Shown piece after piece: positions 1 to 64,000 of a DNA stretch of 64,000 nucleotides. The notes below the pieces were generated by a model. It was not told the DNA's origin. It made no database searches and was given only the letters and a program-made list of their open reading frames with translations. Each line of letters begins with the position of its first letter. Positions within the stretch are counted from its first letter, which is position 1. Position numbers and translations under genes: made by a program. The stretch lies in contig NZ_JACATN010000001.1 of assembly GCF_018603515.1 (NCBI RefSeq), positions 248,001 to 312,000 of the forward strand, in the 5' to 3' direction. Source of the stretch: Zobellia barbeyronii. GTDB taxonomy: Bacteria; Bacteroidota; Bacteroidia; Flavobacteriales; Flavobacteriaceae.

Positions 1-706
1 CATGGTCTTTGTAACTACATTGATGTTTGGTACCATTTGGATTACAATCAGTATTGCATTGATCTTGGTGATTTTCTTCCTTCTAAAAAAGAAAAAATTT
101 CGAGTTCCAATCATTCCCACTGTAATAGCCGTGGTTCTGACCATTTTATTTTCGCTTTCTGTAGATTTTGTTTTTAACAATGTTTTTGAACAACGTCACC
201 GAGATCGTTTTAGTCTCTGGTTACGATTAGAAAAGGACCCTGCCAAATTAGAACATATTAGAAAAACTATAGGTTACAACACCTATCAGTCTGAAAAGGC
301 TATTGAATCTGGTGGTTTCTTCGGAAAAGGTTTTCTGGAAGGAACCCGAACCAAAGGTGATTTTGTACCCGAGCAACACACGGATTATATTTTTAGTACC
401 GTTGGTGAAGAATGGGGCTTTTTAGGAACCGCAACGGTTGTCTTACTTTTTACTTTTTTATTGTTGCGCCTGGTCTACCTCTCGGAGCGTCAAAAAACAG
501 GATTTGCCCGAATGTACGGTTATGGCGTTATTTCCATATTGCTAGTGCACTACTTTATAAACATTGGTATGGTAATAGGCGTATTACCTACAATTGGTAT
601 TCCCCTACCCTTCTTTAGTTATGGAGGTTCAGGACTATTATTCTTTACGGCCTTACTGTTTATTTTCTTAAAACTAGATGCAAACCGATTAAAGGAAGGT
701 ATTTAA
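1..706 (+). CDS. rodA: RodA, rod-shape peptidoglycan glycosyltransferase (3' part)
   Basis: Only the last 234 or so codons are in the window; the gene begins upstream, and the ATG at 2-4 is internal. RodA is a SEDS-family inner-membrane glycosyltransferase that polymerises lipid II for cell elongation together with PBP2. The fragment has alternating hydrophobic segments (about residues 5-28, 38-58, 138-155, 170-195 and 205-225 of the fragment). It ends with the SEDS signature PTIGIPLPFFSYGGSG near residues 197-212, the conserved C-terminal loop of FtsW/RodA/SpoVE. A long extracytoplasmic loop (about 60-130) with the EQHTDYIF block is also typical. RodA is preferred over FtsW because that block resembles the RodA form, but FtsW cannot be fully excluded from the fragment. 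It converges on the nuclease gene 41 bp downstream. Confidence 0.9.
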   Translation, partial: MVFVTTLMFGTIWITISIALILVIFFLLKKKKFRVPIIPTVIAVVLTILFSLSVDFVFNNVFEQRHRDRFSLWLRLEKDPAKLEHIRKTIGYNTYQSEKAIESGGFFGKGFLEGTRTKGDFVPEQHTDYIFSTVGEEWGFLGTATVVLLFTFLLLRLVYLSERQKTGFARMYGYGVISILLVHYFINIGMVIGVLPTIGIPLPFFSYGGSGLLFFTALLFIFLKLDANRLKEGI

Positions 707-747
707 ACCTAGGGGTTCCCATATCTGGTAAAGCAAAAATTTACAGG

Positions 748-1563
748 TTAGAATTTAAACTTCCAGCTTCCAGTATCAACCTTACTTTCTAATTGGTTCT
801 GCTGTTGCTTAGGGAGTTTCTCAAAGAAATCTATACCTGTGCGTTTTTCAATCTCATCAACGGGAACGCTAAATTGTTTTAAAGGTTTTGAGCTCTGTTT
901 TCCTTCCATCAAAAAAGCTACCATCTTTAAATTATCACCTTTGCCTCTAGCTACTATTTTATAATAATACTTAGGCACATCTACATCTTCATCACCAATC
1001 TCTTTTAACCCATTTTCTAGAACACCAGCTGTGACAACAAAAATTTCTCCGTACTGCTTGGCCCACATACGTACTTGCATTTCCAACTCATTCCAAACAC
1101 CCGCATTAAATTCACGGTTTTGCGGACTTATATTACTGGTATAAAAAGTTTCATTATACGCCTGCTTGGTAAACCTTCTATCTCCTGCAGGGCACAAATG
1201 GCCTCTGTCATATCCAGAACCTTTATAATTTCGCCAATCCGCAGATTTAGTTCTCACTTTTGGATCTTCAATAAAATATGGTCGTTTACGATCATCATGC
1301 GTTAAGTGTTCTTTCTTTAAAGTATACGCCACCCATTCTGCTTGTTCAAACGGTTCATTGTAAGAAAGCATAAAATGGCTATGCTTAACTACATCCCCTG
1401 TTGTAGAACTTGGCATTAAATTACTCGCTACAGAAGTTTTAGGACCGTCTTCTGTTTGCTGTGAATACGTGTCCGGAGTATAAAAATTTTCGAACAACCA
1501 AAAGCCTATTGCGCAGCAGATGGTCAAAATGGTATAAATTGTTTTTCTTTTCATTCCGTTCAA
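748..1563 (-). CDS. Secreted or membrane-anchored DNA/RNA non-specific endonuclease (NUC1 family)
   Basis: Protein of 271 aa with an N-terminal signal anchor (about residues 6-24) and a beta-beta-alpha-metal nuclease domain (about 60-265). The NUC1 signature DRGH is at 119-122, with His122 the expected general base. The SNISPQNREFN block follows, and Asn153 is the expected Mg2+ ligand about 30 residues later, as in Serratia nuclease. Members cut single- and double-stranded DNA and RNA without sequence preference, usually outside the cytoplasm. That would suit nutrient or phosphate scavenging, but the role is inferred. The first Met is used; Met4 (start at 1554) is equally plausible. It is transcribed alone, convergent with rodA. 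Confidence 0.88.
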   Translation of the reverse strand: MNGMKRKTIYTILTICCAIGFWLFENFYTPDTYSQQTEDGPKTSVASNLMPSSTTGDVVKHSHFMLSYNEPFEQAEWVAYTLKKEHLTHDDRKRPYFIEDPKVRTKSADWRNYKGSGYDRGHLCPAGDRRFTKQAYNETFYTSNISPQNREFNAGVWNELEMQVRMWAKQYGEIFVVTAGVLENGLKEIGDEDVDVPKYYYKIVARGKGDNLKMVAFLMEGKQSSKPLKQFSVPVDEIEKRTGIDFFEKLPKQQQNQLESKVDTGSWKFKF

Positions 1564-1752
1564 AAATAGAACAAATTTTAGGTTAAGCCAGAGAGAGCGG
1601 ACACACTATTTGTTTTTAAGGTTCAGAAACAACCATAACACCATCAAATATATAAGGCTATTCGTTTGGGTGGCTTTTTACTGTAAGGGAAAGCTAAAAT
1701 TTTCGACAAATAAGCACACTTCATAAAGTGCAATGTATTTATTTTGTATTAT

Positions 1753-1773
1753 CTAATTCACGTAACGAATTAG
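1753..1773. promoter_or_regulatory. Inverted repeat upstream of msrB
   Basis: CTAATTC and GAATTAG form a perfect 7-bp inverted repeat around a 7-base spacer (1760-1766). It ends 18 bases before the msrB ATG. The position suits an operator or a 5'-UTR hairpin for the Msr genes, but function is only inferred from symmetry and place. Confidence 0.35.
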
Positions 1774-1791
1774 TTTAAAGAAAGGAAAGTT

Positions 1792-2256
1792 ATGCTTACA
1801 TGGAAAGATGTAATCAATTTTAGTGTAAAAGGAAATCCCGAACCAGACAAAAGAGTGGAGAAGACCGAGGCCGAATGGCGCGAACTTCTTACTCCTGAGC
1901 AGTTTAGAATCACCCGAAAGAAAGGTACAGAGCAAGCACATACCGGTGCCCTATGTAGTGCACATGATGCAGGAAAGTATAATTGTATCTGTTGTGACAC
2001 ACCTTTGTTTGATTCTACTATTAAATTTGAATCTGGTACTGGTTGGCCTAGTTTTACACAACCTATAAAAGAAAACGCTATTAAATATCATAAAGATTCC
2101 TCTTTTGGTATGATACGCGTAGAGGTAATGTGTAACACTTGCGATGCCCACTTGGGACATATTTTCCCTGATGGCCCAGAACCAAGCGGACTGCGCTACT
2201 GTATTAATTCAGAATCAATGCAATTACAAAAAGAAAGCATTAAAAATGAGCAATAA
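1792..2256 (+). CDS. msrB: Peptide-methionine (R)-S-oxide reductase MsrB
   Basis: MsrB reduces the R epimer of methionine sulfoxide in proteins. The 154-aa sequence is a full single-domain MsrB. Zinc-binding CxxC pairs are at Cys65/Cys68 and Cys114/Cys117, the GWPSF block is at 84-88, and the catalytic Cys137 sits in RYCINS. The residue before GWPSF is not Cys, so the resolving cysteine of some MsrB forms is missing and recycling may use thioredoxin directly or another Cys. No signal peptide is visible, so it should be cytoplasmic. Its last 11 bases overlap the msrA start, which implies translational coupling and a joint repair unit for both methionine sulfoxide epimers. Confidence 0.95.
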   Translation: MLTWKDVINFSVKGNPEPDKRVEKTEAEWRELLTPEQFRITRKKGTEQAHTGALCSAHDAGKYNCICCDTPLFDSTIKFESGTGWPSFTQPIKENAIKYHKDSSFGMIRVEVMCNTCDAHLGHIFPDGPEPSGLRYCINSESMQLQKESIKNEQ

Positions 2257-2803
2257 AAATTTAGAAATAGCCACCCTTGGTGGTGGGTGCTTCTGGTGTA
2301 TAGAAGCAGTTTTACAAGAATTAATAGGTGTAGAGAAATTAGTTTCTGGCTATACAGGTGGCAACGCACCGGGCAAGCCTACGTATAGAGAAGTCTGTTC
2401 CGGCTTAACCGGTCATGCAGAAGTGGTACAAGTTACTTTTGACCCTTCAGTAATTTCATATCAAGATTTACTGATTGTGTTCATGACAAGCCATGACCCT
2501 ACTTCTCTTAACCGTCAAGGTGGTGATGTGGGTACGCAGTACCGTTCTGTAATTTATTTTCATGATGACACCCAAAAAGCAGTGGCCGAAACTGTAATAA
2601 AAGAATTGGCTTCTTACTTTGATGACCCTATTGTTACGGAATTAAGCCCGCTGCCTACTTTCTATGATGCAGAAGAGCATCACCAAGACTATTACCGCAA
2701 TAACACTTCGCAGGGGTATTGTAGCGCGGTAATTACGCCTAAGCTAGCCAAGTTAAGGAAAATGCACGGCGACAAACTAAAACAGCCACAAACTAGCTCG
2801 TAA
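2246..2803 (+). CDS. msrA: Peptide-methionine (S)-S-oxide reductase MsrA
   Basis: MsrA reduces the S epimer of methionine sulfoxide. The start was set at the ATG at 2246, which overlaps the end of msrB by 11 bases and gives a 185-aa protein beginning MSNKNLEIATLGGG; the longer open frame upstream only shadows msrB. The catalytic motif GGGCFWC places the nucleophile at Cys15. The VSGYTGG, GHAEVVQV, DPTSLNRQGGDVGTQYRS and AEEHHQDYY blocks are all present, so this is a canonical active MsrA. It is the main paralogue, in contrast to the divergent copy at 3445. Confidence 0.95.
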   Translation: MSNKNLEIATLGGGCFWCIEAVLQELIGVEKLVSGYTGGNAPGKPTYREVCSGLTGHAEVVQVTFDPSVISYQDLLIVFMTSHDPTSLNRQGGDVGTQYRSVIYFHDDTQKAVAETVIKELASYFDDPIVTELSPLPTFYDAEEHHQDYYRNNTSQGYCSAVITPKLAKLRKMHGDKLKQPQTSS

Positions 2804-2862
2804 CCAGTTTTACGCCACTAGTCTACAGGAAACCGTATTTGGTCTGCCTGTCTTCAAGAAAT

Positions 2863-2903
2863 GGGTTTTAAGAAAGTAATTTTACCAAACAATCTTAAAA
2901 CCC
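2863..2903. promoter_or_regulatory. Perfect 11-bp inverted repeat framing a putative -7 element
   Basis: GGGTTTTAAGA (2863-2873) and TCTTAAAACCC (2893-2903) are exact reverse complements with a 19-base spacer. The spacer holds TAATTTTA (2878-2885), one base off the Bacteroidota -7 consensus TAnnTTTG. The repeat ends 6 bases before the ATG of the next gene. It could be a repressor operator around the start site or a 5'-UTR hairpin; the sequence alone does not decide. Confidence 0.45.
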
Positions 2904-2909
2904 AATTCT

Positions 2910-3323
2910 ATGAAAACCACACAACTTTACTACCGTATTGCGCTTTCTTTGTTTTCTTTGGCTATCATTTACGCTGTAGCCAATTCTTTCTTCAACTACG
3001 AAGCTGTAGTTACAAAGTTTGCAGAATTAGGATACCCGTCATATTTAATATTTGTATTAGGAGCTGCCCAATTACTAGGGCTAACCACTCTTGTTTTCAG
3101 CAAAAGTAATTGGATTCGTGAATGGGCTTTTGCCGGATTCTTTCTAAACTTTGTATTTGGTATTATAGCACACCTAATGATTAAAGATGGAAACGGAGCT
3201 TCTGCCGTATTTTGTATTATAGCACTTTATGTAACCTACGTACAAAACAAAAGACTTACTGAACAAAGTAAAATAACTTCAAAAGATATATATACTCAAC
3301 CTACGCTAAAAACTGTAGCATGA
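2910..3323 (+). CDS. Small DoxX-like integral membrane protein
   Basis: A 137-aa protein with four predicted membrane helices (about residues 8-28, 42-64, 70-92 and 95-113) and a charged C-terminal tail. The pattern, with YPSYLIFVLGAAQLLG in the second helix, resembles the DoxX-like family. No enzymatic residues can be assigned. It lies between two methionine sulfoxide reductase genes, so a link to oxidative or hypochlorite stress is possible, but this is context only. A perfect inverted repeat just before the start suggests specific regulation. A strong hairpin terminator follows. Confidence 0.6.
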   Translation: MKTTQLYYRIALSLFSLAIIYAVANSFFNYEAVVTKFAELGYPSYLIFVLGAAQLLGLTTLVFSKSNWIREWAFAGFFLNFVFGIIAHLMIKDGNGASAVFCIIALYVTYVQNKRLTEQSKITSKDIYTQPTLKTVA

Positions 3324-3354
3324 TTTGGGCGCTACAGCTTTATTTTTGCGACTT

Positions 3355-3384
3355 AAAAGACCTGCTTTTCCAGCAGGTCTTTTT
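3355..3384 (+). terminator. Rho-independent terminator after the DoxX-like gene
   Basis: AAAAGACCTGCT (3355-3366) pairs with AGCAGGTCTTTT (3372-3383) over a 5-base loop, followed by further T-rich sequence. It separates the DoxX-like gene from the second msrA. Confidence 0.85.
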
Positions 3385-3444
3385 ATTTTTAGGATAGTAG
3401 GAAGTTCAGCGAGAACATTACGACAAAAGGAACAAATATCTTCT

Positions 3445-3951
3445 ATGGATAAAATAGCTTTAGGCGGAGGTTGCCATTGGTGCACAGAAGCGGTTTTTCA
3501 ATCATTAAAAGGAGTAACTAAAGTTGAGCAAGGTTTTATTTCATCAACAGGAAATTATAGTGCTTTCTCCGAAGCGATTATTGTTCATTTCAACCCAATC
3601 GTCATCGACTTAAAAGACCTTATTGAAATACATCTACATACACACAAAAGCACTTCTAATCATAGTATGCGTAACAAATATCGCTCTGCGGTCTATACTT
3701 ATTCATCAGACCAAACAAATGAAGCGCATCATATTTTAAACGAGCTACAAACTAGTTTTGATGATACACTGATTACCAAGGTATTCCCTTTTAAGGCTTT
3801 TAAACCATCTCAAAAAGAGTTCAAAAATTATTACTACAACAATCCTGAAAAACCATTTTGCCAGAAACACATTAATCCTAAACTACAACTCTTACTTGCT
3901 AAATATAGAGAACATACAAAGGCAGATGTAGTAGTAAAAATTACGACATAA
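3445..3951 (+). CDS. Divergent second MsrA-like protein
   Basis: The ATG at 3445 begins the recognisable domain (MDKIALGGGCHWC); the open frame extends upstream only through the preceding terminator. The 168-aa protein keeps the MsrA catalytic Cys10 and second Cys13, but the usual Phe of GCFWC is His11. The YxGG, GHAE and NRQGxDxGxQYRS blocks are replaced by weaker forms (NHSMRNKYRS near residues 72-81). The final KHINPKL block fits MsrA. The altered sulfoxide pocket suggests a different substrate or reduced activity. It could still be a methionine-S-sulfoxide reductase with relaxed specificity. Confidence 0.75.
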   Translation: MDKIALGGGCHWCTEAVFQSLKGVTKVEQGFISSTGNYSAFSEAIIVHFNPIVIDLKDLIEIHLHTHKSTSNHSMRNKYRSAVYTYSSDQTNEAHHILNELQTSFDDTLITKVFPFKAFKPSQKEFKNYYYNNPEKPFCQKHINPKLQLLLAKYREHTKADVVVKITT

Positions 3952-3954
3952 AAA

Positions 3955-3984
3955 AAGCCCTGATACCTTACAGTACCAGGGCTT
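3955..3984 (-). terminator. Terminator of the Prc-type protease gene
   Basis: AAGCCCTGATAC (3955-3966) pairs with GTACCAGGGCTT (3973-3984) with one mismatch. On the minus strand the hairpin is followed by seven T residues, so it should terminate the protease transcript. The T-run on the plus strand is poor, so termination of the second msrA here is less sure. Confidence 0.75.
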
Positions 3985-4005
3985 CTCAATTTAGTATTAT
4001 TCTTA

Positions 4006-6150
4006 TTATCCTTTTACAGCGGCCAATTTACCGTGTTTAAGACTATTGTTCTTTAAATCCTCAAGAACGTTTACAGCTTCTTCAACATAAACATCTTTAG
4101 CTAAATTCTTGTGCCATCTGTCGCGCTTTTCACGCAATACAGAATCTTTCGTAAACAATTCTTCTTCATACTTCAATGACCCAAAAGATAGTTTAGAATC
4201 ATATTCACCAATGGCTTTAAAGTAATCCATTTTTTTCTTGTGCTCTTTTTCATCTGCACGGTAGGCATCATAGTTTAAAGAAATTTCCATTTCGTCACTT
4301 TCAGATTTCAACCACTTGGCGTTTTCCTCGATTAATTTAAGCTGAGCGTTACCTGCCATTCTTTTAGCACTGTTGGCAACAGTCTGCTCATAATCTATAT
4401 AACCGTCCCATGGCTTATAATCTGCTGGAGAAATTTTATCCCATTTTAAAGGGTTTGCCTGATCTCTTTCTCCTAAATCAATATAGCTATACTTGTCCGG
4501 AACGACCACATCGCTCTTCACTCCTTCTAACTGAGTAGAGCCACCGTTTATACGGTAAAACTTCTGGGTAGTTAATTTAATAGCTCCCAAATCGCCATGT
4601 TCATTGCTTCGAACTATATTATCTAAAGGAATTACGTTCTGTACGGTTCCTTTACCAAAAGTTTGCTTACTTCCAATAACAATAGCTCTCTTATAATCCT
4701 GCATAGCAGCTGCCAAAATTTCTGAAGCAGAGGCAGATAATTCATTAACAAGTATTACAAGTGGGCCATCCCATTGAATGCGCTCATCTTTATCATCGTA
4801 TACATCCTTACCTTTTCCAGAAGAACGTACTTGAACTATTGGACCATCCTTTATAAAAAGACCTGCCATTTCAACAACGGTCTTTAACGAACCGCCACCA
4901 TTATCTCTTAAATCTATAATAAGACCTTCAGCGCCTTCTTCTTTTAACCTTTCTACTTCTTTAGCCACATCCGAAGCCGCGTTTCTTTCCGTGTAATCAT
5001 CAAAATCAACATAGAACTTAGGTAAATCAATAATACCGAATTTCTCATCGCTCTTGATAATATTTGCTGACTTGGCAAAAGACTCTTCCAACTCAACAAC
5101 ATCTCTTGTAAGTTCTACCGTGTCTAAAGATCCATCTATTTTACGAACCGTAAGAGCAACAACAGTACCTTTTGGTCCCTTTATTAATTTAATAGCATCA
5201 TCTAAACGCATACCTACAATGTCAATTGGCTCTTCGCCACCTTGACCTACTTTCATAATTTGGTCACCAACTTCTAAACGAGCATCTCTCCATACGGGAC
5301 CTCCAGAAATAATGTCAACAATTTTTGCACCTTCTGGTTTTTTCTGCAAACGTGCACCAATACCTTCAAATTTACCCGACATACTAGTGTCAAACTTATC
5401 CTTTTCATCAGGAGCAAAGTAATACGTATGTGGATCAAATTCATCTACAATAGTATTTATGTATTGTACGAACCAATCCTTACGTTCAAGATCGTTTACA
5501 AAATCAAAAAATTCATCTAAGGTCTTCTGTGTAGATTCCCTCGAAGATTTTTCAGCTTCTTTTGGCGTCATTGGTTTTGACTTTTCAGAACCTTCTTTTG
5601 TATCAGCAGCATCACCTCTTTTAACTCCTTTCATTTTGGAGTCATAGGTTCCTAAAGTTGCATATTTAAGTTGTTGTCTCCAACGCTCTTTCAACTCCTT
5701 TCTTGAAGCTGCAAAAGTCATTTTCTCATAATCTATATTGATGCTTTCCTTTTTACTGTAATCAAAAGGTTTTTCTAAAACCTCTTTGTACATTACTTTA
5801 GCATCCTCCATACGTTGTATAAGTCTATCGTATACAAGATTGAAAAAAGAGATGTCCGTACTTTTAATTTGATCGTCTAATTGAAATTTGTACTGTTCAA
5901 ATTCATTGATATCCTCTTCCAAGAAATATCTTTTAGTAGGATCTAAAACATCAATAAAATCCTCAAAAACACTTACCGAAAAATCATCGTCAATGTTCTT
6001 AGGCTCATAATGACCCTTTTCTAGTACATAAGTAATTAGATCTAAAAGCAGTTTATCTTTATCATCGGTTTCAAAAGACTGATTGGTAAAACTGCACGAA
6101 GCAACCGATATTAGCATTACCAAAAGAGAATAGGCAAGATTCCTTTTCAT
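4006..6150 (-). CDS. prc: Carboxy-terminal processing (tail-specific) protease, S41 family lipoprotein
   Basis: A 714-aa Prc/Tsp-type periplasmic protease. The start at 6150 gives a lipoprotein signal peptide with a lipobox (SVASC near residues 16-20); an in-frame start 33 bases upstream lacks a clean signal. The order is an alpha-helical tail-specific protease N-terminal region (about 30-230), a PDZ domain (about 240-330, substrate recognition), the S41 core (about 340-560) and a helical C-terminal domain (about 590-700). The catalytic Ser lies in ELSASASEILAAAM near residue 474 and the Lys in KQTFGKGTVQ near 497, the Ser-Lys dyad of E. coli Prc. It should trim C termini of envelope proteins. 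It is monocistronic and ends at a strong terminator. Confidence 0.92.
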   Translation of the reverse strand: MKRNLAYSLLVMLISVASCSFTNQSFETDDKDKLLLDLITYVLEKGHYEPKNIDDDFSVSVFEDFIDVLDPTKRYFLEEDINEFEQYKFQLDDQIKSTDISFFNLVYDRLIQRMEDAKVMYKEVLEKPFDYSKKESINIDYEKMTFAASRKELKERWRQQLKYATLGTYDSKMKGVKRGDAADTKEGSEKSKPMTPKEAEKSSRESTQKTLDEFFDFVNDLERKDWFVQYINTIVDEFDPHTYYFAPDEKDKFDTSMSGKFEGIGARLQKKPEGAKIVDIISGGPVWRDARLEVGDQIMKVGQGGEEPIDIVGMRLDDAIKLIKGPKGTVVALTVRKIDGSLDTVELTRDVVELEESFAKSANIIKSDEKFGIIDLPKFYVDFDDYTERNAASDVAKEVERLKEEGAEGLIIDLRDNGGGSLKTVVEMAGLFIKDGPIVQVRSSGKGKDVYDDKDERIQWDGPLVILVNELSASASEILAAAMQDYKRAIVIGSKQTFGKGTVQNVIPLDNIVRSNEHGDLGAIKLTTQKFYRINGGSTQLEGVKSDVVVPDKYSYIDLGERDQANPLKWDKISPADYKPWDGYIDYEQTVANSAKRMAGNAQLKLIEENAKWLKSESDEMEISLNYDAYRADEKEHKKKMDYFKAIGEYDSKLSFGSLKYEEELFTKDSVLREKRDRWHKNLAKDVYVEEAVNVLEDLKNNSLKHGKLAAVKG

Positions 6151-6180
6151 ATATTTTTTTTTCGAAATTTTTAAAATGGC

Positions 6181-6198
6181 CAATCTTGGGGAAGATTG
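6181..6198. repeat. Short palindromic hairpin in the 5' region of the protease gene
   Basis: CAATCTT-GGGG-AAGATTG is a perfect 7-bp stem with a 4-base loop, about 30 bases before the protease start. It may be a 5'-UTR hairpin or an operator half; no function can be shown. Confidence 0.35.
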
Positions 6199-6315
6199 AG
6201 ATTTTCACACTTAAAAGTAATGAATTCCCTAAGATACTGAAAAAACCATGCCACCTTTTGAGCTAATACACTAATTTTTTGTTAAACGAACTTAGGTCGT
6301 TGTGTTCTGTAAACG

Positions 6316-6323
6316 TATTTTTG
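6316..6323 (+). promoter_or_regulatory. Putative -7 promoter element of surE
   Basis: TATTTTTG matches the Bacteroidota -7 consensus TAnnTTTG exactly and lies 18 bases before the surE ATG. No TTTG at the ideal 19-base distance upstream was found, so the call rests on the -7 element alone. Confidence 0.4.
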
Positions 6324-6341
6324 TCCCATAAAGTATTTGGT

Positions 6342-7118
6342 ATGAAAAAACCTTTAATTTTAGTTACAAATGATGATGGAATTACCGCTCCGGGCATACG
6401 CGCTCTGATACGGTACATGAAGGAATTAGGCGATGTTGTGGTAGTTGCGCCAGACGGTCCGCAATCGGGTCAAGGACACGCTATAACCATAGACAATACA
6501 TTGTTTGCAAATAAAATTGTTGTAGACGAAAAACATGGTGCCCTAGAGGAACATAGTTGCAGCGGTACACCTGCAGATTGTGTAAAAATGGCCCTCCAAG
6601 AACTACTAGATCGCAAACCAGATATTTGCGTGAGCGGTATTAACCACGGATCAAATTCTTCTATAAATGTTATTTATTCAGGAACAATGAGTGCTGCCAT
6701 TGAGGCTGGTATTGAAGGTATTCCTGCAATTGGCTTCTCTCTATGCGATTACTCATATCATGCCGATTTTGACCAAGCCGCAGAAATTATTAAAAAAATA
6801 GTTAGCGAATCTTTGGCCAATGGAATCCCAAAAGGGGTTGTTCTAAACGTAAATATTCCAAAAGCTCAAAAAGAAGATATTAAAGGAATAAAAATCTGCC
6901 GACAGGCACGAGCCAACTGGAAAGAGAAATTTGATAAACGCACTAGCCCAGGTGGTAAGGATTACTATTGGCTTACAGGCGAATTTGAATTACTGGACAA
7001 AGGCGAAGATACGGATGAGTGGGCGTTAGCCAACAATTATGTATCCGTTGTACCTACCCAGTTTGATCTTACTGCGCATCATGTAATCCAACAATTGAAC
7101 GGGTGGCAATTTGAATAA
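6342..7118 (+). CDS. surE: 5'/3'-nucleotidase SurE
   Basis: SurE is a metal-dependent phosphatase acting on nucleoside monophosphates and short polyphosphates. The ATG at 6342 is chosen because the protein then begins MKKPLILVTNDDG, the family N terminus; the longer frame adds unconserved residues. The 258-aa sequence has the metal site Asp11/Asp12, Ser42 in GPQSGQGH, the CSGTPADCVKMAL block, the Asn of SGINHGSN near residue 104 and the YSGTMSAAIEG block. Length is normal. The ATG lies soon after a putative promoter and lpxB follows downstream, so surE may open an operon. Confidence 0.94.
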   Translation: MKKPLILVTNDDGITAPGIRALIRYMKELGDVVVVAPDGPQSGQGHAITIDNTLFANKIVVDEKHGALEEHSCSGTPADCVKMALQELLDRKPDICVSGINHGSNSSINVIYSGTMSAAIEAGIEGIPAIGFSLCDYSYHADFDQAAEIIKKIVSESLANGIPKGVVLNVNIPKAQKEDIKGIKICRQARANWKEKFDKRTSPGGKDYYWLTGEFELLDKGEDTDEWALANNYVSVVPTQFDLTAHHVIQQLNGWQFE

Positions 7119-7143
7119 CTAACCATTATTTATCACAGAAGCA

Positions 7144-7151
7144 TACCTTTG
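7144..7151 (+). promoter_or_regulatory. Putative -7 promoter element
   Basis: TACCTTTG is an exact TAnnTTTG match 19 bases before the next ATG. The closest upstream TTG (7111-7113) is 30 bases away, longer than the usual 19, so only the -7 part is convincing. Confidence 0.4.
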
Positions 7152-7170
7152 CATGACCAAATACCATTGA

Positions 7171-7470
7171 ATGAACTTAAAAAACATGAATGTTAAAAAA
7201 GAACTAGCCATTGGATTCGTGGTTGGGATTATCGCCAATACCATTGGCACCCTGCTTTATATCTTATTCTTTTCAGAGTTTGGTATAGCTGACACATTTA
7301 AGGCGGCAGTACAACAAGGTCATGTTGGCAGTCTTTTGGCCTTAGGTGCTATTCTAAATCTTGTTGCATTCTTTGGCTTTTTACGCTTAAGAAGAGACAA
7401 CAGAGCAAAAGGTGTTCTAATAGCCACACTTCTTACTGCACTGGCAATTCTATACTATAAAATATTTTAA
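7171..7470 (+). CDS. Small three-helix membrane protein of unknown function
   Basis: A 99-aa protein with three hydrophobic segments (about residues 12-34, 48-70 and 79-96) and short basic loops (RLRRDNRAK between helices two and three). I do not recognise the family. Met7 is an alternative start (7189). It sits between surE and lpxB on the same strand, with its own putative -7 element upstream. The 89-base gap to lpxB contains no clear terminator, so co-transcription is possible. Confidence 0.6.
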   Translation: MNLKNMNVKKELAIGFVVGIIANTIGTLLYILFFSEFGIADTFKAAVQQGHVGSLLALGAILNLVAFFGFLRLRRDNRAKGVLIATLLTALAILYYKIF

Positions 7471-7559
7471 GTCATAAATTTAACGGAAAGGGGCATACGA
7501 ATTTCCCTCTAACCGAGTTCTCCTTTTAAAGGGCAGGTATAAACTGTATCTAATTTGTA

Positions 7560-8672
7560 ATGAAATACTATATAATAGCAGGCGAAGCATCAGGAGACCT
7601 ACACGGTTCTAACCTTATGAAAGCCCTTATAGCCAAAGACCCTGAGGCAGATATCCGTTTTTGGGGAGGTGACCTTATGCAAAATGCAGGAGGCACTTTG
7701 GTAAAGCATTACAAAGAGATGGCCTTTATGGGTTTTCTAGAAGTATTGGTGAATTTAGGCACGATAGCCAAAGCCATTAAATTTTGTAAAGCCGATATTC
7801 AGAAATTTCAGCCAGACGTTATTATTTTTATTGACTACTCCGGATTTAATCTACGTATTGCCAAATGGGCCAAAGAACAAGGGTTTAAGACCAATTACTA
7901 TATTTCACCACAAATCTGGGCTTCTAGGGAAGGCCGTATAAAAGACATCAAAAGAGACATTGATGCCATGCATGTTATTCTTCCTTTTGAAAAAGATTTT
8001 TACGAAAAGAAACACAATTACCCAGTTAACTTTGTTGGCCACCCTCTTATTGATGCCATTGAAGATAGAGATGCGGTTGATGAACAGAAATTCCGAAAGG
8101 AAAACAATTTAGACCCTAAAAAGCCAATTATTGCTTTATTGCCTGGAAGCCGAAAGCAAGAGGTTCAGAAGATGCTCACCTTAATGCTATCTGTAGTTAA
8201 AGATTTTTCCGCGTATCAATTTGTAATTGCAGGGGCACCTAGTCTTGATTTGGATTTTTATCAACCTTTTCTCAAAAACCCAAGCGTAAATTTCATAGCT
8301 AATAAAACATACGACCTTTTGAGTATTTCTCATGCAGCTTTGGTCACTAGCGGAACTGCCACTCTAGAAACTGCCATTTTTAAAGTACCACAGGTTGTTT
8401 GTTACAAAGCCAATTGGTTATCATACCAGATTGCCAAGCGCATTATTACCCTAGAGTATATCTCTCTCGTAAACCTCATTATGAAAAAAGAGGTTGTAAA
8501 AGAGCTTATTCAAAACGATTTGACTACCAATAACCTCCGAACCGAACTGAATAAAATACTTGAAGGACCAGCCCGCCAAACACAGATTCAAGCCTATAAT
8601 GAGCTAGAAAAAAAACTGGGTGGTAGAGGGGCAAGTGAAAATGCCGCAACCCGTATAATAGAAAATGTTTAA
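7560..8672 (+). CDS. lpxB: Lipid-A-disaccharide synthase LpxB
   Basis: LpxB (GT19) joins UDP-2,3-diacylglucosamine and lipid X to give the lipid A disaccharide at the inner face of the inner membrane. The 370-aa protein starts MKYYIIAGEASGDLHGSNL, the family N terminus with the acceptor-site GEASGD motif. It keeps GFLEVL near 60, the ISPQIWASREGR block near 118-129, VGHPLIDA near 158-165 and LLPGSRKQEV near 193-202, where the donor UDP binds. The TSGTATLETA block near 263-272 is also intact. Length is typical. It confirms an LPS-bearing outer membrane, in agreement with lptC at 21115. Confidence 0.96.
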   Translation: MKYYIIAGEASGDLHGSNLMKALIAKDPEADIRFWGGDLMQNAGGTLVKHYKEMAFMGFLEVLVNLGTIAKAIKFCKADIQKFQPDVIIFIDYSGFNLRIAKWAKEQGFKTNYYISPQIWASREGRIKDIKRDIDAMHVILPFEKDFYEKKHNYPVNFVGHPLIDAIEDRDAVDEQKFRKENNLDPKKPIIALLPGSRKQEVQKMLTLMLSVVKDFSAYQFVIAGAPSLDLDFYQPFLKNPSVNFIANKTYDLLSISHAALVTSGTATLETAIFKVPQVVCYKANWLSYQIAKRIITLEYISLVNLIMKKEVVKELIQNDLTTNNLRTELNKILEGPARQTQIQAYNELEKKLGGRGASENAATRIIENV

Positions 8673-8718
8673 TTTTGGTATATACCCTTGATGCTTATCA
8701 AGAAAAGTAATCGCTTAC

Positions 8719-9270
8719 ATGATTCGTAAACTCTTTTTCATTCTAATTATTTGTCTTGTTGCCAGTTGTGGGTCTTCAAAAAAGAAAGTAGCACAGAGGC
8801 AACCTCGCAAAATAACAGTGGCGGCAAGAACCGAGACTCCAAAAAGAGAACGCACACCGGTTAGAAAACCTGCTTCTAATAAGCACTCAAAAGCAGATGA
8901 CGTTATCCATTCTGCATTAAAATTTTCGGGTGTTAGATACAAGTATGGCGGGACAACTAAAAAAGGAATGGACTGCTCGGGACTACTTTATGTAGCTTTT
9001 GGAGAAAATAATATTAAGCTACCGCGCACTTCATATCATATGGCCGAAGAGGGTAAAAACGTTCGTAAACGAGATGTCGTAAAAGGAGATTTACTTTTCT
9101 TTAAAACAAGTAAACGTAGTAAACGTATTAATCATGTAGGCATGGTTGTTTCCGTGAAAAACGATGAAATTAAATTCGTTCATGCATCCTCTTCACGAGG
9201 GGTAATGGTATCTTCCCTGCGAGAAGGCTATTGGAGCAGCGCATTTATAAAAGCCACTAGAATTCTATAA
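8719..9270 (+). CDS. NlpC/P60 family cysteine peptidase, lipoprotein
   Basis: A 183-aa lipoprotein with signal peptide and lipobox (LVASC, lipidated Cys17), a basic, Lys/Arg-rich linker (20-55) and an NlpC/P60 domain (about 58-183). The catalytic Cys86 is in MDCSGL, the catalytic His139 is in INHVGM, and the third residue is likely His155 in VHASS. Such enzymes cleave the D-Glu to diaminopimelate bond in peptidoglycan stems. The outer-membrane or periplasmic location is inferred from the lipobox. The TAA stop abuts the comEC ATG with no gap, so the two are translated from one transcript. Confidence 0.92.
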   Translation: MIRKLFFILIICLVASCGSSKKKVAQRQPRKITVAARTETPKRERTPVRKPASNKHSKADDVIHSALKFSGVRYKYGGTTKKGMDCSGLLYVAFGENNIKLPRTSYHMAEEGKNVRKRDVVKGDLLFFKTSKRSKRINHVGMVVSVKNDEIKFVHASSSRGVMVSSLREGYWSSAFIKATRIL

Positions 9271-11298
9271 ATGAAGTTACTGCGCTTCATACCCATAAAA
9301 CTCACATTAGTTTTGATTTTGGGCATTGTAGTTGGTAATTATTTCCAATTAGACGTACGCCTCCTCTTATCAACCTGCCTTATTCTTCTTTTAGTTTTAG
9401 GTATTTTACGTTTCACGGACAAAAAGAATGTATCCCCTATTTTTGGTTACTTAACCGTTCTTACTACTTTAGGCATTGGTGTTTTAGCTACAACGCTCTC
9501 ACTACCAGAAAACCAAGCAGATCATTATCTTAACCACGATTTTTCCGGCTCTCACACTTGGCGTGTAAAAGTAGCAGAGGTACTGAAACCAACTTCCTTT
9601 TCCGATAGGTATATTGCCAAAATACGAGCATTAGATGAAAAATATTCCGAAGGAAAGATTTTACTCAGTTTTGTAACTGACTCTTCTCTTCAAAGGCTTC
9701 AAGTTGATGATGAATTGGTTTTCTACGGTTCTCCAAAAGAAATAAGAGGGCCATTAAACCCTCATCAATTTAACTATAAAAACTACTTAAAAGGTTTAGG
9801 GATATCACATCAGTTTCTGCTAGGCAAAGAATATTTTATCCCTATTAAAAATCCTTCTGTTACCATATATGGCATGGCCGCAAAGGCTCGAACCCACATT
9901 ATCATCCAACTACGAAAAGCTAGTTTTGGAAAAGATGAATTAAGTATTATACAGGCGTTACTCCTCGGTCAGCGTAACGATATTTCAGAAGAGACCTACA
10001 CGGATTACAAAAATGCCGGAGCCGTTCATATTCTAGCTGTTTCGGGACTCCACATTGGAATTCTTTTAGTGTTATTGCAGTTTCTTTTACGACCTATTGA
10101 ACGACTTCCAAAAGGCAAGACCTTAAAACTAGTCTTCATCGTAATTTTGTTATGGGGCTTCGCTTTGCTTTCAGGGTTATCTGCATCCGTGGTAAGAGCG
10201 GTGACCATGTTTTCCTTTGTGGCCTATAGCATGTACCTGAATCGCCCCAAGAACACATTTAACATTCTCGCTTTATCCATGTTCTTCATCCTATTGGTTA
10301 TAAATCCAAACCTTCTTTTTCAGGTAGGATTTCAAATGAGTTATGCAGCCGTCTTAGCCATAGTTTGGCTCTATCCGCTTTTACAGAAATTGTGGTTCCC
10401 AAAGAACAAAATTGTCCGAAAAATTTGGCAACTACTATCCGTTAGTATAGCTGCACAACTGGGCGTACTACCTATAAGTTTATTTTATTTCCATCAATTT
10501 CCGGGTCTATTTTTTATTAGCAATTTGCTAATTGTTCCAGCATTGGGAGTTACTTTAGGGATGGGCATTCTCGTAATCTTATTATCATTATTAGATTCAC
10601 TACCCAATTTTTTAGTAGTTATCTATAACACTTTAATTGGTTGGATGAATTGGGTTATTAGTTGGGTTGCTCAACAGGAGGCTTTTATTTTTAAAAATAT
10701 CTCTTTTGATGCTGTCCAAATGGTCCTGGCATATGGAATCCTTTTTTGTTGTGTGATTCTATTTACCCGTCCCAACTTTAAAAAGGTTATTGCACTTGCC
10801 ACATTCATTATAGGGTTTCAACTGTGGGGAATTTATACCGACTACCAAACTTCGGAAAAGAACCTGCTGTTTCTTGCGCATCAAACTAAAAACACAGCGC
10901 TGATGTATCAAAACGCAAGAACTTTAGTGATTACAGCTAATGATACCACACGTCTAGATAACATAATTGATGATTACAGCGTTGCTGAGCGAATTTCTAA
11001 CATCTCCTACTCTACAATTAAGAACAGCTATTTGTGGCAGAATAAGACCGTTTTGGTCATTGATAGCCTTGGCGTGTATCAAAAAACAGAAATACCTGTT
11101 GATTATCTCATTCTTACACAATCCCCCAAACTGAATCTTGAAAGGGCAATTACTGCACTTCGACCAAAGTATATTATTGCAGATGGTAGCAACTATACCT
11201 CTTATATAGATAGATGGAAACAAACCTGCCTAAAAACAAAACTCCCTTTTCACGCAACTGGCGAAAAGGGAGCTTATTATTTTGAACGGTCTAATTAA
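9271..11298 (+). CDS. comEC: ComEC/Rec2-type DNA uptake channel protein
   Basis: ComEC conducts single-stranded DNA across the inner membrane in natural transformation. The 675-aa protein has two N-terminal helices, a DUF4131 soluble region (about 25-190) and the Competence channel domain (about 215-490), with the AVSGLHIGIL motif near residues 256-265 and many helices. The C-terminal third (about 510-675) shows no HxHxDH motif, so the metallo-beta-lactamase-like domain of Bacillus ComEC is absent or degenerate, as is common in Bacteroidota. It starts directly after the nlpC stop. Its last 4 bases overlap the end of the convergent transporter gene, and its 3' end carries that gene's terminator. 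Confidence 0.9.
   Translation: MKLLRFIPIKLTLVLILGIVVGNYFQLDVRLLLSTCLILLLVLGILRFTDKKNVSPIFGYLTVLTTLGIGVLATTLSLPENQADHYLNHDFSGSHTWRVKVAEVLKPTSFSDRYIAKIRALDEKYSEGKILLSFVTDSSLQRLQVDDELVFYGSPKEIRGPLNPHQFNYKNYLKGLGISHQFLLGKEYFIPIKNPSVTIYGMAAKARTHIIIQLRKASFGKDELSIIQALLLGQRNDISEETYTDYKNAGAVHILAVSGLHIGILLVLLQFLLRPIERLPKGKTLKLVFIVILLWGFALLSGLSASVVRAVTMFSFVAYSMYLNRPKNTFNILALSMFFILLVINPNLLFQVGFQMSYAAVLAIVWLYPLLQKLWFPKNKIVRKIWQLLSVSIAAQLGVLPISLFYFHQFPGLFFISNLLIVPALGVTLGMGILVILLSLLDSLPNFLVVIYNTLIGWMNWVISWVAQQEAFIFKNISFDAVQMVLAYGILFCCVILFTRPNFKKVIALATFIIGFQLWGIYTDYQTSEKNLLFLAHQTKNTALMYQNARTLVITANDTTRLDNIIDDYSVAERISNISYSTIKNSYLWQNKTVLVIDSLGVYQKTEIPVDYLILTQSPKLNLERAITALRPKYIIADGSNYTSYIDRWKQTCLKTKLPFHATGEKGAYYFERSN
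11242..11272 (-). terminator. Terminator of the peptide transporter gene, located inside comEC
   Basis: CTCCCTTTTC (11242-11251) and GAAAAGGGAG (11263-11272) pair perfectly over an 11-base loop. Read on the minus strand, the hairpin is followed by TTTTGTTTTT, a good termination tract for the transporter transcript. The element lies within the last 20 codons of comEC. Confidence 0.65.
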
Positions 11299-12689
11299 AC
11301 GTGCTCTTCTATTCCAAAATTTTCTTGTCCATCATCCGAAATTTTAGCTTCGTCATCTTCTGCTCCATGAGCCAATCTTTTTAATGGTTTTAGCATTATA
11401 ATCACCAAAATTCCAATAATAGACCAGATAACAGCTATTCCAGTAAAAATTTCGAACTCACCTAAAGATTGTGAAGCCTGCCCAATTAAACCAGCCACCT
11501 TATTACCTAAACCTGTGGCAGCCCAATACATTCCCATAATTATAGAAGCATATTTAAGGGGTGCTAATTTAGTAATGTATGATAAGGAAACCGGAGAGGC
11601 ACAAAGCTCACCAATAGTATGCAATAGATAAGCAAAGATCAACCAGTACATGGCAGATGAACCGTTAGCTTCATATTGCAAGGATGCTGCACTCATAAAA
11701 CCAAAACCAAGCGCCATGATAACCATACCTACGGCAATTTTAAAAATTGATGATGATTCTTTGCCAGCCTTTCGCCATTTTAACCAAAATGCACCCACAA
11801 CGGTTGCTAGTGTAACGATGAAAAATGAATTTACAGATTGAAAAACTGATGCAGGAATCTCAAACAGACCAAAGAAATTACGGTCTGTTTTCTGCATAGC
11901 GTAAAGATTCATAAGTCCACCAGCTTGCTCAAACGCAGCCCAAAATAAAATAATCAGTAAGAATGAAATCAGAAGCACCTTTATTCTATCCTTTTCTATA
12001 TGAGATAGCGGTCTATCCAAAATTTCTCGATCCTCCACATTCTTCCTGCTGATAAGATTCCCTACGTGAGTTAAATATTTCTGACCCCAAACATAAACAG
12101 CCTGTCCAAAGAACATACCAATAGCAGCTAAACCAAAACCATAGTGCCAGTTTATGTTCTCTCCAACGTAACCACATAGTATAGGTGCAAGAAAACCACC
12201 TATGTTAATTCCCATATAAAATATGTAAAATCCTAGGTCACGTCTTTCATCTTTAGGCTTATATAACCCACCTACCATAGAAGAAATATTAGGCTTAAGA
12301 CAGCCCACACCAAGAATAATAAAGAAACACCCAGCATAGAATGAAGTCTCTGAATTCATTGCTAATATGGCATGCCCAATACATAGTAGCGCACCACCAA
12401 CCATTACGGTCTTTTTTTGTCCCAAAAACCTATCGGCAATCCATCCTCCAGGAATTGAGGAAACGTAGACCAACATAGTATACCAACCATAGAGAGCCAA
12501 CGCATCATCATTACTCCATCCAAAACCAGCGTTACTGGATGTGGTTTCGGCAACCAAAAACAAGGTAAAGAGTGCTCTCATTCCGTAGTACGAAAACCGC
12601 TCCCACATTTCAGTAAAGAATAGAATATATAAACCTACCGGATGCCCGAACAGCTCCTTTTCATGCGGTGCCTTTTCTACTAATGCCAT
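11295..12689 (-). CDS. POT/PTR2 family proton-dependent oligopeptide transporter
   Basis: A 464-aa inner-membrane symporter of the major facilitator superfamily with about 12 helices. The diagnostic POT motif ExxERFxYYG is present as EMWERFSYYG near residues 27-36. The FYIFYMGINIGG signature is near 153-164, GGWIADRFLGQKK near 82-94, and the conserved Glu of ELCASPVSLSYITKLAP near 372-388. These residues carry protons and bind the peptide backbone. It imports di- and tripeptides. The gene is followed in the promoter-proximal direction by the dipeptidyl peptidase gene, which would generate its substrates. It ends 4 bases inside comEC. Confidence 0.93.
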   Translation of the reverse strand: MALVEKAPHEKELFGHPVGLYILFFTEMWERFSYYGMRALFTLFLVAETTSSNAGFGWSNDDALALYGWYTMLVYVSSIPGGWIADRFLGQKKTVMVGGALLCIGHAILAMNSETSFYAGCFFIILGVGCLKPNISSMVGGLYKPKDERRDLGFYIFYMGINIGGFLAPILCGYVGENINWHYGFGLAAIGMFFGQAVYVWGQKYLTHVGNLISRKNVEDREILDRPLSHIEKDRIKVLLISFLLIILFWAAFEQAGGLMNLYAMQKTDRNFFGLFEIPASVFQSVNSFFIVTLATVVGAFWLKWRKAGKESSSIFKIAVGMVIMALGFGFMSAASLQYEANGSSAMYWLIFAYLLHTIGELCASPVSLSYITKLAPLKYASIIMGMYWAATGLGNKVAGLIGQASQSLGEFEIFTGIAVIWSIIGILVIIMLKPLKRLAHGAEDDEAKISDDGQENFGIEEHV

Positions 12690-12734
12690 AAATTTTGTTG
12701 TTTGTTAAATTGATTTCTATCAAGATTAGCTCAA

Positions 12735-12768
12735 GAGCCGATTAAAGTACTCTTTTTTAATCGGGCTC
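12735..12768. repeat. Imperfect hairpin between dipeptidyl peptidase and transporter genes
   Basis: GAGCCGATTAAA (12735-12746) pairs with TTTAATCGGGCTC (12756-12768) apart from one bulged base. In the minus-strand direction no T-run follows, so it may attenuate or stabilise the peptidase transcript rather than terminate it fully. Confidence 0.45.
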
Positions 12769-12819
12769 ACCTTCTTGTTTCCAAGAACTTCCTTCACTAA
12801 TCTTTGTTGTTTTGGACGT

Positions 12820-14997
12820 TTACTTTTTTGGCTGCAGAAGGTGCTCGCCTAAGAAATTTGTCATTTTATTAAAAAGGTGCACACGAGTATTGCCTCCATA
12901 AATCCCGTGGTTTTTATCAGGGTAAATAGCCCAATCAAATTGTTTGTTAGCCTGTACCAATGCTTCTATCATTCGCATTGAATTCTGAACATGCACATTA
13001 TCATCACCGGAACCGTGAACCAACAAGTAATCACCTTTCAACATTTCAGGATAGTTAAGTGGAGAGTTCTCATCATAACCTGCAGGATTTTCTTCTGGTG
13101 TACGTAAAAAACGTTCGGTATAAATGGTATCATAAAAACGCCAAGTTGTAACAGGTGCCACCGCAATAGAGGTTTCAAAAACTTCATTCCCTTTAAGGAT
13201 ACAGTTAGTAGCCATATGCCCACCAAAGCTCCAGCCCCAAATACCAGTTCTGTTTTCGTCTATAAAAGGTAATTTACTTAGTTCTTTACCCGCCGAAATT
13301 TGGTCTTCAGTTTCATACTTAACTAGGTTCAAATATGTTGATTTTTTAAAATCAGCACCTTTAAAACCTGTTCCTCTACCATCCACACAGGCAACCACAT
13401 AACCTTGAGAAGCTAATTGTTGATGCCAGAAATCTCGAGCATCCAACCAACTATTGGATACACTCTGTGAACCTGGGCCGCTGTATTGGTACATTAACAA
13501 AGGGTATTTCTTTGAGGCGTCAAAATCTTTAGGCTTCACCATATACATATTTAGCTCATTGCCATTTATGGTGATGGTAGAAAACTCTTTTTCGCTCAGT
13601 TCATAACCCTTCAGCTTTTCAATTAAGGCATTATTGTTCTTTATCTCCTTTACCTTTTTACCGTTAAGCGCTTTATGCAACATGTAAGCAGGAGGGGTTT
13701 TGGAATTTGAATACGTATGAATGAAGTAGGTGAAATCTGCACTAAAATCTGCAGCATTGGTTCCTTCGTCTGCTACCAAAGCTTTTTTATTCTCTCCGCT
13801 ACTCTCAATACTATAAACACCACGGTTAATTGAACCATTTTCGGTAGATTGGTAATATACTTTGTCTTCGTTCTGGTCGTAACCGTAGTACTGAGTTACT
13901 TCCCAAGGGCCTTTTGTTATTTGCGTAATAAGATTACCATCTTGGTCGCGAAGATAAATATGGTTATAACCATCCTTTTCACTTGTCCATATAAAGCTAT
14001 CGTCTTCTAAGAAGGTAAGGTTATCTGTAATATCAATATACGCCTTGTCTTTCTCTTCAAGAAGTACAGATGCCATATTACTTTTTGCATCTACAGAGTA
14101 CAACTTTAAATCGTTTTGATGTCTATTGAGGGTCTGAACACTAAGATAGTTTGAGTTGTTCATCCACTTTATTCGCGGAATATAATAGGCATCGTTTAAA
14201 TCAACTGAGGCAGTACTACCCACCTTTACATCATACATATGTAAACTTACCTTAGCATTGGCCTCACCAGCTTTAGGATATTTGAACGTTTCCTGAGTTG
14301 GATATAAATCCGTTCCAAAAACATCCATAGAAAATTCGGGAACATCAGTTTCATCAAAACGCAAGAAGGCAATTTTAGTTCCGTTAGCATTCCAATCAAA
14401 AGCACGAACAAAAGCAAACTCTTCTTCGTATACCCAGTCTGTAACACCGTTAATGATTTTATTCTTCTCTCCGTCCGTCGTTAGTTGCTTGGTATCACCA
14501 GAAGTCAAATCAAACAGATATAGATTATTCTCGGCTACATAAGCAACTTTTGTTCCATCGGGCGCAAGTCTAGGCTCTTGAATCTTATTTTCAGAAACCT
14601 TTGTAAGTTTTTTTGTTTTTAAATCGAATACATAAAAAATACCGAGTGTAGAACGTCTAAATATAGGCTCTAATTCGGTAGCTAATAATATTTGGGATTC
14701 ATCATCGCTGAACTGATAAGCACTGAAACTATTAATTTCCGGTAAATCTGCTGAGCTAACAATAGTTTCCACTTTTTTCTGAGTGCTATAATCAAACTTA
14801 TCAATTGTAGTGGCTCCGTTTTCACCCCTATTTAAGATGGTATATTGCTTACCATTTTTCATGGATCTTAGGGCATCAAGTCTTTCAATCGAAAACTCAC
14901 CACCATAGACTGCCTCTACTGTTACTTGCTTCTTTTGTGCATAAGAAAACGCCAAAAAGACGAAGACAAAAGAGACGCTTAAAACTATTTTCCGCAT
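12820..14997 (-). CDS. Dipeptidyl peptidase IV, S9 family
   Basis: A 725-aa secreted serine peptidase that removes X-Pro or X-Ala dipeptides from N termini. It has a cleavable signal peptide (1-20, ending SYAQ), a beta-propeller (about 40-480, including the EEEFAF substrate-binding Glu pair near residue 190) and an alpha/beta hydrolase domain (about 490-720). The catalytic Ser is in GWSFGGH near 590, Asp in GSGDDNVH near 664 and His in DKNHGIYGG near 697. All key residues are intact. Together with the POT transporter on the same strand downstream, it looks like an extracellular peptide-use pair typical of proteolytic marine Bacteroidota. Confidence 0.94.
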   Translation of the reverse strand: MRKIVLSVSFVFVFLAFSYAQKKQVTVEAVYGGEFSIERLDALRSMKNGKQYTILNRGENGATTIDKFDYSTQKKVETIVSSADLPEINSFSAYQFSDDESQILLATELEPIFRRSTLGIFYVFDLKTKKLTKVSENKIQEPRLAPDGTKVAYVAENNLYLFDLTSGDTKQLTTDGEKNKIINGVTDWVYEEEFAFVRAFDWNANGTKIAFLRFDETDVPEFSMDVFGTDLYPTQETFKYPKAGEANAKVSLHMYDVKVGSTASVDLNDAYYIPRIKWMNNSNYLSVQTLNRHQNDLKLYSVDAKSNMASVLLEEKDKAYIDITDNLTFLEDDSFIWTSEKDGYNHIYLRDQDGNLITQITKGPWEVTQYYGYDQNEDKVYYQSTENGSINRGVYSIESSGENKKALVADEGTNAADFSADFTYFIHTYSNSKTPPAYMLHKALNGKKVKEIKNNNALIEKLKGYELSEKEFSTITINGNELNMYMVKPKDFDASKKYPLLMYQYSGPGSQSVSNSWLDARDFWHQQLASQGYVVACVDGRGTGFKGADFKKSTYLNLVKYETEDQISAGKELSKLPFIDENRTGIWGWSFGGHMATNCILKGNEVFETSIAVAPVTTWRFYDTIYTERFLRTPEENPAGYDENSPLNYPEMLKGDYLLVHGSGDDNVHVQNSMRMIEALVQANKQFDWAIYPDKNHGIYGGNTRVHLFNKMTNFLGEHLLQPKK

Positions 14998-15151
14998 AGA
15001 ATGTTATAAAAAGGTTTAAATCGCCCAAGTTTAGTGATTATTTTACAAAGAAATAAACTTTAAATCATAAAAATCCCTTGTTTTATCGCACTTTATCTCA
15101 ATCTTACGTATAAACGATTATCATTATCTTTACTGACCGAAACCAAATGCT

Positions 15152-16474
15152 ATGACCAAGCCCATAGAGGGATTTTCAAAACTGACCAAAAATCAAAAAA
15201 TAGATTGGCTAACGACTAACTACACAGCCGATCCAGAAGCAGCAAAAATACTATTAGAAAGGTACTGGAACGTGAACGAAGACGTGCAGCAATTGCATGA
15301 TGAGTTTATAGAAAATACTATAACCAATTATTACCTACCTCTTGGTATAGCTCCCAACTTTTTAATAAACGATAAACTTTACGCCATACCCATGGCCATA
15401 GAAGAAAGTTCTGTAGTTGCTGCCGCAAGTAAAGCAGCCAAATTTTGGCTGGACAAAGGAGGATTCAAAACCGAGGTTCTGGGTACTGAAAAAATAGGAC
15501 AAGTACATTTTATGTACCATGGCAGTAAGGAGCATCTTACTTCATTCTTTGAACAAGTACGCTCCAAACTTCTTTCTGACGCCTCTTCCATTACCAAAAA
15601 CATGGAGAAACGAGGTGGCGGAGTCAACAACATAGAACTTCGTGACAAAACAGATGCTCTAGACAACTATTACCAATTGCATTGCACCTTTGAGACACTT
15701 GATGCCATGGGTGCCAACTTTATAAATTCATGTCTGGAACAGTTTGCCAAGACTTTTAAAGCCGAGGCACAGTTATTTTCTCTTTTTACAGAAGACGAAA
15801 AGGCTATTGAAGTTGTGATGAGCATTCTATCTAATTATGTTCCCAACTGCCTAGTCCGTGCCGAAGTAAGCTGCCCCGTAACAGAATTGAAAAACGGAAA
15901 CACAGAAACATCACAAGAGTTTGCAGAAAAAATGGTGCAAGCAGTGAATATAGCGCAGGTTGAACCCCATAGAGCCGTTACTCACAACAAAGGTATTATG
16001 AACGGTATAGATGCCGTTGTATTGGCCACAGGGAACGATTTTAGAGCCGTAGAAGCTGGAATACATGCGTATGCAGCCAAAGATGGGCAATACACCAGCT
16101 TAACGCACGCTTCTATAGAAAACGGTATTTTCAGATTTTGGATTGAGCTTCCCATGGCACTTGGTACCATAGGCGGACTTACAAGTCTTCATCCTCTTGT
16201 AAAACTGGCAATGGAATTATTAGGAAAACCATCAGCAAAAGAGTTAATGCAGATTGTTGCCGTTGCCGGATTGGCACAAAACTTTGCTGCTGTCCGTTCC
16301 TTGGTCACCACAGGCATTCAAGAAGGGCATATGAAAATGCACCTTTTGAACATTTTAAACCAATTGGGAGCTACGGATGAAGAAAAGAAAATCTTGACCC
16401 ATCATTTTAAAAAGCATCCTGCCACCCACAGTGCGGTAGTAGAAGCTTTTGAAAAGCTCAGGAACAGCAAATGA
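15152..16474 (+). CDS. mvaA: Hydroxymethylglutaryl-CoA reductase, class II
   Basis: The enzyme reduces HMG-CoA to mevalonate, the committed step of the mevalonate route to isoprenoids. The 440-aa length and sequence fit class II, the bacterial form. The catalytic Glu lies in PMAIEESSVVAAAS near 80-93, the Lys in THNKGIMNGID near 280, the Asp in GNDFRAVEAG near 296 and the His in GHMKMH near 395. Class II enzymes were first called degradative, but in Flavobacteriia they serve biosynthesis. The gene ends with ATGA overlapping the next kinase gene. A TATCTTTA -7-like element is at 15125-15132. Confidence 0.93.
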   Translation: MTKPIEGFSKLTKNQKIDWLTTNYTADPEAAKILLERYWNVNEDVQQLHDEFIENTITNYYLPLGIAPNFLINDKLYAIPMAIEESSVVAAASKAAKFWLDKGGFKTEVLGTEKIGQVHFMYHGSKEHLTSFFEQVRSKLLSDASSITKNMEKRGGGVNNIELRDKTDALDNYYQLHCTFETLDAMGANFINSCLEQFAKTFKAEAQLFSLFTEDEKAIEVVMSILSNYVPNCLVRAEVSCPVTELKNGNTETSQEFAEKMVQAVNIAQVEPHRAVTHNKGIMNGIDAVVLATGNDFRAVEAGIHAYAAKDGQYTSLTHASIENGIFRFWIELPMALGTIGGLTSLHPLVKLAMELLGKPSAKELMQIVAVAGLAQNFAAVRSLVTTGIQEGHMKMHLLNILNQLGATDEEKKILTHHFKKHPATHSAVVEAFEKLRNSK

Positions 16475-17385
16475 CAAAAGAATTCTACAGCAACGGAAAA
16501 CTACTTCTAACTGGCGAATACGCAATACTAGATGGCGCCACAGGTCTTGCTGTACCCACAAAATATGGTCAATCACTTAAAATAGCCACTAACCAAACCG
16601 GAAAACTGGATTGGAAAAGCCTGGATAACGAAGGAACAACTTGGTTTAAGACCACTCTACACATTCACAAAATACTAGAAGTAAAAAAAGAAACCTCAGA
16701 AGAATCTGTAGAGGGTGTGCTTTGCAACATCCTAAGGGAAGCAAAAAAACTTAATCCTAAATTTTTATCTGGTACAGAAGGTTTCAAAGTTGAGACCAAA
16801 CTAGATTTTCCTCGAGATTGGGGATTGGGCTCTTCATCAACATTCATAAACAACATTGCCCAATGGGCGGAAGTAGATGCATTCCAACTTTTATGGAATG
16901 CTTTTTCGGGAAGTGGTTATGACATTGCATGCGCTCAAAACGATAGTCCCATTCTTTATCAAGTAAAAGATAAAATTCCAACGGTAACTCCGATAACTTT
17001 TAATCCTAAATTCAAAGAATCTCTTTTCTTTATTCACCTTGATAAAAAACAAAACAGCAGAGAAGGCATTGCCCAATACCGTAAAATGGAATTCGACGCT
17101 CACAGGCTTACGGAAAGCATCACAAGACTAACATTAGAGATATATAAAAGCGAAGACTTAGCCACTTTTGAAACTTTAATGGAACGCCACGAAATGCTTT
17201 TAGCCCAAATACTACAAACCAAGACCATTAAACAACAACTTTTTCCTGACTATCCGGGAATAATTAAGAGTTTAGGTGCTTGGGGAGGAGATTTTGTTCT
17301 AGCTACAGGAAATAAACATACACCAGACTACTTTGCAAAAAAAGGCTACAATACTATCATACCTTATCTAGAAATGGTACTATAA
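16471..17385 (+). CDS. GHMP kinase, probably of the mevalonate pathway
   Basis: A 304-aa GHMP-fold kinase overlapping mvaA by four bases (ATGA), so the pair is translationally coupled. The ATP-binding loop WGLGSSST is near residues 116-123, with an N-terminal GKLLLTGEYAIL block (9-20) and a GAWGGDFVLATG block near 270-281. The GYDIACA stretch near 149-155 corresponds to the region that normally contacts substrate. Sequence alone does not tell mevalonate kinase from phosphomevalonate kinase. The coupling to HMG-CoA reductase makes one of these steps the best inference. Confidence 0.8.
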   Translation: MTKEFYSNGKLLLTGEYAILDGATGLAVPTKYGQSLKIATNQTGKLDWKSLDNEGTTWFKTTLHIHKILEVKKETSEESVEGVLCNILREAKKLNPKFLSGTEGFKVETKLDFPRDWGLGSSSTFINNIAQWAEVDAFQLLWNAFSGSGYDIACAQNDSPILYQVKDKIPTVTPITFNPKFKESLFFIHLDKKQNSREGIAQYRKMEFDAHRLTESITRLTLEIYKSEDLATFETLMERHEMLLAQILQTKTIKQQLFPDYPGIIKSLGAWGGDFVLATGNKHTPDYFAKKGYNTIIPYLEMVL

Positions 17386-17418
17386 AAAAAGAGCCTTTCA
17401 TATGAAAGGCTCTTTTTT
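17384..17418. terminator. Bidirectional terminator between the GHMP kinase and ppiD
   Basis: A near-perfect palindrome: a 17-base A-rich arm with AAAGAGCCTTTC pairs with GAAAGGCTCTTT and is flanked by A7 on one side and T6 on the other. It serves both convergent genes. Confidence 0.9.
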
Positions 17419-17441
17419 CTTATATCCTGTAAAGTTATTTC

Positions 17442-19556
17442 TTAATAGAAAGAACCTCTTTTATCTTCAATTACAGAAGCTTCTTTTAATGCATCGTAAA
17501 CCGCAGTATTAACTCTTGACTCACGTGAGCTTTTTACAGAGGTAGCATACATGCTATAGTTATCCAATTTTGGAGCTTCCGTCTTCTTGGTAACCGTTAA
17601 CTTATAAACTCCTGTATTACCTTCAATAAGGTCAGAAGTAGCACCATCTTTCATTGCAAAGGCAGTACCTACAATAGCAGGCTCAGAACCAGCTCCCGGA
17701 ATAGTTGGAGATTTCACGGTTAAAGCAGATGCCGTAGATGCACTTACATTATTATCTTTTGCAAGATCCTCTATAGACTTTCCTTTATTAGCAGCGATGA
17801 TCTGTGCTGCCTTACGTTCTTTTCTAAGCTTAGGAAGAACAAGTGCAGAAGCATCTTCAACAGACATAAGACCTTTTTGGTACGTCTTAGTTAACTGAGC
17901 TACAGCGTAACCGCCTGCTAAGTCAAAACGTTTGATATCACCAACCTTAACGTCTTCTTGAAATGCCCACTGTACAATATTTCTTTGTGCAGAAAGACCT
18001 GGTAAGTTTTCATCAGTTGCTTTTATTTTGTTCACAGGGCGAACCAAATATTCATTTTCTTTTGCTAAATCTGAAAATGCCTTGCTAGATTCAATAGACT
18101 CCATTTCAAACTTAGTAGCATCTGTAAACAACTTGTTAGTTGTTTCTTCAGATGGTTCGATCTCACGAGCTAAAGTAGCTATTTGAACCACATCTTCTTT
18201 ATCATCAATATTTATGATGTGAAAACCAAAATCAGTTTCAACCATACCAACTGTTCCAACTTTATTAGCAAAAGCAAAGTCGTTAAAAGCAGGTACCATT
18301 CTACCTTCTTGGAAATAACCTAAATCACCTCCATTTGGTGCAGAAGGACCATCAGAATTATCACGTGCCAATTCTACGAACTTGGCATCTTTCTTTTTAG
18401 CTTCTTTAAGTAAACGCTTAGCTTCAGCCTCAGCTTCTTCTTTAGTTCTTGTTACATCCGGATTTGCTCGTTCAGCCCCAGTGTAAGCAACAAGAATGTG
18501 GCTAGCCTTTACAGAACCGTTAGGTTTTCTATCCATCATCTTAGAAACCTTGAAGAAATCTCCGTCTCTGTATGGACCGAACATTTCACCAACTTGCAAC
18601 GTCATTAACGTATCTGCAAACTTAGCAGGCAATTGTTTTTTAGACTTGTAGATAGTATCAAACTTAATATCTGAATTACGATCTAAAAATGCCATCATGT
18701 TGGTAGCAGTTTTGAAACCAGCAATAGTATCATTCTTATCAGTCTGAGCATTGTACTCTACTGTATTGTCCATCAATTTAGTGATAGCCCCTTTTACGGC
18801 AGACTCATCTGCAGCTGAAGCTTTCTCTTGGAAATAAACGAATTGAATATCTCTAGCAGGTTCTTGCTTGAAATCTTCTTTATGATTATTAATGTACGTT
18901 TGGATTTCACTTTTAGAAACTGAGATAGTACTATCTGCTATAGAAGTAAACGGAATACGAACATACTTGATGTCTATTTTATCGTTTGCTAATTTATAGT
19001 CTAGTTCACCTTCCTTTAAAGTTGCGCCAACACCAGCTTTTATTAAGTTAAAATATGTTTGCTGTTTAGCACTCTGAACAATTGCCTGCTCATCTTGCAA
19101 CCAAAGGTTGTATTGCTCAGGATTGTTCATCTTAAGTTCAGCTACGAAATTTCTGAACTTGTTTTGATCAAAAACACCACTTTCATTCTGAAATTGTGGA
19201 CTCTGAGAATAAGAAGGTATTGTACTTATATAGTTCAAAATTTGATCTTGCTCTATATCAACACCTAAATCTGCAAACTGCTGTCCTAAAACCGCGTTAC
19301 GAACTTCTTGATCGTATACCTGATTTACTGTTTGCATCGTAGATGCATTAGCAGATCTTCTTGAAGCTACATCCACCTTCTGGCGAAACGCATCTATGGA
19401 AATCTCCTCACCATTAATTTCAGCTATACTAGAGCCTACTTTACCGTTAACATCTCCGTTGGTAAATACGCCGGAAATAACAAATGCGAAAAGGGCCAAG
19501 CCTATAATAAGTATTAGAACGGTGGTCCGTTTTCTTATGTTTTCTAAAATTGCCAT
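17442..19556 (-). CDS. ppiD: PpiD/SurA-like periplasmic peptidylprolyl isomerase
   Basis: A 704-aa inner-membrane-anchored chaperone. One helix near 11-32 (TTVLILIIGLALFAFVISG) is followed by a SurA/PpiD-type N-terminal region (about 35-240). A parvulin-type rotamase domain lies at about 345-455, with SHILVAY, NGGDLGYFQEGRMVPAFNDFAF and VETDFGFHIINI. The C-terminal region (about 470-700) is of PpiD type. It is expected to assist folding of exported and outer-membrane proteins at the periplasmic face. It is the last gene of the minus-strand envelope operon, 70 bases after the CorC-like gene. A TAATTTCG element (minus strand, 19584-19591) may give an internal promoter. Confidence 0.9.
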   Translation of the reverse strand: MAILENIRKRTTVLILIIGLALFAFVISGVFTNGDVNGKVGSSIAEINGEEISIDAFRQKVDVASRRSANASTMQTVNQVYDQEVRNAVLGQQFADLGVDIEQDQILNYISTIPSYSQSPQFQNESGVFDQNKFRNFVAELKMNNPEQYNLWLQDEQAIVQSAKQQTYFNLIKAGVGATLKEGELDYKLANDKIDIKYVRIPFTSIADSTISVSKSEIQTYINNHKEDFKQEPARDIQFVYFQEKASAADESAVKGAITKLMDNTVEYNAQTDKNDTIAGFKTATNMMAFLDRNSDIKFDTIYKSKKQLPAKFADTLMTLQVGEMFGPYRDGDFFKVSKMMDRKPNGSVKASHILVAYTGAERANPDVTRTKEEAEAEAKRLLKEAKKKDAKFVELARDNSDGPSAPNGGDLGYFQEGRMVPAFNDFAFANKVGTVGMVETDFGFHIINIDDKEDVVQIATLAREIEPSEETTNKLFTDATKFEMESIESSKAFSDLAKENEYLVRPVNKIKATDENLPGLSAQRNIVQWAFQEDVKVGDIKRFDLAGGYAVAQLTKTYQKGLMSVEDASALVLPKLRKERKAAQIIAANKGKSIEDLAKDNNVSASTASALTVKSPTIPGAGSEPAIVGTAFAMKDGATSDLIEGNTGVYKLTVTKKTEAPKLDNYSMYATSVKSSRESRVNTAVYDALKEASVIEDKRGSFY

Positions 19557-19626
19557 TAATTAGGTTTTTGTTTAATCAGTGTGCGAAATTACCATTTTTC
19601 CTTCAATTTATAAAAGGATTGAAAAA

Positions 19627-20916
19627 CTATTCTTTATCAATGATTTGCATTGACACTAAATCGATTTTCGTATTTGAGACTTCAATTATTTTAAATAGGA
19701 AATTTTCTACTTGTATTTCTGAATCTTGTTCAGGAATTTCACCTGTTCCATTCACAATCATTCCTCCAAGTGTCTCATACTCTTCACTTTTAGGAAGCTC
19801 CAACTTATACACCTCGTTTAAATAATCTACTTCTAAACGAGCAGAAAATTTATAGGTATTATCCTCTAACTGTTCTTCAATTAAATCCGTAGTATCATGC
19901 TCGTCTTCAATCTCACCAAAGAGTTCTTCCACAATATCCTCTACTGTCATGATACCAGACGTACCACCATACTCATCTAAAACCACAGAAATACTCTTTC
20001 GCTTTTTTGTCAAAACATTTAGAATATCCTGAATTAGCATCGTTTCAGGTACAAATTCTACGGGTAAAAGAATACTTTTTATAGTCTTTGGCTTTTTAAA
20101 AAGCTCATAAGAATGTACATAACCTATAATATTATCTATCGTGTCTTTATAAACTAGGATTTTTGAATACCCTGTTTCCGTAAATAATTTAGCTAAGTTT
20201 TTAGGGCTCTCATCAAGCTCTACAGCCATGATTTCTGTTCTAGGGACCATTACCTCACGCGCCTTTACTGCAGCAAATTCCAAAGCATTTTGAAAAATTT
20301 GGATTTCAGAATCAACATCATCCTCTTCTTCTACGGCCTCCATTTGTTCCGTAATGTAGTCTCCTAATTCTATTTTACTAAACGCAAGTTGAACTTCGTC
20401 TCCTTCGGTCTTAAAGAAAGCTTTTAGAATTGCATCCGACACCCAAATGATGAAGTCCGAAATTACCGAAAAAAGAAGGTAAAAAAGATAAGCCGGTACC
20501 GCTAAAAACTTAAGTAGAACATTAGAATAAATCTGAAAAAGTACTTTAGGAAGAAATTCTGCTGTAAAAAGTATAACAAGCGTAGATATAACAGTTTGCG
20601 TCACCAAACTAAAATCTCCCAAGATAAGATTAAGAAACTCACTATTGGTAGGCACCATGCCCTGAAACCATTCCATGAGAAGATCCCCCATGAAAAGACC
20701 ATATATTACCAAGGCAATATTATTCCCAATAAGCATTGTAGCAATGAACTTAGATGGTTTTTTAGTTAGACGCGTCAACACCTTGGCCAAAAGACCTTCT
20801 TGTTTCTTCTCTATTTCTATGTGTATTTTATTGGCAGAGATAAATGCAATCTCCATCCCTGAAAAAAAAGCTGAAAACAGCAGGGACAAAACAATAATTA
20901 AAATGGGTATTTCCAC
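19627..20916 (-). CDS. CNNM/CorC-HlyC family membrane protein with CBS pair
   Basis: A 429-aa protein. It has a CNNM transmembrane domain (about 1-190, four hydrophobic segments), two CBS domains (about 210-330, including REVMVPRTEIMAVE and GTSGIMTVEDIVEELFGEI) and a CorC_HlyC C-terminal domain (about 345-425, with YETLGGMIVNGTGEIP). The family is linked to Mg2+/Co2+ efflux. GldE, a gliding-motility protein of flavobacteria, has the same architecture, but the usual gldD neighbour is absent here, so the gldE symbol is not given. It lies 2 bases after a small membrane gene in the lptC operon. Confidence 0.88.
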   Translation of the reverse strand: MEIPILIIVLSLLFSAFFSGMEIAFISANKIHIEIEKKQEGLLAKVLTRLTKKPSKFIATMLIGNNIALVIYGLFMGDLLMEWFQGMVPTNSEFLNLILGDFSLVTQTVISTLVILFTAEFLPKVLFQIYSNVLLKFLAVPAYLFYLLFSVISDFIIWVSDAILKAFFKTEGDEVQLAFSKIELGDYITEQMEAVEEEDDVDSEIQIFQNALEFAAVKAREVMVPRTEIMAVELDESPKNLAKLFTETGYSKILVYKDTIDNIIGYVHSYELFKKPKTIKSILLPVEFVPETMLIQDILNVLTKKRKSISVVLDEYGGTSGIMTVEDIVEELFGEIEDEHDTTDLIEEQLEDNTYKFSARLEVDYLNEVYKLELPKSEEYETLGGMIVNGTGEIPEQDSEIQVENFLFKIIEVSNTKIDLVSMQIIDKE

Positions 20917-20918
20917 AA

Positions 20919-21122
20919 TTATTGTTGATTATCTTGTTTATGCTGTTCAAACTTCTTCCTGTAGTTTCTTCTAAAAAAGAACATTCCTATTGAAACTGCC
21001 GCGAAGAAAATAAACAAATAGGAAGATTGTCTATCCGTATTCCAGTCAGTAAAAATTCTATACAACGAAAAAAAGGCAACAGCCACGTATAAATATTCGG
21101 TATATTTTAAAATTCTAGTCAT
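20919..21122 (-). CDS. Small two-helix membrane protein
   Basis: A 67-aa protein with two hydrophobic segments (about 10-25 and 33-50) and a basic, glutamine-rich tail. The family is not recognised. Its first 8 bases overlap the end of lptC and it ends 2 bases before the CorC-like gene. This tight packing supports it as a real coding gene in the envelope operon. No function can be assigned. Confidence 0.6.
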   Translation of the reverse strand: MTRILKYTEYLYVAVAFFSLYRIFTDWNTDRQSSYLFIFFAAVSIGMFFFRRNYRKKFEQHKQDNQQ

Positions 21123-21723
21123 TCGATTCTTCTTTAATAGTCATTAGACCATAAGTTTTATGGGCATTGAAAAAACTTAAATCTCTATTGAAATCCATTC
21201 CTTCACCATCCATAATAGTCCCATCTTCAGGGTTCGTAAATTTAAACTTTTCTTGAGTAAAAATCCAGTTATCATCTTGATCCCAAAATAATTGTGGGGT
21301 CTCTAGTTTCTTTCCGTCGTGGCTTTCAATAACTACATTCCCTTGTAAATCTATCACATTTGTGGCAGAATAAATAATACCATAATCAGCCTTAATGATA
21401 CTCTTCTCCCCTGTTTCATTAAAATAATGAACCAACAGCCCATTTGGAAAGGTACGATAGGGAAACTCTAAATTATTATAATCTTCGTTTAAAGGGCTTG
21501 TCAACACCGCTATGACCCTTGTAGAGGTAGAGTCCTCACTCTCTAGCATCTCTCTGGCCTCAGTATATGTTGCCGTAAAATTTTCAGCAATCCCCATAGG
21601 GTATACTAAAGGCGCTTTTTCCTGTCCAGACCTTTTATAGTTGTCCTGACACGAAAAAAAAAGTATTGCCATGGTGAAAACCATGGCAATACTTTTAAGA
21701 CTATATCCGTAAGATGAAATCAT
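21115..21723 (-). CDS. lptC: LptC, LPS export periplasmic protein
   Basis: LptC receives LPS from the LptBFG extractor and passes it to LptA at the periplasmic bridge. The 202-aa protein has a hydrophobic N terminus ending in a lipobox-like FFSC (near residues 22-25) and an LptC-fold beta-rich domain (about 45-190). Recognisable blocks are LVHYFNETGEKSIIKADYG and VIDLQGNVVIESHDG, followed by TPQLFWDQ. In Bacteroidota LptC is often predicted as a lipoprotein rather than a bitopic protein. It begins 4 bases after the TPR gene and overlaps the next small gene, so it is in the middle of the coaX-ppiD operon. Confidence 0.85.
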   Translation of the reverse strand: MISSYGYSLKSIAMVFTMAILFFSCQDNYKRSGQEKAPLVYPMGIAENFTATYTEAREMLESEDSTSTRVIAVLTSPLNEDYNNLEFPYRTFPNGLLVHYFNETGEKSIIKADYGIIYSATNVIDLQGNVVIESHDGKKLETPQLFWDQDDNWIFTQEKFKFTNPEDGTIMDGEGMDFNRDLSFFNAHKTYGLMTIKEESND

Positions 21724-21727
21724 CTTT

Positions 21728-23101
21728 CTATAAGTTCGGTACTTTTATGCTACCACCAACCCAACAACTAAAAGTTACTGTTTTACCAGCCATACCTGAG
21801 TTGAAAATATCTGTTTTAGACGGTGCTTTTGCAGCGTAACTAGCAGCAGATTGATTAGCAGCTCCCTTAACAGCAGGATCTACACGACCAGCCTGACGAG
21901 CCATATCTGCGGCTTTCCAATAGATAGCTCTCTTTTCAAAAGGAGTACTACCACAATCGTTAGCACTTGTAGCGTAAAGGTTTGCTATTAATAAATAAGC
22001 TTTACCGTTTGCTTTGTTAGCGCTAATAGCCATTTGAGCATACTTTCTAGCTGTAGACTTACTACCTTTTCTTTTATTGATAACTGCTACTTTATAAGCA
22101 ATATCAGATTTTTTATATGAATCGGTTTCTAAACTCATTGCCTTGTCAAAATCCGCAAGGGCTCCTTTAGTATCTCCGTTTTTCATTTTTAAAGTACCAC
22201 CATAAACGTAAGCACTTGCTGAAGGGTCTAAAGCTAATTGAGCTTCAAACAACTTCTGGAACAAAGGATCATCTGTACATTCTTTGTTGAACATTCTTCC
22301 TACCGCTCTTTTTACCCAAGTAACATCTCCTTTTTTCTCTTCATAACTTTTCTCATACAAAGGAATAAGGTTACTACAATCTGCTAAAGCACCAAGCTTA
22401 GAGTCTACACTACCTGCAATCTTACCGTAAGATTCAGAGTTTGTAGTTGCAATTTTTAAACTTCTTTTTTCTTTAGAAGTGATTGTACCTGTAGAATCTT
22501 TAGGAAGTAATTGTGTAATTACTCCAGTAAGTTTTTTATTCTCTTCCTCTATTTTATCATTTACGTTATCGTAAACATCAAAAACTTCTTGCAAATCTTT
22601 TTTACCACCTTTATGTAAGTCTACTAAACTTGAAAAGTATAAGTATAAAGCTTTTGGATTCTTAAAGTTTTTAGGATCGTTCTCAAAAGCAGAACCTAAC
22701 ATGTCATACAATTCACCATCAGACGCCATTTTGTTATCATACAAAAACAACGCTTTATCGATACCAACTACAGCTGGAGAATATTTTTTTGGAAAATACT
22801 TTGCGCTATTATCATACAAAGCCAACATATCTTTTATGTAACCATCTTTGTCAGCACCAGAAGACTTTTCTATTTTGTCTTCCAATATTTTTTCTCCGTA
22901 GATAAAATTCGCCCGGTTAATATCTGGACAGTTATCATAGACCATTTTCCAAGGCGTATATGCGGCCTCATAATTTTTAACTTTTGCATGCTCAACATAT
23001 ATAGATAAGTTGGTCATACATTCTTGATTTTGAGCTTGGGCATGACTTACTCCCATAAACCCTAAAAGCATAATCGCCGTGAAGTAAAGTTTTGTTTTCA
23101 T
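21728..23101 (-). CDS. Periplasmic TPR-repeat protein
   Basis: A 457-aa exported protein with a signal peptide (1-24, ending SHAQAQ) and tetratricopeptide-like helix pairs along its length. The clearest repeats are near 290-370 (AYVYGGTLKMKNGDTKGA followed by ADFDKAMSL, then RKYAQMAISANKANGKAYLL). No catalytic residues are seen. TPR proteins act as scaffolds. The conserved position beside lptC and an outer-membrane protein suggests an envelope-assembly role, which is inferred. The 240-base gap upstream is the longest break in this operon. Confidence 0.78.
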   Translation of the reverse strand: MKTKLYFTAIMLLGFMGVSHAQAQNQECMTNLSIYVEHAKVKNYEAAYTPWKMVYDNCPDINRANFIYGEKILEDKIEKSSGADKDGYIKDMLALYDNSAKYFPKKYSPAVVGIDKALFLYDNKMASDGELYDMLGSAFENDPKNFKNPKALYLYFSSLVDLHKGGKKDLQEVFDVYDNVNDKIEEENKKLTGVITQLLPKDSTGTITSKEKRSLKIATTNSESYGKIAGSVDSKLGALADCSNLIPLYEKSYEEKKGDVTWVKRAVGRMFNKECTDDPLFQKLFEAQLALDPSASAYVYGGTLKMKNGDTKGALADFDKAMSLETDSYKKSDIAYKVAVINKRKGSKSTARKYAQMAISANKANGKAYLLIANLYATSANDCGSTPFEKRAIYWKAADMARQAGRVDPAVKGAANQSAASYAAKAPSKTDIFNSGMAGKTVTFSCWVGGSIKVPNL

Positions 23102-23341
23102 TTCTTAATTTTTACTTGTTTTTCAAATTACAAATTGCCAATCAAAATCGTGGTTAGTGTCCAGAGTCAATATGGCTCGTTATTATGTTCTAATTTTTGG
23201 TTGGGTAATGTACTAATTTTTTATCAAGAGCTCTAAGAGAAATATAGAAAATGCCTTTTCGAGATTTTTTTTACGAATTTATTCAATAATCCTTTAGTTT
23301 ATCGCTTAAACCCTAATAAAGCCTCAGGTATTTTTATAATC

Positions 23342-24628
23342 TTAGTTTATCTTTCTTTTTCTAAACCACTGATCACTTAAAGACAATCCTAGGTTAACTT
23401 TAAAGTAACTCTCTTCTATTAAATCTGCGGCTGTAGTCCCTTTTTTTCCAACTTCAAAACCTAAGTTAAGATTTGAGAGATTGTTACCCAACGGTAGACC
23501 CAATCCAAAAGTTATGCCAAAATTGTTTATGTCTTTCTCGTTAACATACATTCCGGTCTTCTCTAATCGCACACCAGCCCTGTAAGTCACTCTCTTAAAG
23601 TAACTTCCAAAAGAATTTCTCTCAGGAGTATAAAAACCACCCAATGCCAATGTACTGGCGTCTTTGTAAACCAAATTATCTATTTCTAAAAAGTCGTTCG
23701 AGAAATCGGTAAGCTTTTGAAAGCTATACTCTACACCTACGAACCACTGCATATCTTTACCGTAACCTACACCCAACGTAGTCGTCGTAGGTATAGTTAT
23801 TCCTGTATCCTCTCTACCCTGGGCAGCTAAGTCTACCTCACTTACAAAACGTTCTTGAGTAGGGCTTCCTATAAAAGAACCTATTCTCTGTGTATTTCTT
23901 GCCGTAAGATTGGCTTGAGTATTTACACGTACAGATGTAAATAAAGTGTGACTCTCATCTATTGCAGGAGAATAACTAAGCGCATAATTAAAATCTACAC
24001 CGTTTATTCTTGAGACTCTCTCATCTTTAGAACCCAACAACACACCTTCATTACTTTGAACCTTAAGTGTCTCTATTCTTCCGAAATTATAATTTGCCGT
24101 AACACCAAAACTAAAATCCTTGGCAAACTCATACCCAACAGACATGTAAACCTTGTTTACGCCACCGTCTCCAGAGTATTGATTTATTTCTCTAGAACCT
24201 TCGGTTCCTATTAAATTTTCAAAATTATATCCCACAGAAGAATACGGCAGAATACCAAAACCTACACCAAGACCCTTTTTAATACTTAAGCCTATGGAAA
24301 GATAATCTAAGTTGGTAACCGCAGTAGTCTGACTCTCCGTATAACTCTTTAAACTAGTTTGTTTGTAAGACAGACCAGCAGTATATGTGGTTATACCAAA
24401 ATCATCACGACCTTGAATCCCCAACCCACCATAAGCAGCTGGATTTTTGAGGTTAACATGAATACTATCGGCATACATTCCTATCCCACCCATCATTTGG
24501 TTTTCCGCAGTAGAACCGCTTCTTAACTCTCCTAAACCAAAATATGAATATGGGGAAACTGAACCATCTTGAGCGTACATACCCGTTGCAAAAAGGCAAA
24601 TTATGGCAAAAAATATTTTTCTGATCAT
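23342..24628 (-). CDS. Outer-membrane beta-barrel protein of unknown function
   Basis: A 428-aa protein with a signal peptide (1-19, ending GMYAQ) and many alternating-hydrophobicity strands with aromatic residues, as in an outer-membrane barrel. The N-terminal SPYSYFGLGE block and later GVGFGILPYSSVGYNF suggest a FadL/OmpP1-like fold, though I cannot identify a substrate. Its ATG shares one base with the coaX stop codon (24628), so the two are translationally coupled. This gene pair is often found together in Flavobacteriia, but the reason is unknown. Confidence 0.75.
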   Translation of the reverse strand: MIRKIFFAIICLFATGMYAQDGSVSPYSYFGLGELRSGSTAENQMMGGIGMYADSIHVNLKNPAAYGGLGIQGRDDFGITTYTAGLSYKQTSLKSYTESQTTAVTNLDYLSIGLSIKKGLGVGFGILPYSSVGYNFENLIGTEGSREINQYSGDGGVNKVYMSVGYEFAKDFSFGVTANYNFGRIETLKVQSNEGVLLGSKDERVSRINGVDFNYALSYSPAIDESHTLFTSVRVNTQANLTARNTQRIGSFIGSPTQERFVSEVDLAAQGREDTGITIPTTTTLGVGYGKDMQWFVGVEYSFQKLTDFSNDFLEIDNLVYKDASTLALGGFYTPERNSFGSYFKRVTYRAGVRLEKTGMYVNEKDINNFGITFGLGLPLGNNLSNLNLGFEVGKKGTTAADLIEESYFKVNLGLSLSDQWFRKRKIN

Positions 24629-25356
24629 TAGCGTTTGTTGTATTCCAACAGATAATTTAATCCTACTAGGAGAAATTTGGAGTCCGCAAATATGGTATTT
24701 TTTAACCGTTTAGACAAAAATAGCATGTCACCACCTGTTAAAATAACTGTTAAATCTGCAAAACGAGATTTGTATTGATCTATTACACCGTCTATTTCTT
24801 GACATATGCCATTCACTACCCCACTATGAATACTGGTTTCTGTAGAGTTTCCGATATAGTCTATTAATTCTTTGGGCTTTAATAACGGTAATTTTGAAGT
24901 TTGTTCGTGCAATGCCTTATAACGCATATGCAAACCGGGTGAAATAGCTCCACCTAAATACTCTCCATAGTCGTTTACTACATCATAAGTAACGCAAGTA
25001 CCAGCATCAATGACTAAACTATTGCCTTTTGGATTATGATAAAAGGCCGCAGTTGCCAAAGCAATACGATCAACACCCAAAGATTGTGGAGTTGCATATG
25101 AGTTCTTAAAAGGGGTTTTGCTTGAGGATGTTAATTCGTGAACTTCGCAGAAAACAGTCAACACTGACATCACTTTTCGGTCTAAATTTCCAACTGAAGC
25201 TATGATTCCGCGTTTTATTTTGGGATAATGGTCACAAATTTCTTTTATTTCTCGAGCTACGTTTTGCACGTCTGAATTCTGCCGGAATATGAGGATATCT
25301 CCCTCAAACACCGCTAGTTTCACACAAGTATTACCAGCATCAATTACTAAGTTCAT
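24628..25356 (-). CDS. coaX: Type III pantothenate kinase CoaX
   Basis: CoaX phosphorylates pantothenate, the first step of coenzyme A synthesis, and needs a monovalent cation. The ATG at 25356 gives 242 aa starting MNLVIDAGNTCVKLAVF; the frame extends five codons further without support. Family motifs are DAGNTCVK (phosphate loop) at 6-13, GVDRIALATAAF near 93-104, DAGTCVTYDVV near 116-126 and GGAISPGLHMRYKAL near 134-148. Length is usual. It is the first gene of the minus-strand operon, divergent from tRNA-Phe. A TGATCTTTG-like element at 25362-25370 on the minus strand is too close to the ATG to be a sure promoter. Confidence 0.93.
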   Translation of the reverse strand: MNLVIDAGNTCVKLAVFEGDILIFRQNSDVQNVAREIKEICDHYPKIKRGIIASVGNLDRKVMSVLTVFCEVHELTSSSKTPFKNSYATPQSLGVDRIALATAAFYHNPKGNSLVIDAGTCVTYDVVNDYGEYLGGAISPGLHMRYKALHEQTSKLPLLKPKELIDYIGNSTETSIHSGVVNGICQEIDGVIDQYKSRFADLTVILTGGDMLFLSKRLKNTIFADSKFLLVGLNYLLEYNKR

Positions 25357-25409
25357 AGATGCAAAGATCAAAAAATGTTACCTAAAAAACATCTTTTTTT
25401 CGATTTTTG

Positions 25410-25440
25410 TTTGCATATCATAAAATTGAAATTATATTTG
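25410..25440 (+). promoter_or_regulatory. Consensus Bacteroidota promoter for tRNA-Phe
   Basis: TTTG (25410-25413) and TATATTTG (25433-25440) are separated by exactly 19 bases, a perfect match to the TTTG-N19-TAnnTTTG pattern. Transcription should start shortly before the tRNA 5' end at 25459. Confidence 0.85.
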
Positions 25441-25458
25441 CACCCCGCAAACGGGCAT

Positions 25459-25531
25459 GGTGCCTTAGCTCAGTTGGTAGAGCAATGGACTGAAAATCCA
25501 TGTGTCCCTGGTTCGATTCCTGGAGGCACCA
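25459..25531 (+). tRNA. tRNA-Phe (anticodon GAA)
   Basis: A 73-base tRNA. The acceptor stem GGTGCCT pairs with AGGCACC and the discriminator is A. The D arm is GCTCAGTTGGTAGAGC, the anticodon stem ATGGA/TCCAT encloses the loop CTGAAAA with anticodon GAA, and the T arm CCTGG-TTCGATT-CCTGG is intact. The gene sequence continues ACA, so the complete CCA end is not encoded and must be added. It is flanked by a consensus promoter and a strong terminator, so it is an independent transcription unit. Confidence 0.97.
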
Positions 25532-25532
25532 C

Positions 25533-25563
25533 AAAAAATCCTTACTCACGTAAGGATTTTTTT
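25533..25563 (+). terminator. Terminator of the tRNA-Phe gene
   Basis: AAAAAATCCTTAC (25533-25545) pairs with GTAAGGATTTTTT (25550-25562) over the loop TCAC, followed by more T residues. It starts 2 bases after the tRNA. Confidence 0.92.
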
Positions 25564-25596
25564 GTTTTTGGACTTATATTGCATAAAACAACTGTT

Positions 25597-26571
25597 TTGA
25601 CTGCAATAGACACCAACACCCCTCTAGAAGATCTTCAGAATTATCTACAATCTAAAGAATGGCTACATACGTCAGAAAAAATAACTGCTGTAGAAAAACC
25701 AGGTGATGGAAATATGAACGTGGTACTCCGCGTTATAACGGACCAACGCTCTTTTATCTTAAAGCAATCGCGCCCATATGTACAAAAGTATCAGCAGATC
25801 AAAGCGCCTTTGGACCGGATTGCAGTAGAAAAAAAATTCTATCAAGCGGTTAGAGACAATGCTGTTCATGCACATGTTCCAAAAATTATTGGTTTTGATG
25901 CCGCCGAAAATCTATTGTTGCTAGAAGACTTAGGACATTGTGAAGACATGACCTACATCTATGGCAAACAGAATATATCAAACGGGCAGTTAGACCGACT
26001 TATTTTTATTCTAGGCCTTATTCATAGAAAAGAAGCTCCTAGCAGTTTTCCAGAGAACATGGAAATGCGCCAACTTAATCACCAACACGTTTTTGAGCTT
26101 CCTTTTTTAGAAGACAACGGATTTCAATTAGATGACATACAACCTGGCCTTCAAGAACTTTCACTTCAGTTTAAAAAAGACAAGAAGATAAAAAAAGTAG
26201 TAAAAAAGGTTGGAAAAAAATACTTATCACCCGGAAACACCTTGCTACATGGCGATTATTACCCTGGCAGCTGGATGACCGAAGCAGATAATCTTTACAT
26301 AATAGATCCAGAATTTGGTTTTGTAGGTTTTCCTGAATTTGATTTAGGTGTTATGGCCGCGCATATTATTATTGCCACAGGCAAGAAAGGCTATTTAAAA
26401 CGTATTCATACCGCTTACCAAGGTGATGCCGATTTAAAATTGATGTCTCAAGTGGCAGGTATTGAGATTATGAGACGACTAATTGGACTAGCGCAATTAC
26501 CCCTAGAACGTTCCTTGAAAGAAAAAAGCAAGCTTTTAAAAAAAGCGCGTAAACTCATTTTGGCTTCATGA
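25597..26571 (+). CDS. Phosphotransferase family protein, methylthioribose-kinase-like
   Basis: A kinase of the aminoglycoside phosphotransferase/choline kinase fold, about 324 aa. No ATG precedes the domain, so a TTG at 25597 (or 25579) is proposed; the open frame further upstream only reads through tRNA-Phe. The PGDGNMNVVLRV nucleotide-loop block is near the N terminus and LLLEDLGH marks the hinge. The Brenner motif is HGDYYPGSW, followed by the DPEFGFVGFPEFDLGVMAAH block. The HGD..PGS and DPEF.F.G..FD.G patterns recall S-methyl-5-thioribose kinase (MtnK). No mtnA neighbour is seen, so the substrate is uncertain. It overlaps the next gene by 4 bases. Confidence 0.78.
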   Translation: MTAIDTNTPLEDLQNYLQSKEWLHTSEKITAVEKPGDGNMNVVLRVITDQRSFILKQSRPYVQKYQQIKAPLDRIAVEKKFYQAVRDNAVHAHVPKIIGFDAAENLLLLEDLGHCEDMTYIYGKQNISNGQLDRLIFILGLIHRKEAPSSFPENMEMRQLNHQHVFELPFLEDNGFQLDDIQPGLQELSLQFKKDKKIKKVVKKVGKKYLSPGNTLLHGDYYPGSWMTEADNLYIIDPEFGFVGFPEFDLGVMAAHIIIATGKKGYLKRIHTAYQGDADLKLMSQVAGIEIMRRLIGLAQLPLERSLKEKSKLLKKARKLILAS

Positions 26572-27872
26572 AACAGTTAATAGGCTTCTTTCTAATTCTC
26601 TTATCCATTGGTTGCAAAGAGAATACTACCTCTATAAACATACCCGCTCCAAAGAAAACTACATATACCTCAGACACCTTACGCCTTTCAGAAGAAGTCT
26701 ATTATGACAAGGTTCTGGGTGCGCTTGTAGGTTCTGCCATTGGCGATGCCATGGGCGCTTCTACAGAAATGTGGTCCCGAAAAGACATTCAACTTAAATA
26801 TAGATATATTACAACATTAACCCCTGCCGTTCGCCAACAATCTCCTGAAGGCACTTGGGGTCATAACTTAATTGCTGGCGCTACCACTGATGATACCCGT
26901 TGGAAATATGCAATGGTAAAGTACCTATCTCAAAACAAGGAAAACCTCAACGCCTCTAACTTTGCTAAGTTTATTACCGAATACTATGGGTCGCTAACAA
27001 AAACCATAAGCGATAGCGGTTCCGTACCCGATACCGATTTCTTAGATACCCAAATTGAGAAAATAGACTGGATCAAAGAATGGGCCCGCGTAAGTATGGC
27101 CTATCAAAAAGATACTGATACTTACCTAAAAGCCATGAATCGCTTTTACGGCGGCGAAATGTCTTGTGCAGGGCAATTGTACACACCTATGCTAGGATTG
27201 GTTAGTAACACCCCTGAAAGCGCCTATGAACTTGCTTACGAGCACACTTTGTTCGACTTGGGATATGCTAAAGATATTTCTGCTTTGGTTTCAGCTATGA
27301 CGCATATGGCGCTTCGCACCACGAACATGGATTCTATTATTAACACTGCAACTTTTGTAGACCCACTGGGTTATCAAGATAGCAGGTTGGTAGGCCGCAT
27401 TTCATATGACATGGCAGATGCCTCCGTTAAAAAAATACTCGCTTTAAAGCAACTCGCCTTAACTGATACCTTAACGGTTCAAGACAGCATTATTTTTAAA
27501 GTTCCCAAAGGATTTCAAGGAAATCAAAAAGACTGGACGCGTCAAGAAATGGCTTATCAATTTTTAGAAGAGCATGAAAAAGCTATTCCCTTTCACTCTG
27601 GGGAAATCTGGCAAATTCTGATTACCGCCCTGCAGTATGGCGAAGGCGATTTTGAACAAACCATGCAATTTATAGTGAACTACGGTCGTGACAATGACAC
27701 AGTTGCAGCGGTAGCAGGTATGATATTAGGCGCTAAAGACGGTTATTCCAATCTACCTGTGGCGCTGCGCACCCAAGCTCTGAAAGTAAACAAAGAAAAT
27801 ATGGGCATTGATCTTGAGGCACTAGCGCGCGAAATGGTTGAAAAAAAGTACATAGACTTTGAACTCCCTTAG
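26568..27872 (+). CDS. ADP-ribosylglycohydrolase family lipoprotein
   Basis: A 434-aa protein with a lipoprotein signal (lipobox SIGC, lipidated Cys16) and an ADP-ribosylglycohydrolase (ARH/DraG) fold (about 45-425). Metal-binding motifs are present: GSAIGDAMGASTE near 54-66, TTDDTRW near 106 and the C-terminal DNDTVAAVAGM near 377-387. ARH enzymes remove ADP-ribose from proteins, nucleic acids or small molecules. Most are cytoplasmic, so an extracytoplasmic, lipid-anchored form is unusual; the true substrate may be another ribosyl or N-glycosidic compound. The ATG overlaps the kinase stop by 4 bases, which couples the two. Confidence 0.85.
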   Translation: MKQLIGFFLILLSIGCKENTTSINIPAPKKTTYTSDTLRLSEEVYYDKVLGALVGSAIGDAMGASTEMWSRKDIQLKYRYITTLTPAVRQQSPEGTWGHNLIAGATTDDTRWKYAMVKYLSQNKENLNASNFAKFITEYYGSLTKTISDSGSVPDTDFLDTQIEKIDWIKEWARVSMAYQKDTDTYLKAMNRFYGGEMSCAGQLYTPMLGLVSNTPESAYELAYEHTLFDLGYAKDISALVSAMTHMALRTTNMDSIINTATFVDPLGYQDSRLVGRISYDMADASVKKILALKQLALTDTLTVQDSIIFKVPKGFQGNQKDWTRQEMAYQFLEEHEKAIPFHSGEIWQILITALQYGEGDFEQTMQFIVNYGRDNDTVAAVAGMILGAKDGYSNLPVALRTQALKVNKENMGIDLEALAREMVEKKYIDFELP

Positions 27873-27939
27873 CCTTTACTTAACAAAGCTCAGATCATTT
27901 TAATAGTATATTTGTTATTGTACTACAAGTTAAATTCTC

Positions 27940-28437
27940 ATGAAAACTATATTAAGTACCCTCTTATTTTTTTTGATAGCTTCTACTTCTTTTTCTCAAA
28001 GCAAGATAGATAAGACCCTGAGAAAACTCAACAAAGAATCAGTTGATTACATTCACGTTGAAGCACTTGAAAAGACCGAAAACCGTATTTTGTTGGATGC
28101 CCGTGAGAAAAAGGAATATGATGTTAGCCACCTAGAAAATGCTATTTGGGTAGGCTATGACACCTTTCAATTGGATTCTGTTCTACAAAAAGTTCAAAAT
28201 AAAAACAGTGAAATAGTCGTTTACTGTTCTATAGGCGTACGTTCTGAAAATATTGGAGAAGAATTAGAAGAGGCTGGCTATACCAATGTCAAAAATCTAT
28301 ATGGAGGTATTTTTGAATGGAAGAACGAAGGGCTTCCGGTATATGATTCTATAGGAAACACTACCGAAAAGATACATGCCTTTAATAAACATTGGGGAAA
28401 ACTACTTACTAGCGGAGAGAAAGTTTACGACAAATAA
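27940..28437 (+). CDS. Exported rhodanese-like domain protein
   Basis: A 165-aa protein with a cleavable signal peptide (1-20, ending SFSQ) and a single rhodanese domain (about 32-140). The active-site loop is YCSIGVRS, with the sulfur-accepting Cys96. DAREKKEYDVSHLENAIW (53-70) is the usual N-terminal rhodanese signature. It would carry sulfur (or a selenium or arsenic analogue) in the periplasm. The true substrate is unknown. It opens a run of genes (27940-31544) whose families recur together in radical SAM/selenodomain and arsenosugar loci. Confidence 0.85.
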   Translation: MKTILSTLLFFLIASTSFSQSKIDKTLRKLNKESVDYIHVEALEKTENRILLDAREKKEYDVSHLENAIWVGYDTFQLDSVLQKVQNKNSEIVVYCSIGVRSENIGEELEEAGYTNVKNLYGGIFEWKNEGLPVYDSIGNTTEKIHAFNKHWGKLLTSGEKVYDK

Positions 28438-28562
28438 AACGTCTAATATTTTTTACAGAATTTCCTTTTCAATAAATCATAAATCAATAAAATCACTATC
28501 ATTTGAGTATCATATCTCCGCAAGAAAAACAGAAAGACGCCGCTACGGTAAACTATACTAAT

Positions 28563-29180
28563 GTGGCATCTAAGAACCTACTGCTCATCTTTACACGGAA
28601 TCCGCAATTAGGTAAATGTAAAACCAGGTTAGCAGCTACCGTTGGTAACGAAGTAGCTTTGGATATCTATAAATTTTTACTTGACCATACTGCAAACATC
28701 ACAGAAAATCTAAATGCCGCTAAACAAGTTTGGTATTCAGAGGAGATTTGGGAAGATGACATTTGGAGTTCAAGCATATTTGACAAGAGACTTCAGCATG
28801 GCCCGAATTTAGGTGTTCGCATGGCAAAAGCTTTTCAAGACGGGTTTGCTTCAGGATTTGAACGGATTATTGTGATAGGTAGTGATATGTACGACCTAGA
28901 CCAAAATGACTTACAAAACGCTTTTTCGGAATTAAAGAAAAACAATTTTGTTGTAGGACCCGCGGAAGATGGAGGATATTACCTTTTAGGCATGAACAGT
29001 TTTAAACCGGAGCTCTTTTCTAATAAAAATTGGGGTAATGATACTGTTCTAACCAACACATTAGAAGATTTAAAAAACGAAAAACATCATATTTTAGAGG
29101 AACGAAACGATGTGGATATCTACGAAGATATTAAAGACATTAAAGCTTTTGAGCCTTATTTAAAACATATTAAAGCATGA
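28563..29180 (+). CDS. TIGR04282-type transferase (rSAM/selenodomain-associated transferase 1)
   Basis: A DUF2064/CofC-like nucleotidyl- or glycosyltransferase of about 205 aa. The start is uncertain: GTG at 28563 puts the family N terminus (KNLLLIFTRNPQLGKCKTRL) near residue 4, while a TTG at 28503 would add 20 residues. The signature blocks are FTRNPQLGKCKTRLA, GPNLGVRMAKAFQDGF, VIGSDMYDL (metal-binding Asp) and GPAEDGGYYLLGMN. NCBI now names this family as an arsenosugar biosynthesis transferase. It overlaps the PNP start by 4 bases. The cluster lacks the radical SAM gene it usually accompanies. Confidence 0.83.
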   Translation: MASKNLLLIFTRNPQLGKCKTRLAATVGNEVALDIYKFLLDHTANITENLNAAKQVWYSEEIWEDDIWSSSIFDKRLQHGPNLGVRMAKAFQDGFASGFERIIVIGSDMYDLDQNDLQNAFSELKKNNFVVGPAEDGGYYLLGMNSFKPELFSNKNWGNDTVLTNTLEDLKNEKHHILEERNDVDIYEDIKDIKAFEPYLKHIKA

Positions 29181-29992
29181 TAAGAAAACAATTGAACGAA
29201 TCCGTAGCCTACTTGCAAAGTAAAGGATTTGATAATCCTGAAATTGGAATTGTACTTGGCACTGGCTTAGGCAAACTGGCGAATCAGATAGAAGACGCGA
29301 TTGAAGCACACTACAACCATATTCCATTCTTCCCGCTAGCAACCGTAGAATTTCACTCCGGAATGCTAATTTATGGCACTTTAGAAGGCAAAAAGACTGT
29401 AGTTATGCAAGGGCGTTTTCATCTTTATGAAGGTTATGACTTTATGGATATTACTTACCCTATTCGGGTAATGCATGAATTAGGTATTAAAAAATTGTTT
29501 ATTTCAAACGCTGCCGGCGCCATCAATTTAGATTACAAGGAAGGTGATTTAATGCTAATTGAAGACCACATTAACCTTCAGGGCGGATCCCCATTAGCAT
29601 TTAAAGGTGTTGGGCAATTTGGCTCCCGTTTCACGGATATGTCAGAACCGTACGATGTACCCATGTGCAAAGCTTTGACAAGTATTGCCGAAAAAGAAAA
29701 TATAACCTTACACAAAGGAGTATACGCATCTGTAGTGGGGCCGCAACTAGAAACCAAGGCAGAATACCGCATGCTTAAAATAATTGGCGCAGACGCTGTT
29801 GGAATGAGCACAGTGCCAGAAGTTATTGTAGCAAACCACCTTAACCTTCCAATCATAGCGGTTTCTGTTATTACAGATGAATGTAATCCAGACAATTTAA
29901 AGCCGGCTGACATACAACAGATTCTCAAAACCGCTGAAGCAGCAGAACCAAAAATGGTTAAACTATTTAGAGAATTAATAAAGACGCTCTAG
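29177..29992 (+). CDS. Purine nucleoside phosphorylase, trimeric type
   Basis: The enzyme splits purine nucleosides by phosphate to free base and ribose-1-phosphate. The 271-aa protein matches trimeric PNP/MTAP: GIVLGTGLGKL near 25-35 (phosphate site), QGRFHLYEGY near 80-89, ISNAAGAIN near 113-121, VVGPQLETKAEYRML and the GMSTVPEVIVANH block near 213-225, and TDECNPD near 238-244 for base recognition. The protein lacks any signal peptide, unlike the flanking rhodanese and DUF547 proteins. Coupling to the TIGR04282 transferase (4-base overlap) suggests it acts on a nucleoside in that pathway, for example removing adenine, but ordinary purine salvage remains possible. Confidence 0.9.
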   Translation: MIRKQLNESVAYLQSKGFDNPEIGIVLGTGLGKLANQIEDAIEAHYNHIPFFPLATVEFHSGMLIYGTLEGKKTVVMQGRFHLYEGYDFMDITYPIRVMHELGIKKLFISNAAGAINLDYKEGDLMLIEDHINLQGGSPLAFKGVGQFGSRFTDMSEPYDVPMCKALTSIAEKENITLHKGVYASVVGPQLETKAEYRMLKIIGADAVGMSTVPEVIVANHLNLPIIAVSVITDECNPDNLKPADIQQILKTAEAAEPKMVKLFRELIKTL

Positions 29993-30082
29993 CGCAAATA
30001 ATGAGGTCTCCAGCAAAATTGCTATAACCTCCAATGTAAGTTTTTGCAAGTAAGCACTACTTATTATTAGAAATTACACGCT

Positions 30083-30853
30083 ATGCAATTTAAACTAATG
30101 GCTCAAATGACAGTTTTATCTATTTTTTCTTTAGCTGGGCTTTTTTCTTTCTTTGGAGGCAAAGAAATGCCTCAATATGAATTCTCAGGCACTTCTCAAA
30201 GTGAGGTTTTAGACCACACCGCATGGAACTCCCTTTTAAAAAAATATGTAGACAACATAGGTAATGTTGACTATAAAGGCTTCAACAATGACCAGGCAGC
30301 ACTTACCTCCTATTTAGAGTATTTAGGAAACACAAGTCCGTCTGATATATGGTCTAAAGAAGAAGCTCTAGCCTACTATATTAATCTTTACAATGCTGCA
30401 ACGGTTCAATTAATTTTAAACAACTACCCTACTAAAAGTATTAAAGACATTAAAGACCCTTGGGGCAAAGAATGGGTAAGAATTGGTAGCGAAACCTTTT
30501 CTTTAGGAGATATAGAGCACAAAATTCTTCGTAAAATGAACGAGCCTCGTATTCATTTTGCCATAAACTGCGCATCTTTCTCCTGTCCGAAGCTATTGAA
30601 CGAAGCCTATACTTCAGAAAAAATTGAAGACCAATTGCAACAAGCCTCGGAAGACTTTGTAAACGATCCTACCCGAAATATTATTTCCAAAGAAAAATTA
30701 CAGCTTTCCAACATTTTTAAATGGTATAAGAAAGATTTTACGGAAAACGGCAGCCTTATAGACTATATCAAAACTTATAGCCAAAAAGACATAGACCCGA
30801 AGGCCGACATTAAATATGTTACATACGACTGGAGTTTAAATGAAAAAAAATAG
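30083..30853 (+). CDS. DUF547 domain protein, exported
   Basis: A 256-aa protein with an N-terminal hydrophobic segment (about 8-26) acting as signal or anchor and a DUF547 domain (about 60-240). The blocks AYYINLYNAATVQLILNNYP (two-thirds of it strongly conserved in the family) and RIHFAINCASFSCPKL, with Cys-x4-Cys, match the conserved core, and WYKKDF lies near the end. The family's activity is not established. It sits between PNP and a TIGR04283-type glycosyltransferase and overlaps the latter by 14 bases. A paralogue is at 41772 on the other strand. Confidence 0.85.
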   Translation: MQFKLMAQMTVLSIFSLAGLFSFFGGKEMPQYEFSGTSQSEVLDHTAWNSLLKKYVDNIGNVDYKGFNNDQAALTSYLEYLGNTSPSDIWSKEEALAYYINLYNAATVQLILNNYPTKSIKDIKDPWGKEWVRIGSETFSLGDIEHKILRKMNEPRIHFAINCASFSCPKLLNEAYTSEKIEDQLQQASEDFVNDPTRNIISKEKLQLSNIFKWYKKDFTENGSLIDYIKTYSQKDIDPKADIKYVTYDWSLNEKK

Positions 30854-31544
30854 ACTCCAAATAAGTATTGTTATTCCGGTATTGAATGAGGCCAAAGGTA
30901 TTGCTCAAACAATCAATTATCTAACCGCGAACAGCTCCCCAGAAAACATCAAAGAAATATTGATTGTAGATGGTGGAAGTGCAGATAACACTGCGGCTAT
31001 AGCAGAACATCATGGCGCAAGAGTTATACATTCTGCAAAAGGCAGGGCAAAACAACTGAATTATGGAGCCAAAAATGCGAAGGGAGCTATTCTTTATTTT
31101 TTACATGCAGATACCTTGCCTCCTCATAATTTTGACCAATCTGTGAAAGACGCTGTAGAAGACGGTTTTGAAACTGGTTGTTTTCAAATGAAATTTGACA
31201 GCAATAGTATCTTTCTAAGCTTTTTTGCTTGGTTTACGCGGGTAAATCATCAAATATGCAGAGGCGGCGATCAATCTTTGTTCATTACAAAAGAACTCTT
31301 TAATAGCTCAGGTGGTTTTAATGAAGCTTATGTGGTCTATGAAGACAATGAATTTATTGGTAGATTATATAAAAGTACATTCTTTAAAATCTTACCGCGA
31401 CACGTAAAAACATCAGCAAGAAGGTATCAAGAAAGAGGTATGGTAAAACTGCAATATCACTTTGGAATAATGCATTTAAAAAATTACTTGGGTGCTGGTC
31501 CAGATCAACTGTACGATTATTACAAGCGGAAGATTTCAGTTTAA
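30840..31544 (+). CDS. TIGR04283-type GT2 glycosyltransferase (rSAM/selenodomain-associated transferase 2)
   Basis: A 234-aa GT-A glycosyltransferase of family 2. SIVIPVLNEAKGI (9-21) and IVDGGSADNTA (near 42-52) form the nucleotide-sugar site. The FLHADTLPP block supplies the DxD-like metal ligands (near 84-92) and GGDQSLFI follows near 141. The sequence follows the TIGR04283 pattern, now named an arsenosugar biosynthesis transferase. Its first 14 bases overlap the DUF547 gene and its last 4 overlap the convergent amidase gene. No membrane helix is obvious. The acceptor cannot be told from sequence. Confidence 0.83.
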   Translation: MKKNRLQISIVIPVLNEAKGIAQTINYLTANSSPENIKEILIVDGGSADNTAAIAEHHGARVIHSAKGRAKQLNYGAKNAKGAILYFLHADTLPPHNFDQSVKDAVEDGFETGCFQMKFDSNSIFLSFFAWFTRVNHQICRGGDQSLFITKELFNSSGGFNEAYVVYEDNEFIGRLYKSTFFKILPRHVKTSARRYQERGMVKLQYHFGIMHLKNYLGAGPDQLYDYYKRKISV

Positions 31545-32614
31545 CGAATAGGCCCTATTTCTCCTAATTTATGGTCTAGCAGTACCCCTTCGCTAATCCA
31601 TTTTGCTAAAGCTTGTCGGTTTTCTGGATCAAGAATACGCCTTTGATCTTTCTTATTTTTAATATTCCCCACTTCAATAAAAGTCATTGCTGGGTGTGTC
31701 TTTTTTACAAGATACAAAGAAGTCCTATCTTCAAAAGTTCCTGAATATGTCCGATTAGGTTGATACTTTTTGTATTTCTTTTGGAAGGTTTTATGTATGC
31801 TTTCGGCCAGTTTCTTACCGTTTCTACTCTTCTCATGATGATAGAAAAACACATCTATATTCTGCCCCACACTACGGCTGTCTATATGAGTAACAATTAG
31901 GCGTTGGAACTTACCTCTATTTTTCTTGTATAAACTATTTACAATATCTACACGTTGCCTTAAACGAGCTACCTGATTTAAAGGAATGGTTTTATTAGGA
32001 TAGGCAACCTCATCATGATCAATCTCCAAGATACGCTCATCCCTAATCCCGTCATTCTCATCTCTAATTATAATATACACTTCTGCTCCATGAGCTAATA
32101 GCTCTCTGGCTAGACGTAATGTGATATCATAAGCATACTCATCTTCCGCAATAGATTTACCTCCATATGTGGCCATGGCACCAGGATCTGGACCACCATG
32201 TCCGGAAACCAAGTAATAGACCGCCCCTTTCAATAATTTACTTTTTGGAAGGACTGTTTCATAATCTTTACCAAAAATAGGATAGACCTTCCCTTCTATT
32301 TTTTTGATTTCTTTGGTTTTACTTTGGATAGTGTCTACAATAGCTACCGTATCAAGGTCTGCAGATGGAATGCGGTAAGTTCTACCTGCATACAGGTGAA
32401 TGCTATCTCGTAGATTTTCAATATTCAATGAAATAAAATCATCATAATGATCATAAGGATTTACACCTTGTTTTCTCAATAAAGAAAGTATACCATCACC
32501 TTTTTGGGCAACAACAGTCTGTATCGTATCCTGTGAAAAGGACGACACAGTGAAACCCATAAAAAAAACTAAGAGGCCTAGCACCTTAAAACGATAAGAA
32601 AAACTATAATTCAT
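31541..32614 (-). CDS. N-acetylmuramoyl-L-alanine amidase, Amidase_3 family
   Basis: A 357-aa secreted zinc amidase that cuts the bond between muramic acid and the stem peptide, as in daughter-cell separation. It has a signal peptide (1-27), a LysM-like region (about 32-80, DGILSLLRKQGVNPYDHYDDF) and the catalytic domain (about 130-350). Expected zinc ligands are the His of SGHGGPDPG near 136, a Glu in AEDEYAYD near 152 and the His of VTHIDSR near 232; the catalytic Glu is in FIEVGNIKN near 313. A TAATTTTG -7 element lies on the minus strand at 32716-32723. Confidence 0.9.
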   Translation of the reverse strand: MNYSFSYRFKVLGLLVFFMGFTVSSFSQDTIQTVVAQKGDGILSLLRKQGVNPYDHYDDFISLNIENLRDSIHLYAGRTYRIPSADLDTVAIVDTIQSKTKEIKKIEGKVYPIFGKDYETVLPKSKLLKGAVYYLVSGHGGPDPGAMATYGGKSIAEDEYAYDITLRLARELLAHGAEVYIIIRDENDGIRDERILEIDHDEVAYPNKTIPLNQVARLRQRVDIVNSLYKKNRGKFQRLIVTHIDSRSVGQNIDVFFYHHEKSRNGKKLAESIHKTFQKKYKKYQPNRTYSGTFEDRTSLYLVKKTHPAMTFIEVGNIKNKKDQRRILDPENRQALAKWISEGVLLDHKLGEIGPIR

Positions 32615-32715
32615 TAATCAACTTTATCAAAAAAACCATCATACATCTACTCCTGCGGTAAACTACCTAATTCCAGAAAATCAAAAACAATGCCTAAAAT
32701 TATTTGAATCCGATG

Positions 32716-32723
32716 CAAAATTA
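32716..32723 (-). promoter_or_regulatory. Putative -7 promoter element of the amidase gene
   Basis: On the minus strand this reads TAATTTTG, an exact TAnnTTTG match, about 100 bases upstream of the amidase start. No well-spaced -33 TTTG was found. Confidence 0.35.
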
Positions 32724-32801
32724 AAGAACCAAACATTAAAACTACCAGACCTTGAATAATTTAGTTAACGATTTCTTCAACAGTCTATATTTTATTGACT
32801 T

Positions 32802-33683
32802 TTAAGTAAACCGACTTTGGCGATAGCTTTTAGGAGATTGCCCTATATGTCTCTTGAAATATTTTACAAAGTAAGAAGCATCTTCGAACCCCAATCGAAA
32901 AGCGATTTCGTTAATCTGCAAAGTAGTAAACCTTACCAGACGCTTAGCCTCCAGTATGGTCCTTTGGGCAATAATCTGAGATGGAGATTTCCCTACGATT
33001 GCATTTGTAAGTGTAGATAATGTTTTAGGAGAAACGTTCATAAAATTGGCATACTCACCAACCGAAAGCCCGTCTTTAAAATGCAATTCTACCAGCTCTT
33101 TGAATTCAAAAAACTGCCTTTCATAAAGGCTATTGAGTTGAATAGGCTTACTAGCATCACTTCGATGAATGCGCTCCAATTGAATTAAAAAAGCTTTCAA
33201 CAAAAACCGTATGATATCTTCATAACCAAAACGATCACGTTCTTGCAATTCATTTTGAATCAAAGAAATATAAGTAGATGCCACGGTTACACTATTTTCA
33301 TCAATGGTATAACAAGGTTTTTCCAACATATGAAATATGTTGAATTTCAAAAACATATCAATATCTGTATGCTTAAAAAAACTTTCATTAAAATGAATTA
33401 ACCAACCTTGAACCTCTTCATTTTCATCAAAAGCGTGCACTTGGTCCTTAGTAACAAACAGGACTGTGTTTTTCTTTACATCGTACTTCTTAAAGTCTAC
33501 GGCATGCGTGCCGCCTTCATTAAAGAACCATATAATTTGATAATAACTATGGGAATGGGGCACTGCAGCTAAATCCCCACTTTTTTTTCTGTAGGTATTT
33601 AGGTCGTACAGTTCAAACTGAAGCTTTCTAGGATGCTCCTTATGCAAATGGTACTGTTCAATTTTGGTCTTCGAATTTTGCAT
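32802..33683 (-). CDS. AraC family transcriptional regulator
   Basis: A 293-aa regulator with an N-terminal cupin-like sensing domain (about 15-110, with PHSHSYYQIIWFFNEGG near 42-58) and a C-terminal AraC DNA-binding domain (about 195-290). In the latter, the two helix-turn-helix units read LSVGEYANFMNVSPKTLS and INEIAFRLGFEDASYFVKYFKR, the second being the AraC signature. Members activate catabolic or stress genes when a small ligand binds. It is transcribed in the same direction as the amine oxidase and SDR genes upstream, so these are possible targets, but no binding site is proven. Confidence 0.9.
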   Translation of the reverse strand: MQNSKTKIEQYHLHKEHPRKLQFELYDLNTYRKKSGDLAAVPHSHSYYQIIWFFNEGGTHAVDFKKYDVKKNTVLFVTKDQVHAFDENEEVQGWLIHFNESFFKHTDIDMFLKFNIFHMLEKPCYTIDENSVTVASTYISLIQNELQERDRFGYEDIIRFLLKAFLIQLERIHRSDASKPIQLNSLYERQFFEFKELVELHFKDGLSVGEYANFMNVSPKTLSTLTNAIVGKSPSQIIAQRTILEAKRLVRFTTLQINEIAFRLGFEDASYFVKYFKRHIGQSPKSYRQSRFT

Positions 33684-33744
33684 TCGCTTAGCTTGGGACT
33701 ATTTTATAATCTCTTGGTCGCAAAAAAAATGGCTCACTAACGCA

Positions 33745-34788
33745 TCAACCTAGAAATTTTTTGACTGTATTGATTCCGCTGTAAATGGCGCCATCCATAT
33801 ATCCGCCATGAATTGGTGATGTCTCTGCTCCTGAGAACCGCAACTTACCGCTCATAAAACTTTTGGCAAATACTGGATTTCCATAAGACGGACTCATATA
33901 AATAGACTTAATAGTTTCGCAAGAAGTATGCTTGTCTTGAGACCAATCTTTTTCTTCGTAAGTAAGATAATCTATAACCTCAGCTCCAAGATATTTAGAT
34001 AAATAATTTAAAATACGTTGTTTTCTATTTTCTTCAGACACGTCCCTAAGCCCTTCATTTACAAATCCCATGAGTGCAAAATGTGAGTTTTCTGCATCAT
34101 TATGATCATATAACTCCGTTACCGCACCTACTTGCCCAATGACCATACCCGAAAAATTCTTAGCTCTCCAAAAAGGTGTCTTGAACGTCAAGCCCACTTT
34201 AATGGCATTGCTCATCCATGTGTGGGTCTTTTTCATTGTTTCATTTACCTCGGGAGGCAATTCAGGAGAAAAAGAAATGCGAGTAGCTATTAAAGGCGGA
34301 ATGGTCACAATAACCTTTTTTGCAAAAAACGTTTCTTTATCGGTCTCTACCTTTACTCCGTTTTCAGTCTCATGAATACCAACAACATTGGTGTTCAATT
34401 TTATTTTTTCGGATAAAGGTTTGGCCAAAGCATGAATCAAAGCTTGAGAATTCCCCTTCATACGATAGGCAGATGGCGTATCTGGATCATTCTCAAAATA
34501 ATGCTCCGGAGCCATGGTACTGTAAACCAAAACACTCTTTCCTTCATTATATTGATGATGTTTCTCAACACCAAGTGCATCCAAAAGTGCTATAACTTCT
34601 TCATGATGGGTCTGAAACCAAGTAGCACCAAAATCAATGCCATCTCGGGTTACAATACGTCCACCAACTCGGTCACGGGATTCGAGTATCTTAAAATCGG
34701 TTATTCCGCTTTTACTCAAATAATACGCGGAAGTAAGCCCAGATAACCCGGCTCCTATAATGATATATTCTGAGATTTTTTCTGTCAT
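33745..34788 (-). CDS. Flavin-dependent monoamine oxidase family protein
   Basis: A 347-aa FAD enzyme. The Rossmann motif GAGLSGLTSAYYLSKSG is near 12-28, followed by ESRDRVGGRI near 36-45. The ATWFQTHHEE block forms part of the active site, and the C-terminal FAD motif is GAETSPIHGGYMDGAIYSG near 319-337. It is shorter than the usual amine oxidases (about 450 aa) but the FAD parts are complete. The substrate could be an amine, amino acid or a non-amine hydrocarbon. It is followed downstream by an AraC regulator and preceded by an SDR, which together may form a small catabolic locus. Confidence 0.82.
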   Translation of the reverse strand: MTEKISEYIIIGAGLSGLTSAYYLSKSGITDFKILESRDRVGGRIVTRDGIDFGATWFQTHHEEVIALLDALGVEKHHQYNEGKSVLVYSTMAPEHYFENDPDTPSAYRMKGNSQALIHALAKPLSEKIKLNTNVVGIHETENGVKVETDKETFFAKKVIVTIPPLIATRISFSPELPPEVNETMKKTHTWMSNAIKVGLTFKTPFWRAKNFSGMVIGQVGAVTELYDHNDAENSHFALMGFVNEGLRDVSEENRKQRILNYLSKYLGAEVIDYLTYEEKDWSQDKHTSCETIKSIYMSPSYGNPVFAKSFMSGKLRFSGAETSPIHGGYMDGAIYSGINTVKKFLG

Positions 34789-34883
34789 AATTAGAATATG
34801 AAATTACATGATTTGCAGCAATAAAACGCAATTCAGAAATGCAAGCATTTTGAACTGCGTTTAAACTTGATAAGTATAAACTA

Positions 34884-35630
34884 TTAATTTCTTCCTGACA
34901 TTACACCACCATCCGTATCCCAAATGGCACCTGTTACCCAGGAAGCTTTATCGGATAGTAAAAAAGAGATGGTATTTGCCACGTCTTCCGGTTTTCCGTA
35001 TCGCCCAATAGGATGAAAACTATGCAAACCTTGTAAAGCCTTATGCGCCTCTTCCTTTCCTCCAAAAACACCGTCATAAACAGGAGTCTCTACCACTGCA
35101 GGAGACACTGCATTAACCCTAATGTTTGAATCCGCCAACTCCATAGCTAAATGTTGCGTTAGTGAATGTAACCCTGCCTTTTGCATAGAATATGCAGATG
35201 ATGGTGTAACTTTTACCGCTTGTTTGGCCCACATAGAACCAACATTAACAATTGAACCGCCACCTGTAGCCGCCATCTTTTTAGCTACGGTTTGAGTTAT
35301 AAAGAAGAACCCTCTGTTTAAATCCATATATGAATCATAATCTGCCTCACTATGGTCTAAAAAAGGTTTTGGACCAAAAATTCCCGAAGCATTTACCAAA
35401 TAGTCCAGATTATCCCAACTATCAATTTTATTATTCAACTCCTTCAATTGCTTCGCACTTGTAATATCTACTTTATGAGTTATTAAGTTACCCGTTGTTT
35501 CTATTTCAAAAACTCCAAGTTTATCTTGGTTTGTGCCAACAACATGAACTTCTATACCTTCATTCAAAAGGTTCTGAGCCGTTGCTTTTCCAATCCCACT
35601 ACTGCCGCCAATTATCAATGCTCTTTTCAT
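34884..35630 (-). CDS. Short-chain dehydrogenase/reductase
   Basis: A 248-aa classical SDR. The NAD(P)-binding motif GGSSGIG is at 8-14, NASG near 83-86, the catalytic Ser in VNVGSMWAK near 134, and the YxxxK pair in AYSMQKAG near 147-151. The C-terminal [34 protein letters not shown] block is the usual SDR ending (in two pieces). It oxidises or reduces a hydroxyl/keto group; substrate unknown. It lies 96 bases upstream of the amine oxidase on the same strand and is divergent from the VOC gene. Confidence 0.9.
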
Positions 35631-35660
35631 CGTATTATATTTTTTAGAGTTTTGTTAGAA

Positions 35661-35668
35661 CAAAGGTA
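35661..35668 (-). promoter_or_regulatory. Putative -7 promoter element of the SDR gene
   Basis: On the minus strand this reads TACCTTTG, an exact TAnnTTTG match, ending 30 bases before the SDR start. The nearest upstream TTG on that strand is about 26 bases away, so the -33 part is weak. Confidence 0.4.
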
Positions 35669-35767
35669 TTTTGGTTCTATGGTCGAGAACGGGACAATAG
35701 AGAGAATCCATGGTAATTTTCGGAAACATATGATGCAACTGTTTACTTTTCAAATATCTTTAACTTA

Positions 35768-36415
35768 ATGAATTCAGGAAATCCACATAAGAGATTATTA
35801 GACCATATTGTTTATACCGTTAGTGATTTAGACTCTGCAGTTATTGCTCTGGAGAAGAAATTAGGTGTTAAGGCTATTTTTGGAGGACACCATCCTACAC
35901 AAGGCACCAAAAATGCTTTAATAAACTTAGACAACGGAACGTATCTTGAACTTTTAGCCGCGGATGAGTCCAATAAAAATATAGCACCACCAAGATGGAT
36001 GGGCGTAGATATGCTTACGCATGATCAAATAACGCGTTGGGCATTAAAATCTAACGAGCTTCAAAAAGATGCCATCATAGTAAAACAATACCTCCCAGAA
36101 ATGGGAAATATTACAGGCGGAAGTCGTAATACGGCAAATGGAGCACTATTAAAATGGGAACTTATATTGCCCTTGCCCACACCAGAAATAGAGCTTGTTC
36201 CTTTTATGGTAGACTGGAGCCAGACAGAAACGCATCCACATGATGCTTTACCTAATATGGGTTGCAAATTGATTGAGCTGTATGGTACACACCCAAATCC
36301 CGACATAGTTTATAACACATTCAATAAATTGGGCGTGCAGCTAAGAATAGAACCTAACGAAAAAATTAGTCTAAAGGCTAGTATACAAAGCCCAAAAGGG
36401 GTTGTAGAAATTTAA
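35768..36415 (+). CDS. VOC superfamily (glyoxalase-like) protein
   Basis: A 215-aa protein with a Glyoxalase_3-like VOC domain. LDHIVYTVSDLDSAVIAL (11-28) and the GTKNALINLDNGTYLELLA block (near 48-66) form the first beta-alpha-beta-beta-beta unit, with His13 and Glu63 as expected metal ligands. The second half (about 115-210) is more diverged. VOC proteins include isomerases, dioxygenases and resistance proteins, so the reaction cannot be given. A TATCTTTA element 6 bases before the ATG would give a nearly leaderless mRNA if used. Confidence 0.78.
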   Translation: MNSGNPHKRLLDHIVYTVSDLDSAVIALEKKLGVKAIFGGHHPTQGTKNALINLDNGTYLELLAADESNKNIAPPRWMGVDMLTHDQITRWALKSNELQKDAIIVKQYLPEMGNITGGSRNTANGALLKWELILPLPTPEIELVPFMVDWSQTETHPHDALPNMGCKLIELYGTHPNPDIVYNTFNKLGVQLRIEPNEKISLKASIQSPKGVVEI

Positions 36416-36421
36416 ACACTT

Positions 36422-37237
36422 ATGAAAATCAGCTATTATCTTATCACCCTATTAGTACTCCTAGGATTATCTTCTTGCAAGTCAAAAGAAAAGGAGAAAA
36501 TAGTAGAAAAACCTATTCTTAAAATTACACAGTCTATTGATAAGACTACTCAAAGAGAAGAACCGGACGAAGCAGAAACTTTGGTTCAGCAGGCAATTAC
36601 CGCACATGGCGGAGATCGTTATAACAAGGCCCATTACGGCTTTACCTTTCGCGACAAAGATTATACTTTTCAAAACGATGGTAATACATATATCTACACC
36701 GCATCAATGAAAGAAAAAGGTAATGAAATCATAGACCTACTTGACAATGGTAAATTATTACGTAAAGTAAATGGCAAACCTGTCTCCCTTTCCCCAAAAG
36801 ATAACGTCAAGTACACCGAAGCCTTAAACTCTGTCATTTATTTTGCCACTTTACCGCATAAATTAAATGATAAGGCGGTAAACAAAACCTATATCGAGCA
36901 CACTACGATCAAAGGCGAAGATTACAAAGCCATAGAGGTGACTTTTGACCAAAAAGGTGGAGGCACCGATCATGATGATGTGTTTATGTATTGGATCAAC
37001 GCAAAATCTAAAACCATAGATTATTTAGCTTACAAATACGAAACAAACGATGGTGGCGTACGCTTAAGGAGTTCCTATAATCGTAGGACCGTAGATGGCA
37101 TAATATTTCAAGATTACATTAACTACAAAGCACCTATTGGTACTACGCTAACAGACCTACCTTCTTTATTAGAAAAAGAAAAACTGGAAGAGCTTTCTAA
37201 AATAGAAACAGAGAACGTTGTAAATTTGGATAAATAA
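36422..37237 (+). CDS. DUF6503 family lipoprotein
   Basis: A 271-aa lipoprotein (lipobox GLSSC, lipidated Cys19) with a Lys/Glu-rich linker (20-50). The body is beta-rich, starting with LVQQAITAHGGDRYNKAHYGF (in two parts near residues 56-76), the typical DUF6503 opening, where AHGG and the following FRDKDY are conserved. The fold resembles LolA/LolB-like or VioE-like lipid-binding proteins, an inference from the pattern alone. It lies 6 bases after the VOC gene and 10 bases before the deformylase gene, so the three are probably co-transcribed. Its function is unknown. Confidence 0.75.
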   Translation: MKISYYLITLLVLLGLSSCKSKEKEKIVEKPILKITQSIDKTTQREEPDEAETLVQQAITAHGGDRYNKAHYGFTFRDKDYTFQNDGNTYIYTASMKEKGNEIIDLLDNGKLLRKVNGKPVSLSPKDNVKYTEALNSVIYFATLPHKLNDKAVNKTYIEHTTIKGEDYKAIEVTFDQKGGGTDHDDVFMYWINAKSKTIDYLAYKYETNDGGVRLRSSYNRRTVDGIIFQDYINYKAPIGTTLTDLPSLLEKEKLEELSKIETENVVNLDK

Positions 37238-37247
37238 AACAGAAATT

Positions 37248-37778
37248 ATGGCTGTCCTTGAAGTTATAAAAATGGGTAATCCTTTATTAAGAAAGGTATC
37301 CGAAGCGGTTACACCGGACGAAATACTATCAGCCGATTTTCAACAATTTGTAGCCGACCTGATTGAAACCATGCGAGAAGAAAGTGGTGCAGGTATCGCT
37401 GCTATACAAGTGGGCGTGCTCAAAAGGGTATTTACCATGGAAATGAAAAAGAACGACCGCTATCCGGATAAAGGCTCTTTTGCACTCACAACGGTCATAA
37501 ACCCAGAAATAGAACCCTTAGGGTCCGAAGAAGTTGAAGGATGGGAAGGTTGCCTATCCATACCCGGAATACGAGGTAGGCTGAAACGCTACAAAAAGAT
37601 TAAACTAAGCGGGTTTGATATAAAAGGAGAAAAGTTCGAAAAGGTTTTGGATGATTTCTCGGCTATAGTTGCCCAACATGAACTAGACCACCTCAACGGG
37701 ATTTTGTTAATTGATCGTATGCCAAATATGGAAACCTTAACTTTTCAAGAAGAGTACGATACCTACTGGAAGGTCTAA
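37248..37778 (+). CDS. def: Peptide deformylase-like metallohydrolase
   Basis: Peptide deformylase removes the formyl group from the initiator methionine of new proteins. The 176-aa protein has all three motifs: GAGIAAIQVG near 45-54, EGCLS near 99-103 with the metal-binding Cys, and the QHELDH motif near 142-147 with two His ligands and the catalytic Glu. Length is normal. The placement after a lipoprotein gene is unusual for def, which often neighbours fmt or ruvX, so this may be a second copy in the genome; that cannot be seen here. Its end is 1 base from the convergent BamA-like gene. Confidence 0.9.
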   Translation: MAVLEVIKMGNPLLRKVSEAVTPDEILSADFQQFVADLIETMREESGAGIAAIQVGVLKRVFTMEMKKNDRYPDKGSFALTTVINPEIEPLGSEEVEGWEGCLSIPGIRGRLKRYKKIKLSGFDIKGEKFEKVLDDFSAIVAQHELDHLNGILLIDRMPNMETLTFQEEYDTYWKV

Positions 37779-39044
37779 TTAAAAGTACTGACCAATTCCA
37801 AAAACAAGTCCTCTAGAAGCATCTTTGGTAATACCGTAGCCATAGTCTATTCTAAAAATAGCATTAAAGATGCGTTTGTGCATAAACCTCAACCCTACTC
37901 CTGGGTAAATACGAATGTTCTGTTTATCTGAAAAATCACTAAAACCACCTCCTGGGTTACGCCAAGACCCACCGTCAATAAAAACATTGCTCTGTAATAC
38001 AAACCAGTTTTTCTCAATAAGGGTATGACGATATTCCGTATTAAAAACAATAGCCCCCGTACCTCTATCAATAGTATTACCTACGCCTCTTATGTTTAAG
38101 TTATTATCTACCGTAAAAGGTGCAAAAGGAGTATTTACATTACTTGCCAACCCCACCCGAAGACGGTTCGCCCAATTACCCTTATCACCAACGCGTTTAA
38201 AGTAAACAAAGTCATTAAAGCCAATTAAAAATTCCGGCAGATTCTCATTAGTACTGCCCACATATTGAAAATTAAGAGTGCTTCTGAAGCCGTCCAACAA
38301 ATAGAAATAGTACTTGATATTTTCATAATTGTAAATCAATTTAATGAGATGCTTGTCCACTTTCAAAGCCCTTGGCACAATGTCATTTGTAGCGCCAGAT
38401 ATGTATCTGTAATCTTCTGTAAAAAGACTCCCTCCAAATTCTATTCGGTTTTTGAAGTTGAATTCATGTAAACCCATAACCTCAAAACCACGATTGTTAT
38501 ATCTATAATCTGCCGTTGTACCATCAAAAAAAACAGGTTCTTGGGTCGTAAAATCATTATAGCTAAAAGATAAACCTGTAGTTCTACTGAATAGATGAGG
38601 AGCTCTCACGGCCACTCCGAACGAATTGAAGACATCATATTGATAGAAACCTCCGATATTTATATCCCTACCTAAAAAATTAAATTCTTGCAAACCTACC
38701 CTAAAGGCAAAAGCATCGTTTGAAGATGAAAAAAGATTGGCAAAAGGAATTAAAGTGAAGTTCTCCTCTACGTTGTAGAATACGTTATGCTCGTTAGCAT
38801 CTGAGGAAAAAACTTGATAATAGGCATGTGATACTGACGGAAGCCTTTGTAAACGGGCAATATCCTGTTCCAAAAGAACGGAATCTAGCACCATACCCGG
38901 TTTTAAGGTGATTAGCTTTTTTAAGAAAGAAGTTTTTGTACGTTTAGCTCCTTGAATTTCTACATTTAGCACCGTCCCTTCTTGTGCTTGAGAGAACACT
39001 CCATTTAATATTAAAATAAAAAAAAGAAGTATTCTTCTAACCAT
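37779..39044 (-). CDS. BamA/TamA-family outer-membrane protein with a single POTRA
   Basis: A 421-aa Omp85-type protein, much shorter than BamA (about 800 aa with five POTRA domains). It has a signal peptide (1-20, ending FSQAQ), one POTRA-like domain (about 24-95, VLNVEIQGAKRTKTSFLKKL and LPSVSHAYYQV) and a barrel (about 105-421). The last residue is Phe in GIGQYF, the outer-membrane insertion signature. FNTEYRHTLI fits the conserved strand region before the end. It probably exports or assembles a partner protein or acts in surface processes; the main BamA lies elsewhere. It overlaps no gene, but is adjacent to the deformylase. Confidence 0.8.
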   Translation of the reverse strand: MVRRILLFFILILNGVFSQAQEGTVLNVEIQGAKRTKTSFLKKLITLKPGMVLDSVLLEQDIARLQRLPSVSHAYYQVFSSDANEHNVFYNVEENFTLIPFANLFSSSNDAFAFRVGLQEFNFLGRDINIGGFYQYDVFNSFGVAVRAPHLFSRTTGLSFSYNDFTTQEPVFFDGTTADYRYNNRGFEVMGLHEFNFKNRIEFGGSLFTEDYRYISGATNDIVPRALKVDKHLIKLIYNYENIKYYFYLLDGFRSTLNFQYVGSTNENLPEFLIGFNDFVYFKRVGDKGNWANRLRVGLASNVNTPFAPFTVDNNLNIRGVGNTIDRGTGAIVFNTEYRHTLIEKNWFVLQSNVFIDGGSWRNPGGGFSDFSDKQNIRIYPGVGLRFMHKRIFNAIFRIDYGYGITKDASRGLVFGIGQYF

Positions 39045-39082
39045 ACTTTAAGCTAAGGAACTGTAGATATAATGTATACTCA

Positions 39083-39802
39083 TTAAAATTCTATTTCAGA
39101 AAAAAGATTCACCCAGTTATCTTCACTAACCCCCATTAAAGTGAAATTATGCTTTTCTTCTATTTTTAATGCAAGAGGGTTCCCTTTTGTAATATTCAGG
39201 ACCACGTTTTTAAGGTCGTAATATTGGAAACTATTCTCGTAGGTATACGATCCAGAAATCAGGTTATCTGCAGCATCAGATACCACTTGAAAATAGATTT
39301 TAGTATCTGTATATTCTCCATCCTCCCAAGAGAACAATGGCATACCGGTTTGCAGTGAATCAACCTTAACATTATCTGAGGCATACTCCGTAGGCTTGGT
39401 AAAATGCTTTAACCTAATTGGGTTTGAAAGATGTGTTTTCCCTGCTTCTTCAAAACTAACAATGACCCATTTTTCTTTGGAAACTGCTACTTCAAATTTC
39501 CTTAGATATCCATTAAAGACCTCAAAAGACGCAATATCTAAACGATAATATTGATTGTAATCATTCTTAGATACATCAAGATCTTTGGTTTCATAATACC
39601 TAATATTAGACACTCCGTCTCTGGGATAGAAAAACACACTTACCAAATCATCGTTTTCGTTACTGGCCGCACAGGCAATAACATTATCTACTACAGACGT
39701 CTTGTCCATTAAAGCATCCTTCAGGGTAACATCTTGGTTTTCTAAATCGGATGAGCAGCTCACCGTTATAAGCAATAGAATAAAAAAAATGACTGAACGC
39801 AT
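39083..39802 (-). CDS. Lipoprotein of unknown function
   Basis: A 239-aa protein with a lipoprotein signal (lipobox TVSC near residues 13-16). The mature part is predicted to be beta-rich, with aromatic-rich segments (SNIRYYETKDL, NQYYRLDIASF, KIYFQVVSD), and has no recognised domain. It lies 1 base after the GH113-like gene on the same strand (39802 versus 39804), so it is probably its operon partner. A carbohydrate-binding or surface role is possible but not shown. Confidence 0.55.
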   Translation of the reverse strand: MRSVIFFILLLITVSCSSDLENQDVTLKDALMDKTSVVDNVIACAASNENDDLVSVFFYPRDGVSNIRYYETKDLDVSKNDYNQYYRLDIASFEVFNGYLRKFEVAVSKEKWVIVSFEEAGKTHLSNPIRLKHFTKPTEYASDNVKVDSLQTGMPLFSWEDGEYTDTKIYFQVVSDAADNLISGSYTYENSFQYYDLKNVVLNITKGNPLALKIEEKHNFTLMGVSEDNWVNLFSEIEF

Positions 39803-39803
39803 A

Positions 39804-40805
39804 TCAATGATTTTTATAGACTTCTTTTATTATTTCTTGGGCCGGTTTGTTTTGTGGCGTAAACCTATTGTCTGCTTCTCCACCAGATTTCTTATAATCT
39901 ATGAACCACTTCCACACATAACCGCCGGCAAACCAATCTTCATCCCAAAACTCTGCGAAGATGGCTTTTTTAGCATTTACCTGAGCAACTAGATTTACCT
40001 GATCTTCATTTCTATCTACCAACCAAGGCTTATGAGCCGTATAATCCATACTTCTATAACCAAATTCCGTAAACATAACAGAACGACCTGTTTTTTCTGA
40101 AAGAGCGGCAATATCTCCTTTCCACCGTTGCCAACCTTCTCGTAGTTGTTCTACCGAAGGTGTCTTTTCTTCCGACAGCGGAAAATACGCATCAATTCCT
40201 ATATAATCCAAATCTTCCCAAAAAGGAACACGAGAATACTCATCCCAATTGGCCGCATAGGTAAGTTTTCCATCATAAATAGTTCTGATTTCAGCAATTA
40301 TCCCGTGCCAATATTCCGGCCTATTAATTACAAATTTCTCTAGCTCGGTACCAATACAAAATATTTCGGATTGGGTCTCTTGGGCCATTTTAGCATTAGC
40401 CAAAATAAATTTGGAGTAGGAAGCCTCAAGTTTTTTCCAATCCTCTTCGGAGTTCATGTGCAAAGTACCGGTAAATTCTCCCCGCCAAATCCAAATTTGC
40501 GGCTTTACCATGGTCCTGATATTATTTTTATGAAGCAGGCCAATGTATTGCATTGCACCCTTATTGGTTTCCCCAAACCATTGGCGTTCCGTATTGAAAA
40601 CAATTTCAGGAGAAGCTACATCGCGAATAAAGGCAAAAGGCATTACTGCCGCGTGGTTTGCATTGACTTCTTTTACGCCATCTATATGTTCTTGAAGCAC
40701 CTCATTTCTTGAGGCTACAAAGCTTACACCATTAATTTTTTTCTTATCCTGACTTGAACAGGAAAACTGAAGTAGACACAAAAAAAGGAGTCCTAATCTA
40801 CGCAT
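39804..40805 (-). CDS. GH113-like glycoside hydrolase lipoprotein
   Basis: A 333-aa surface or periplasmic lipoprotein (lipobox QFSC, Cys16) with a TIM-barrel of the type seen in GH113 beta-mannanases and related enzymes. Conserved elements are MVKPQIWIWRGEFTG near 98-112, the acid/base Glu in IGTELEKF near 152, DYIGIDAYFPL near 208 and the nucleophile Glu in FTEFGYRS near 243. The pair of Glu residues and their spacing match clan A retaining enzymes. The likely substrate is a beta-mannoside or a related glycan, but this is by family. It precedes the unknown lipoprotein gene with a 1-base gap. Confidence 0.8.
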   Translation of the reverse strand: MRRLGLLFLCLLQFSCSSQDKKKINGVSFVASRNEVLQEHIDGVKEVNANHAAVMPFAFIRDVASPEIVFNTERQWFGETNKGAMQYIGLLHKNNIRTMVKPQIWIWRGEFTGTLHMNSEEDWKKLEASYSKFILANAKMAQETQSEIFCIGTELEKFVINRPEYWHGIIAEIRTIYDGKLTYAANWDEYSRVPFWEDLDYIGIDAYFPLSEEKTPSVEQLREGWQRWKGDIAALSEKTGRSVMFTEFGYRSMDYTAHKPWLVDRNEDQVNLVAQVNAKKAIFAEFWDEDWFAGGYVWKWFIDYKKSGGEADNRFTPQNKPAQEIIKEVYKNH

Positions 40806-40850
40806 GCATCGTTATTAAGACCCCTAAAATACAGTATTTATGATTACCCC

Positions 40851-41741
40851 TTAAAAAATTGCCCTTAAACCCAAATTAAAGGTTTGTCCAAGACCGGTAT
40901 TACTTCCTCTTACGAAATTAGTATATAATGCCTCTAGGTTCAAAGCATTGGTTAACTGGTATTTTGCACCACCACCTACCGCAGTAAAGTTCTGAGCAAA
41001 ATCATTACCCAAATCTAAACGTTGAGAATGTTGAGCCAAAGCTAAAATGGTAAATTTAGAACTAGGGAAATAACTTAAAAACACACCTGGCGTTAAGTTC
41101 AAACTGTTATTAGCAAAGCTTTCTTCTTTATCGCCAAAACTTAACTCAGAATTCAACTCACTAAACAACTGCCATTTATTTCCTGGAAATGTGTAATCAT
41201 AGAAAAATCGGTTTTGCCAGATGTATCCTTTTTGGTCCAAGAACACACCATTCTCAGTTTCATTATCTACCAATGGGATAAAGAAAGAACTCTGAATAGA
41301 AAAATTACTGATAGACCTAAACGGCACGAACTTTACGGATGGTGCTATAGAAGTTAAACCTGAACGTGCAGTACTACCTTCTCCATCAAACTTAAACACA
41401 TCTAAGGCATCTCTGTCTCCTATTACATTTGACCGGAATTCAAAAATAGCTCCTACATTCCACCTTTTATCTTCACCAACACCAGTATAAGCTTCTAAAG
41501 TAGAAGTAAAGAATGTCTGCCTAGGCTCCTTACCATCGCTAAACGTACTTTCAGTTTGTGTATACAGGTTATTAAACCATTTTATATCTATTTGCCCTTT
41601 TCCAATTAACTTAGAAGGTGTGTATTGTTGAATATTACTCTGAGTTGTATTGTCTTGATCATCCGCATCTTCTTGTGCAAACACTATAGTACTGGCCAAA
41701 AGAAGACCCGAAAGAAATAAATTTCTTTTTATTGATTTCAT
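40851..41741 (-). CDS. Outer-membrane beta-barrel protein of unknown function
   Basis: A 296-aa protein with a signal peptide (1-22, ending VFAQ), an acidic/Asn-Gln linker (EDADDQDNTTQSN) and a barrel of about 250 residues with alternating aromatic strands. It ends in Phe (GLRAIF), the usual outer-membrane insertion signal. No family assignment is possible by eye; it resembles transporter-like or OmpW-size barrels. It is 30 bases upstream of the second DUF547 gene end on the same strand, so these two may form one transcript. Confidence 0.7.
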   Translation of the reverse strand: MKSIKRNLFLSGLLLASTIVFAQEDADDQDNTTQSNIQQYTPSKLIGKGQIDIKWFNNLYTQTESTFSDGKEPRQTFFTSTLEAYTGVGEDKRWNVGAIFEFRSNVIGDRDALDVFKFDGEGSTARSGLTSIAPSVKFVPFRSISNFSIQSSFFIPLVDNETENGVFLDQKGYIWQNRFFYDYTFPGNKWQLFSELNSELSFGDKEESFANNSLNLTPGVFLSYFPSSKFTILALAQHSQRLDLGNDFAQNFTAVGGGAKYQLTNALNLEALYTNFVRGSNTGLGQTFNLGLRAIF

Positions 41742-41771
41742 AAGTTTTAGTTTAAAAGTTAGGGCTGGTTA

Positions 41772-42491
41772 CTATTTTATTTCGTTCAAGGTCCAGTCAT
41801 ATGGATAATAAGAAACCTTAGCCCCTTCAGGAAGTTGTTCTGTTTTGTACTTATTTATAAAGCCCACCAAGCTTTGTCCGTTTTGAGTAAAATCGCCTTT
41901 ATACCACTCAAAAATCTGTGAGATTTTTATCTTATTCTTATTCAATTGAATAAACTGAGGGTTATTTAAAGCCAACTTAGTCTGCTTTTCTAATTGAGCA
42001 TCCAGAGTTTCGGGCTTATATGCTTTGCTTATTATAGGAGGACAGCCTAATCCACCGCACACTAACACAAAGTGAAAACGTGCTTCCGATGGAAATTTGG
42101 CCCGTAATAATTTGTTTTCAATATCATTAAGAGTCGTGTTCTTTCCTCCTATTTCATATTTTTCTTTGTCAAAAAAACCACCAACATCTAATGGAGATTT
42201 TAGAGGATAGTTTTCTACTACTCCTTTAATTACAAGAAGGTTGTAACTATTAATCCAGAATGCTTGGTACTCGTTTGCGTTGGATTCCGTTACATTTATT
42301 TTTTTTGCAGCTTCAAGTAGGTTGTCTAAATCTGCTACATTTCCTTTAACTGCGGAATAATTAACACGACCATCTGTTACCTTGGTCTTAAAGAAGGCGT
42401 CTGCCTTTGTAAAAAAATCAGCTGTATCTTGTCCAAAAGTTACTGATATAGTGGTTATTGAAAGAAAAATAACCAAGATTGAAAGTTTCAT
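41772..42491 (-). CDS. DUF547 domain protein, exported (paralogue)
   Basis: A 239-aa exported protein (signal peptide 1-20, ending TFGQ) with a DUF547 domain. The blocks EYQAFWINSYNLLVIKGVV, ENYPLKSP and ARFHFVLVCGGLGCPPI match the family, and WYKGDF then PYDWTLNE ends it, the same ending as the copy at 30083 (YDWSLNE). The cysteine pair (CGGLGC here, CASFSC there) is kept, which suggests a metal- or redox-linked site. Function remains unknown. The two copies share the layout but sit in different neighbourhoods. This one is next to an outer-membrane barrel gene. Confidence 0.83.
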   Translation of the reverse strand: MKLSILVIFLSITTISVTFGQDTADFFTKADAFFKTKVTDGRVNYSAVKGNVADLDNLLEAAKKINVTESNANEYQAFWINSYNLLVIKGVVENYPLKSPLDVGGFFDKEKYEIGGKNTTLNDIENKLLRAKFPSEARFHFVLVCGGLGCPPIISKAYKPETLDAQLEKQTKLALNNPQFIQLNKNKIKISQIFEWYKGDFTQNGQSLVGFINKYKTEQLPEGAKVSYYPYDWTLNEIK

Positions 42492-42728
42492 AATTTGATA
42501 GTTTTGTTGTTATCCTTGCCATTTCTGTCGAGACGATTTTAACATCCATACAAAAAAAGAGATTTATTTATCGATTATTTAAAATTTTCACAATCAAGGC
42601 CTTACAAGTTCGTTATCTCATCCAAAACCTTACATAAAACGCAAACATTTAAAATCGTTCTAAATTAAAAGAGCTCGTTAAGTTATTACCTTTAAGAACG
42701 ACAGAACCCGCAACAACCCAATTAATTT

Positions 42729-44075
42729 ATGGAGCATATCGTCATTATTGGTAACGGAATTTCAGGTGTAACTGCTGCAAGGCATATCCGAAAGCTATCC
42801 GATAAAAAAATAACCATTGTATCGGCAGAAACAGATTACTTCTTTTCTCGCACAGCCTTAATGTATGTCTACATGGGCCACATGAAATTTGAACACACAC
42901 AACCTTATGAGAATTGGTTTTGGAAAAAAAACCGAATAGAACTGCTCAAAGGCTTCGTCACTGCTGTTGACCATGAAAAGAAAACGCTTATATTGGCAGA
43001 GGGGAAAGAACTAGCCTATGACAAGTTAATAATTGCGACAGGTTCAAAACCAAACAAGTTTGGCTGGCCAGGACAAGACCTCAAAGGTGTTCAAGGCCTA
43101 TATTCAAAACAAGACTTAGATAAAATAGAGGCCAATGCCCCCAATAAAGAAGCCTGTAACCGTGCAGTTATAGTTGGCGGTGGACTTATTGGTATAGAGC
43201 TGGCAGAGATGCTACGATCTCGTAAAATTCCTGTAACCTTCTTGGTTCGTGAAAACAGCTTTTGGAACGGCGTTCTTCCTTCTGGAGAGTCCGAAATGAT
43301 TAACGAACATATTCTAGAACACCACATTGACTTAAAACTGGAAACAAATCTAGTTGAAATCATTGCAGATGAGAATGGCAGAGCTAAAGCTATTACAACA
43401 GACAAGGGTGAAACTATAGAATGTAATGTGGTAGGCCTAACGGCTGGTGTAACCCCGAACATAGATTTTCTTAAAGATTCTGGTATTGAATTAGGGAGAG
43501 GTGTAAAAGTCAACCGATTTCTAGAAACCAATATAAAAGATATTTATGCCATAGGAGATTGTGCCGAACAGCACGAAGCCATTGGTAACAGAAGACCTAT
43601 TGAAGCCGTCTGGTATACCGGGCGAATGATGGGCGAAGCATTGGCGCAGACTATTTGCGGCAAACCTAGACAGTATAGCCCTGGGCATTGGTTTAATTCT
43701 GCTAAATTTTTGGACATTGAATACCAAACCTATGGTTGGGTTTTTAGTGAAAGATCAAAACAAGAACACGAAAGTCATTTTCATTGGCGTCATGCTTCCG
43801 AAAAAATCTGTATTACGGCATCCTACCATAAGGATTCCAAGAAATTCTTAGGGATCAACACCTTTGGTATTCGTATGCGTCATGAGATATTTGACCGTTG
43901 GCTCACCGAGGAACGAGATATTGACCATGTAATGCAGTATTTAAAAGATGCCAATTTTGACCCTGAATTCTATTCGCATTACGAAGAGGAAATCATATCA
44001 AAATACAACTCGGTAATGCAAACCAACTTATCCGTACAGAAAAAAAGTTGGAAACGAATTTTTAGCAAAGCTTAA
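42729..44075 (+). CDS. NAD(P)/FAD-dependent oxidoreductase
   Basis: A 448-aa flavoprotein of the pyridine nucleotide-disulfide oxidoreductase class, close to rubredoxin/ferredoxin reductases and NirB N-terminal parts. The FAD motif GNGISGVTAARH is at 7-18, the NAD(P) motif VIVGGGLIGIELAEML near 147-162, and the second FAD motif IYAIGDCAE near 271-279. There is no CxxC redox pair near the FAD motif, so it should pass electrons to a partner protein. The next gene, 13 bases on, encodes a membrane iron-sulfur protein, which is the natural partner. Substrate unknown. Confidence 0.85.
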   Translation: MEHIVIIGNGISGVTAARHIRKLSDKKITIVSAETDYFFSRTALMYVYMGHMKFEHTQPYENWFWKKNRIELLKGFVTAVDHEKKTLILAEGKELAYDKLIIATGSKPNKFGWPGQDLKGVQGLYSKQDLDKIEANAPNKEACNRAVIVGGGLIGIELAEMLRSRKIPVTFLVRENSFWNGVLPSGESEMINEHILEHHIDLKLETNLVEIIADENGRAKAITTDKGETIECNVVGLTAGVTPNIDFLKDSGIELGRGVKVNRFLETNIKDIYAIGDCAEQHEAIGNRRPIEAVWYTGRMMGEALAQTICGKPRQYSPGHWFNSAKFLDIEYQTYGWVFSERSKQEHESHFHWRHASEKICITASYHKDSKKFLGINTFGIRMRHEIFDRWLTEERDIDHVMQYLKDANFDPEFYSHYEEEIISKYNSVMQTNLSVQKKSWKRIFSKA

Positions 44076-44088
44076 CCAGAAATAAAAA

Positions 44089-45669
44089 ATGAAAGCAATA
44101 AAGAACTTAGGTCTAGTCATATTTTTAATAGGACTTGCTGTTTTTGCTGCCGTACCTGTTTTAGGTACCTTCAGTTTAGACCAAAATACCTTTGACGAAA
44201 TCGTAAAGGAAAAGAACATTAAAAGTGATGTTTTTATTCAATCCATAAACGAAAATGTAGTTGGCAAAGATTTCAACGGCATGTTAAGTCTATCGCCAAC
44301 GATTAGCTCTGCTTTGGATGCGGCAAATAACCAACACAAAAAAAACAAAGAGTACAATAAAGTAATCTATACCAGCGGTCATGATATGGCTGCCTTAGTT
44401 GGTAAAAAATCAGGAACTGGGTTTATATCCCAAAACAAAGGCCTTATGTGGTTTTTGAGTTTTGGCCTTGGTATAATTGGCGCATTAATGTTCATTTTAC
44501 CCAATGTTATTTTACTAGGTAAAAAAGGAATTAAAAATGATGGCGTTTATCATGATAGCGCCACTAACAGGGGTTGGATAGCCTGGTTAGTATTTATCTT
44601 CCTTGTTTCTTTTTATCTAATCTTGTACTTCAGACCAGAATTTGCGGTAAACTGGACATTTCTAGTAGACCCAATTAGTGAAAGTCTTAGTGGTAATCCT
44701 GCAGGGCATTGGTTTGTTTATGGTTTCATGTACTGTACGGTAATGACAGTAATGGCTGTACGGATGTATATAAAATACCGCCACAATGTTTACCAAGTAG
44801 TGCGGACAACATCTGTTCTATTTTTTCAAATTGTCTTTGCTTTCTTGATTCCTGAAATGATGGTGCGTTTACAAATGCCATATTATGATTTCAAGAATGC
44901 GTTTCCTTTAGACTATGATTTCTTTTTTCAGTGGAATTTAAAAGAACTACTTAATAGCGGTGGCATTGGATTATTCATTCTAGTTTGGGGTATTGTCCTA
45001 ACTTTAGTTATCGTACCTGTAATGGTTTATTTCTTTGGAAAAAGATGGTACTGTTCTTGGGTTTGTGGCTGTGGAGGATTGGCAGAAACTTTAGGAGACC
45101 CTTATCGCCAGCATTCAAGCAAATCATTATTTTCTTGGAAAGTAGAACGTTGGTTGATACATGGTGTGCTACTCTTTGCTGTTGTTATGACCGGTATGAC
45201 TCTGTATAGTTTCTTTACTGAATCTAGCACCATATTTGGTATTAAGACCCAAAGCGTACAAAATACCTATAGCTTACTAATTGGAGCCATTTTCGCAGGT
45301 GTTATTGGAACAGGGTTCTATCCTATTTTTGGTAATCGGGTGTGGTGTAGGTTTGGATGTCCATTGGCTGCTTATCTTGGTTTTGTACAGCGTTTTAAAT
45401 CTCGTTTTAGAATTACTACCAACGGCGGACAATGTATTTCTTGCGGTAATTGTTCTACCTATTGCGAACAAGGTATTGATGTACGTGCATACGCTCAAAA
45501 AGGAGAAAATATTGTACGATCAAGCTGTGTAGGCTGTGGTGTTTGTTCAGCAGTTTGCCCACGTGGTGTTCTAAAATTAGAGAATGGTCCAGAAGAAGGC
45601 CGTATCAACCCTACAGAAGTATTGTTGGGTAATGATGTTGATTTGATGGATTTGGTAAATAAAAAATAG
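44089..45669 (+). CDS. Membrane polyferredoxin, NapH/NosR-C-terminal/RdxA-like
   Basis: A 526-aa inner-membrane protein with about seven helices (near 5-25, 120-145, 162-180, 205-225, 240-260, 305-330 and 360-385, estimated by eye). It carries two 4Fe-4S ferredoxin motifs near the C terminus: CISCGNCSTYCEQG near 447-460 and CVGCGVCSAVCPRG near 479-492. Two further Cys motifs follow the NapH/NosR pattern: WYCSWVCGCGG near 322-332 and WCRFGCP near 420-426. It should move electrons between the membrane and an external acceptor. The neighbouring FAD reductase is its likely cytoplasmic input. A strong terminator follows. It is not linked here to nap or nos genes. Confidence 0.85.
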   Translation: MKAIKNLGLVIFLIGLAVFAAVPVLGTFSLDQNTFDEIVKEKNIKSDVFIQSINENVVGKDFNGMLSLSPTISSALDAANNQHKKNKEYNKVIYTSGHDMAALVGKKSGTGFISQNKGLMWFLSFGLGIIGALMFILPNVILLGKKGIKNDGVYHDSATNRGWIAWLVFIFLVSFYLILYFRPEFAVNWTFLVDPISESLSGNPAGHWFVYGFMYCTVMTVMAVRMYIKYRHNVYQVVRTTSVLFFQIVFAFLIPEMMVRLQMPYYDFKNAFPLDYDFFFQWNLKELLNSGGIGLFILVWGIVLTLVIVPVMVYFFGKRWYCSWVCGCGGLAETLGDPYRQHSSKSLFSWKVERWLIHGVLLFAVVMTGMTLYSFFTESSTIFGIKTQSVQNTYSLLIGAIFAGVIGTGFYPIFGNRVWCRFGCPLAAYLGFVQRFKSRFRITTNGGQCISCGNCSTYCEQGIDVRAYAQKGENIVRSSCVGCGVCSAVCPRGVLKLENGPEEGRINPTEVLLGNDVDLMDLVNKK

Positions 45670-45702
45670 TTGGCATAACCTTTGATTATATTGTCATACA
45701 CT

Positions 45703-45740
45703 AAACCTTTACATTTAAAAAAAAGTGTAAAGGTTTTTTT
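45703..45740 (+). terminator. Terminator of the redox pair
   Basis: AAACCTTTACA (45703-45713) pairs with TGTAAAGGTTT (45726-45736), followed by further T residues. The loop is 12 bases. It closes the FAD oxidoreductase/polyferredoxin transcript. Confidence 0.85.
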
Positions 45741-45788
45741 GTTAGTTCTCCTTTCAAAAACCGACAATTTAATTATACAATTCCAACA

Positions 45789-46271
45789 ATGTTTTCTAAA
45801 CTATTTTTAATGGTGTTATTTGTTCTTTCCGGGTTACAACCCAAGGAGAATTCTGTGTACCATAAAGAATATTACCAAACTGGAGTTATTAAAGAAGAAG
45901 GTTGGTTAAAAAATGGCGTAAAGGCTAATTTTTGGAAATTCTACCACACAAATGGAAAAGTAGCGGAGAAAGGCTATTACAAAAATAACCAACGTGTATC
46001 TTATTGGTATTTTTACGATAGTTACGGCAAACCCTTACAAGAAGGCCATTATAAGGACGGCATGAAATCTAATTGGTGGTTGTTCTATGACTCTATGGGA
46101 AAAGTAAGCCACAAATGCCAATTGAGCAAAGGCAAAAAAAATGGCTACTGCCTTAAGTACGTCAACGAAGAATTAACCTCTGCAGAGAAATATCAAAACG
46201 GTAAAAAAATTAAGGAATGGTTTAGTTTTAGTAGTTTTAGACGCGAAAACAACTTATCAGATCTTAAATAA
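45789..46271 (+). CDS. MORN_2-repeat (YwqK-like) exported protein
   Basis: A 160-aa protein with a hydrophobic N-terminal segment (1-16, probable signal) followed by repeats of about 23 residues of the MORN_2 type: YYQTGVIKEEGWLKNGVK, FYHTNGKVAEKGYYKNNQR, FYDSYGKPLQEGHYKDGMK and FYDSMGKVSHKCQLSKGKK. In each repeat a Tyr-x-x-x-Gly hairpin alternates with a basic turn. The family is often called toxin-antitoxin YwqK, but no toxin activity is shown. It shares one base with the start of the GH78 gene (46271), so the two are translationally linked; this suggests a surface or glycan role. Confidence 0.8.
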   Translation: MFSKLFLMVLFVLSGLQPKENSVYHKEYYQTGVIKEEGWLKNGVKANFWKFYHTNGKVAEKGYYKNNQRVSYWYFYDSYGKPLQEGHYKDGMKSNWWLFYDSMGKVSHKCQLSKGKKNGYCLKYVNEELTSAEKYQNGKKIKEWFSFSSFRRENNLSDLK

Positions 46272-48673
46272 TGACACGTTACCCTTTGCTTATCTTTTTA
46301 TTACTTTTTTCAATCTCCATATCGGCGCAAGTTGAGCTTAATTATCCTGATGTAAAGTATACTACCGAGAACATCAAGGCCAACTGGGTAAGTCACCCAG
46401 ATATAAGCGGAGGTGAAGACCGAGTAATCTTATTCAGAAACACTTTTGATGTTGCTGATGTAAATCAAGATTTTATCATAAACATATCTGCGGACAACCA
46501 CTATTTCCTTTACGTAAACGGAAGAATGGTAACTCACGGCCCACAATTAAGTGATATTAAGCATTGGAAGTTCGAAACCCTAAACCTTAAAAATTTTCTT
46601 CAAAATGGCAAGAACGTTATTTCCGTAAAAGTCATCAACTTTGGGAAGCGACGCTTCTACGGTCTTCAGTCCATTTTTACCAGTGTAATGGTAAACGGAG
46701 TAACAGAAAATGCAAAAACGTTGACTACCACAGGAAAGGGAGATACTTGGTTATGCTCGTTGGACGACTCCTATAAAGCCATAGAAGTTAACTGGCGAGG
46801 AGGCGGACCAAAATCTATAGTAGGTGGCTTTTATGCCAACAACCCTACGGATTTTGTAGACATGAACAAATACCCTACGGATTGGGAACAACTGGTTTTT
46901 GATGATTCCAATTGGTCTAGAACCATGTTTTTTGAAGGTGCGAGCAGCATGGGTGGCTCAATGGCCTATTTACTTGAACCTCGCAACTTACCATTACTTA
47001 CTTGGGAAAAAGAACCTATTGAAAGTACCGTACGAAGTTCTGAAACCACACTTCCCACTTTCCCTGCCTCAGGAAAGCTTGAGATTCCAAGTAACAAAAT
47101 AGCAACGTTTTTAATAGACCAAAAATACGTTACCAATGGTTTTCCTGAACTTATTTTTAGTAAAGGAAAAAATGCCAGCATTAAGATAAAGTATGCAGAA
47201 AATCTATTTGATGAGCATGATGAAAAAGGAGATCGAGATGACATCAAAAATAAGAAGCTCTTAGGCTACTACGATAGTATTGTTTCAAACGGTAAAGACG
47301 CTCAAAAGTTTATTCCCAATTGGATGCGGACCTTCCGTTTTGTTGAGTTTGAAATAGAAACAAAAGAACAGGGATTGGTCTTAGATAATTTTATCAATTA
47401 TCGCTCAAGGACAAACATTGCTTCTTCGGCTAGTTTCACCTCTGACGATGAAATGTATAATGATATTTTTGATATCTGTAAAAGAACGGTAGACATCTGT
47501 ACGCAAGATTATTTCTTAAGCGATGCCTATTATGAAACCATGCAGTATGTGGGTGACACTAAAATTCATGCGCTACTATGGCAAGCTATGAGCGGTAATC
47601 TAGACCATACTAAAAATGCCATTGAACAATTTCATCAATCACGAGATGCTGAGGGCAACATTTTGGGAGCATACCCACTTAGGTCAACCTTTATTTACCC
47701 CACTTATTCTTTAGTTTGGGTAGATATGATTTCTGATTATTACAACCTTACTGACGACAAATCTTTTATAGAACATTATAAAGACGGTATCGTTCATACG
47801 TTAGCCGGTTTTGAAAAGAACATGAACGAATTGAATTTGGTGAATGAAACCAAATATAGATATTTCATAGATTGGTATTCAGGACCCAATGACGGTAAAG
47901 GAACAGCAACAAAAAACAACGGGAAAAACTCTGCCGTAGTAAGCCTTCATTATGTGCATGCGCTACAAAACGCCGCAAAATTATTTGAAGTTATTGGCGA
48001 TACCCCTACCGCTAAAAAATACCAAAGCCGAGCAGATGCCATAAAAAAATCTGTATTTGACCTTTGCTATGATTCAAACAAACAGGTCTTTGCAGAACGT
48101 CCGGACAAAACCATTTATGACCAGCATACCAACATCATGGCCATTCTTACAGATGCTATTGATAAAAGTCAGCAGAAAGCACTTTTGACAAAAATTTTAA
48201 ATGATAAAGATTTGCTACAAGCAACCTACTACTATCGTTTCTATTTATTTCGAGCAATAGAAAAAGTTGGCGCACCTGAACTTTTTGACTTGGCCCAGAA
48301 ACCTTGGGAATCTATGATTAATGATCATATGACCACAACCTTAGAGCGTTTTGAAAGTAAAAAGAAACCAACACGCTCAGAAGTGCATCCATGGAGTGCC
48401 TCCCCCGCCTATTTTTATTTTAATTATTTAGCAGGAATAGAATCGGTTAAAAATAATTTTGAAGAAGTAAGAATTGCTCCCGTTTTTGGCAAGCTTCAAT
48501 CTATGGATGGATTGCTCCCTACTTCCAAAGGAAATATTGTTTTCGACTTAAAAAAATCAAAAACAAAGCTTTCAGCAGAGATAACCATTCCTAAGGAAAT
48601 GAAGGGCGAACTGGTTTGGAATGGAAAACACATCCCCTTAAAACAAGGAAAAAATAAGTATACTTTAAAATAA
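46271..48673 (+). CDS. Exported GH78-like alpha-L-rhamnosidase family protein
   Basis: An 800-aa exported enzyme (signal peptide 1-20, ending SISAQ). It has an N-terminal jelly-roll region (about 40-170, DNHYFLYVNGRMVTHGPQ), a second beta region and an (alpha/alpha)6-barrel (about 390-720) as in GH78. The ETMQYVGDTKIHALLWQAM block near 423-441 corresponds to the catalytic acid region of GH78, though the usual R-x-GW-x-GD wording is altered. The HPWSASPAYFYFNYLAGI block near 704-721 is the usual GH78 C-terminal signature. The change near the catalytic site could mean another sugar than rhamnose. Three glycosyltransferase genes follow on the same strand. Confidence 0.82.
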   Translation: MTRYPLLIFLLLFSISISAQVELNYPDVKYTTENIKANWVSHPDISGGEDRVILFRNTFDVADVNQDFIINISADNHYFLYVNGRMVTHGPQLSDIKHWKFETLNLKNFLQNGKNVISVKVINFGKRRFYGLQSIFTSVMVNGVTENAKTLTTTGKGDTWLCSLDDSYKAIEVNWRGGGPKSIVGGFYANNPTDFVDMNKYPTDWEQLVFDDSNWSRTMFFEGASSMGGSMAYLLEPRNLPLLTWEKEPIESTVRSSETTLPTFPASGKLEIPSNKIATFLIDQKYVTNGFPELIFSKGKNASIKIKYAENLFDEHDEKGDRDDIKNKKLLGYYDSIVSNGKDAQKFIPNWMRTFRFVEFEIETKEQGLVLDNFINYRSRTNIASSASFTSDDEMYNDIFDICKRTVDICTQDYFLSDAYYETMQYVGDTKIHALLWQAMSGNLDHTKNAIEQFHQSRDAEGNILGAYPLRSTFIYPTYSLVWVDMISDYYNLTDDKSFIEHYKDGIVHTLAGFEKNMNELNLVNETKYRYFIDWYSGPNDGKGTATKNNGKNSAVVSLHYVHALQNAAKLFEVIGDTPTAKKYQSRADAIKKSVFDLCYDSNKQVFAERPDKTIYDQHTNIMAILTDAIDKSQQKALLTKILNDKDLLQATYYYRFYLFRAIEKVGAPELFDLAQKPWESMINDHMTTTLERFESKKKPTRSEVHPWSASPAYFYFNYLAGIESVKNNFEEVRIAPVFGKLQSMDGLLPTSKGNIVFDLKKSKTKLSAEITIPKEMKGELVWNGKHIPLKQGKNKYTLK

Positions 48674-48682
48674 GCTTCACCA

Positions 48683-49378
48683 ATGCCACAACCAGACATT
48701 AAAGTCATAATTCCTGCATACAATGAGGCAGATTCTATAGCTTCGGTAATCCGTGAAATCTCAAAATCGGTCTCCGAAATTATAGTAGTAAATAATAATT
48801 CATCTGATAAAACAGCTGAAAATGCTACAGCGGCAGGAGCTACTGTATTGACCGAGAGCAGAATGGGTTATGGCTACGCCTGTTTAAAAGGAATGGACCA
48901 TATTGCTAAACAATCCAAAGCACCCGATATTGTCGTATTTATTGACGGAGACTATTCCGATTATCCGGAAGAACTTGATAAGATTGTCGCCCCAATACTA
49001 AATAAAGAAGTTGATTTTGTAATTGGAGCCCGTGTAAAGCGACTTAGGGAGGAAGGTAGTATGACTCCGCAGCAAATTTTTGGCAATTGGCTGGCTACTT
49101 TTTTAATGAAATTGTTCTTCGGTGCAACATTTACCGATCTTGGTCCGTTTAGGGCTATATCCTATGGTAAGTTGTTAGCACTCAACATGGAGGACAAAAC
49201 TTACGGGTGGACGGTAGAGATGCAATTGAAGGCTTTAAAGAAAAAGTTAGCATATACCGAAGTACCAGTACGTTACAAAAAAAGAATTGGAGTGTCCAAA
49301 GTATCCGGTACCGTAAAAGGTAGTATATTTGCGGGCATTAAAATATTAGGTTGGATTTTTAAATACAGCATAAAATAA
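48683..49378 (+). CDS. GT2 glycosyltransferase, dolichol-phosphate-mannose-synthase-like
   Basis: A 231-aa GT-A enzyme without clear N-terminal membrane helices. IIPAYNEADSI (9-19), IVVNNNSSDKTAENA near 34-48 and the FIDGDYSDYP block with metal-binding Asp near 90-99 are the standard motifs. FGNWLATFLMKLFFGATFTDLGPFRAI near 133-159 fits DPM1-type enzymes that use a polyprenyl-phosphate acceptor (given in two overlapping parts: FGNWLATFLMKLFFG and ATFTDLGPFRAI). A polyprenol-linked sugar from this enzyme could feed the GT-C transferase at 50946. It begins 9 bases after the GH78 gene stop. Confidence 0.85.
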   Translation: MPQPDIKVIIPAYNEADSIASVIREISKSVSEIIVVNNNSSDKTAENATAAGATVLTESRMGYGYACLKGMDHIAKQSKAPDIVVFIDGDYSDYPEELDKIVAPILNKEVDFVIGARVKRLREEGSMTPQQIFGNWLATFLMKLFFGATFTDLGPFRAISYGKLLALNMEDKTYGWTVEMQLKALKKKLAYTEVPVRYKKRIGVSKVSGTVKGSIFAGIKILGWIFKYSIK

Positions 49379-49381
49379 TAT

Positions 49382-50866
49382 ATGGGTTTAATCATTGCTT
49401 ACATTATTATCGCAATCTATAGTGTAGCACTACTATTGATATTTTTTTATAGCCTAGCGCAGCTTAACCTTTTGGTAAATTACCTAGGGTATAAAAGGCG
49501 CAACCAAGTTGCTCCAAAATTTAATCTTCTAGATCCAAAAGAGATTCCATACGTTACCATACAATTGCCTGTCTATAACGAAGAATATGTTATGGAGCGC
49601 TTGTTGGAAAACATTGCAAAAATAGAATACCCTAAAAGCAAACTTGAAATTCAGGTACTTGATGATTCTACCGATGATACGGTACATGAAACTGCTGCAC
49701 GGGTAAAAGCATTACAAGAAACCGGTCTAGATATTCAACACATATGCCGTGAAAATCGCCAAGGCTTTAAAGCAGGAGCTTTAAAGGAAGGTTTAGAGAT
49801 AGCAAAAGGTGAATTCATTGCTATTTTTGATGCTGATTTTTTACCTTCTAGTGATTGGTTAAAAAAAACTGTTCTTTATTTTAAAGATCCAGAAATTGGT
49901 GTTGTACAGACACGATGGGGTCATATTAACCGCGAGTATTCTACCTTAACACGTATTCAAGCTTTTGCTTTGGACGCTCACTTTACCCTTGAACAGGTAG
50001 GTAGAAATGCCAAGGGGCATTTCATTAACTTTAACGGTACTGCTGGTATTTGGCGTAAAGAGTGTATTATAGATGCCGGAAACTGGGAAGGAGATACCCT
50101 TACGGAAGACCTTGATCTAAGTTACCGAGCACAATTAAAAAACTGGAAATTCAAGTATCTTGAAGATGTTGAGACACCTGCAGAACTTCCTGTTGTAATT
50201 AGCGCGGCTCGTTCGCAACAATTTCGTTGGAATAAAGGTGGTGCTGAAAACTTTAGAAAAACAGTAGTTAACGTTGTTTCCGCTAAAAACATTTCATTTA
50301 AAACTAAATTTCATGGTGTAATGCACCTTTTGAACAGCTCTATGTTCTTATGTGTATTCTTGGTTGCCCTATTAAGCATCCCAGCCATGTATATTAAAGC
50401 TTTATATCCGCAGTTAGATATCGTATTTACGCTATTAAGCTTCTTTGTATTAAGTACTATAATTTTATTTGTCTGCTACTGGTTTACTTACAAAAGTATT
50501 CAAGGCAGTAGCTTTGATAATTTCATAGACTACATTAAACTATTCTTTACTTTCTTTTCAGTGGCACTGGGCTTTTCATTACACAATTCTATTGCTGTTC
50601 TTGAAGGTCATATGGGTAAAAGAAGTGAGTTTGTGCGTACGCCTAAATTCAATTTAAACAACCTTACAGACTCTTGGAAAGGCAATAAATACCTTACCAG
50701 GAAATTGTCCCCCAACATGATTTTAGAGGCTATTCTTATGGTATATTTCCTATTTGGGATGTATAGCGCTATTCCTTTAAATGATTTTGGACTTTTTCCT
50801 TTTCACTTTATGCTTTTTATAGGTTTTGGATTTGTTTTCACAAAGTCGCTTACGGCTCGTGCTTAA
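49382..50866 (+). CDS. Processive GT2 glycosyltransferase, cellulose-synthase-like
   Basis: A 494-aa membrane glycosyltransferase with one N-terminal helix (about 2-28), a GT2 catalytic domain (about 50-300) and four C-terminal helices (about 310-345, 350-375, 390-410 and 455-490). The D,D,D,QxxRW motif set is complete: VLDDSTDDTVH near 97-107, FDADFLP near 147-153, TEDLDLSYRAQL near 241-252 and QQFRWNKGGAE near 279-289. Similar enzymes make beta-glucan, glucomannan or glycolipids. Only 3 bases separate it from the DPM-like gene. It could build a polysaccharide or glycosylate a lipid; this cannot be resolved by sequence. Confidence 0.88.
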   Translation: MGLIIAYIIIAIYSVALLLIFFYSLAQLNLLVNYLGYKRRNQVAPKFNLLDPKEIPYVTIQLPVYNEEYVMERLLENIAKIEYPKSKLEIQVLDDSTDDTVHETAARVKALQETGLDIQHICRENRQGFKAGALKEGLEIAKGEFIAIFDADFLPSSDWLKKTVLYFKDPEIGVVQTRWGHINREYSTLTRIQAFALDAHFTLEQVGRNAKGHFINFNGTAGIWRKECIIDAGNWEGDTLTEDLDLSYRAQLKNWKFKYLEDVETPAELPVVISAARSQQFRWNKGGAENFRKTVVNVVSAKNISFKTKFHGVMHLLNSSMFLCVFLVALLSIPAMYIKALYPQLDIVFTLLSFFVLSTIILFVCYWFTYKSIQGSSFDNFIDYIKLFFTFFSVALGFSLHNSIAVLEGHMGKRSEFVRTPKFNLNNLTDSWKGNKYLTRKLSPNMILEAILMVYFLFGMYSAIPLNDFGLFPFHFMLFIGFGFVFTKSLTARA

Positions 50867-50945
50867 TAAAACTAAGCCATATTCAACAAACATTTTTAAG
50901 TCATTTAATTTCCTTATTTTTTCGGTAATAAGAACAAACCGTTAA

Positions 50946-52307
50946 ATGCCTAATACACCTGCCACATACTGGAAGCTTCACAAAGTGCCCATACTTATGG
51001 CCCTATTGGGTGCTATTCTCTATTACACCTTTGCTTTTCAGCTAGAGCGGACAGATTTCATTAAACTGTTAACCCTTTTTGCCGCTTCCTTTTTTCTGTG
51101 CTTAAAACTCATACAATTCGAAAAATGGAATCTAAAGTTTCTTTTGGTTGTAGGTGTTATTTTTAGGCTCATTTTCTTGTTAACAGAACCAAATCTCTCT
51201 CAAGATTATTATCGTTTTATTTGGGATGGACATCTTGTTGGCAATTTCATCAACCCCTACTTGGAAGTCCCCAACAACTTAATTACCCAAAGCGATTTAG
51301 TCATCCCCAATGCTCAACTCCTTTATAACAGTATGGGAAGTCTTAGCGCAAAACACTTTAGTAACTACCCACCGTTAAATCAGTTACTGTTTGCCATAGC
51401 AGCCCTTTTAGGAGGCAAAAGTATTATGGGCTCGGTACTTGTTATGAGAACGATGATTATTCTGGCAGATATAGGCATCTTGTACTTTGGCAGAAAACTA
51501 TTAAAAAACCTTAACCAATCACCGCATCTCATATTTTGGTATTTCTTAAACCCTTTGGTTATAATAGAACTTACTGGAAACCTACATTTTGAAGGTGTTA
51601 TGCTTTTCTTTTTTGTTTGGTCGCTCTATTTATTATCCGTTAAAAAATGGAGATTAGCAGCCATTCCCTATGCCCTATCTATTTGCGTAAAACTGGTACC
51701 CTTATTGTTTTTACCCCTTTTCCTTAAACACCTTGGCTTCAAGAAAAGTATAACCTTCTATATCATAATAGGCGCAAGCTGTTTATTGATGTTCGCTCCG
51801 TTCTACTCTTCTGAATTCATTGCTAACTATTCCGAAACTGTAGGTCTCTGGTTTTCAAACTTTGAATTCAATGCGGGTATTTACAATGCTATTAAACAAA
51901 TCTCAATTCAGTTTGACGGTAAACCTTGGGAACTCATAAAAACTTATGGAAAAATAACACCTATTGTTACTATACTAGTTGTACTGCTGTTCACTTTTTT
52001 AAGAGACAATCAGAAAATATCAGTTTTAATAACCTCAATGCTCGCCGTACTTACTTTGTATTATTTCATGTCTGCCACAGTACACCCTTGGTACATAGTA
52101 TTTCTGGTAGTGCTTGGCATTTTTACTCGCTATAAATATGCTATACTTTGGTCCGCTACGGTAATACTTAGCTATTACGCTTATTCAAAGATGGACTTTA
52201 AAGAAAACTTAGGATTAATTGCCGTTGAATATATTTCCGTATATGCGTTTTTGATTTACGAAATTTTTAACTCAAAAGAGCAATTTGTTATTTTTCGCAA
52301 AAATTAA
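50946..52307 (+). CDS. GT-C fold polyprenyl-phosphate-dependent glycosyltransferase
   Basis: A 453-aa polytopic membrane protein, about 11-12 hydrophobic segments. The first large loop has the GT-C signature SQDYYRFIWDGHLVGNFINPY near 83-103 (SQDYYRFIWDG then NPYLEVPNN), with the acidic residues expected to bind the polyprenyl-phosphate sugar. The family resembles mannosyltransferases of the GT87/MptA-B kind. Its sugar is probably supplied by the DPM-like enzyme at 48683. Because no gene follows closely and a long gap precedes the arginine operon, it likely ends the glycan unit. Sugar and acceptor unknown. Confidence 0.78.
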   Translation: MPNTPATYWKLHKVPILMALLGAILYYTFAFQLERTDFIKLLTLFAASFFLCLKLIQFEKWNLKFLLVVGVIFRLIFLLTEPNLSQDYYRFIWDGHLVGNFINPYLEVPNNLITQSDLVIPNAQLLYNSMGSLSAKHFSNYPPLNQLLFAIAALLGGKSIMGSVLVMRTMIILADIGILYFGRKLLKNLNQSPHLIFWYFLNPLVIIELTGNLHFEGVMLFFFVWSLYLLSVKKWRLAAIPYALSICVKLVPLLFLPLFLKHLGFKKSITFYIIIGASCLLMFAPFYSSEFIANYSETVGLWFSNFEFNAGIYNAIKQISIQFDGKPWELIKTYGKITPIVTILVVLLFTFLRDNQKISVLITSMLAVLTLYYFMSATVHPWYIVFLVVLGIFTRYKYAILWSATVILSYYAYSKMDFKENLGLIAVEYISVYAFLIYEIFNSKEQFVIFRKN

Positions 52308-52354
52308 CCGAACACCTTTATACTTTCGCCCTAATCTTGTACATTTGGTTTTCC

Positions 52355-52432
52355 ATGAAAGGACAAAGACACATATATAACACTTTGAGCAATCTTGCTC
52401 CTGTTCGCCCGGCTTCTCGCCGTCGCCCGTAA
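52355..52432 (+). CDS. Arginine-rich leader peptide, putative attenuator
   Basis: A 25-codon ORF from ATG 52355 to TAA 52430, in front of the arginine operon. Arg residues are at positions 5, 18, 22, 23 and 24, with codons AGA, CGC, CGC, CGT and CGC. The peptide therefore ends VRPASRRRP, with four Arg in the last eight residues. Such enrichment directly before an arginine biosynthetic operon is the hallmark of leader-peptide attenuation, where shortage of charged tRNA-Arg stalls the ribosome. The Arg codons lie in and beside a 4-bp hairpin (52410-52422) and a GNRA-loop hairpin that covers the stop codon (52424-52437). This is an inference from sequence; no antiterminator was proven. Confidence 0.7.
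   Translation: MKGQRHIYNTLSNLAPVRPASRRRP
52387..52400 (+). repeat. Short hairpin in the arginine leader
   Basis: GAGCAA (52387-52392) and TTGCTC (52395-52400) are exact reverse complements separated by two bases, inside the leader ORF. Alternative pairing with neighbouring sequence is possible. Confidence 0.35.
52410..52422 (+). repeat. Short hairpin over the Arg codons of the leader
   Basis: CGGC (52410-52413) pairs with GCCG (52419-52422) around TTCTC. It spans codons 19-23 of the leader ORF, so a ribosome waiting at those Arg codons would melt it. Confidence 0.4.
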
Positions 52433-52437
52433 GGGTG
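52424..52437 (+). repeat. GNRA-loop hairpin over the leader stop codon
   Basis: CGCCC (52424-52428) pairs with GGGTG (52433-52437), one G-U included, around GTAA, a GNRA tetraloop. The TAA stop of the leader lies in this loop and stem edge. A ribosome at the stop would open it. Confidence 0.5.
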
Positions 52438-52520
52438 TATATATTTCATGGGAATAGGTGAGTCCATTTCCGCAAAACGACCAACAATTCATTTTTTTTA
52501 CAGTTTAAACCCTTTTGGCA

Positions 52521-53144
52521 ATGAACATAATTATTGCTAACAAGTCACATCTTAAATACGCTCAAATCATTAGCGATACCATTACGGAATCTGCTAAGGT
52601 AAGAGGCACAGGCATAGCTAAACGTACACCGGAATATATTCTGAAACGTTTAGAGAATGGTAATGCCGTTATTGCTTTAGATGGCGACAAATTTGCGGGC
52701 TTCTGTTATATAGAAGTCTGGGGGCACGAGAAATTCGTAGCGAATTCCGGCCTTATTGTTCATCCTGATTATAGAAATCAAGGATTGGCAAAAAAAATCA
52801 AAAAAAGAATTTTCGAGCTTTCGAGAGACAAATTTCCAGATGCCAAAATATTTGGTATCACTACTGGCTTGGCCGTAATGAAAATGAATTACGAACTTGG
52901 TTATAAACCAGTTACATTTTCTGAACTAACCGATGACCCAGAGTTTTGGAAAGGCTGTCAAACGTGTAAAAACTTTGATATTCTTACACGTACCGAACGT
53001 AAAATGTGCCTTTGTACAGGTATGCTATATGATTCAGATGTGAAAGAGAAAAAAGTTGAAAAAGAACATATCAACAGTAAAGCTTTCAAAAGACTCAAAA
53101 GCATTAAAGAATCGCTTTTTCTTAAAAAGAAAACAAACGAATAA
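52521..53144 (+). CDS. GNAT acyltransferase, candidate first enzyme of the arginine operon
   Basis: A 207-aa GNAT enzyme; the ATG at 52521 is used (a TTG two codons earlier is in frame). The acyl-CoA loop is VHPDYRNQGLAKKIKKRIFE near 80-99, with the RNQGLA pyrophosphate-binding turn. The C-terminal part holds four Cys: GCQTC at 146-149 and MCLC at 163-165, a possible metal-binding tail uncommon in GNATs. A Lys-rich tail follows. No argA or argJ is in the operon, so this gene is the best candidate for the N-acyl-glutamate synthase (acetyl or succinyl). That is inferred from position. It lies 53 bases upstream of argG, after the leader peptide. Confidence 0.7.
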   Translation: MNIIIANKSHLKYAQIISDTITESAKVRGTGIAKRTPEYILKRLENGNAVIALDGDKFAGFCYIEVWGHEKFVANSGLIVHPDYRNQGLAKKIKKRIFELSRDKFPDAKIFGITTGLAVMKMNYELGYKPVTFSELTDDPEFWKGCQTCKNFDILTRTERKMCLCTGMLYDSDVKEKKVEKEHINSKAFKRLKSIKESLFLKKKTNE

Positions 53145-53197
53145 CCTAATAGGTCATTGATTTATTTGATGGTGGCCGAGACAATACAATTTTTAAA

Positions 53198-54388
53198 ATG
53201 AAAAAATTAGTTTTAGCATATAGCGGCGGATTAGACACTTCCTACTGCGCTAAATACCTATCACAGGAACAAGGTTTTGATGTACATGCAGTAAGCGTAA
53301 ATACTGGTGGTTTCTCCAAAGAAGAGATTGCTTCTATAAAAGAGAAAGCAATACAATTGGGTGCCAGTTCGTATACTTCTATTGATGCCGTTCAGATTTT
53401 TTACGATAAAGTTGTAAAATATCTCATCTTTGGTAATGTTCTAAAAAACAATACATATCCCCTATCTGTTAGTGCAGAACGAATTGTACAAGCTATAGAG
53501 ATAGTAACTTATGCCAAAAAAATTGGTGCAGATTATATCGCTCATGGTAGTACTGGCGCTGGTAACGACCAAGTGAGATTTGATATGATTTTTCAAATCA
53601 TTGCTCCCGAGATTGAAATCATCACTCCTATTAGAGATAACAAATTATCTAGGGAAACAGAAATTGCCTACCTAAAAGAGAATGGTGTAGATTATCCTTG
53701 GGAAAAAGCTAAGTATTCTATAAACAGAGGTCTTTGGGGAACATCTGTTGGTGGTGAAGAAACATTAACTTCTCAAAATGCATTACCGGATAGTGCATAC
53801 CCAAGCCAATTACAAGAAAAAGAACCTACGGATGTAAAACTAACTTTTGAAAAAGGTGAACTTGTTGCTATTAATGGAGATAAAGATACTCCTGTTGCCA
53901 ATATAGAAAAACTAGAAGCTATGGCTTCTAAATATGCTATTGGCAGAGACATTCATGTTGGTGATACCATTATTGGTACAAAAGGTAGAGTTGGCTTTGA
54001 AGCTGCTGCCGCATTAATCATCATAAAAGCACACCATTTATTAGAGAAACACACCCTAACCAAATGGCAACAATTCCAAAAAGAACAACAAGGTAACTTC
54101 TATGGAATGTTATTGCATGAAGGTAACTACCTAGATGCTGTAATGAGAAATATTGAAGCCTTCTTAACAGATACACAAAAGAACGTTTCTGGTGATGTTT
54201 TCCTAAGCCTTTACCCTTTCCAGTTTAGATTAAACGGAATTTCATCTAAACACGATTTAATGACCGATGCTTTTGGTAGCTACGGTGAAGTAAATAAAGG
54301 ATGGTCTGCTGATGATGCAAAAGGTTTTATAAAAATACTTTCTAATTCTGGAAAAATATATAACCACGTAAATCAGAATAATGATTAA
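53198..54388 (+). CDS. argG: Argininosuccinate synthase ArgG
   Basis: ArgG joins citrulline and aspartate with ATP to make argininosuccinate, the seventh arginine step. The 396-aa protein has the pyrophosphatase loop AYSGGLDTSYC at 6-16, HGSTGAGNDQVRF near 115-127 (citrulline and aspartate contacts), the SINRGLWGT block near 175-183 and the EGNYLDAVMRNIEAF block near 304-318. Length is typical. It is the first classical arginine gene after the GNAT and overlaps argC by 8 bases, so the pair is translationally coupled. Confidence 0.95.
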   Translation: MKKLVLAYSGGLDTSYCAKYLSQEQGFDVHAVSVNTGGFSKEEIASIKEKAIQLGASSYTSIDAVQIFYDKVVKYLIFGNVLKNNTYPLSVSAERIVQAIEIVTYAKKIGADYIAHGSTGAGNDQVRFDMIFQIIAPEIEIITPIRDNKLSRETEIAYLKENGVDYPWEKAKYSINRGLWGTSVGGEETLTSQNALPDSAYPSQLQEKEPTDVKLTFEKGELVAINGDKDTPVANIEKLEAMASKYAIGRDIHVGDTIIGTKGRVGFEAAAALIIIKAHHLLEKHTLTKWQQFQKEQQGNFYGMLLHEGNYLDAVMRNIEAFLTDTQKNVSGDVFLSLYPFQFRLNGISSKHDLMTDAFGSYGEVNKGWSADDAKGFIKILSNSGKIYNHVNQNND

Positions 54389-55355
54389 AGCAGGAATTAT
54401 TGGCGGTTCTGGTTATACAGGCGGGGAACTCATTAGAATTCTTCTGCATCACCCTGAAGCTGAAATAGATTTTGTTTTCAGTACAACCAGAGCTGGCAAG
54501 AAGGTTACAACGGCACATGCTGATTTATTGGGAACCACTGAAATGGAATTTACAGGAAGTATCAATCCTGATGTAGATGTCGTATTCTTATGTCTAGGTC
54601 ATGGTAATTCCTCTAAATTTTTACAGGAAAACACATTCTCTGAAAACACTAAAATAATTGACCTCAGCAACGATTTCAGGTTGCAGGCCGATGCTGTTTT
54701 TGAAGGAAAGAAATTCGTTTACGGACTTCCTGAGCTTAAAAAAGAAGAGATAAAGAAGGCTAAATATATTGCCAACCCTGGTTGTTTTGCAACGGCTATT
54801 CAATTAGCTCTTTTACCTCTGACAAAAGCGAACAAGTTGGGGCATACTGTTCATATCAATGCGGTTACCGGTAGTACTGGTGCAGGAGTTAGTCCTTCTG
54901 CTACTTCACATTTTAGCTGGAGAAACAATAACGTTAGTTGGTACAAACCGTTTACCCATCAGCATTTGGGCGAAATAAACGAAAGTTTAAAATCGTTGCA
55001 ATCAGACTCAGGTGAGTTGTTCTTTCTTCCAACCCGTGGAAACTTTACCCGCGGTATTCTTGCTACGGCTTACACCGAATATGACGGGAGTTTAGAGGAA
55101 GCTATTGATTTGTACAAGGAGTTTTATGCAGATGCGCTATTCACCCAAGTAGCCGAAGAGCCTATTCACCTAAAACAAATTGTAAATACCAATCAATGTC
55201 ATATTCACTTGCATAAGCACGAAAACACGTTACTTATCACCTCGGCCATAGATAATTTGCTCAAAGGCGCATCCGGGCAGGCGATTCAGAACATGAACCT
55301 TATTTTCGGCTTTGGAGAAGGCACAGGCCTTAACCTTAAAGCTGGCGTTTTTTAA
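54381..55355 (+). CDS. argC: N-acyl-glutamyl-phosphate reductase ArgC
   Basis: ArgC reduces the acyl-glutamyl phosphate made by ArgB to the semialdehyde with NADPH. The 324-aa protein has the nucleotide motif GGSGYTGGELIRIL at 8-21 and the catalytic Cys in NPGCFATAIQL near 133-143. The GSTGAGVSPSATSHF block near 163-177 helps bind phosphate. The KPFTHQHLGEI block near 188-198 supplies the active-site His. The substrate may be the succinyl form, see the transcarbamylase. It overlaps argG by 8 bases. The gap to proC (71 bases) contains no terminator. Confidence 0.94.
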   Translation: MIKAGIIGGSGYTGGELIRILLHHPEAEIDFVFSTTRAGKKVTTAHADLLGTTEMEFTGSINPDVDVVFLCLGHGNSSKFLQENTFSENTKIIDLSNDFRLQADAVFEGKKFVYGLPELKKEEIKKAKYIANPGCFATAIQLALLPLTKANKLGHTVHINAVTGSTGAGVSPSATSHFSWRNNNVSWYKPFTHQHLGEINESLKSLQSDSGELFFLPTRGNFTRGILATAYTEYDGSLEEAIDLYKEFYADALFTQVAEEPIHLKQIVNTNQCHIHLHKHENTLLITSAIDNLLKGASGQAIQNMNLIFGFGEGTGLNLKAGVF

Positions 55356-55426
55356 CGATTAACAGAAAACTATTTCCGCAATAAGATTCCATCGGACTTA
55401 AAACGGAAACAACCAAAAATTTGAAA

Positions 55427-56227
55427 ATGAAAATAGCCATTATAGGAGCTGGGAATTTAGGACTTTCCATTGCAAAAGGAATTCTAAATTCCAACGGTGC
55501 CACAACCATGTACCTTACGAAAAGAAATACTTCTGAAATAGCGGAGTATGAAAAGTACGGTAATGTTACGACCACCTCAGACAACAGAGAGGCCGTTAAA
55601 AATTCTGATATTATTATTCTAGCTGTGCAACCTAGTCAACTAGAAAATATTCTTGAGGACATCAAGGATTTGCTTACCGAAAACCATGTGGTAATTTCTA
55701 CCATTACAGGGTTCAGTATAGCCAAAATGGAAGCGATTCTGGGCTCGGACTACAATATTATAAGAAGTATGCCTAACACCGCTATTTCAGTTGGTCAATC
55801 TATGACCTGTATCTGTAGTAATGAAAAAGGTAAAAAGAAAATTGATTTAGCGAAGGCCATTTTCAATCGTATGGGTCATTCTATGGAAATACCCGAAGGG
55901 CAAATGCAAGCTGCAACGGTTATTTGTGCTAGTGGTATTGCTTTTTGGATGCGTTTAATACGTGCTACCACCCAAGGTGCTATTCAGTTAGGCTTTGATG
56001 CTAAAGAGGCACAAGAATTAGCTATGCATACTTGTAGCGGTGCAGCTAGCTTGCTAATTGAATCCGGTAGCCATCCAGAAGCAGAGATTGATAAGGTAAC
56101 AACACCAAAAGGCTGTACCATTCAAGGTTTGAACGAAATGGAACACCAAGGTTTAAGCTCATCCCTTATACAAGGAATCGTAGCTTCCTATGAAAAAATC
56201 AGTAGAATTAAAGAAGGGCAGTTGTAA
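55427..56227 (+). CDS. proC: Pyrroline-5-carboxylate reductase ProC
   Basis: ProC reduces pyrroline-5-carboxylate to proline. The start is ATG at 55427 (MKIAIIGAGNLG); a TTG two codons earlier is not needed. The 266-aa protein has the Rossmann motif GAGNLGLSIAKG near 7-18, IRSMPNTAISVGQSMT near 117-132 and the C-terminal TTPKGCTIQGLNEMEHQGL stretch near 225-243, the ProC signature. Length is normal. The proline genes proC, proA and proB are interleaved with arginine genes, which suggests one regulated unit for the two glutamate-derived amino acids. Confidence 0.93.
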   Translation: MKIAIIGAGNLGLSIAKGILNSNGATTMYLTKRNTSEIAEYEKYGNVTTTSDNREAVKNSDIIILAVQPSQLENILEDIKDLLTENHVVISTITGFSIAKMEAILGSDYNIIRSMPNTAISVGQSMTCICSNEKGKKKIDLAKAIFNRMGHSMEIPEGQMQAATVICASGIAFWMRLIRATTQGAIQLGFDAKEAQELAMHTCSGAASLLIESGSHPEAEIDKVTTPKGCTIQGLNEMEHQGLSSSLIQGIVASYEKISRIKEGQL

Positions 56228-56281
56228 AACTCTCCGTTAAAATATGTGCAAGGCGTATGGCGCGGCACAATGGCAAAAGTT

Positions 56282-57406
56282 ATGAATTTATTCGATGTTT
56301 ACCCATTATACGATGTAACCCCAGTTTCAGCAAAGGGAATTGTAGTAACCGATGAAAAAGGAATAGATTATTTAGATTTCTACGGAGGGCACGCCGTAAT
56401 CTCTATTGGTCATTCTCACCCACATTATGTAAAACGCCTTACCGATCAGCTGAATAAAATTGGTTTTTACAGCAACTCTGTAAAAAACCCGTTGCAAGAA
56501 GAACTGGCTACAAAACTTGGTCAACTTTCAGATTGCGAAAATTACAATCTCTTTTTATGCAATTCTGGTGCTGAAGCCAATGAAAATGCTTTAAAACTAG
56601 CATCTTTCCATACCGGGAAATCTAGGGTAATTGCATTCAATAATGGTTTTCACGGGCGTACTTCTGCGGCTGTTGCAGCTACGGATAACCCAAAGATAAA
56701 CGCTCCTATCAACTTACAACAAAAGGTTACTTTTTTACCTTTCAATGATGTACAGGCATTTGAGTCTGAAATAGAAAAAGGCGATGTTTGTGCGGTTATC
56801 ATAGAAACCATACAAGGTGTTGGTGGTTTAGACGAGCCAACTACTGAGTTTTTCCAAAAAATTGCAGCATTAGCTAAAGTCAACGAAGCTTTACTTATTG
56901 CAGATGAAGTACAATGTGGTTTTGGTAGAAGCGGTAAATTCTTTGCTTTTCAACATCACAACATACAACCAGATATTATTTCGGTTGCTAAAGGCATGGG
57001 CAATGGCTTCCCTGTGGGTGGCATTTTAATCCATGAAGACATCAAAGCTTCCTACGGATTATTAGGAACTACGTTTGGAGGAAATCATTTGGCTTCCGTG
57101 GCTACTTTAGCTGTTCTAGAAGTATTGGAAGATGAAAAACTCATTGAAAACGCAGCTCATTTAGAAGGATATTTCAGGGCGTTAGCCGCAGAAATATCAC
57201 AAATCAAAAAAGTGAAAGGCAGAGGACTTATGCTTGGTCTTCAATTTGATTTTGAAGTTGCTGATTTAAGAAAGAGACTAATTCATAACCAAAAACTATT
57301 TACCGGAGGCGCCAAAGACAAGTATGTCTTGAGAGTACTTCCTGCTTTAAATATTACCGAAGCTCACTTAGATACATTTTTCACCGCCTTAAAAGCCGAA
57401 CTGTAA
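56282..57406 (+). CDS. argD: N-acyl-ornithine aminotransferase ArgD
   Basis: ArgD is a PLP enzyme converting the acyl-glutamate semialdehyde to acyl-ornithine with glutamate. The start is ATG at 56282, MNLFDVYPLYDVTP, which matches relatives; a GTG at 56246 and ATG at 56270 lie upstream in frame. The 374-aa protein has GTTFGGNH near 265-272, the PLP Lys in SVAKGMGNGFPVGG near 237-250, and the PLP-binding Asp in IADEVQCGFGRSG near 207-219. The NSGAEANENALKLA stretch near 97-110 is the usual class III motif. Stop shares one base with proA start. Confidence 0.93.
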   Translation: MNLFDVYPLYDVTPVSAKGIVVTDEKGIDYLDFYGGHAVISIGHSHPHYVKRLTDQLNKIGFYSNSVKNPLQEELATKLGQLSDCENYNLFLCNSGAEANENALKLASFHTGKSRVIAFNNGFHGRTSAAVAATDNPKINAPINLQQKVTFLPFNDVQAFESEIEKGDVCAVIIETIQGVGGLDEPTTEFFQKIAALAKVNEALLIADEVQCGFGRSGKFFAFQHHNIQPDIISVAKGMGNGFPVGGILIHEDIKASYGLLGTTFGGNHLASVATLAVLEVLEDEKLIENAAHLEGYFRALAAEISQIKKVKGRGLMLGLQFDFEVADLRKRLIHNQKLFTGGAKDKYVLRVLPALNITEAHLDTFFTALKAEL

Positions 57407-58605
57407 TGAGTTTATTATTGGACATCAAAAAACGCAACGCTGTACTTTTGGACATGGCGCACTTGTTGGGCAAAGAACGGACCGCTATTCTCGCCGCCAA
57501 CAAAATTGACATGGACAGTTATTTGGGTGACGATATCGCTATGCGTGATCGCCTCAAAGTTGACCAAGGAAAAATAGACGGTATGATTTTGAGCCTGCAA
57601 CAACTTGCTTCTCAAGAAGACCCTTTAGGTGTTGAACGCTTTAGTTTTTCTCATGACAATGGTATGCAGGTAAGCAACAAAACCGCACCCTTTGGAACTA
57701 TTCTAATTATCTACGAATCTAGACCGGATGTTACTATTGAGGCCGCTGGTATCGCTTTTAAATCAGGAAATAAAATTTTATTGAAAGGCGGAAAAGAATC
57801 GCTGAACAGCAATTTATTCCTAGTCGATCTATGGCATAAGGCTCTTGAAGCCAACGAAGCTGAAGAAGATTGGGTTACCTATTTACAGTTCGATAGAACG
57901 GAAACACAGGCTTTTCTTGAAAAGCCTACCCAAAAAGTAGACCTCATTGTTCCTAGAGGAGGAGAAAGACTAATTGCCTTTGTAAAACAACATGCTACCT
58001 GCCCAGTTATTATAAGCGGTCGTGGGAACAATTTTGTATACATAGATGAAGAAGCAGATTTAGAGATGGCGATTGATATTATCATCAACGGAAAAACTAC
58101 CAAAATATCGGCTTGTAATGCGTTGGACAAAGTTCTTATTTCTTCAGATTTACCTCGAAAACAACAATTTCTTCAACACTTAATACAGGAACTGAAAAAG
58201 AGCAATGTTGAAATTTTAGCTGATGATGTTATTTCAGGTATGGAAGGCACCAAAACCATAGAAGACGAGAACGTTTGGTATGAAGAGTTTTTAGATTACA
58301 AGATTGTAATTGGCCAAACCTCTGATATTGAAGATGCTATTTCAAGAATAAATAAATACGGTGGCGGCCACTCAGCGGCAATTATCACATCAAACAATGA
58401 AACAGCAGACTATTTCATGAATAATGTAGATACGGCTGCAGTATATCATAATGCTTCCACTCGCTTTACAGATGGAGGTCAATTTGGTTTAGGCGGGGAA
58501 CTTGCCATCAGTACAGATAAATTGCACCAAAGAGGCCCTATAGGTCTTCAACATTTGGTAACCAATAAGTGGTATGTAAAAGGAAACGGGCAAACAAGAG
58601 GATAA
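57406..58605 (+). CDS. proA: Gamma-glutamyl phosphate reductase ProA
   Basis: ProA reduces gamma-glutamyl phosphate to glutamate-5-semialdehyde, which cyclises to pyrroline-5-carboxylate. The 399-aa protein has FGTILIIYESRPDVTIEAAG near 92-111, the KSGNKILLKGGKES block near 114-127, LIVPRGGERLIAFV near 183-196 and the catalytic Cys in TKISACNALDKVL near 227-239. Length is normal. Its ATG shares one base with the argD stop, so they are coupled. ProB follows 45 bases later. Confidence 0.95.
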   Translation: MSLLLDIKKRNAVLLDMAHLLGKERTAILAANKIDMDSYLGDDIAMRDRLKVDQGKIDGMILSLQQLASQEDPLGVERFSFSHDNGMQVSNKTAPFGTILIIYESRPDVTIEAAGIAFKSGNKILLKGGKESLNSNLFLVDLWHKALEANEAEEDWVTYLQFDRTETQAFLEKPTQKVDLIVPRGGERLIAFVKQHATCPVIISGRGNNFVYIDEEADLEMAIDIIINGKTTKISACNALDKVLISSDLPRKQQFLQHLIQELKKSNVEILADDVISGMEGTKTIEDENVWYEEFLDYKIVIGQTSDIEDAISRINKYGGGHSAAIITSNNETADYFMNNVDTAAVYHNASTRFTDGGQFGLGGELAISTDKLHQRGPIGLQHLVTNKWYVKGNGQTRG

Positions 58606-58650
58606 ATTTCATTTTCCTTCTGGCACCCAAATGAAGTAAAAGAACACCTA

Positions 58651-59439
58651 ATGAAAAAAAGGATTTTATTAAAAATAGGCTCAAATACCTTAACGAAGGA
58701 AACCAATCAGATTTCTCGAGGAAAGATAGAGGATATAGGCAGGCAAATTGCGGCGCTCAAAGACGACTATGAGTTTGTCATTGTTAGTTCTGGTGCTATT
58801 GCGGCAGCAAAACAATTTGTAAAACTAGAGCATAACGGAGAAGAGATTAACGTAAAACAAGCCTTAGCTGCTATTGGACAACCGCATTTGATGCGCATGT
58901 TTCAAGAAAGCTTTAGAGAGCTTGGCCTTTTTTCTGCACAGTGTCTTTTATCGTATTCAGACTTTGAGAACCCTAAGTCCAAAGCCAACATCAAGAATAC
59001 CATAGACATCTTGGTAAGTAACAATTTCATTCCCATTATTAATGAAAATGATACGGTTGCTGCAGATGAGATTCAATTTGGTGATAATGATAAGTTAGCC
59101 GCCTTAACCGCAGCACTTCTTAAAGCAGACCTCCTCATGATTGCCACCAACACAAATGGCATATATACCAAAAATTCTATAGACAACGGGCAACCAGAGA
59201 CCATTCCTGAAGTACTAGGCGTCTCTAGTTTACAACAAGAAGTTAGCTCGGGTAAATCATCACACGGTACTGGTGGGATGCAATCAAAAATTGAGGCAGC
59301 GACCATTGCACAGAATGCTGGTATTGAAACTTGGATTGTAAACGGTCTTAACGATAGCTTCATTACAGATGCTTTTGCCGGTTCAGGAAAACATACCAAA
59401 ATAAAAACCAAAGACGGTCAGTTTTCAAAAGACCATTGA
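58651..59439 (+). CDS. proB: Glutamate 5-kinase ProB, short form without PUA domain
   Basis: ProB phosphorylates glutamate at the gamma position, the first step of proline synthesis. The 262-aa protein contains only the amino acid kinase domain: KIGSNTLTKE near 7-16, VSSGAIAAAKQF near 45-56, ENDTVAADEIQFGDNDKLAA near 129-148, TGGMQSKIEAAT near 208-219. The C-terminal PUA domain of the E. coli enzyme (367 aa) is absent, as in other short ProB proteins. Proline feedback could be weaker or different as a result. It is 53 bases upstream of the transcarbamylase. Confidence 0.93.
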   Translation: MKKRILLKIGSNTLTKETNQISRGKIEDIGRQIAALKDDYEFVIVSSGAIAAAKQFVKLEHNGEEINVKQALAAIGQPHLMRMFQESFRELGLFSAQCLLSYSDFENPKSKANIKNTIDILVSNNFIPIINENDTVAADEIQFGDNDKLAALTAALLKADLLMIATNTNGIYTKNSIDNGQPETIPEVLGVSSLQQEVSSGKSSHGTGGMQSKIEAATIAQNAGIETWIVNGLNDSFITDAFAGSGKHTKIKTKDGQFSKDH

Positions 59440-59492
59440 TGTAAAACACATCCACAGGAAATAAGTAGAATATCCAGAGAAACAGAACACAA

Positions 59493-60428
59493 ATGAAACA
59501 TTACCTTTCTTTACAAGACATAGATTCGCTAGATAATTGGGTAGAAGAAGCCAGAGACCTGAAAGAAGACCCAAGAAAACATAAAAACCTAGGTTCAGAT
59601 AAAACTATTGGTTTATTGTTTTTCAACAACAGTCTTCGTACGCGCTTAAGTACTCAAAAAGCAGCTATGAACCTTGGATTGGAAGTTATTGTTATGAACT
59701 TTGGAAGTGAAGGATGGGCTTTAGAATATGCCGATGGTACCGTTATGGATCAAGGTACTTCTGAGCACATTAAAGAAGCTGCACAGGTTATTTCTCAGTA
59801 TTGCGATATTGTTGCCATTAGAGCTTTCGCTGGATTACAGGATAAAGAAGAAGATGAAGCCGAACGAGTTTTAAATGGTTTCAAAAAATACGCCAGTGTT
59901 CCCATCGTAAATATGGAAAGTTCGGTAGGTCATCCTTTACAAGCCCTAGCAGATGCCATCACTCTGGCCGAACAAAACACGAAAGCAAGACCTAAAGTGG
60001 TACTTTCTTGGGCGCCGCATCCAAAGGCATTACCGCATGCTGTGGCCAATTCCTTTATTGAGATGATGCATTTACAAGATGCCGATTTTGTTATTACACA
60101 CCCGGAAGGATACGAGTTGAACCCAGAAATTACCAAAGGGACAACCATTGAGCACGACCAGAAAAAGGCCTGTGAAGATGCTGATTTCATTTATGTAAAA
60201 AACTGGAGTAGCTACTCTGATTATGGCAAAGTACTGAGCCAAGATAAAAACTGGACGATGACTCCTGAAAAAGTAGGTAACGCAAAATTCATGCATTGTC
60301 TTCCTGTACGTAGAAACATAGTGGTTGCAGATGCTGTTTTAGATGGTGACCAATCGCTTGTTATAGAACAGGCCAATAACAGAACTTATGCAGCGCAGAT
60401 TGTATTGAAGAAAATCTTGGAACAGTAG
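59493..60428 (+). CDS. argF': N-succinylornithine (or N-acetylornithine) carbamoyltransferase
   Basis: A 311-aa transcarbamylase of the acyl-ornithine type. SLRTRLSTQKAA (47-58) binds carbamoyl phosphate, ESSVGHPLQALADA near 143-156 supplies the HPLQ motif, and MHCLPVRRN near 268-276 is the acyl-ornithine form of the HCLP motif. From family knowledge, Bacteroides fragilis succinylornithine transcarbamylase has Pro90 and Xanthomonas acetylornithine transcarbamylase has Glu92 at the site that reads the acyl group; Glu92 to Ser, Pro or Ala swaps the enzyme to succinylornithine. Here Ser90 lies in MDQGTSEH, in line with Pro90. The succinyl substrate is thus favoured. Gene argB follows 2 bases later. 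Confidence 0.88.
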   Translation: MKHYLSLQDIDSLDNWVEEARDLKEDPRKHKNLGSDKTIGLLFFNNSLRTRLSTQKAAMNLGLEVIVMNFGSEGWALEYADGTVMDQGTSEHIKEAAQVISQYCDIVAIRAFAGLQDKEEDEAERVLNGFKKYASVPIVNMESSVGHPLQALADAITLAEQNTKARPKVVLSWAPHPKALPHAVANSFIEMMHLQDADFVITHPEGYELNPEITKGTTIEHDQKKACEDADFIYVKNWSSYSDYGKVLSQDKNWTMTPEKVGNAKFMHCLPVRRNIVVADAVLDGDQSLVIEQANNRTYAAQIVLKKILEQ

Positions 60429-60430
60429 GC

Positions 60431-61204
60431 ATGAAATTATCCATCATAAAAATAGGCGGAAACGTCATCGAGAATAAAGAAGAACTTTCTAAGTTCCTAA
60501 AAGCATTTTCCGAATTGAAAGGGCCCAAAATATTGGTCCACGGTGGAGGAAAACTAGCCACAAAATTAGGTACCAGATTAGGTATTAAATCAAAACTTAT
60601 TGATGGCCGCAGAATTACTGACGAAGAAAGTTTGGGTCTGATTACCATGGTTTATGCCGGATTGGTAAATAAAAATATTGTAGCAGAGTTGCAATCGCAC
60701 GACTGTAATGCTATTGGATTAAGCGGTGCGGATGGCGATACCATTCAAGCTCATAAAAGACCTGTAAAAGACATTGATTATGGCTATGCGGGTGATGTTG
60801 ATGGAGTTAGCACAAAAACTATTGCAAAACTTTTAGAAGCTGGTCTTACTCCTGTTTTCTGTGCTATGACACATGATGGCAAAGGTCAATTACTAAACAC
60901 CAATGCAGATACCATTGCTTCTGAACTTGCTATAGGAATGAGCGGAAACTATGAAACTATTCTTTACTATTGTTTTGAAAGAAAAGGTGTTCTTTTAAAT
61001 GTGAATGATGATGACTCGGTTGTAAAAAATATTGATAGCGCATCCTACCAAGACTTACTAAAACAGAAAATTATTGCTGACGGTATGCTACCAAAAATGG
61101 AAAATTGCTTTCACGCTTTACAAAAAAACGTACATCAGGTGCGTATTGGAGATATTAGTATGTTAGACCCTAAATCTACTTTATTCACGACTCTTACCCT
61201 ATAA
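60431..61204 (+). CDS. argB: N-acyl-glutamate kinase ArgB
   Basis: ArgB phosphorylates the gamma carboxylate of N-acetyl- or N-succinyl-glutamate. The 257-aa amino acid kinase has IIKIGGNVIENKEE at 5-18, VHGGGKLATKLG near 36-47, GRRITDEESLGLITMVYAGL near 59-78 and GLSGADGDTIQAHK near 95-108. The N terminus is short, so the extra helix of arginine-inhibited hexameric kinases is absent. That argues against tight allosteric inhibition by arginine and makes control by the leader peptide more important. It starts 2 bases after the transcarbamylase and ends 2 bases before argE. Confidence 0.92.
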   Translation: MKLSIIKIGGNVIENKEELSKFLKAFSELKGPKILVHGGGKLATKLGTRLGIKSKLIDGRRITDEESLGLITMVYAGLVNKNIVAELQSHDCNAIGLSGADGDTIQAHKRPVKDIDYGYAGDVDGVSTKTIAKLLEAGLTPVFCAMTHDGKGQLLNTNADTIASELAIGMSGNYETILYYCFERKGVLLNVNDDDSVVKNIDSASYQDLLKQKIIADGMLPKMENCFHALQKNVHQVRIGDISMLDPKSTLFTTLTL

Positions 61205-61206
61205 AA

Positions 61207-62274
61207 ATGGAACAAGCAGCATTAACGCAAAAAGCGATAGATTTATTAAAAGAACTGATTTCGATTCAATCGTTTTCATCTGAAGAAGATAAAACTGCAG
61301 ACGCCATTGAAAACTGGTTCAAGTCTTTTAACATTCCTTTCAAGCGCCACATAAACAACGTTTATGCGGTGAACAAACATTTTGACGAAAGCAAACCTAC
61401 GTTACTTTTAAATTCTCATCACGATACGGTAAAACCAAACTCCGCCTATACCAGAGACCCTTTCAATCCGCATATTGAAGATGGTAAATTATACGGTTTA
61501 GGTAGTAATGATGCAGGTGGCCCATTGGTATCGTTAATAGCGACCTTCACGCATTTTTATGCCGAAGAAAATCTTAATCATAATATTTTAATGGTGGCCT
61601 CTATGGAAGAGGAAACTGCCGGCTCAAATAGTTTAAGAGGGTTGTTGGAAATACTTCCTAAAATTGATGTGGCTATTGTTGGTGAACCAACTTTATTGGA
61701 TTTAGCCATTGCAGAAAAAGGACTCGTTGTTTTTGATGCAGTCATAAAAGGTACGCCTTCACATGCTGCGCATCCGAACGATGACAATTCCATTTATAAC
61801 ACTATTGAGGTTTTGGAATGGTTCAAAAATTATAAGTTCGATAAAGTTTCCGAAGCTTTAGGTGAAGTAAAAATGACCGTTACCCAAATAAATGCAGGAA
61901 CACAGCATAACGTTGTACCGGCAAAAGTAGAATTAGTTGTAGACGTACGTGTAAACGATAAATATACCAATGCAGAAATAGCTGAGTTACTGAAGAAAGA
62001 AGCTCCGTGTGAATTAAAAGAACGTTCGTTACGTTTAAATTCTTCGGCAATATCTAAAGACCATCCGCTTATCCAATCAGGGATTGCTTTAGGCCGAAAA
62101 ACTTATGGCTCCCCTACTCTTTCAGATCAGGCTGCATTAAGTTGTCAATCTTTAAAATTGGGACCTGGCGATAGTACTCGTTCGCATTCGGCAGATGAAT
62201 ATATCTACGTAAAAGAAATTGAAGACGGTATTGATTTGTATATTAAAATCTTAGACGGCTTTATTAAAAAATAA
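61207..62274 (+). CDS. argE: M20-family N-acyl-citrulline/ornithine deacylase
   Basis: A 355-aa zinc amidohydrolase of the M20 family. Metal ligands are the His and Asp of NSHHDTVKPN near 72-81, the Asp of GSNDAGGP near 101-108 and the Glu-Glu pair in SMEEETAGSNS near 132-142. The GEPTLLDLA block near 160-168 and the GTPSHAAHP dimerisation loop near 182-190 follow. In the acyl-ornithine carbamoyl route the enzyme removes the acyl group from acyl-citrulline rather than from ornithine. Because of Ser90 in the carbamoyltransferase, succinyl-citrulline is the likely substrate, but this is inferred. Confidence 0.88.
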   Translation: MEQAALTQKAIDLLKELISIQSFSSEEDKTADAIENWFKSFNIPFKRHINNVYAVNKHFDESKPTLLLNSHHDTVKPNSAYTRDPFNPHIEDGKLYGLGSNDAGGPLVSLIATFTHFYAEENLNHNILMVASMEEETAGSNSLRGLLEILPKIDVAIVGEPTLLDLAIAEKGLVVFDAVIKGTPSHAAHPNDDNSIYNTIEVLEWFKNYKFDKVSEALGEVKMTVTQINAGTQHNVVPAKVELVVDVRVNDKYTNAEIAELLKKEAPCELKERSLRLNSSAISKDHPLIQSGIALGRKTYGSPTLSDQAALSCQSLKLGPGDSTRSHSADEYIYVKEIEDGIDLYIKILDGFIKK

Positions 62275-62331
62275 AACGAATAACGGTATCCACACCTATT
62301 TACAAGTTGATACCAACCAATATAGAACACT

Positions 62332-63612
62332 ATGAAACTTTGGGACAAAGGCTTTAGCACCGATAAAAAAATAGACCATTTTACTGTTGGAAACGACCGC
62401 GAACTAGATTTACATTTGGCTAAATACGACGTTATCGCATCGCAGGCACATGCTAAGATGTTAGGTAAAATAGGATTATTAACCACAGAAGAAACTAACG
62501 CTTTGGTCAAAGAATTGGATGCTATTGCCGAGACCATTGAAAAAGGCGAGTTTGTAATTGAAGATTCTTTTGAGGATATGCACTCCAAAATAGAATACGT
62601 CCTTACCGAAAAACTAGGCGATACAGGAAAAAAAATACACACGGCCAGATCAAGAAACGATCAAGTTCTTGTTGCCATGCACCTGTACCTAAAACATGAA
62701 CTTTCTGAAATAAAATCAGGAACCAAGGAATTGTTTGATTTGTTATTGGAACTTGCCGAAAAACACAAAGACGTATTACTTCCTGGGTATACTCACTTAC
62801 AAATTGCAATGCCTTCTTCTTTCGGACTCTGGTTATCAGCCTATGCAGAAAGCCTTATTGATGATTTATATTTTGTTGATGCTGCGTATAAAGTAGCGGA
62901 CCAAAATCCGCTTGGGAGTGCTGCTGGTTACGGAAGTTCTTTTCCTATAGACCGTAGTTTCACTACTAAAGAAATGGGTTTTAAGACTTTGAAATATAAC
63001 GTAGTCGCTGCCCAAATGGGTCGTGGAAAAGTAGAAAAAGCTACTGCATTTGGTATGGCAAATATTGCCGCTACCCTATCAAAACTAGCTATGGACATCT
63101 GTTTGTACATGAGTCAGAATTTCAACTTTCTATCCTTTCCAGATGAGTTGACTACTGGTAGTAGTATTATGCCACATAAGAAAAACCCCGATGTTTTTGA
63201 ATTGGTACGAGGTAAATGCAACAAGCTTCAAAGTATTCCCAATCAGTTGACTTTGGTTATCAATAACCTACCAAGTGGTTACCACCGAGATTTACAATTG
63301 GTAAAGGAAATTATTGTTCCGGCTATTCAGGATATGAAAGCCTGTATTGAGATTCTGACATTCAGCCTTAAGGAAATGAAGGTAAACAAAGGTATATTGG
63401 AAGACCCAAAATACGACTATCTATTTAGTGTAGACACTTTAAACGAGCTGGTGCAGAACGGAATGCCTTTTAGAGATGCCTATAAAAAAATGGGACAAGA
63501 AATTCAAGAAGGTACCTTTACTCCAAAGCGAGATATTCACCACACACACGAAGGTAGTTTAGGGAATCTTTGTTTGAAGGAGATTAAAGGGAAGATGGAT
63601 AAGATCTCTTAA
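62332..63612 (+). CDS. argH: Argininosuccinate lyase ArgH
   Basis: ArgH splits argininosuccinate into arginine and fumarate, the last arginine step. The 426-aa protein has HTARSRNDQVLVAMH near 104-118, the GYTHLQIAMPSSFG block near 149-162 with the catalytic His, PLGSAAGYGSSFPID near 193-207, and the fumarase/lyase signature GSSIMPHKKNPDVFELVR near 284-301 with the mobile Ser loop. Length is slightly below the 450-470 aa usual, as common in Bacteroidota. It is the final biosynthetic gene, 57 bases after argE. The next gene (63640) follows after 27 bases. Confidence 0.95.
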   Translation: MKLWDKGFSTDKKIDHFTVGNDRELDLHLAKYDVIASQAHAKMLGKIGLLTTEETNALVKELDAIAETIEKGEFVIEDSFEDMHSKIEYVLTEKLGDTGKKIHTARSRNDQVLVAMHLYLKHELSEIKSGTKELFDLLLELAEKHKDVLLPGYTHLQIAMPSSFGLWLSAYAESLIDDLYFVDAAYKVADQNPLGSAAGYGSSFPIDRSFTTKEMGFKTLKYNVVAAQMGRGKVEKATAFGMANIAATLSKLAMDICLYMSQNFNFLSFPDELTTGSSIMPHKKNPDVFELVRGKCNKLQSIPNQLTLVINNLPSGYHRDLQLVKEIIVPAIQDMKACIEILTFSLKEMKVNKGILEDPKYDYLFSVDTLNELVQNGMPFRDAYKKMGQEIQEGTFTPKRDIHHTHEGSLGNLCLKEIKGKMDKIS

Positions 63613-63639
63613 ATTAGCTAGCATAGAAGGAAACGGTTT

Positions 63640-64000
63640 ATGAAAACAAGAGCTCACAACACGTATTTTATTTTTTTGACTTTATTAGTGCTAATTGGGC
63701 AAAAGGCAAACGCCCAAGACACCTACCAAAGAAATACATCTGCTGACGTGCAGGGTTATGTTTTCGGGCTTACTTTAAATGACGAATCCAATAGCATAAA
63801 AGGAGAGGCTGAAATTACCGTAGCCTTTAAAAATGAAGTTAATCCGTTTGCGTTGGACTTAATTGCTAAATCGGGTAACTACGGCATGCAAGTTACTAAT
63901 GTCTTTGAAGGCGATAAGCTTGCTAAGTACTCCTTTGAGCAGAATAAGATTAAAATCACTCCAACTTCATCCGAAGAAAAAACAAGAATATATAAAGTAG
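63640..64000 (+). CDS. M1-like metallopeptidase, N-terminal part
   Basis: The ORF runs off the window end, so only about 120 residues are seen. The ATG at 63640 gives a signal peptide (1-26, ending ANAQ) followed by DVQGYVFGLTLNDESNSIKG and the EAEITVAFKN strand, the opening of an aminopeptidase N (M1) N-terminal domain. No HExxH motif is visible because that part lies outside. It begins 27 bases after argH on the same strand, but secretion and family suggest it is a separate function. It could still be read through from the arginine operon. Confidence 0.6.
   Translation, partial: MKTRAHNTYFIFLTLLVLIGQKANAQDTYQRNTSADVQGYVFGLTLNDESNSIKGEAEITVAFKNEVNPFALDLIAKSGNYGMQVTNVFEGDKLAKYSFEQNKIKITPTSSEEKTRIYKV

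Follow-up and report, generated by a model that had tools for sequence, protein, structure and literature searches.

A candidate arginine-codon-rich leader peptide and a conserved hairpin ahead of the arginine biosynthesis operon of Zobellia barbeyronii

The window analysed here is a stretch of 64,000 nt from Zobellia barbeyronii, in which an arg operon headed by a gene for a GNAT N-acetyltransferase is preceded by a short ORF and two hairpins (Table 1). The stop codon of the upstream gene ends at position 52307 and the GNAT gene begins at 52521, which confirms the 213-base gap pointed out in the first-pass annotation of this DNA. The short ORF, hereafter the leader ORF, lies inside this gap; it had been described as a 25-codon frame with four Arg among its last eight residues, encoded by three CGC codons and one CGT, and this description proved correct. 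The four codons read CGC, CGC, CGT and CGC, and a fifth Arg, at codon 5, is encoded by AGA.

Table 1. Positions of the leader elements and operon genes in the window.
Feature	Positions	Strand	Remarks
Putative -7 promoter element	52340..52347	+	TACATTTG (TAnnTTTG type), 7 nt 5' of the leader ATG
Leader ORF	52355..52432	+	25 codons, MKGQRHIYNTLSNLAPVRPASRRRP then stop; ATG 52355, TAA 52430-52432
Hairpin 1	52424..52437	+	CGCCC-GTAA-GGGTG; last Arg codon, Pro codon and stop inside
T-rich spacer, hairpin 1 to hairpin 2	52438..52449	+	52% T (83 loci, fixed 16-nt stretch)
Hairpin 2	52450..52471	+	Stem GGGAAT/ATTTCC, bulged A 52456, GG/CC, loop TGAGT
G-poor segment, hairpin 2 to GNAT	52472..52520	+	Candidate Rho-loading stretch; no intrinsic terminator detected
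GNAT N-acetyltransferase	52521..53144	+	207 aa, first gene of the arg operon; Pfam PF00583 above cut-off
argG	53198..54388	+	Argininosuccinate synthase, second operon gene; above NCBIfam cut-off
Operon after argG	to 63612		argC, proC-like, argD, proA, proB, carbamoyltransferase, argB, argE-like and argH-like ORFs

Among the operon genes, argG, argC, argB and the N-acetylornithine-type carbamoyltransferase passed the NCBIfam cut-offs, and argD is the best NCBIfam match of its ORF, yet below the cut-off. The proC-like, proA, proB, argE-like and argH-like ORFs were named from their sequences by recall, and these names are presumptive. The GNAT protein obtained no NCBIfam assignment above cut-off, only a weak match below it; it may be the missing N-acylglutamate synthase.

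The element TACATTTG is of the TAnnTTTG type, which we take to be the -7 promoter motif of Bacteroidota. If it is indeed a -7 box, the transcript may be nearly leaderless, with the mRNA starting almost at the leader ATG. A pattern search in 84 loci of the family of the window (f1; families are designated below by our own numbers) found such an element in 30 and none in the other 54, and in 16 of these 30 an ATG follows 7 nt after it. As a separate observation, the string ACATA occurs near leader codons 5-8 in 13 of 18 promoter-anchored f1 leaders, versus 11% of shuffles; in a wider stretch, it is found in 37 of 83 f1 loci, versus 15% of shuffles, and in 19 of 28 leaders of family f35, a count made without control.

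The f1 sample comprises nearly one genome per genus. The GNAT protein was present in 98 of its 149 genomes, and we examined the upstream regions of 90 of these, leaving eight out of the counts that follow. An ORF was scored as Arg-rich when it held at least three Arg in its last 20 residues and its stop codon fell 60-200 nt short of where the fetched stretch ends, close to the GNAT start. Of the 90 loci, 83 had such an ORF, as did 13.5% of the dinucleotide shuffles and 22 of the 90 reverse complements. In one f1 genome, G194, the operon is present and no Arg leader was seen on reading its upstream region. We then aligned 85 of the 90 loci (alignment A1), excluding L030, L045 and L056, in which hairpin 2 is unclear, as well as L034 and L081; the position of the motif was placed by hand for L034, L057, L081, L085 and L088 and adjusted for L016. 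The terminator scan, the spacer composition and the 115-nt folds reported below were based on 83 loci.

In this alignment, every one of the 85 loci has CGC as its last Arg codon, and the position before it holds CGT in 57, CGC in 20, CGA in two, CGG in one and a codon other than Arg in five, so that Arg occupies these two positions in 85/85 and 80/85 leaders. Farther upstream, Arg recurs at scattered places in a variable peptide: at none of the 12 codons preceding the last Arg is another residue shared by half of the 85 leaders, Phe coming closest with 34 at one place. The last Arg is followed by Pro in 82 leaders, by Thr in two and by Leu in one, and a stop codon comes next in 72; the other 13 have no stop there. 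The idea of an Arg leader therefore survived the comparison of the ORF and its Arg codons among relatives that the first-pass annotation had proposed, both within f1 and, as described below, beyond it.

Upstream of hairpin 1, the 12 codons considered in the 85 leaders include 268 Arg codons, of which 244 are CGY, 16 AGR and 8 others, versus 66 CGY and 122 AGR among the 242 Arg codons of the GNAT genes of 30 f1 loci; the f1 sequences are related and not independent, so that Fisher values for this contrast overstate the surprise. AGA is the commonest Arg codon in fourteen ORFs of the window (57 of 146). These counts argue that the type of Arg codon, not the amino acid alone, is selected in f1 leaders outside hairpin 1. 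The bias could partly stem from a constraint of RNA structure, at least in f35.

The first-pass annotation had placed the stop codon in a hairpin with a GNRA loop and had drawn a second hairpin over the Arg codons, at 52410-52422. The former, our hairpin 1, is present and conserved in f1, with 88.4% of cells paired across the 85 sequences, but its loop is not universally of the GNRA type, the first base being G in 63 of 85. The latter can form here but is not conserved, 32.3% of its cells being paired versus 31.0% in shuffles. Covariation within hairpin 1 is weak, with both-side changes in one pair and two cells only, because its 5' arm is fixed by the Arg(-Pro) codons. When its arms were compared with permuted partners, as an intended positive control, z was -2.3; the segments used were badly placed and the 5' arm is nearly invariant.

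Hairpin 2 is the strongest element of the locus, and it lies outside the coordinates covered by the first-pass annotation. Its apex, AGGTGWGTCC, is near-invariant in f1 and comprises the bulged A, the GG/CC pairs and a U-G-W-G-U loop; the literal string AGGTGNGTCC occurs in 78 of 90 f1 loci, 63-280 nt away from the GNAT-proximal end of the stretch fetched. The loops of L034, L045, L056 and L081 diverge further, as judged by eye. Across the 85 sequences, 93.4% of cells are paired in the outer stem and 98.4% in the inner part. All five outer-stem pairs show changes on both sides, and in one sequence A-U replaces the second G-C pair of the inner part. For the two-hairpin structure as a whole, we counted 69 cells changed on both sides versus 20.8 (sd 3.5) in shuffles, and 67 of the 69 fall within hairpin 2; sliding the partners by one column lowered pairing to 53-62%. 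Nine pairs of segments, two of them controls, were tested against permuted partners, and the arms of hairpin 2 (z 13.8) were the sole standout.

Support for hairpin 2 comes from this covariation and not from predicted folding energy. The hairpin appears in the minimum-energy folds of 52424-52471 and 52424-52520 and in that of a 115-nt segment in 63 of 83 f1 loci, six of the 83 pairing the apex downstream instead; when the leader of the window is folded at full length (52353-52530), the minimum-energy structure lacks it. Compared with shuffles, the fold energy had a z of -1.3 for hairpin 2 alone and -2.0 together with hairpin 1.

At the Rfam gathering score, the window matched only a tRNA, at 25459-25531, and hairpin 2 had no match; ten leader loci scanned up to E 0.5 likewise matched no Rfam family. 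In its own genome, AGGTGWGTCC has nine matches versus six for the reversed control, and one of the nine lies in a hairpin, as judged by eye. A covariance model of the two-hairpin structure gave at most one match per genome, in 30 of 296 genomes of the order. Twenty-two of these matches are strong and all in f1; the 14 of them that were checked lie ahead of GNAT. The eight weak ones (L123-L130, E 7e-4 to 8e-3) are off target by their flanks, and one of them (L125, in G194) falls inside a CRISPR-like array and is a false positive for the leader.

Three readings of hairpin 2 were discarded. A general element of amino-acid leaders was rejected, since the hairpin is unique by eye in its own genome and the model matches at most once per genome. 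In L057, a change of the second G of the AGGTG apex comes with a change of the C facing it; on these grounds we rejected a Shine-Dalgarno-like role of the apex and, on inspection, also dropped a pseudoknot between the apex and hairpin 1. The likeliest role would be that of a site for a bound protein or of a signal acting on RNA polymerase.

We also looked for a competing structure that could serve as a switch in f1. None of the seven non-control pairs of segments (z -2.3 to about +1 versus permuted partners) revealed a conserved helix, whether competing or long-range. In the fold of 52424-52520, AAGGGU of hairpin 1 pairs with ACCCUU before GNAT and hairpin 1 is not formed; this candidate helix was set aside, as 51 of 100 shuffles were at least as good (29 loci). 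Folding the window leader with a masked ribosome footprint revealed no clear switch.

In a sample of the phylum, 61 of 148 genomes encode the same GNAT, and we read 40 upstream regions outside f1, plus three more. The Arg-rich ORF test was passed by 15/15 loci in f35, 4/5 in f17, 5/5 in f18, 2/2 in f19 and 4/4 in f22, versus 16-20% of shuffles and 15 of 31 reverse complements; this last rate is high partly because runs of CGG read as Arg on the other strand too. The test failed in f5 (0/2), f34 (0/1), f37 (0/1) and f23 (0/1), and in four f5 genomes the operon is present and no Arg leader was seen. Passes in f36 (1/2), f39 (1/1) and f41 (1/1) say little, as 56-72% of the shuffles also pass. Typical leader ends are RIPRRR in f35, SRRRPYMPRA in f17, RPRRPRR in f18, LRRFRRPSGV in f19 and LRRNRFTFRV in f22.

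The favoured Arg codons differ from those of f1. In f35 leaders, CGG accounts for 109 of 173 Arg codons versus 19 of 255 in GNAT genes. The f35 ORF was obtained from 29 of 30 loci, none coming from L226, at a contig end, and a wrong ORF from L241; the three Arg codons of L241 are included in the codon counts, and the other f35 counts omit this locus (28 leaders). L227-L229 are near-identical and L245 contains N bases. For f17, f18, f19 and f22 together, CGA or AGG make up 21 of 32 Arg codons in eight leaders versus 11 of 80 in ten GNAT genes, a grouping that was chosen after seeing the leaders, the leader ends being hand-picked in 8 of 10 loci.

The f35 leaders have an RNA structure of their own. 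Nucleotides 13-32 of the leader can form a long-range helix with a segment that starts 43-63 nt after the leader stop. Over 26 leaders, its mean score was 18.7 versus 15.0 (sd 0.53) in permutations, the highest of 300 permutations reaching 16.7, and the helix was consistently placed in 25 of the 26, L224 being the exception. In an alignment of 19 f35 leaders (A2), from which we excluded L228 and L229, as near-identical, and six leaders of genus g312, 16 cells were changed on both sides versus 6.4 (sd 2.0); the number of changed pairs (4 versus 3.2) and of pair types (7 versus 7.3) was not above shuffles. Different RNA structures thus accompany the same kind of peptide. The long-range helix of the f35 loci (L218-L247) encloses the Arg codons and a further hairpin, and a third hairpin seems, by eye, to lie before GNAT; in part of the family, the leader end CGGCGGTAA can pair with TTACCG ahead of the long-range helix, which was likewise judged by eye and without control.

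Within f1, genus g127 has a different conserved ORF, near MNKISLHITSLSRTNSPITSPEVRTLSL and about 250 nt 5' of GNAT (L131-L134, L188-L214). A search with the DNA of one such leader, the matches being thus chosen for similarity, gave a strong match in 27 of 61 genomes, and the GNAT motif follows in all 27. Two CGG Arg codons are present in each of the 27, whereas four GNAT genes of the genus have a single CGG among their 21 Arg codons, and the list of matches with two CGG does not depend on the CGG-containing anchor pattern of the per-codon table. No strong match of the two-hairpin model was listed for this genus, and one weak match is false. Compared with the f1 leader, the g127 ORF has more the look of a conserved peptide. 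As an isolated observation, L135 (G200, family f15 of the same order) has an Arg-rich ORF ending DRFRRQPNRQ 96 nt before GNAT; this is one locus, without control.

Bacterial arginine synthesis is usually taken to be controlled by a repressor of the ArgR type. ArgR (PF01316) was detected in 6 of the 80 genomes tested. Five of these come from families without a GNAT match in the phylum sample (f24, f26, f27, f29 and f31), and in f37 GNAT is present together with five weak ArgR matches. None was found in 39 f1 genomes or in 22 genomes of f17, f18, f19, f22 and f35, so that the suspicion of the first-pass annotation that ArgR is absent holds in all 61 genomes tested from leader-bearing families. 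This fits a leader that takes the place of ArgR, without a strict exchange, as the f5 genomes showed neither.

Leader ORFs with intrinsic terminators occur in the same lineage. The own genome of the window carries a His leader, MKNRTTHHHIHTHAQAR, ahead of hisG (L258, G000:C33), and a hairpin followed by a T-run was found in 15 of 15 hisG leaders from this genome and 14 relatives, nine of them of the genus of the window. The scan detected 2 of 15 with a window of 200 nt, which was too short, and 15 of 15 with 300 nt, a length at which no shuffles were run; a His-rich ORF was listed in 14 of the 15 loci, L257 being the exception. This suggests that the lineage uses leader attenuation. Among the Arg leaders, scanned from the Arg codons to GNAT or, for the 16 loci of f17, f18, f19 and f22, over the last 190 nt, intrinsic terminators were found in 2/83 loci of f1, 0/28 of f35 and 2/16 of f17/18/19/22, with 0-1% in mononucleotide shuffles. 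A looser scan of the window leader found hairpin 1 only, one match versus 0.6 expected. We therefore rejected a textbook attenuator with an intrinsic terminator, 81 of the 83 f1 loci having none by a scan that finds all 15 his terminators.

The segment between hairpin 2 and GNAT contains 7% G and has a C/(C+G) ratio of 0.72 (29 f1 loci), and the ratio is 0.70 between the leader stop and GNAT in f35 (28 loci). By comparison, it is 0.46 after the his terminator (eight loci), and five other intergenic regions of the window give 0.59. Such a G-poor stretch with more C than G would suit Rho loading and proves nothing.

We consider it likely that the ORF encodes a leader peptide that regulates the arg operon, and that ribosome stalling on it senses charged tRNA-Arg and acts without an intrinsic terminator. 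A ribosome would translate the leader ORF soon after the start of the transcript. When charged tRNA-Arg for CGU/CGC is scarce, it would stall on the clustered Arg codons and keep hairpin 1, and what depends on it, unformed, and the operon would stay on. When arginine is plentiful, the ribosome would reach the stop codon and depart, hairpins 1 and 2 would form and expression of the operon would be cut. In this scheme we infer that the ORF is translated and that the ribosome stalls, as well as which way the operon responds and how the final step works. For that step we propose, tentatively and short of an even chance, that Rho terminates transcription within the G-poor stretch downstream of hairpin 2; mRNA decay and control of GNAT translation are the alternatives. 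A route through Rho and without terminator comes first by exclusion, together with the precedent of the speF leader of Salmonella discussed below.

Regarding the signal, the first-pass annotation had offered two options, sensing of charged tRNA-Arg and sensing of free arginine by the nascent peptide. We favour the former over the latter because only Arg recurs in the leaders, the preferred Arg codons vary from family to family, and 13 of the 85 f1 leaders lack the Pro-stop end. TnaC and SpeFL are arrest-peptide sensors, and the nascent RRRP-stop end could similarly bind free arginine in the ribosome and block release. In favour of such a peptide, 82 of the 85 leaders have Pro behind the last Arg, and 72 have a stop next to that; however, hairpin 1 also accounts for an RRP-stop end, 13 leaders have no stop at that place and three read Arg-Thr (two) or Arg-Leu (one) there, no residue other than Arg attains half of the leaders upstream (Phe, at the top, in 34 of 85), and it is the codon type, not the amino acid alone, that seems selected. 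An arrest peptide is thus unlikely.

Similarly improbable is that hairpin 2 is itself an operator or aptamer for a protein or a small molecule, the ORF being secondary. Its near-invariant apex, bulged A and fixed loop, and model matches limited to one per genome at most, would agree with this, but the strong matches are confined to f1 (22 of 296 genomes of the order), whereas Arg-rich leaders precede the same gene in families where hairpin 2 was not seen. We give an equally small chance to a classic his-type attenuator with an undetected intrinsic terminator. Hairpin 1 and the T-rich stretch behind it (52% T) would be the obvious example, being the weak terminator-like match mentioned above; yet terminators are nearly absent from the Arg leaders of f1, f35 and f17/18/19/22, all 15 his leaders have one, and a ribosome sitting on the stop codon would mask hairpin 1. 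That only RNA structure is conserved, in an untranslated ORF whose Arg codons are the by-product of a C- and G-rich helix, would explain the last Arg codon inside hairpin 1 and is highly improbable, as the codon 5' of the hairpin stays Arg in 80 of 85 leaders despite third-position changes (CGT, CGC, CGA and CGG), and families whose RNA structures differ also have Arg-rich frames.

Returning to a leader peptide that senses charged tRNA-Arg, a broader reading is possible, if on balance slightly doubtful. ArgR-less Bacteroidota may share an old and widespread leader system without terminator, whose RNA would have been rebuilt in each lineage and whose sensor would have been retuned to other tRNA-Arg isoacceptors (CGY, CGG, CGA/AGG); in f1, the readout would pass through a new AGGUGWGUCC hairpin read by Rho, RNA polymerase or a binding protein. 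To our knowledge, RNA-based control has been little studied in Bacteroidota. A leader that senses Arg codons would, if true, explain arginine control in lineages without ArgR and provide a testable case of leader-peptide control without an intrinsic terminator. Moreover, the family-specific codon choice would amount to a natural experiment in the selection of a tRNA by attenuators, and the near-invariant hairpin 2 offers a concrete target in the search for a new RNA-binding factor or RNA-polymerase signal.

The leader of the his operon of Enterobacteria is a His-codon-rich ORF that acts as an attenuator, and the Arg leader shares with it, as with L258 of the own genome, a short ORF that lies before the biosynthetic operon and abounds in codons for the amino acid of the pathway. 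Compared with the his/trp type, clustered pathway codons before the cognate operon are present and the intrinsic terminator is not: all 15 his leaders scanned have one, whereas 81 of the 83 f1 Arg leaders have none and bear a hairpin with a near-fixed apex instead. A TnaC-like arrest peptide would have conserved residues besides those of the substrate and a fixed stall site; the f1 leaders show, upstream of the last Arg, no residue but Arg in half of the 85 sequences, and a stop after Pro in 72. The arginine attenuator peptide of fungi is likewise encoded by an upstream ORF, which senses arginine and precedes a gene of the arginine pathway; the likeness is drawn from its description, not by sequence, and it differs in being eukaryotic, conserved as a peptide and responsive to free arginine.

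A bacterial precedent is the speF leader of Salmonella, in which Arg codons of orf34/SpeFL sense arginine by ribosome pausing, no Rho-independent terminator was found, and Rho and RNA decay are involved (PMC6386406). That leader controls ornithine decarboxylase (PMC6386406), whereas the one of the window precedes genes of arginine synthesis. The 25-aa peptide of the window did not match DUF2618, the conserved core of SpeFL, and had no Pfam match at E 0.01. A study of Flavobacterium psychrophilum reports strong indications that leader peptides attenuate amino-acid operons and names hisG and pheA among the conserved 5' elements; in its main text, argG is not mentioned and the sole mention of arginine concerns cyanophycin (PMC9723704). 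A literature search of partial coverage recognised no named arginine leader peptide in Bacteroidota. Control by leader peptides is already known, and what would be new in the present case is an arginine version without an intrinsic terminator, a family-specific hairpin absent from Rfam, and a retuning of codons between families.
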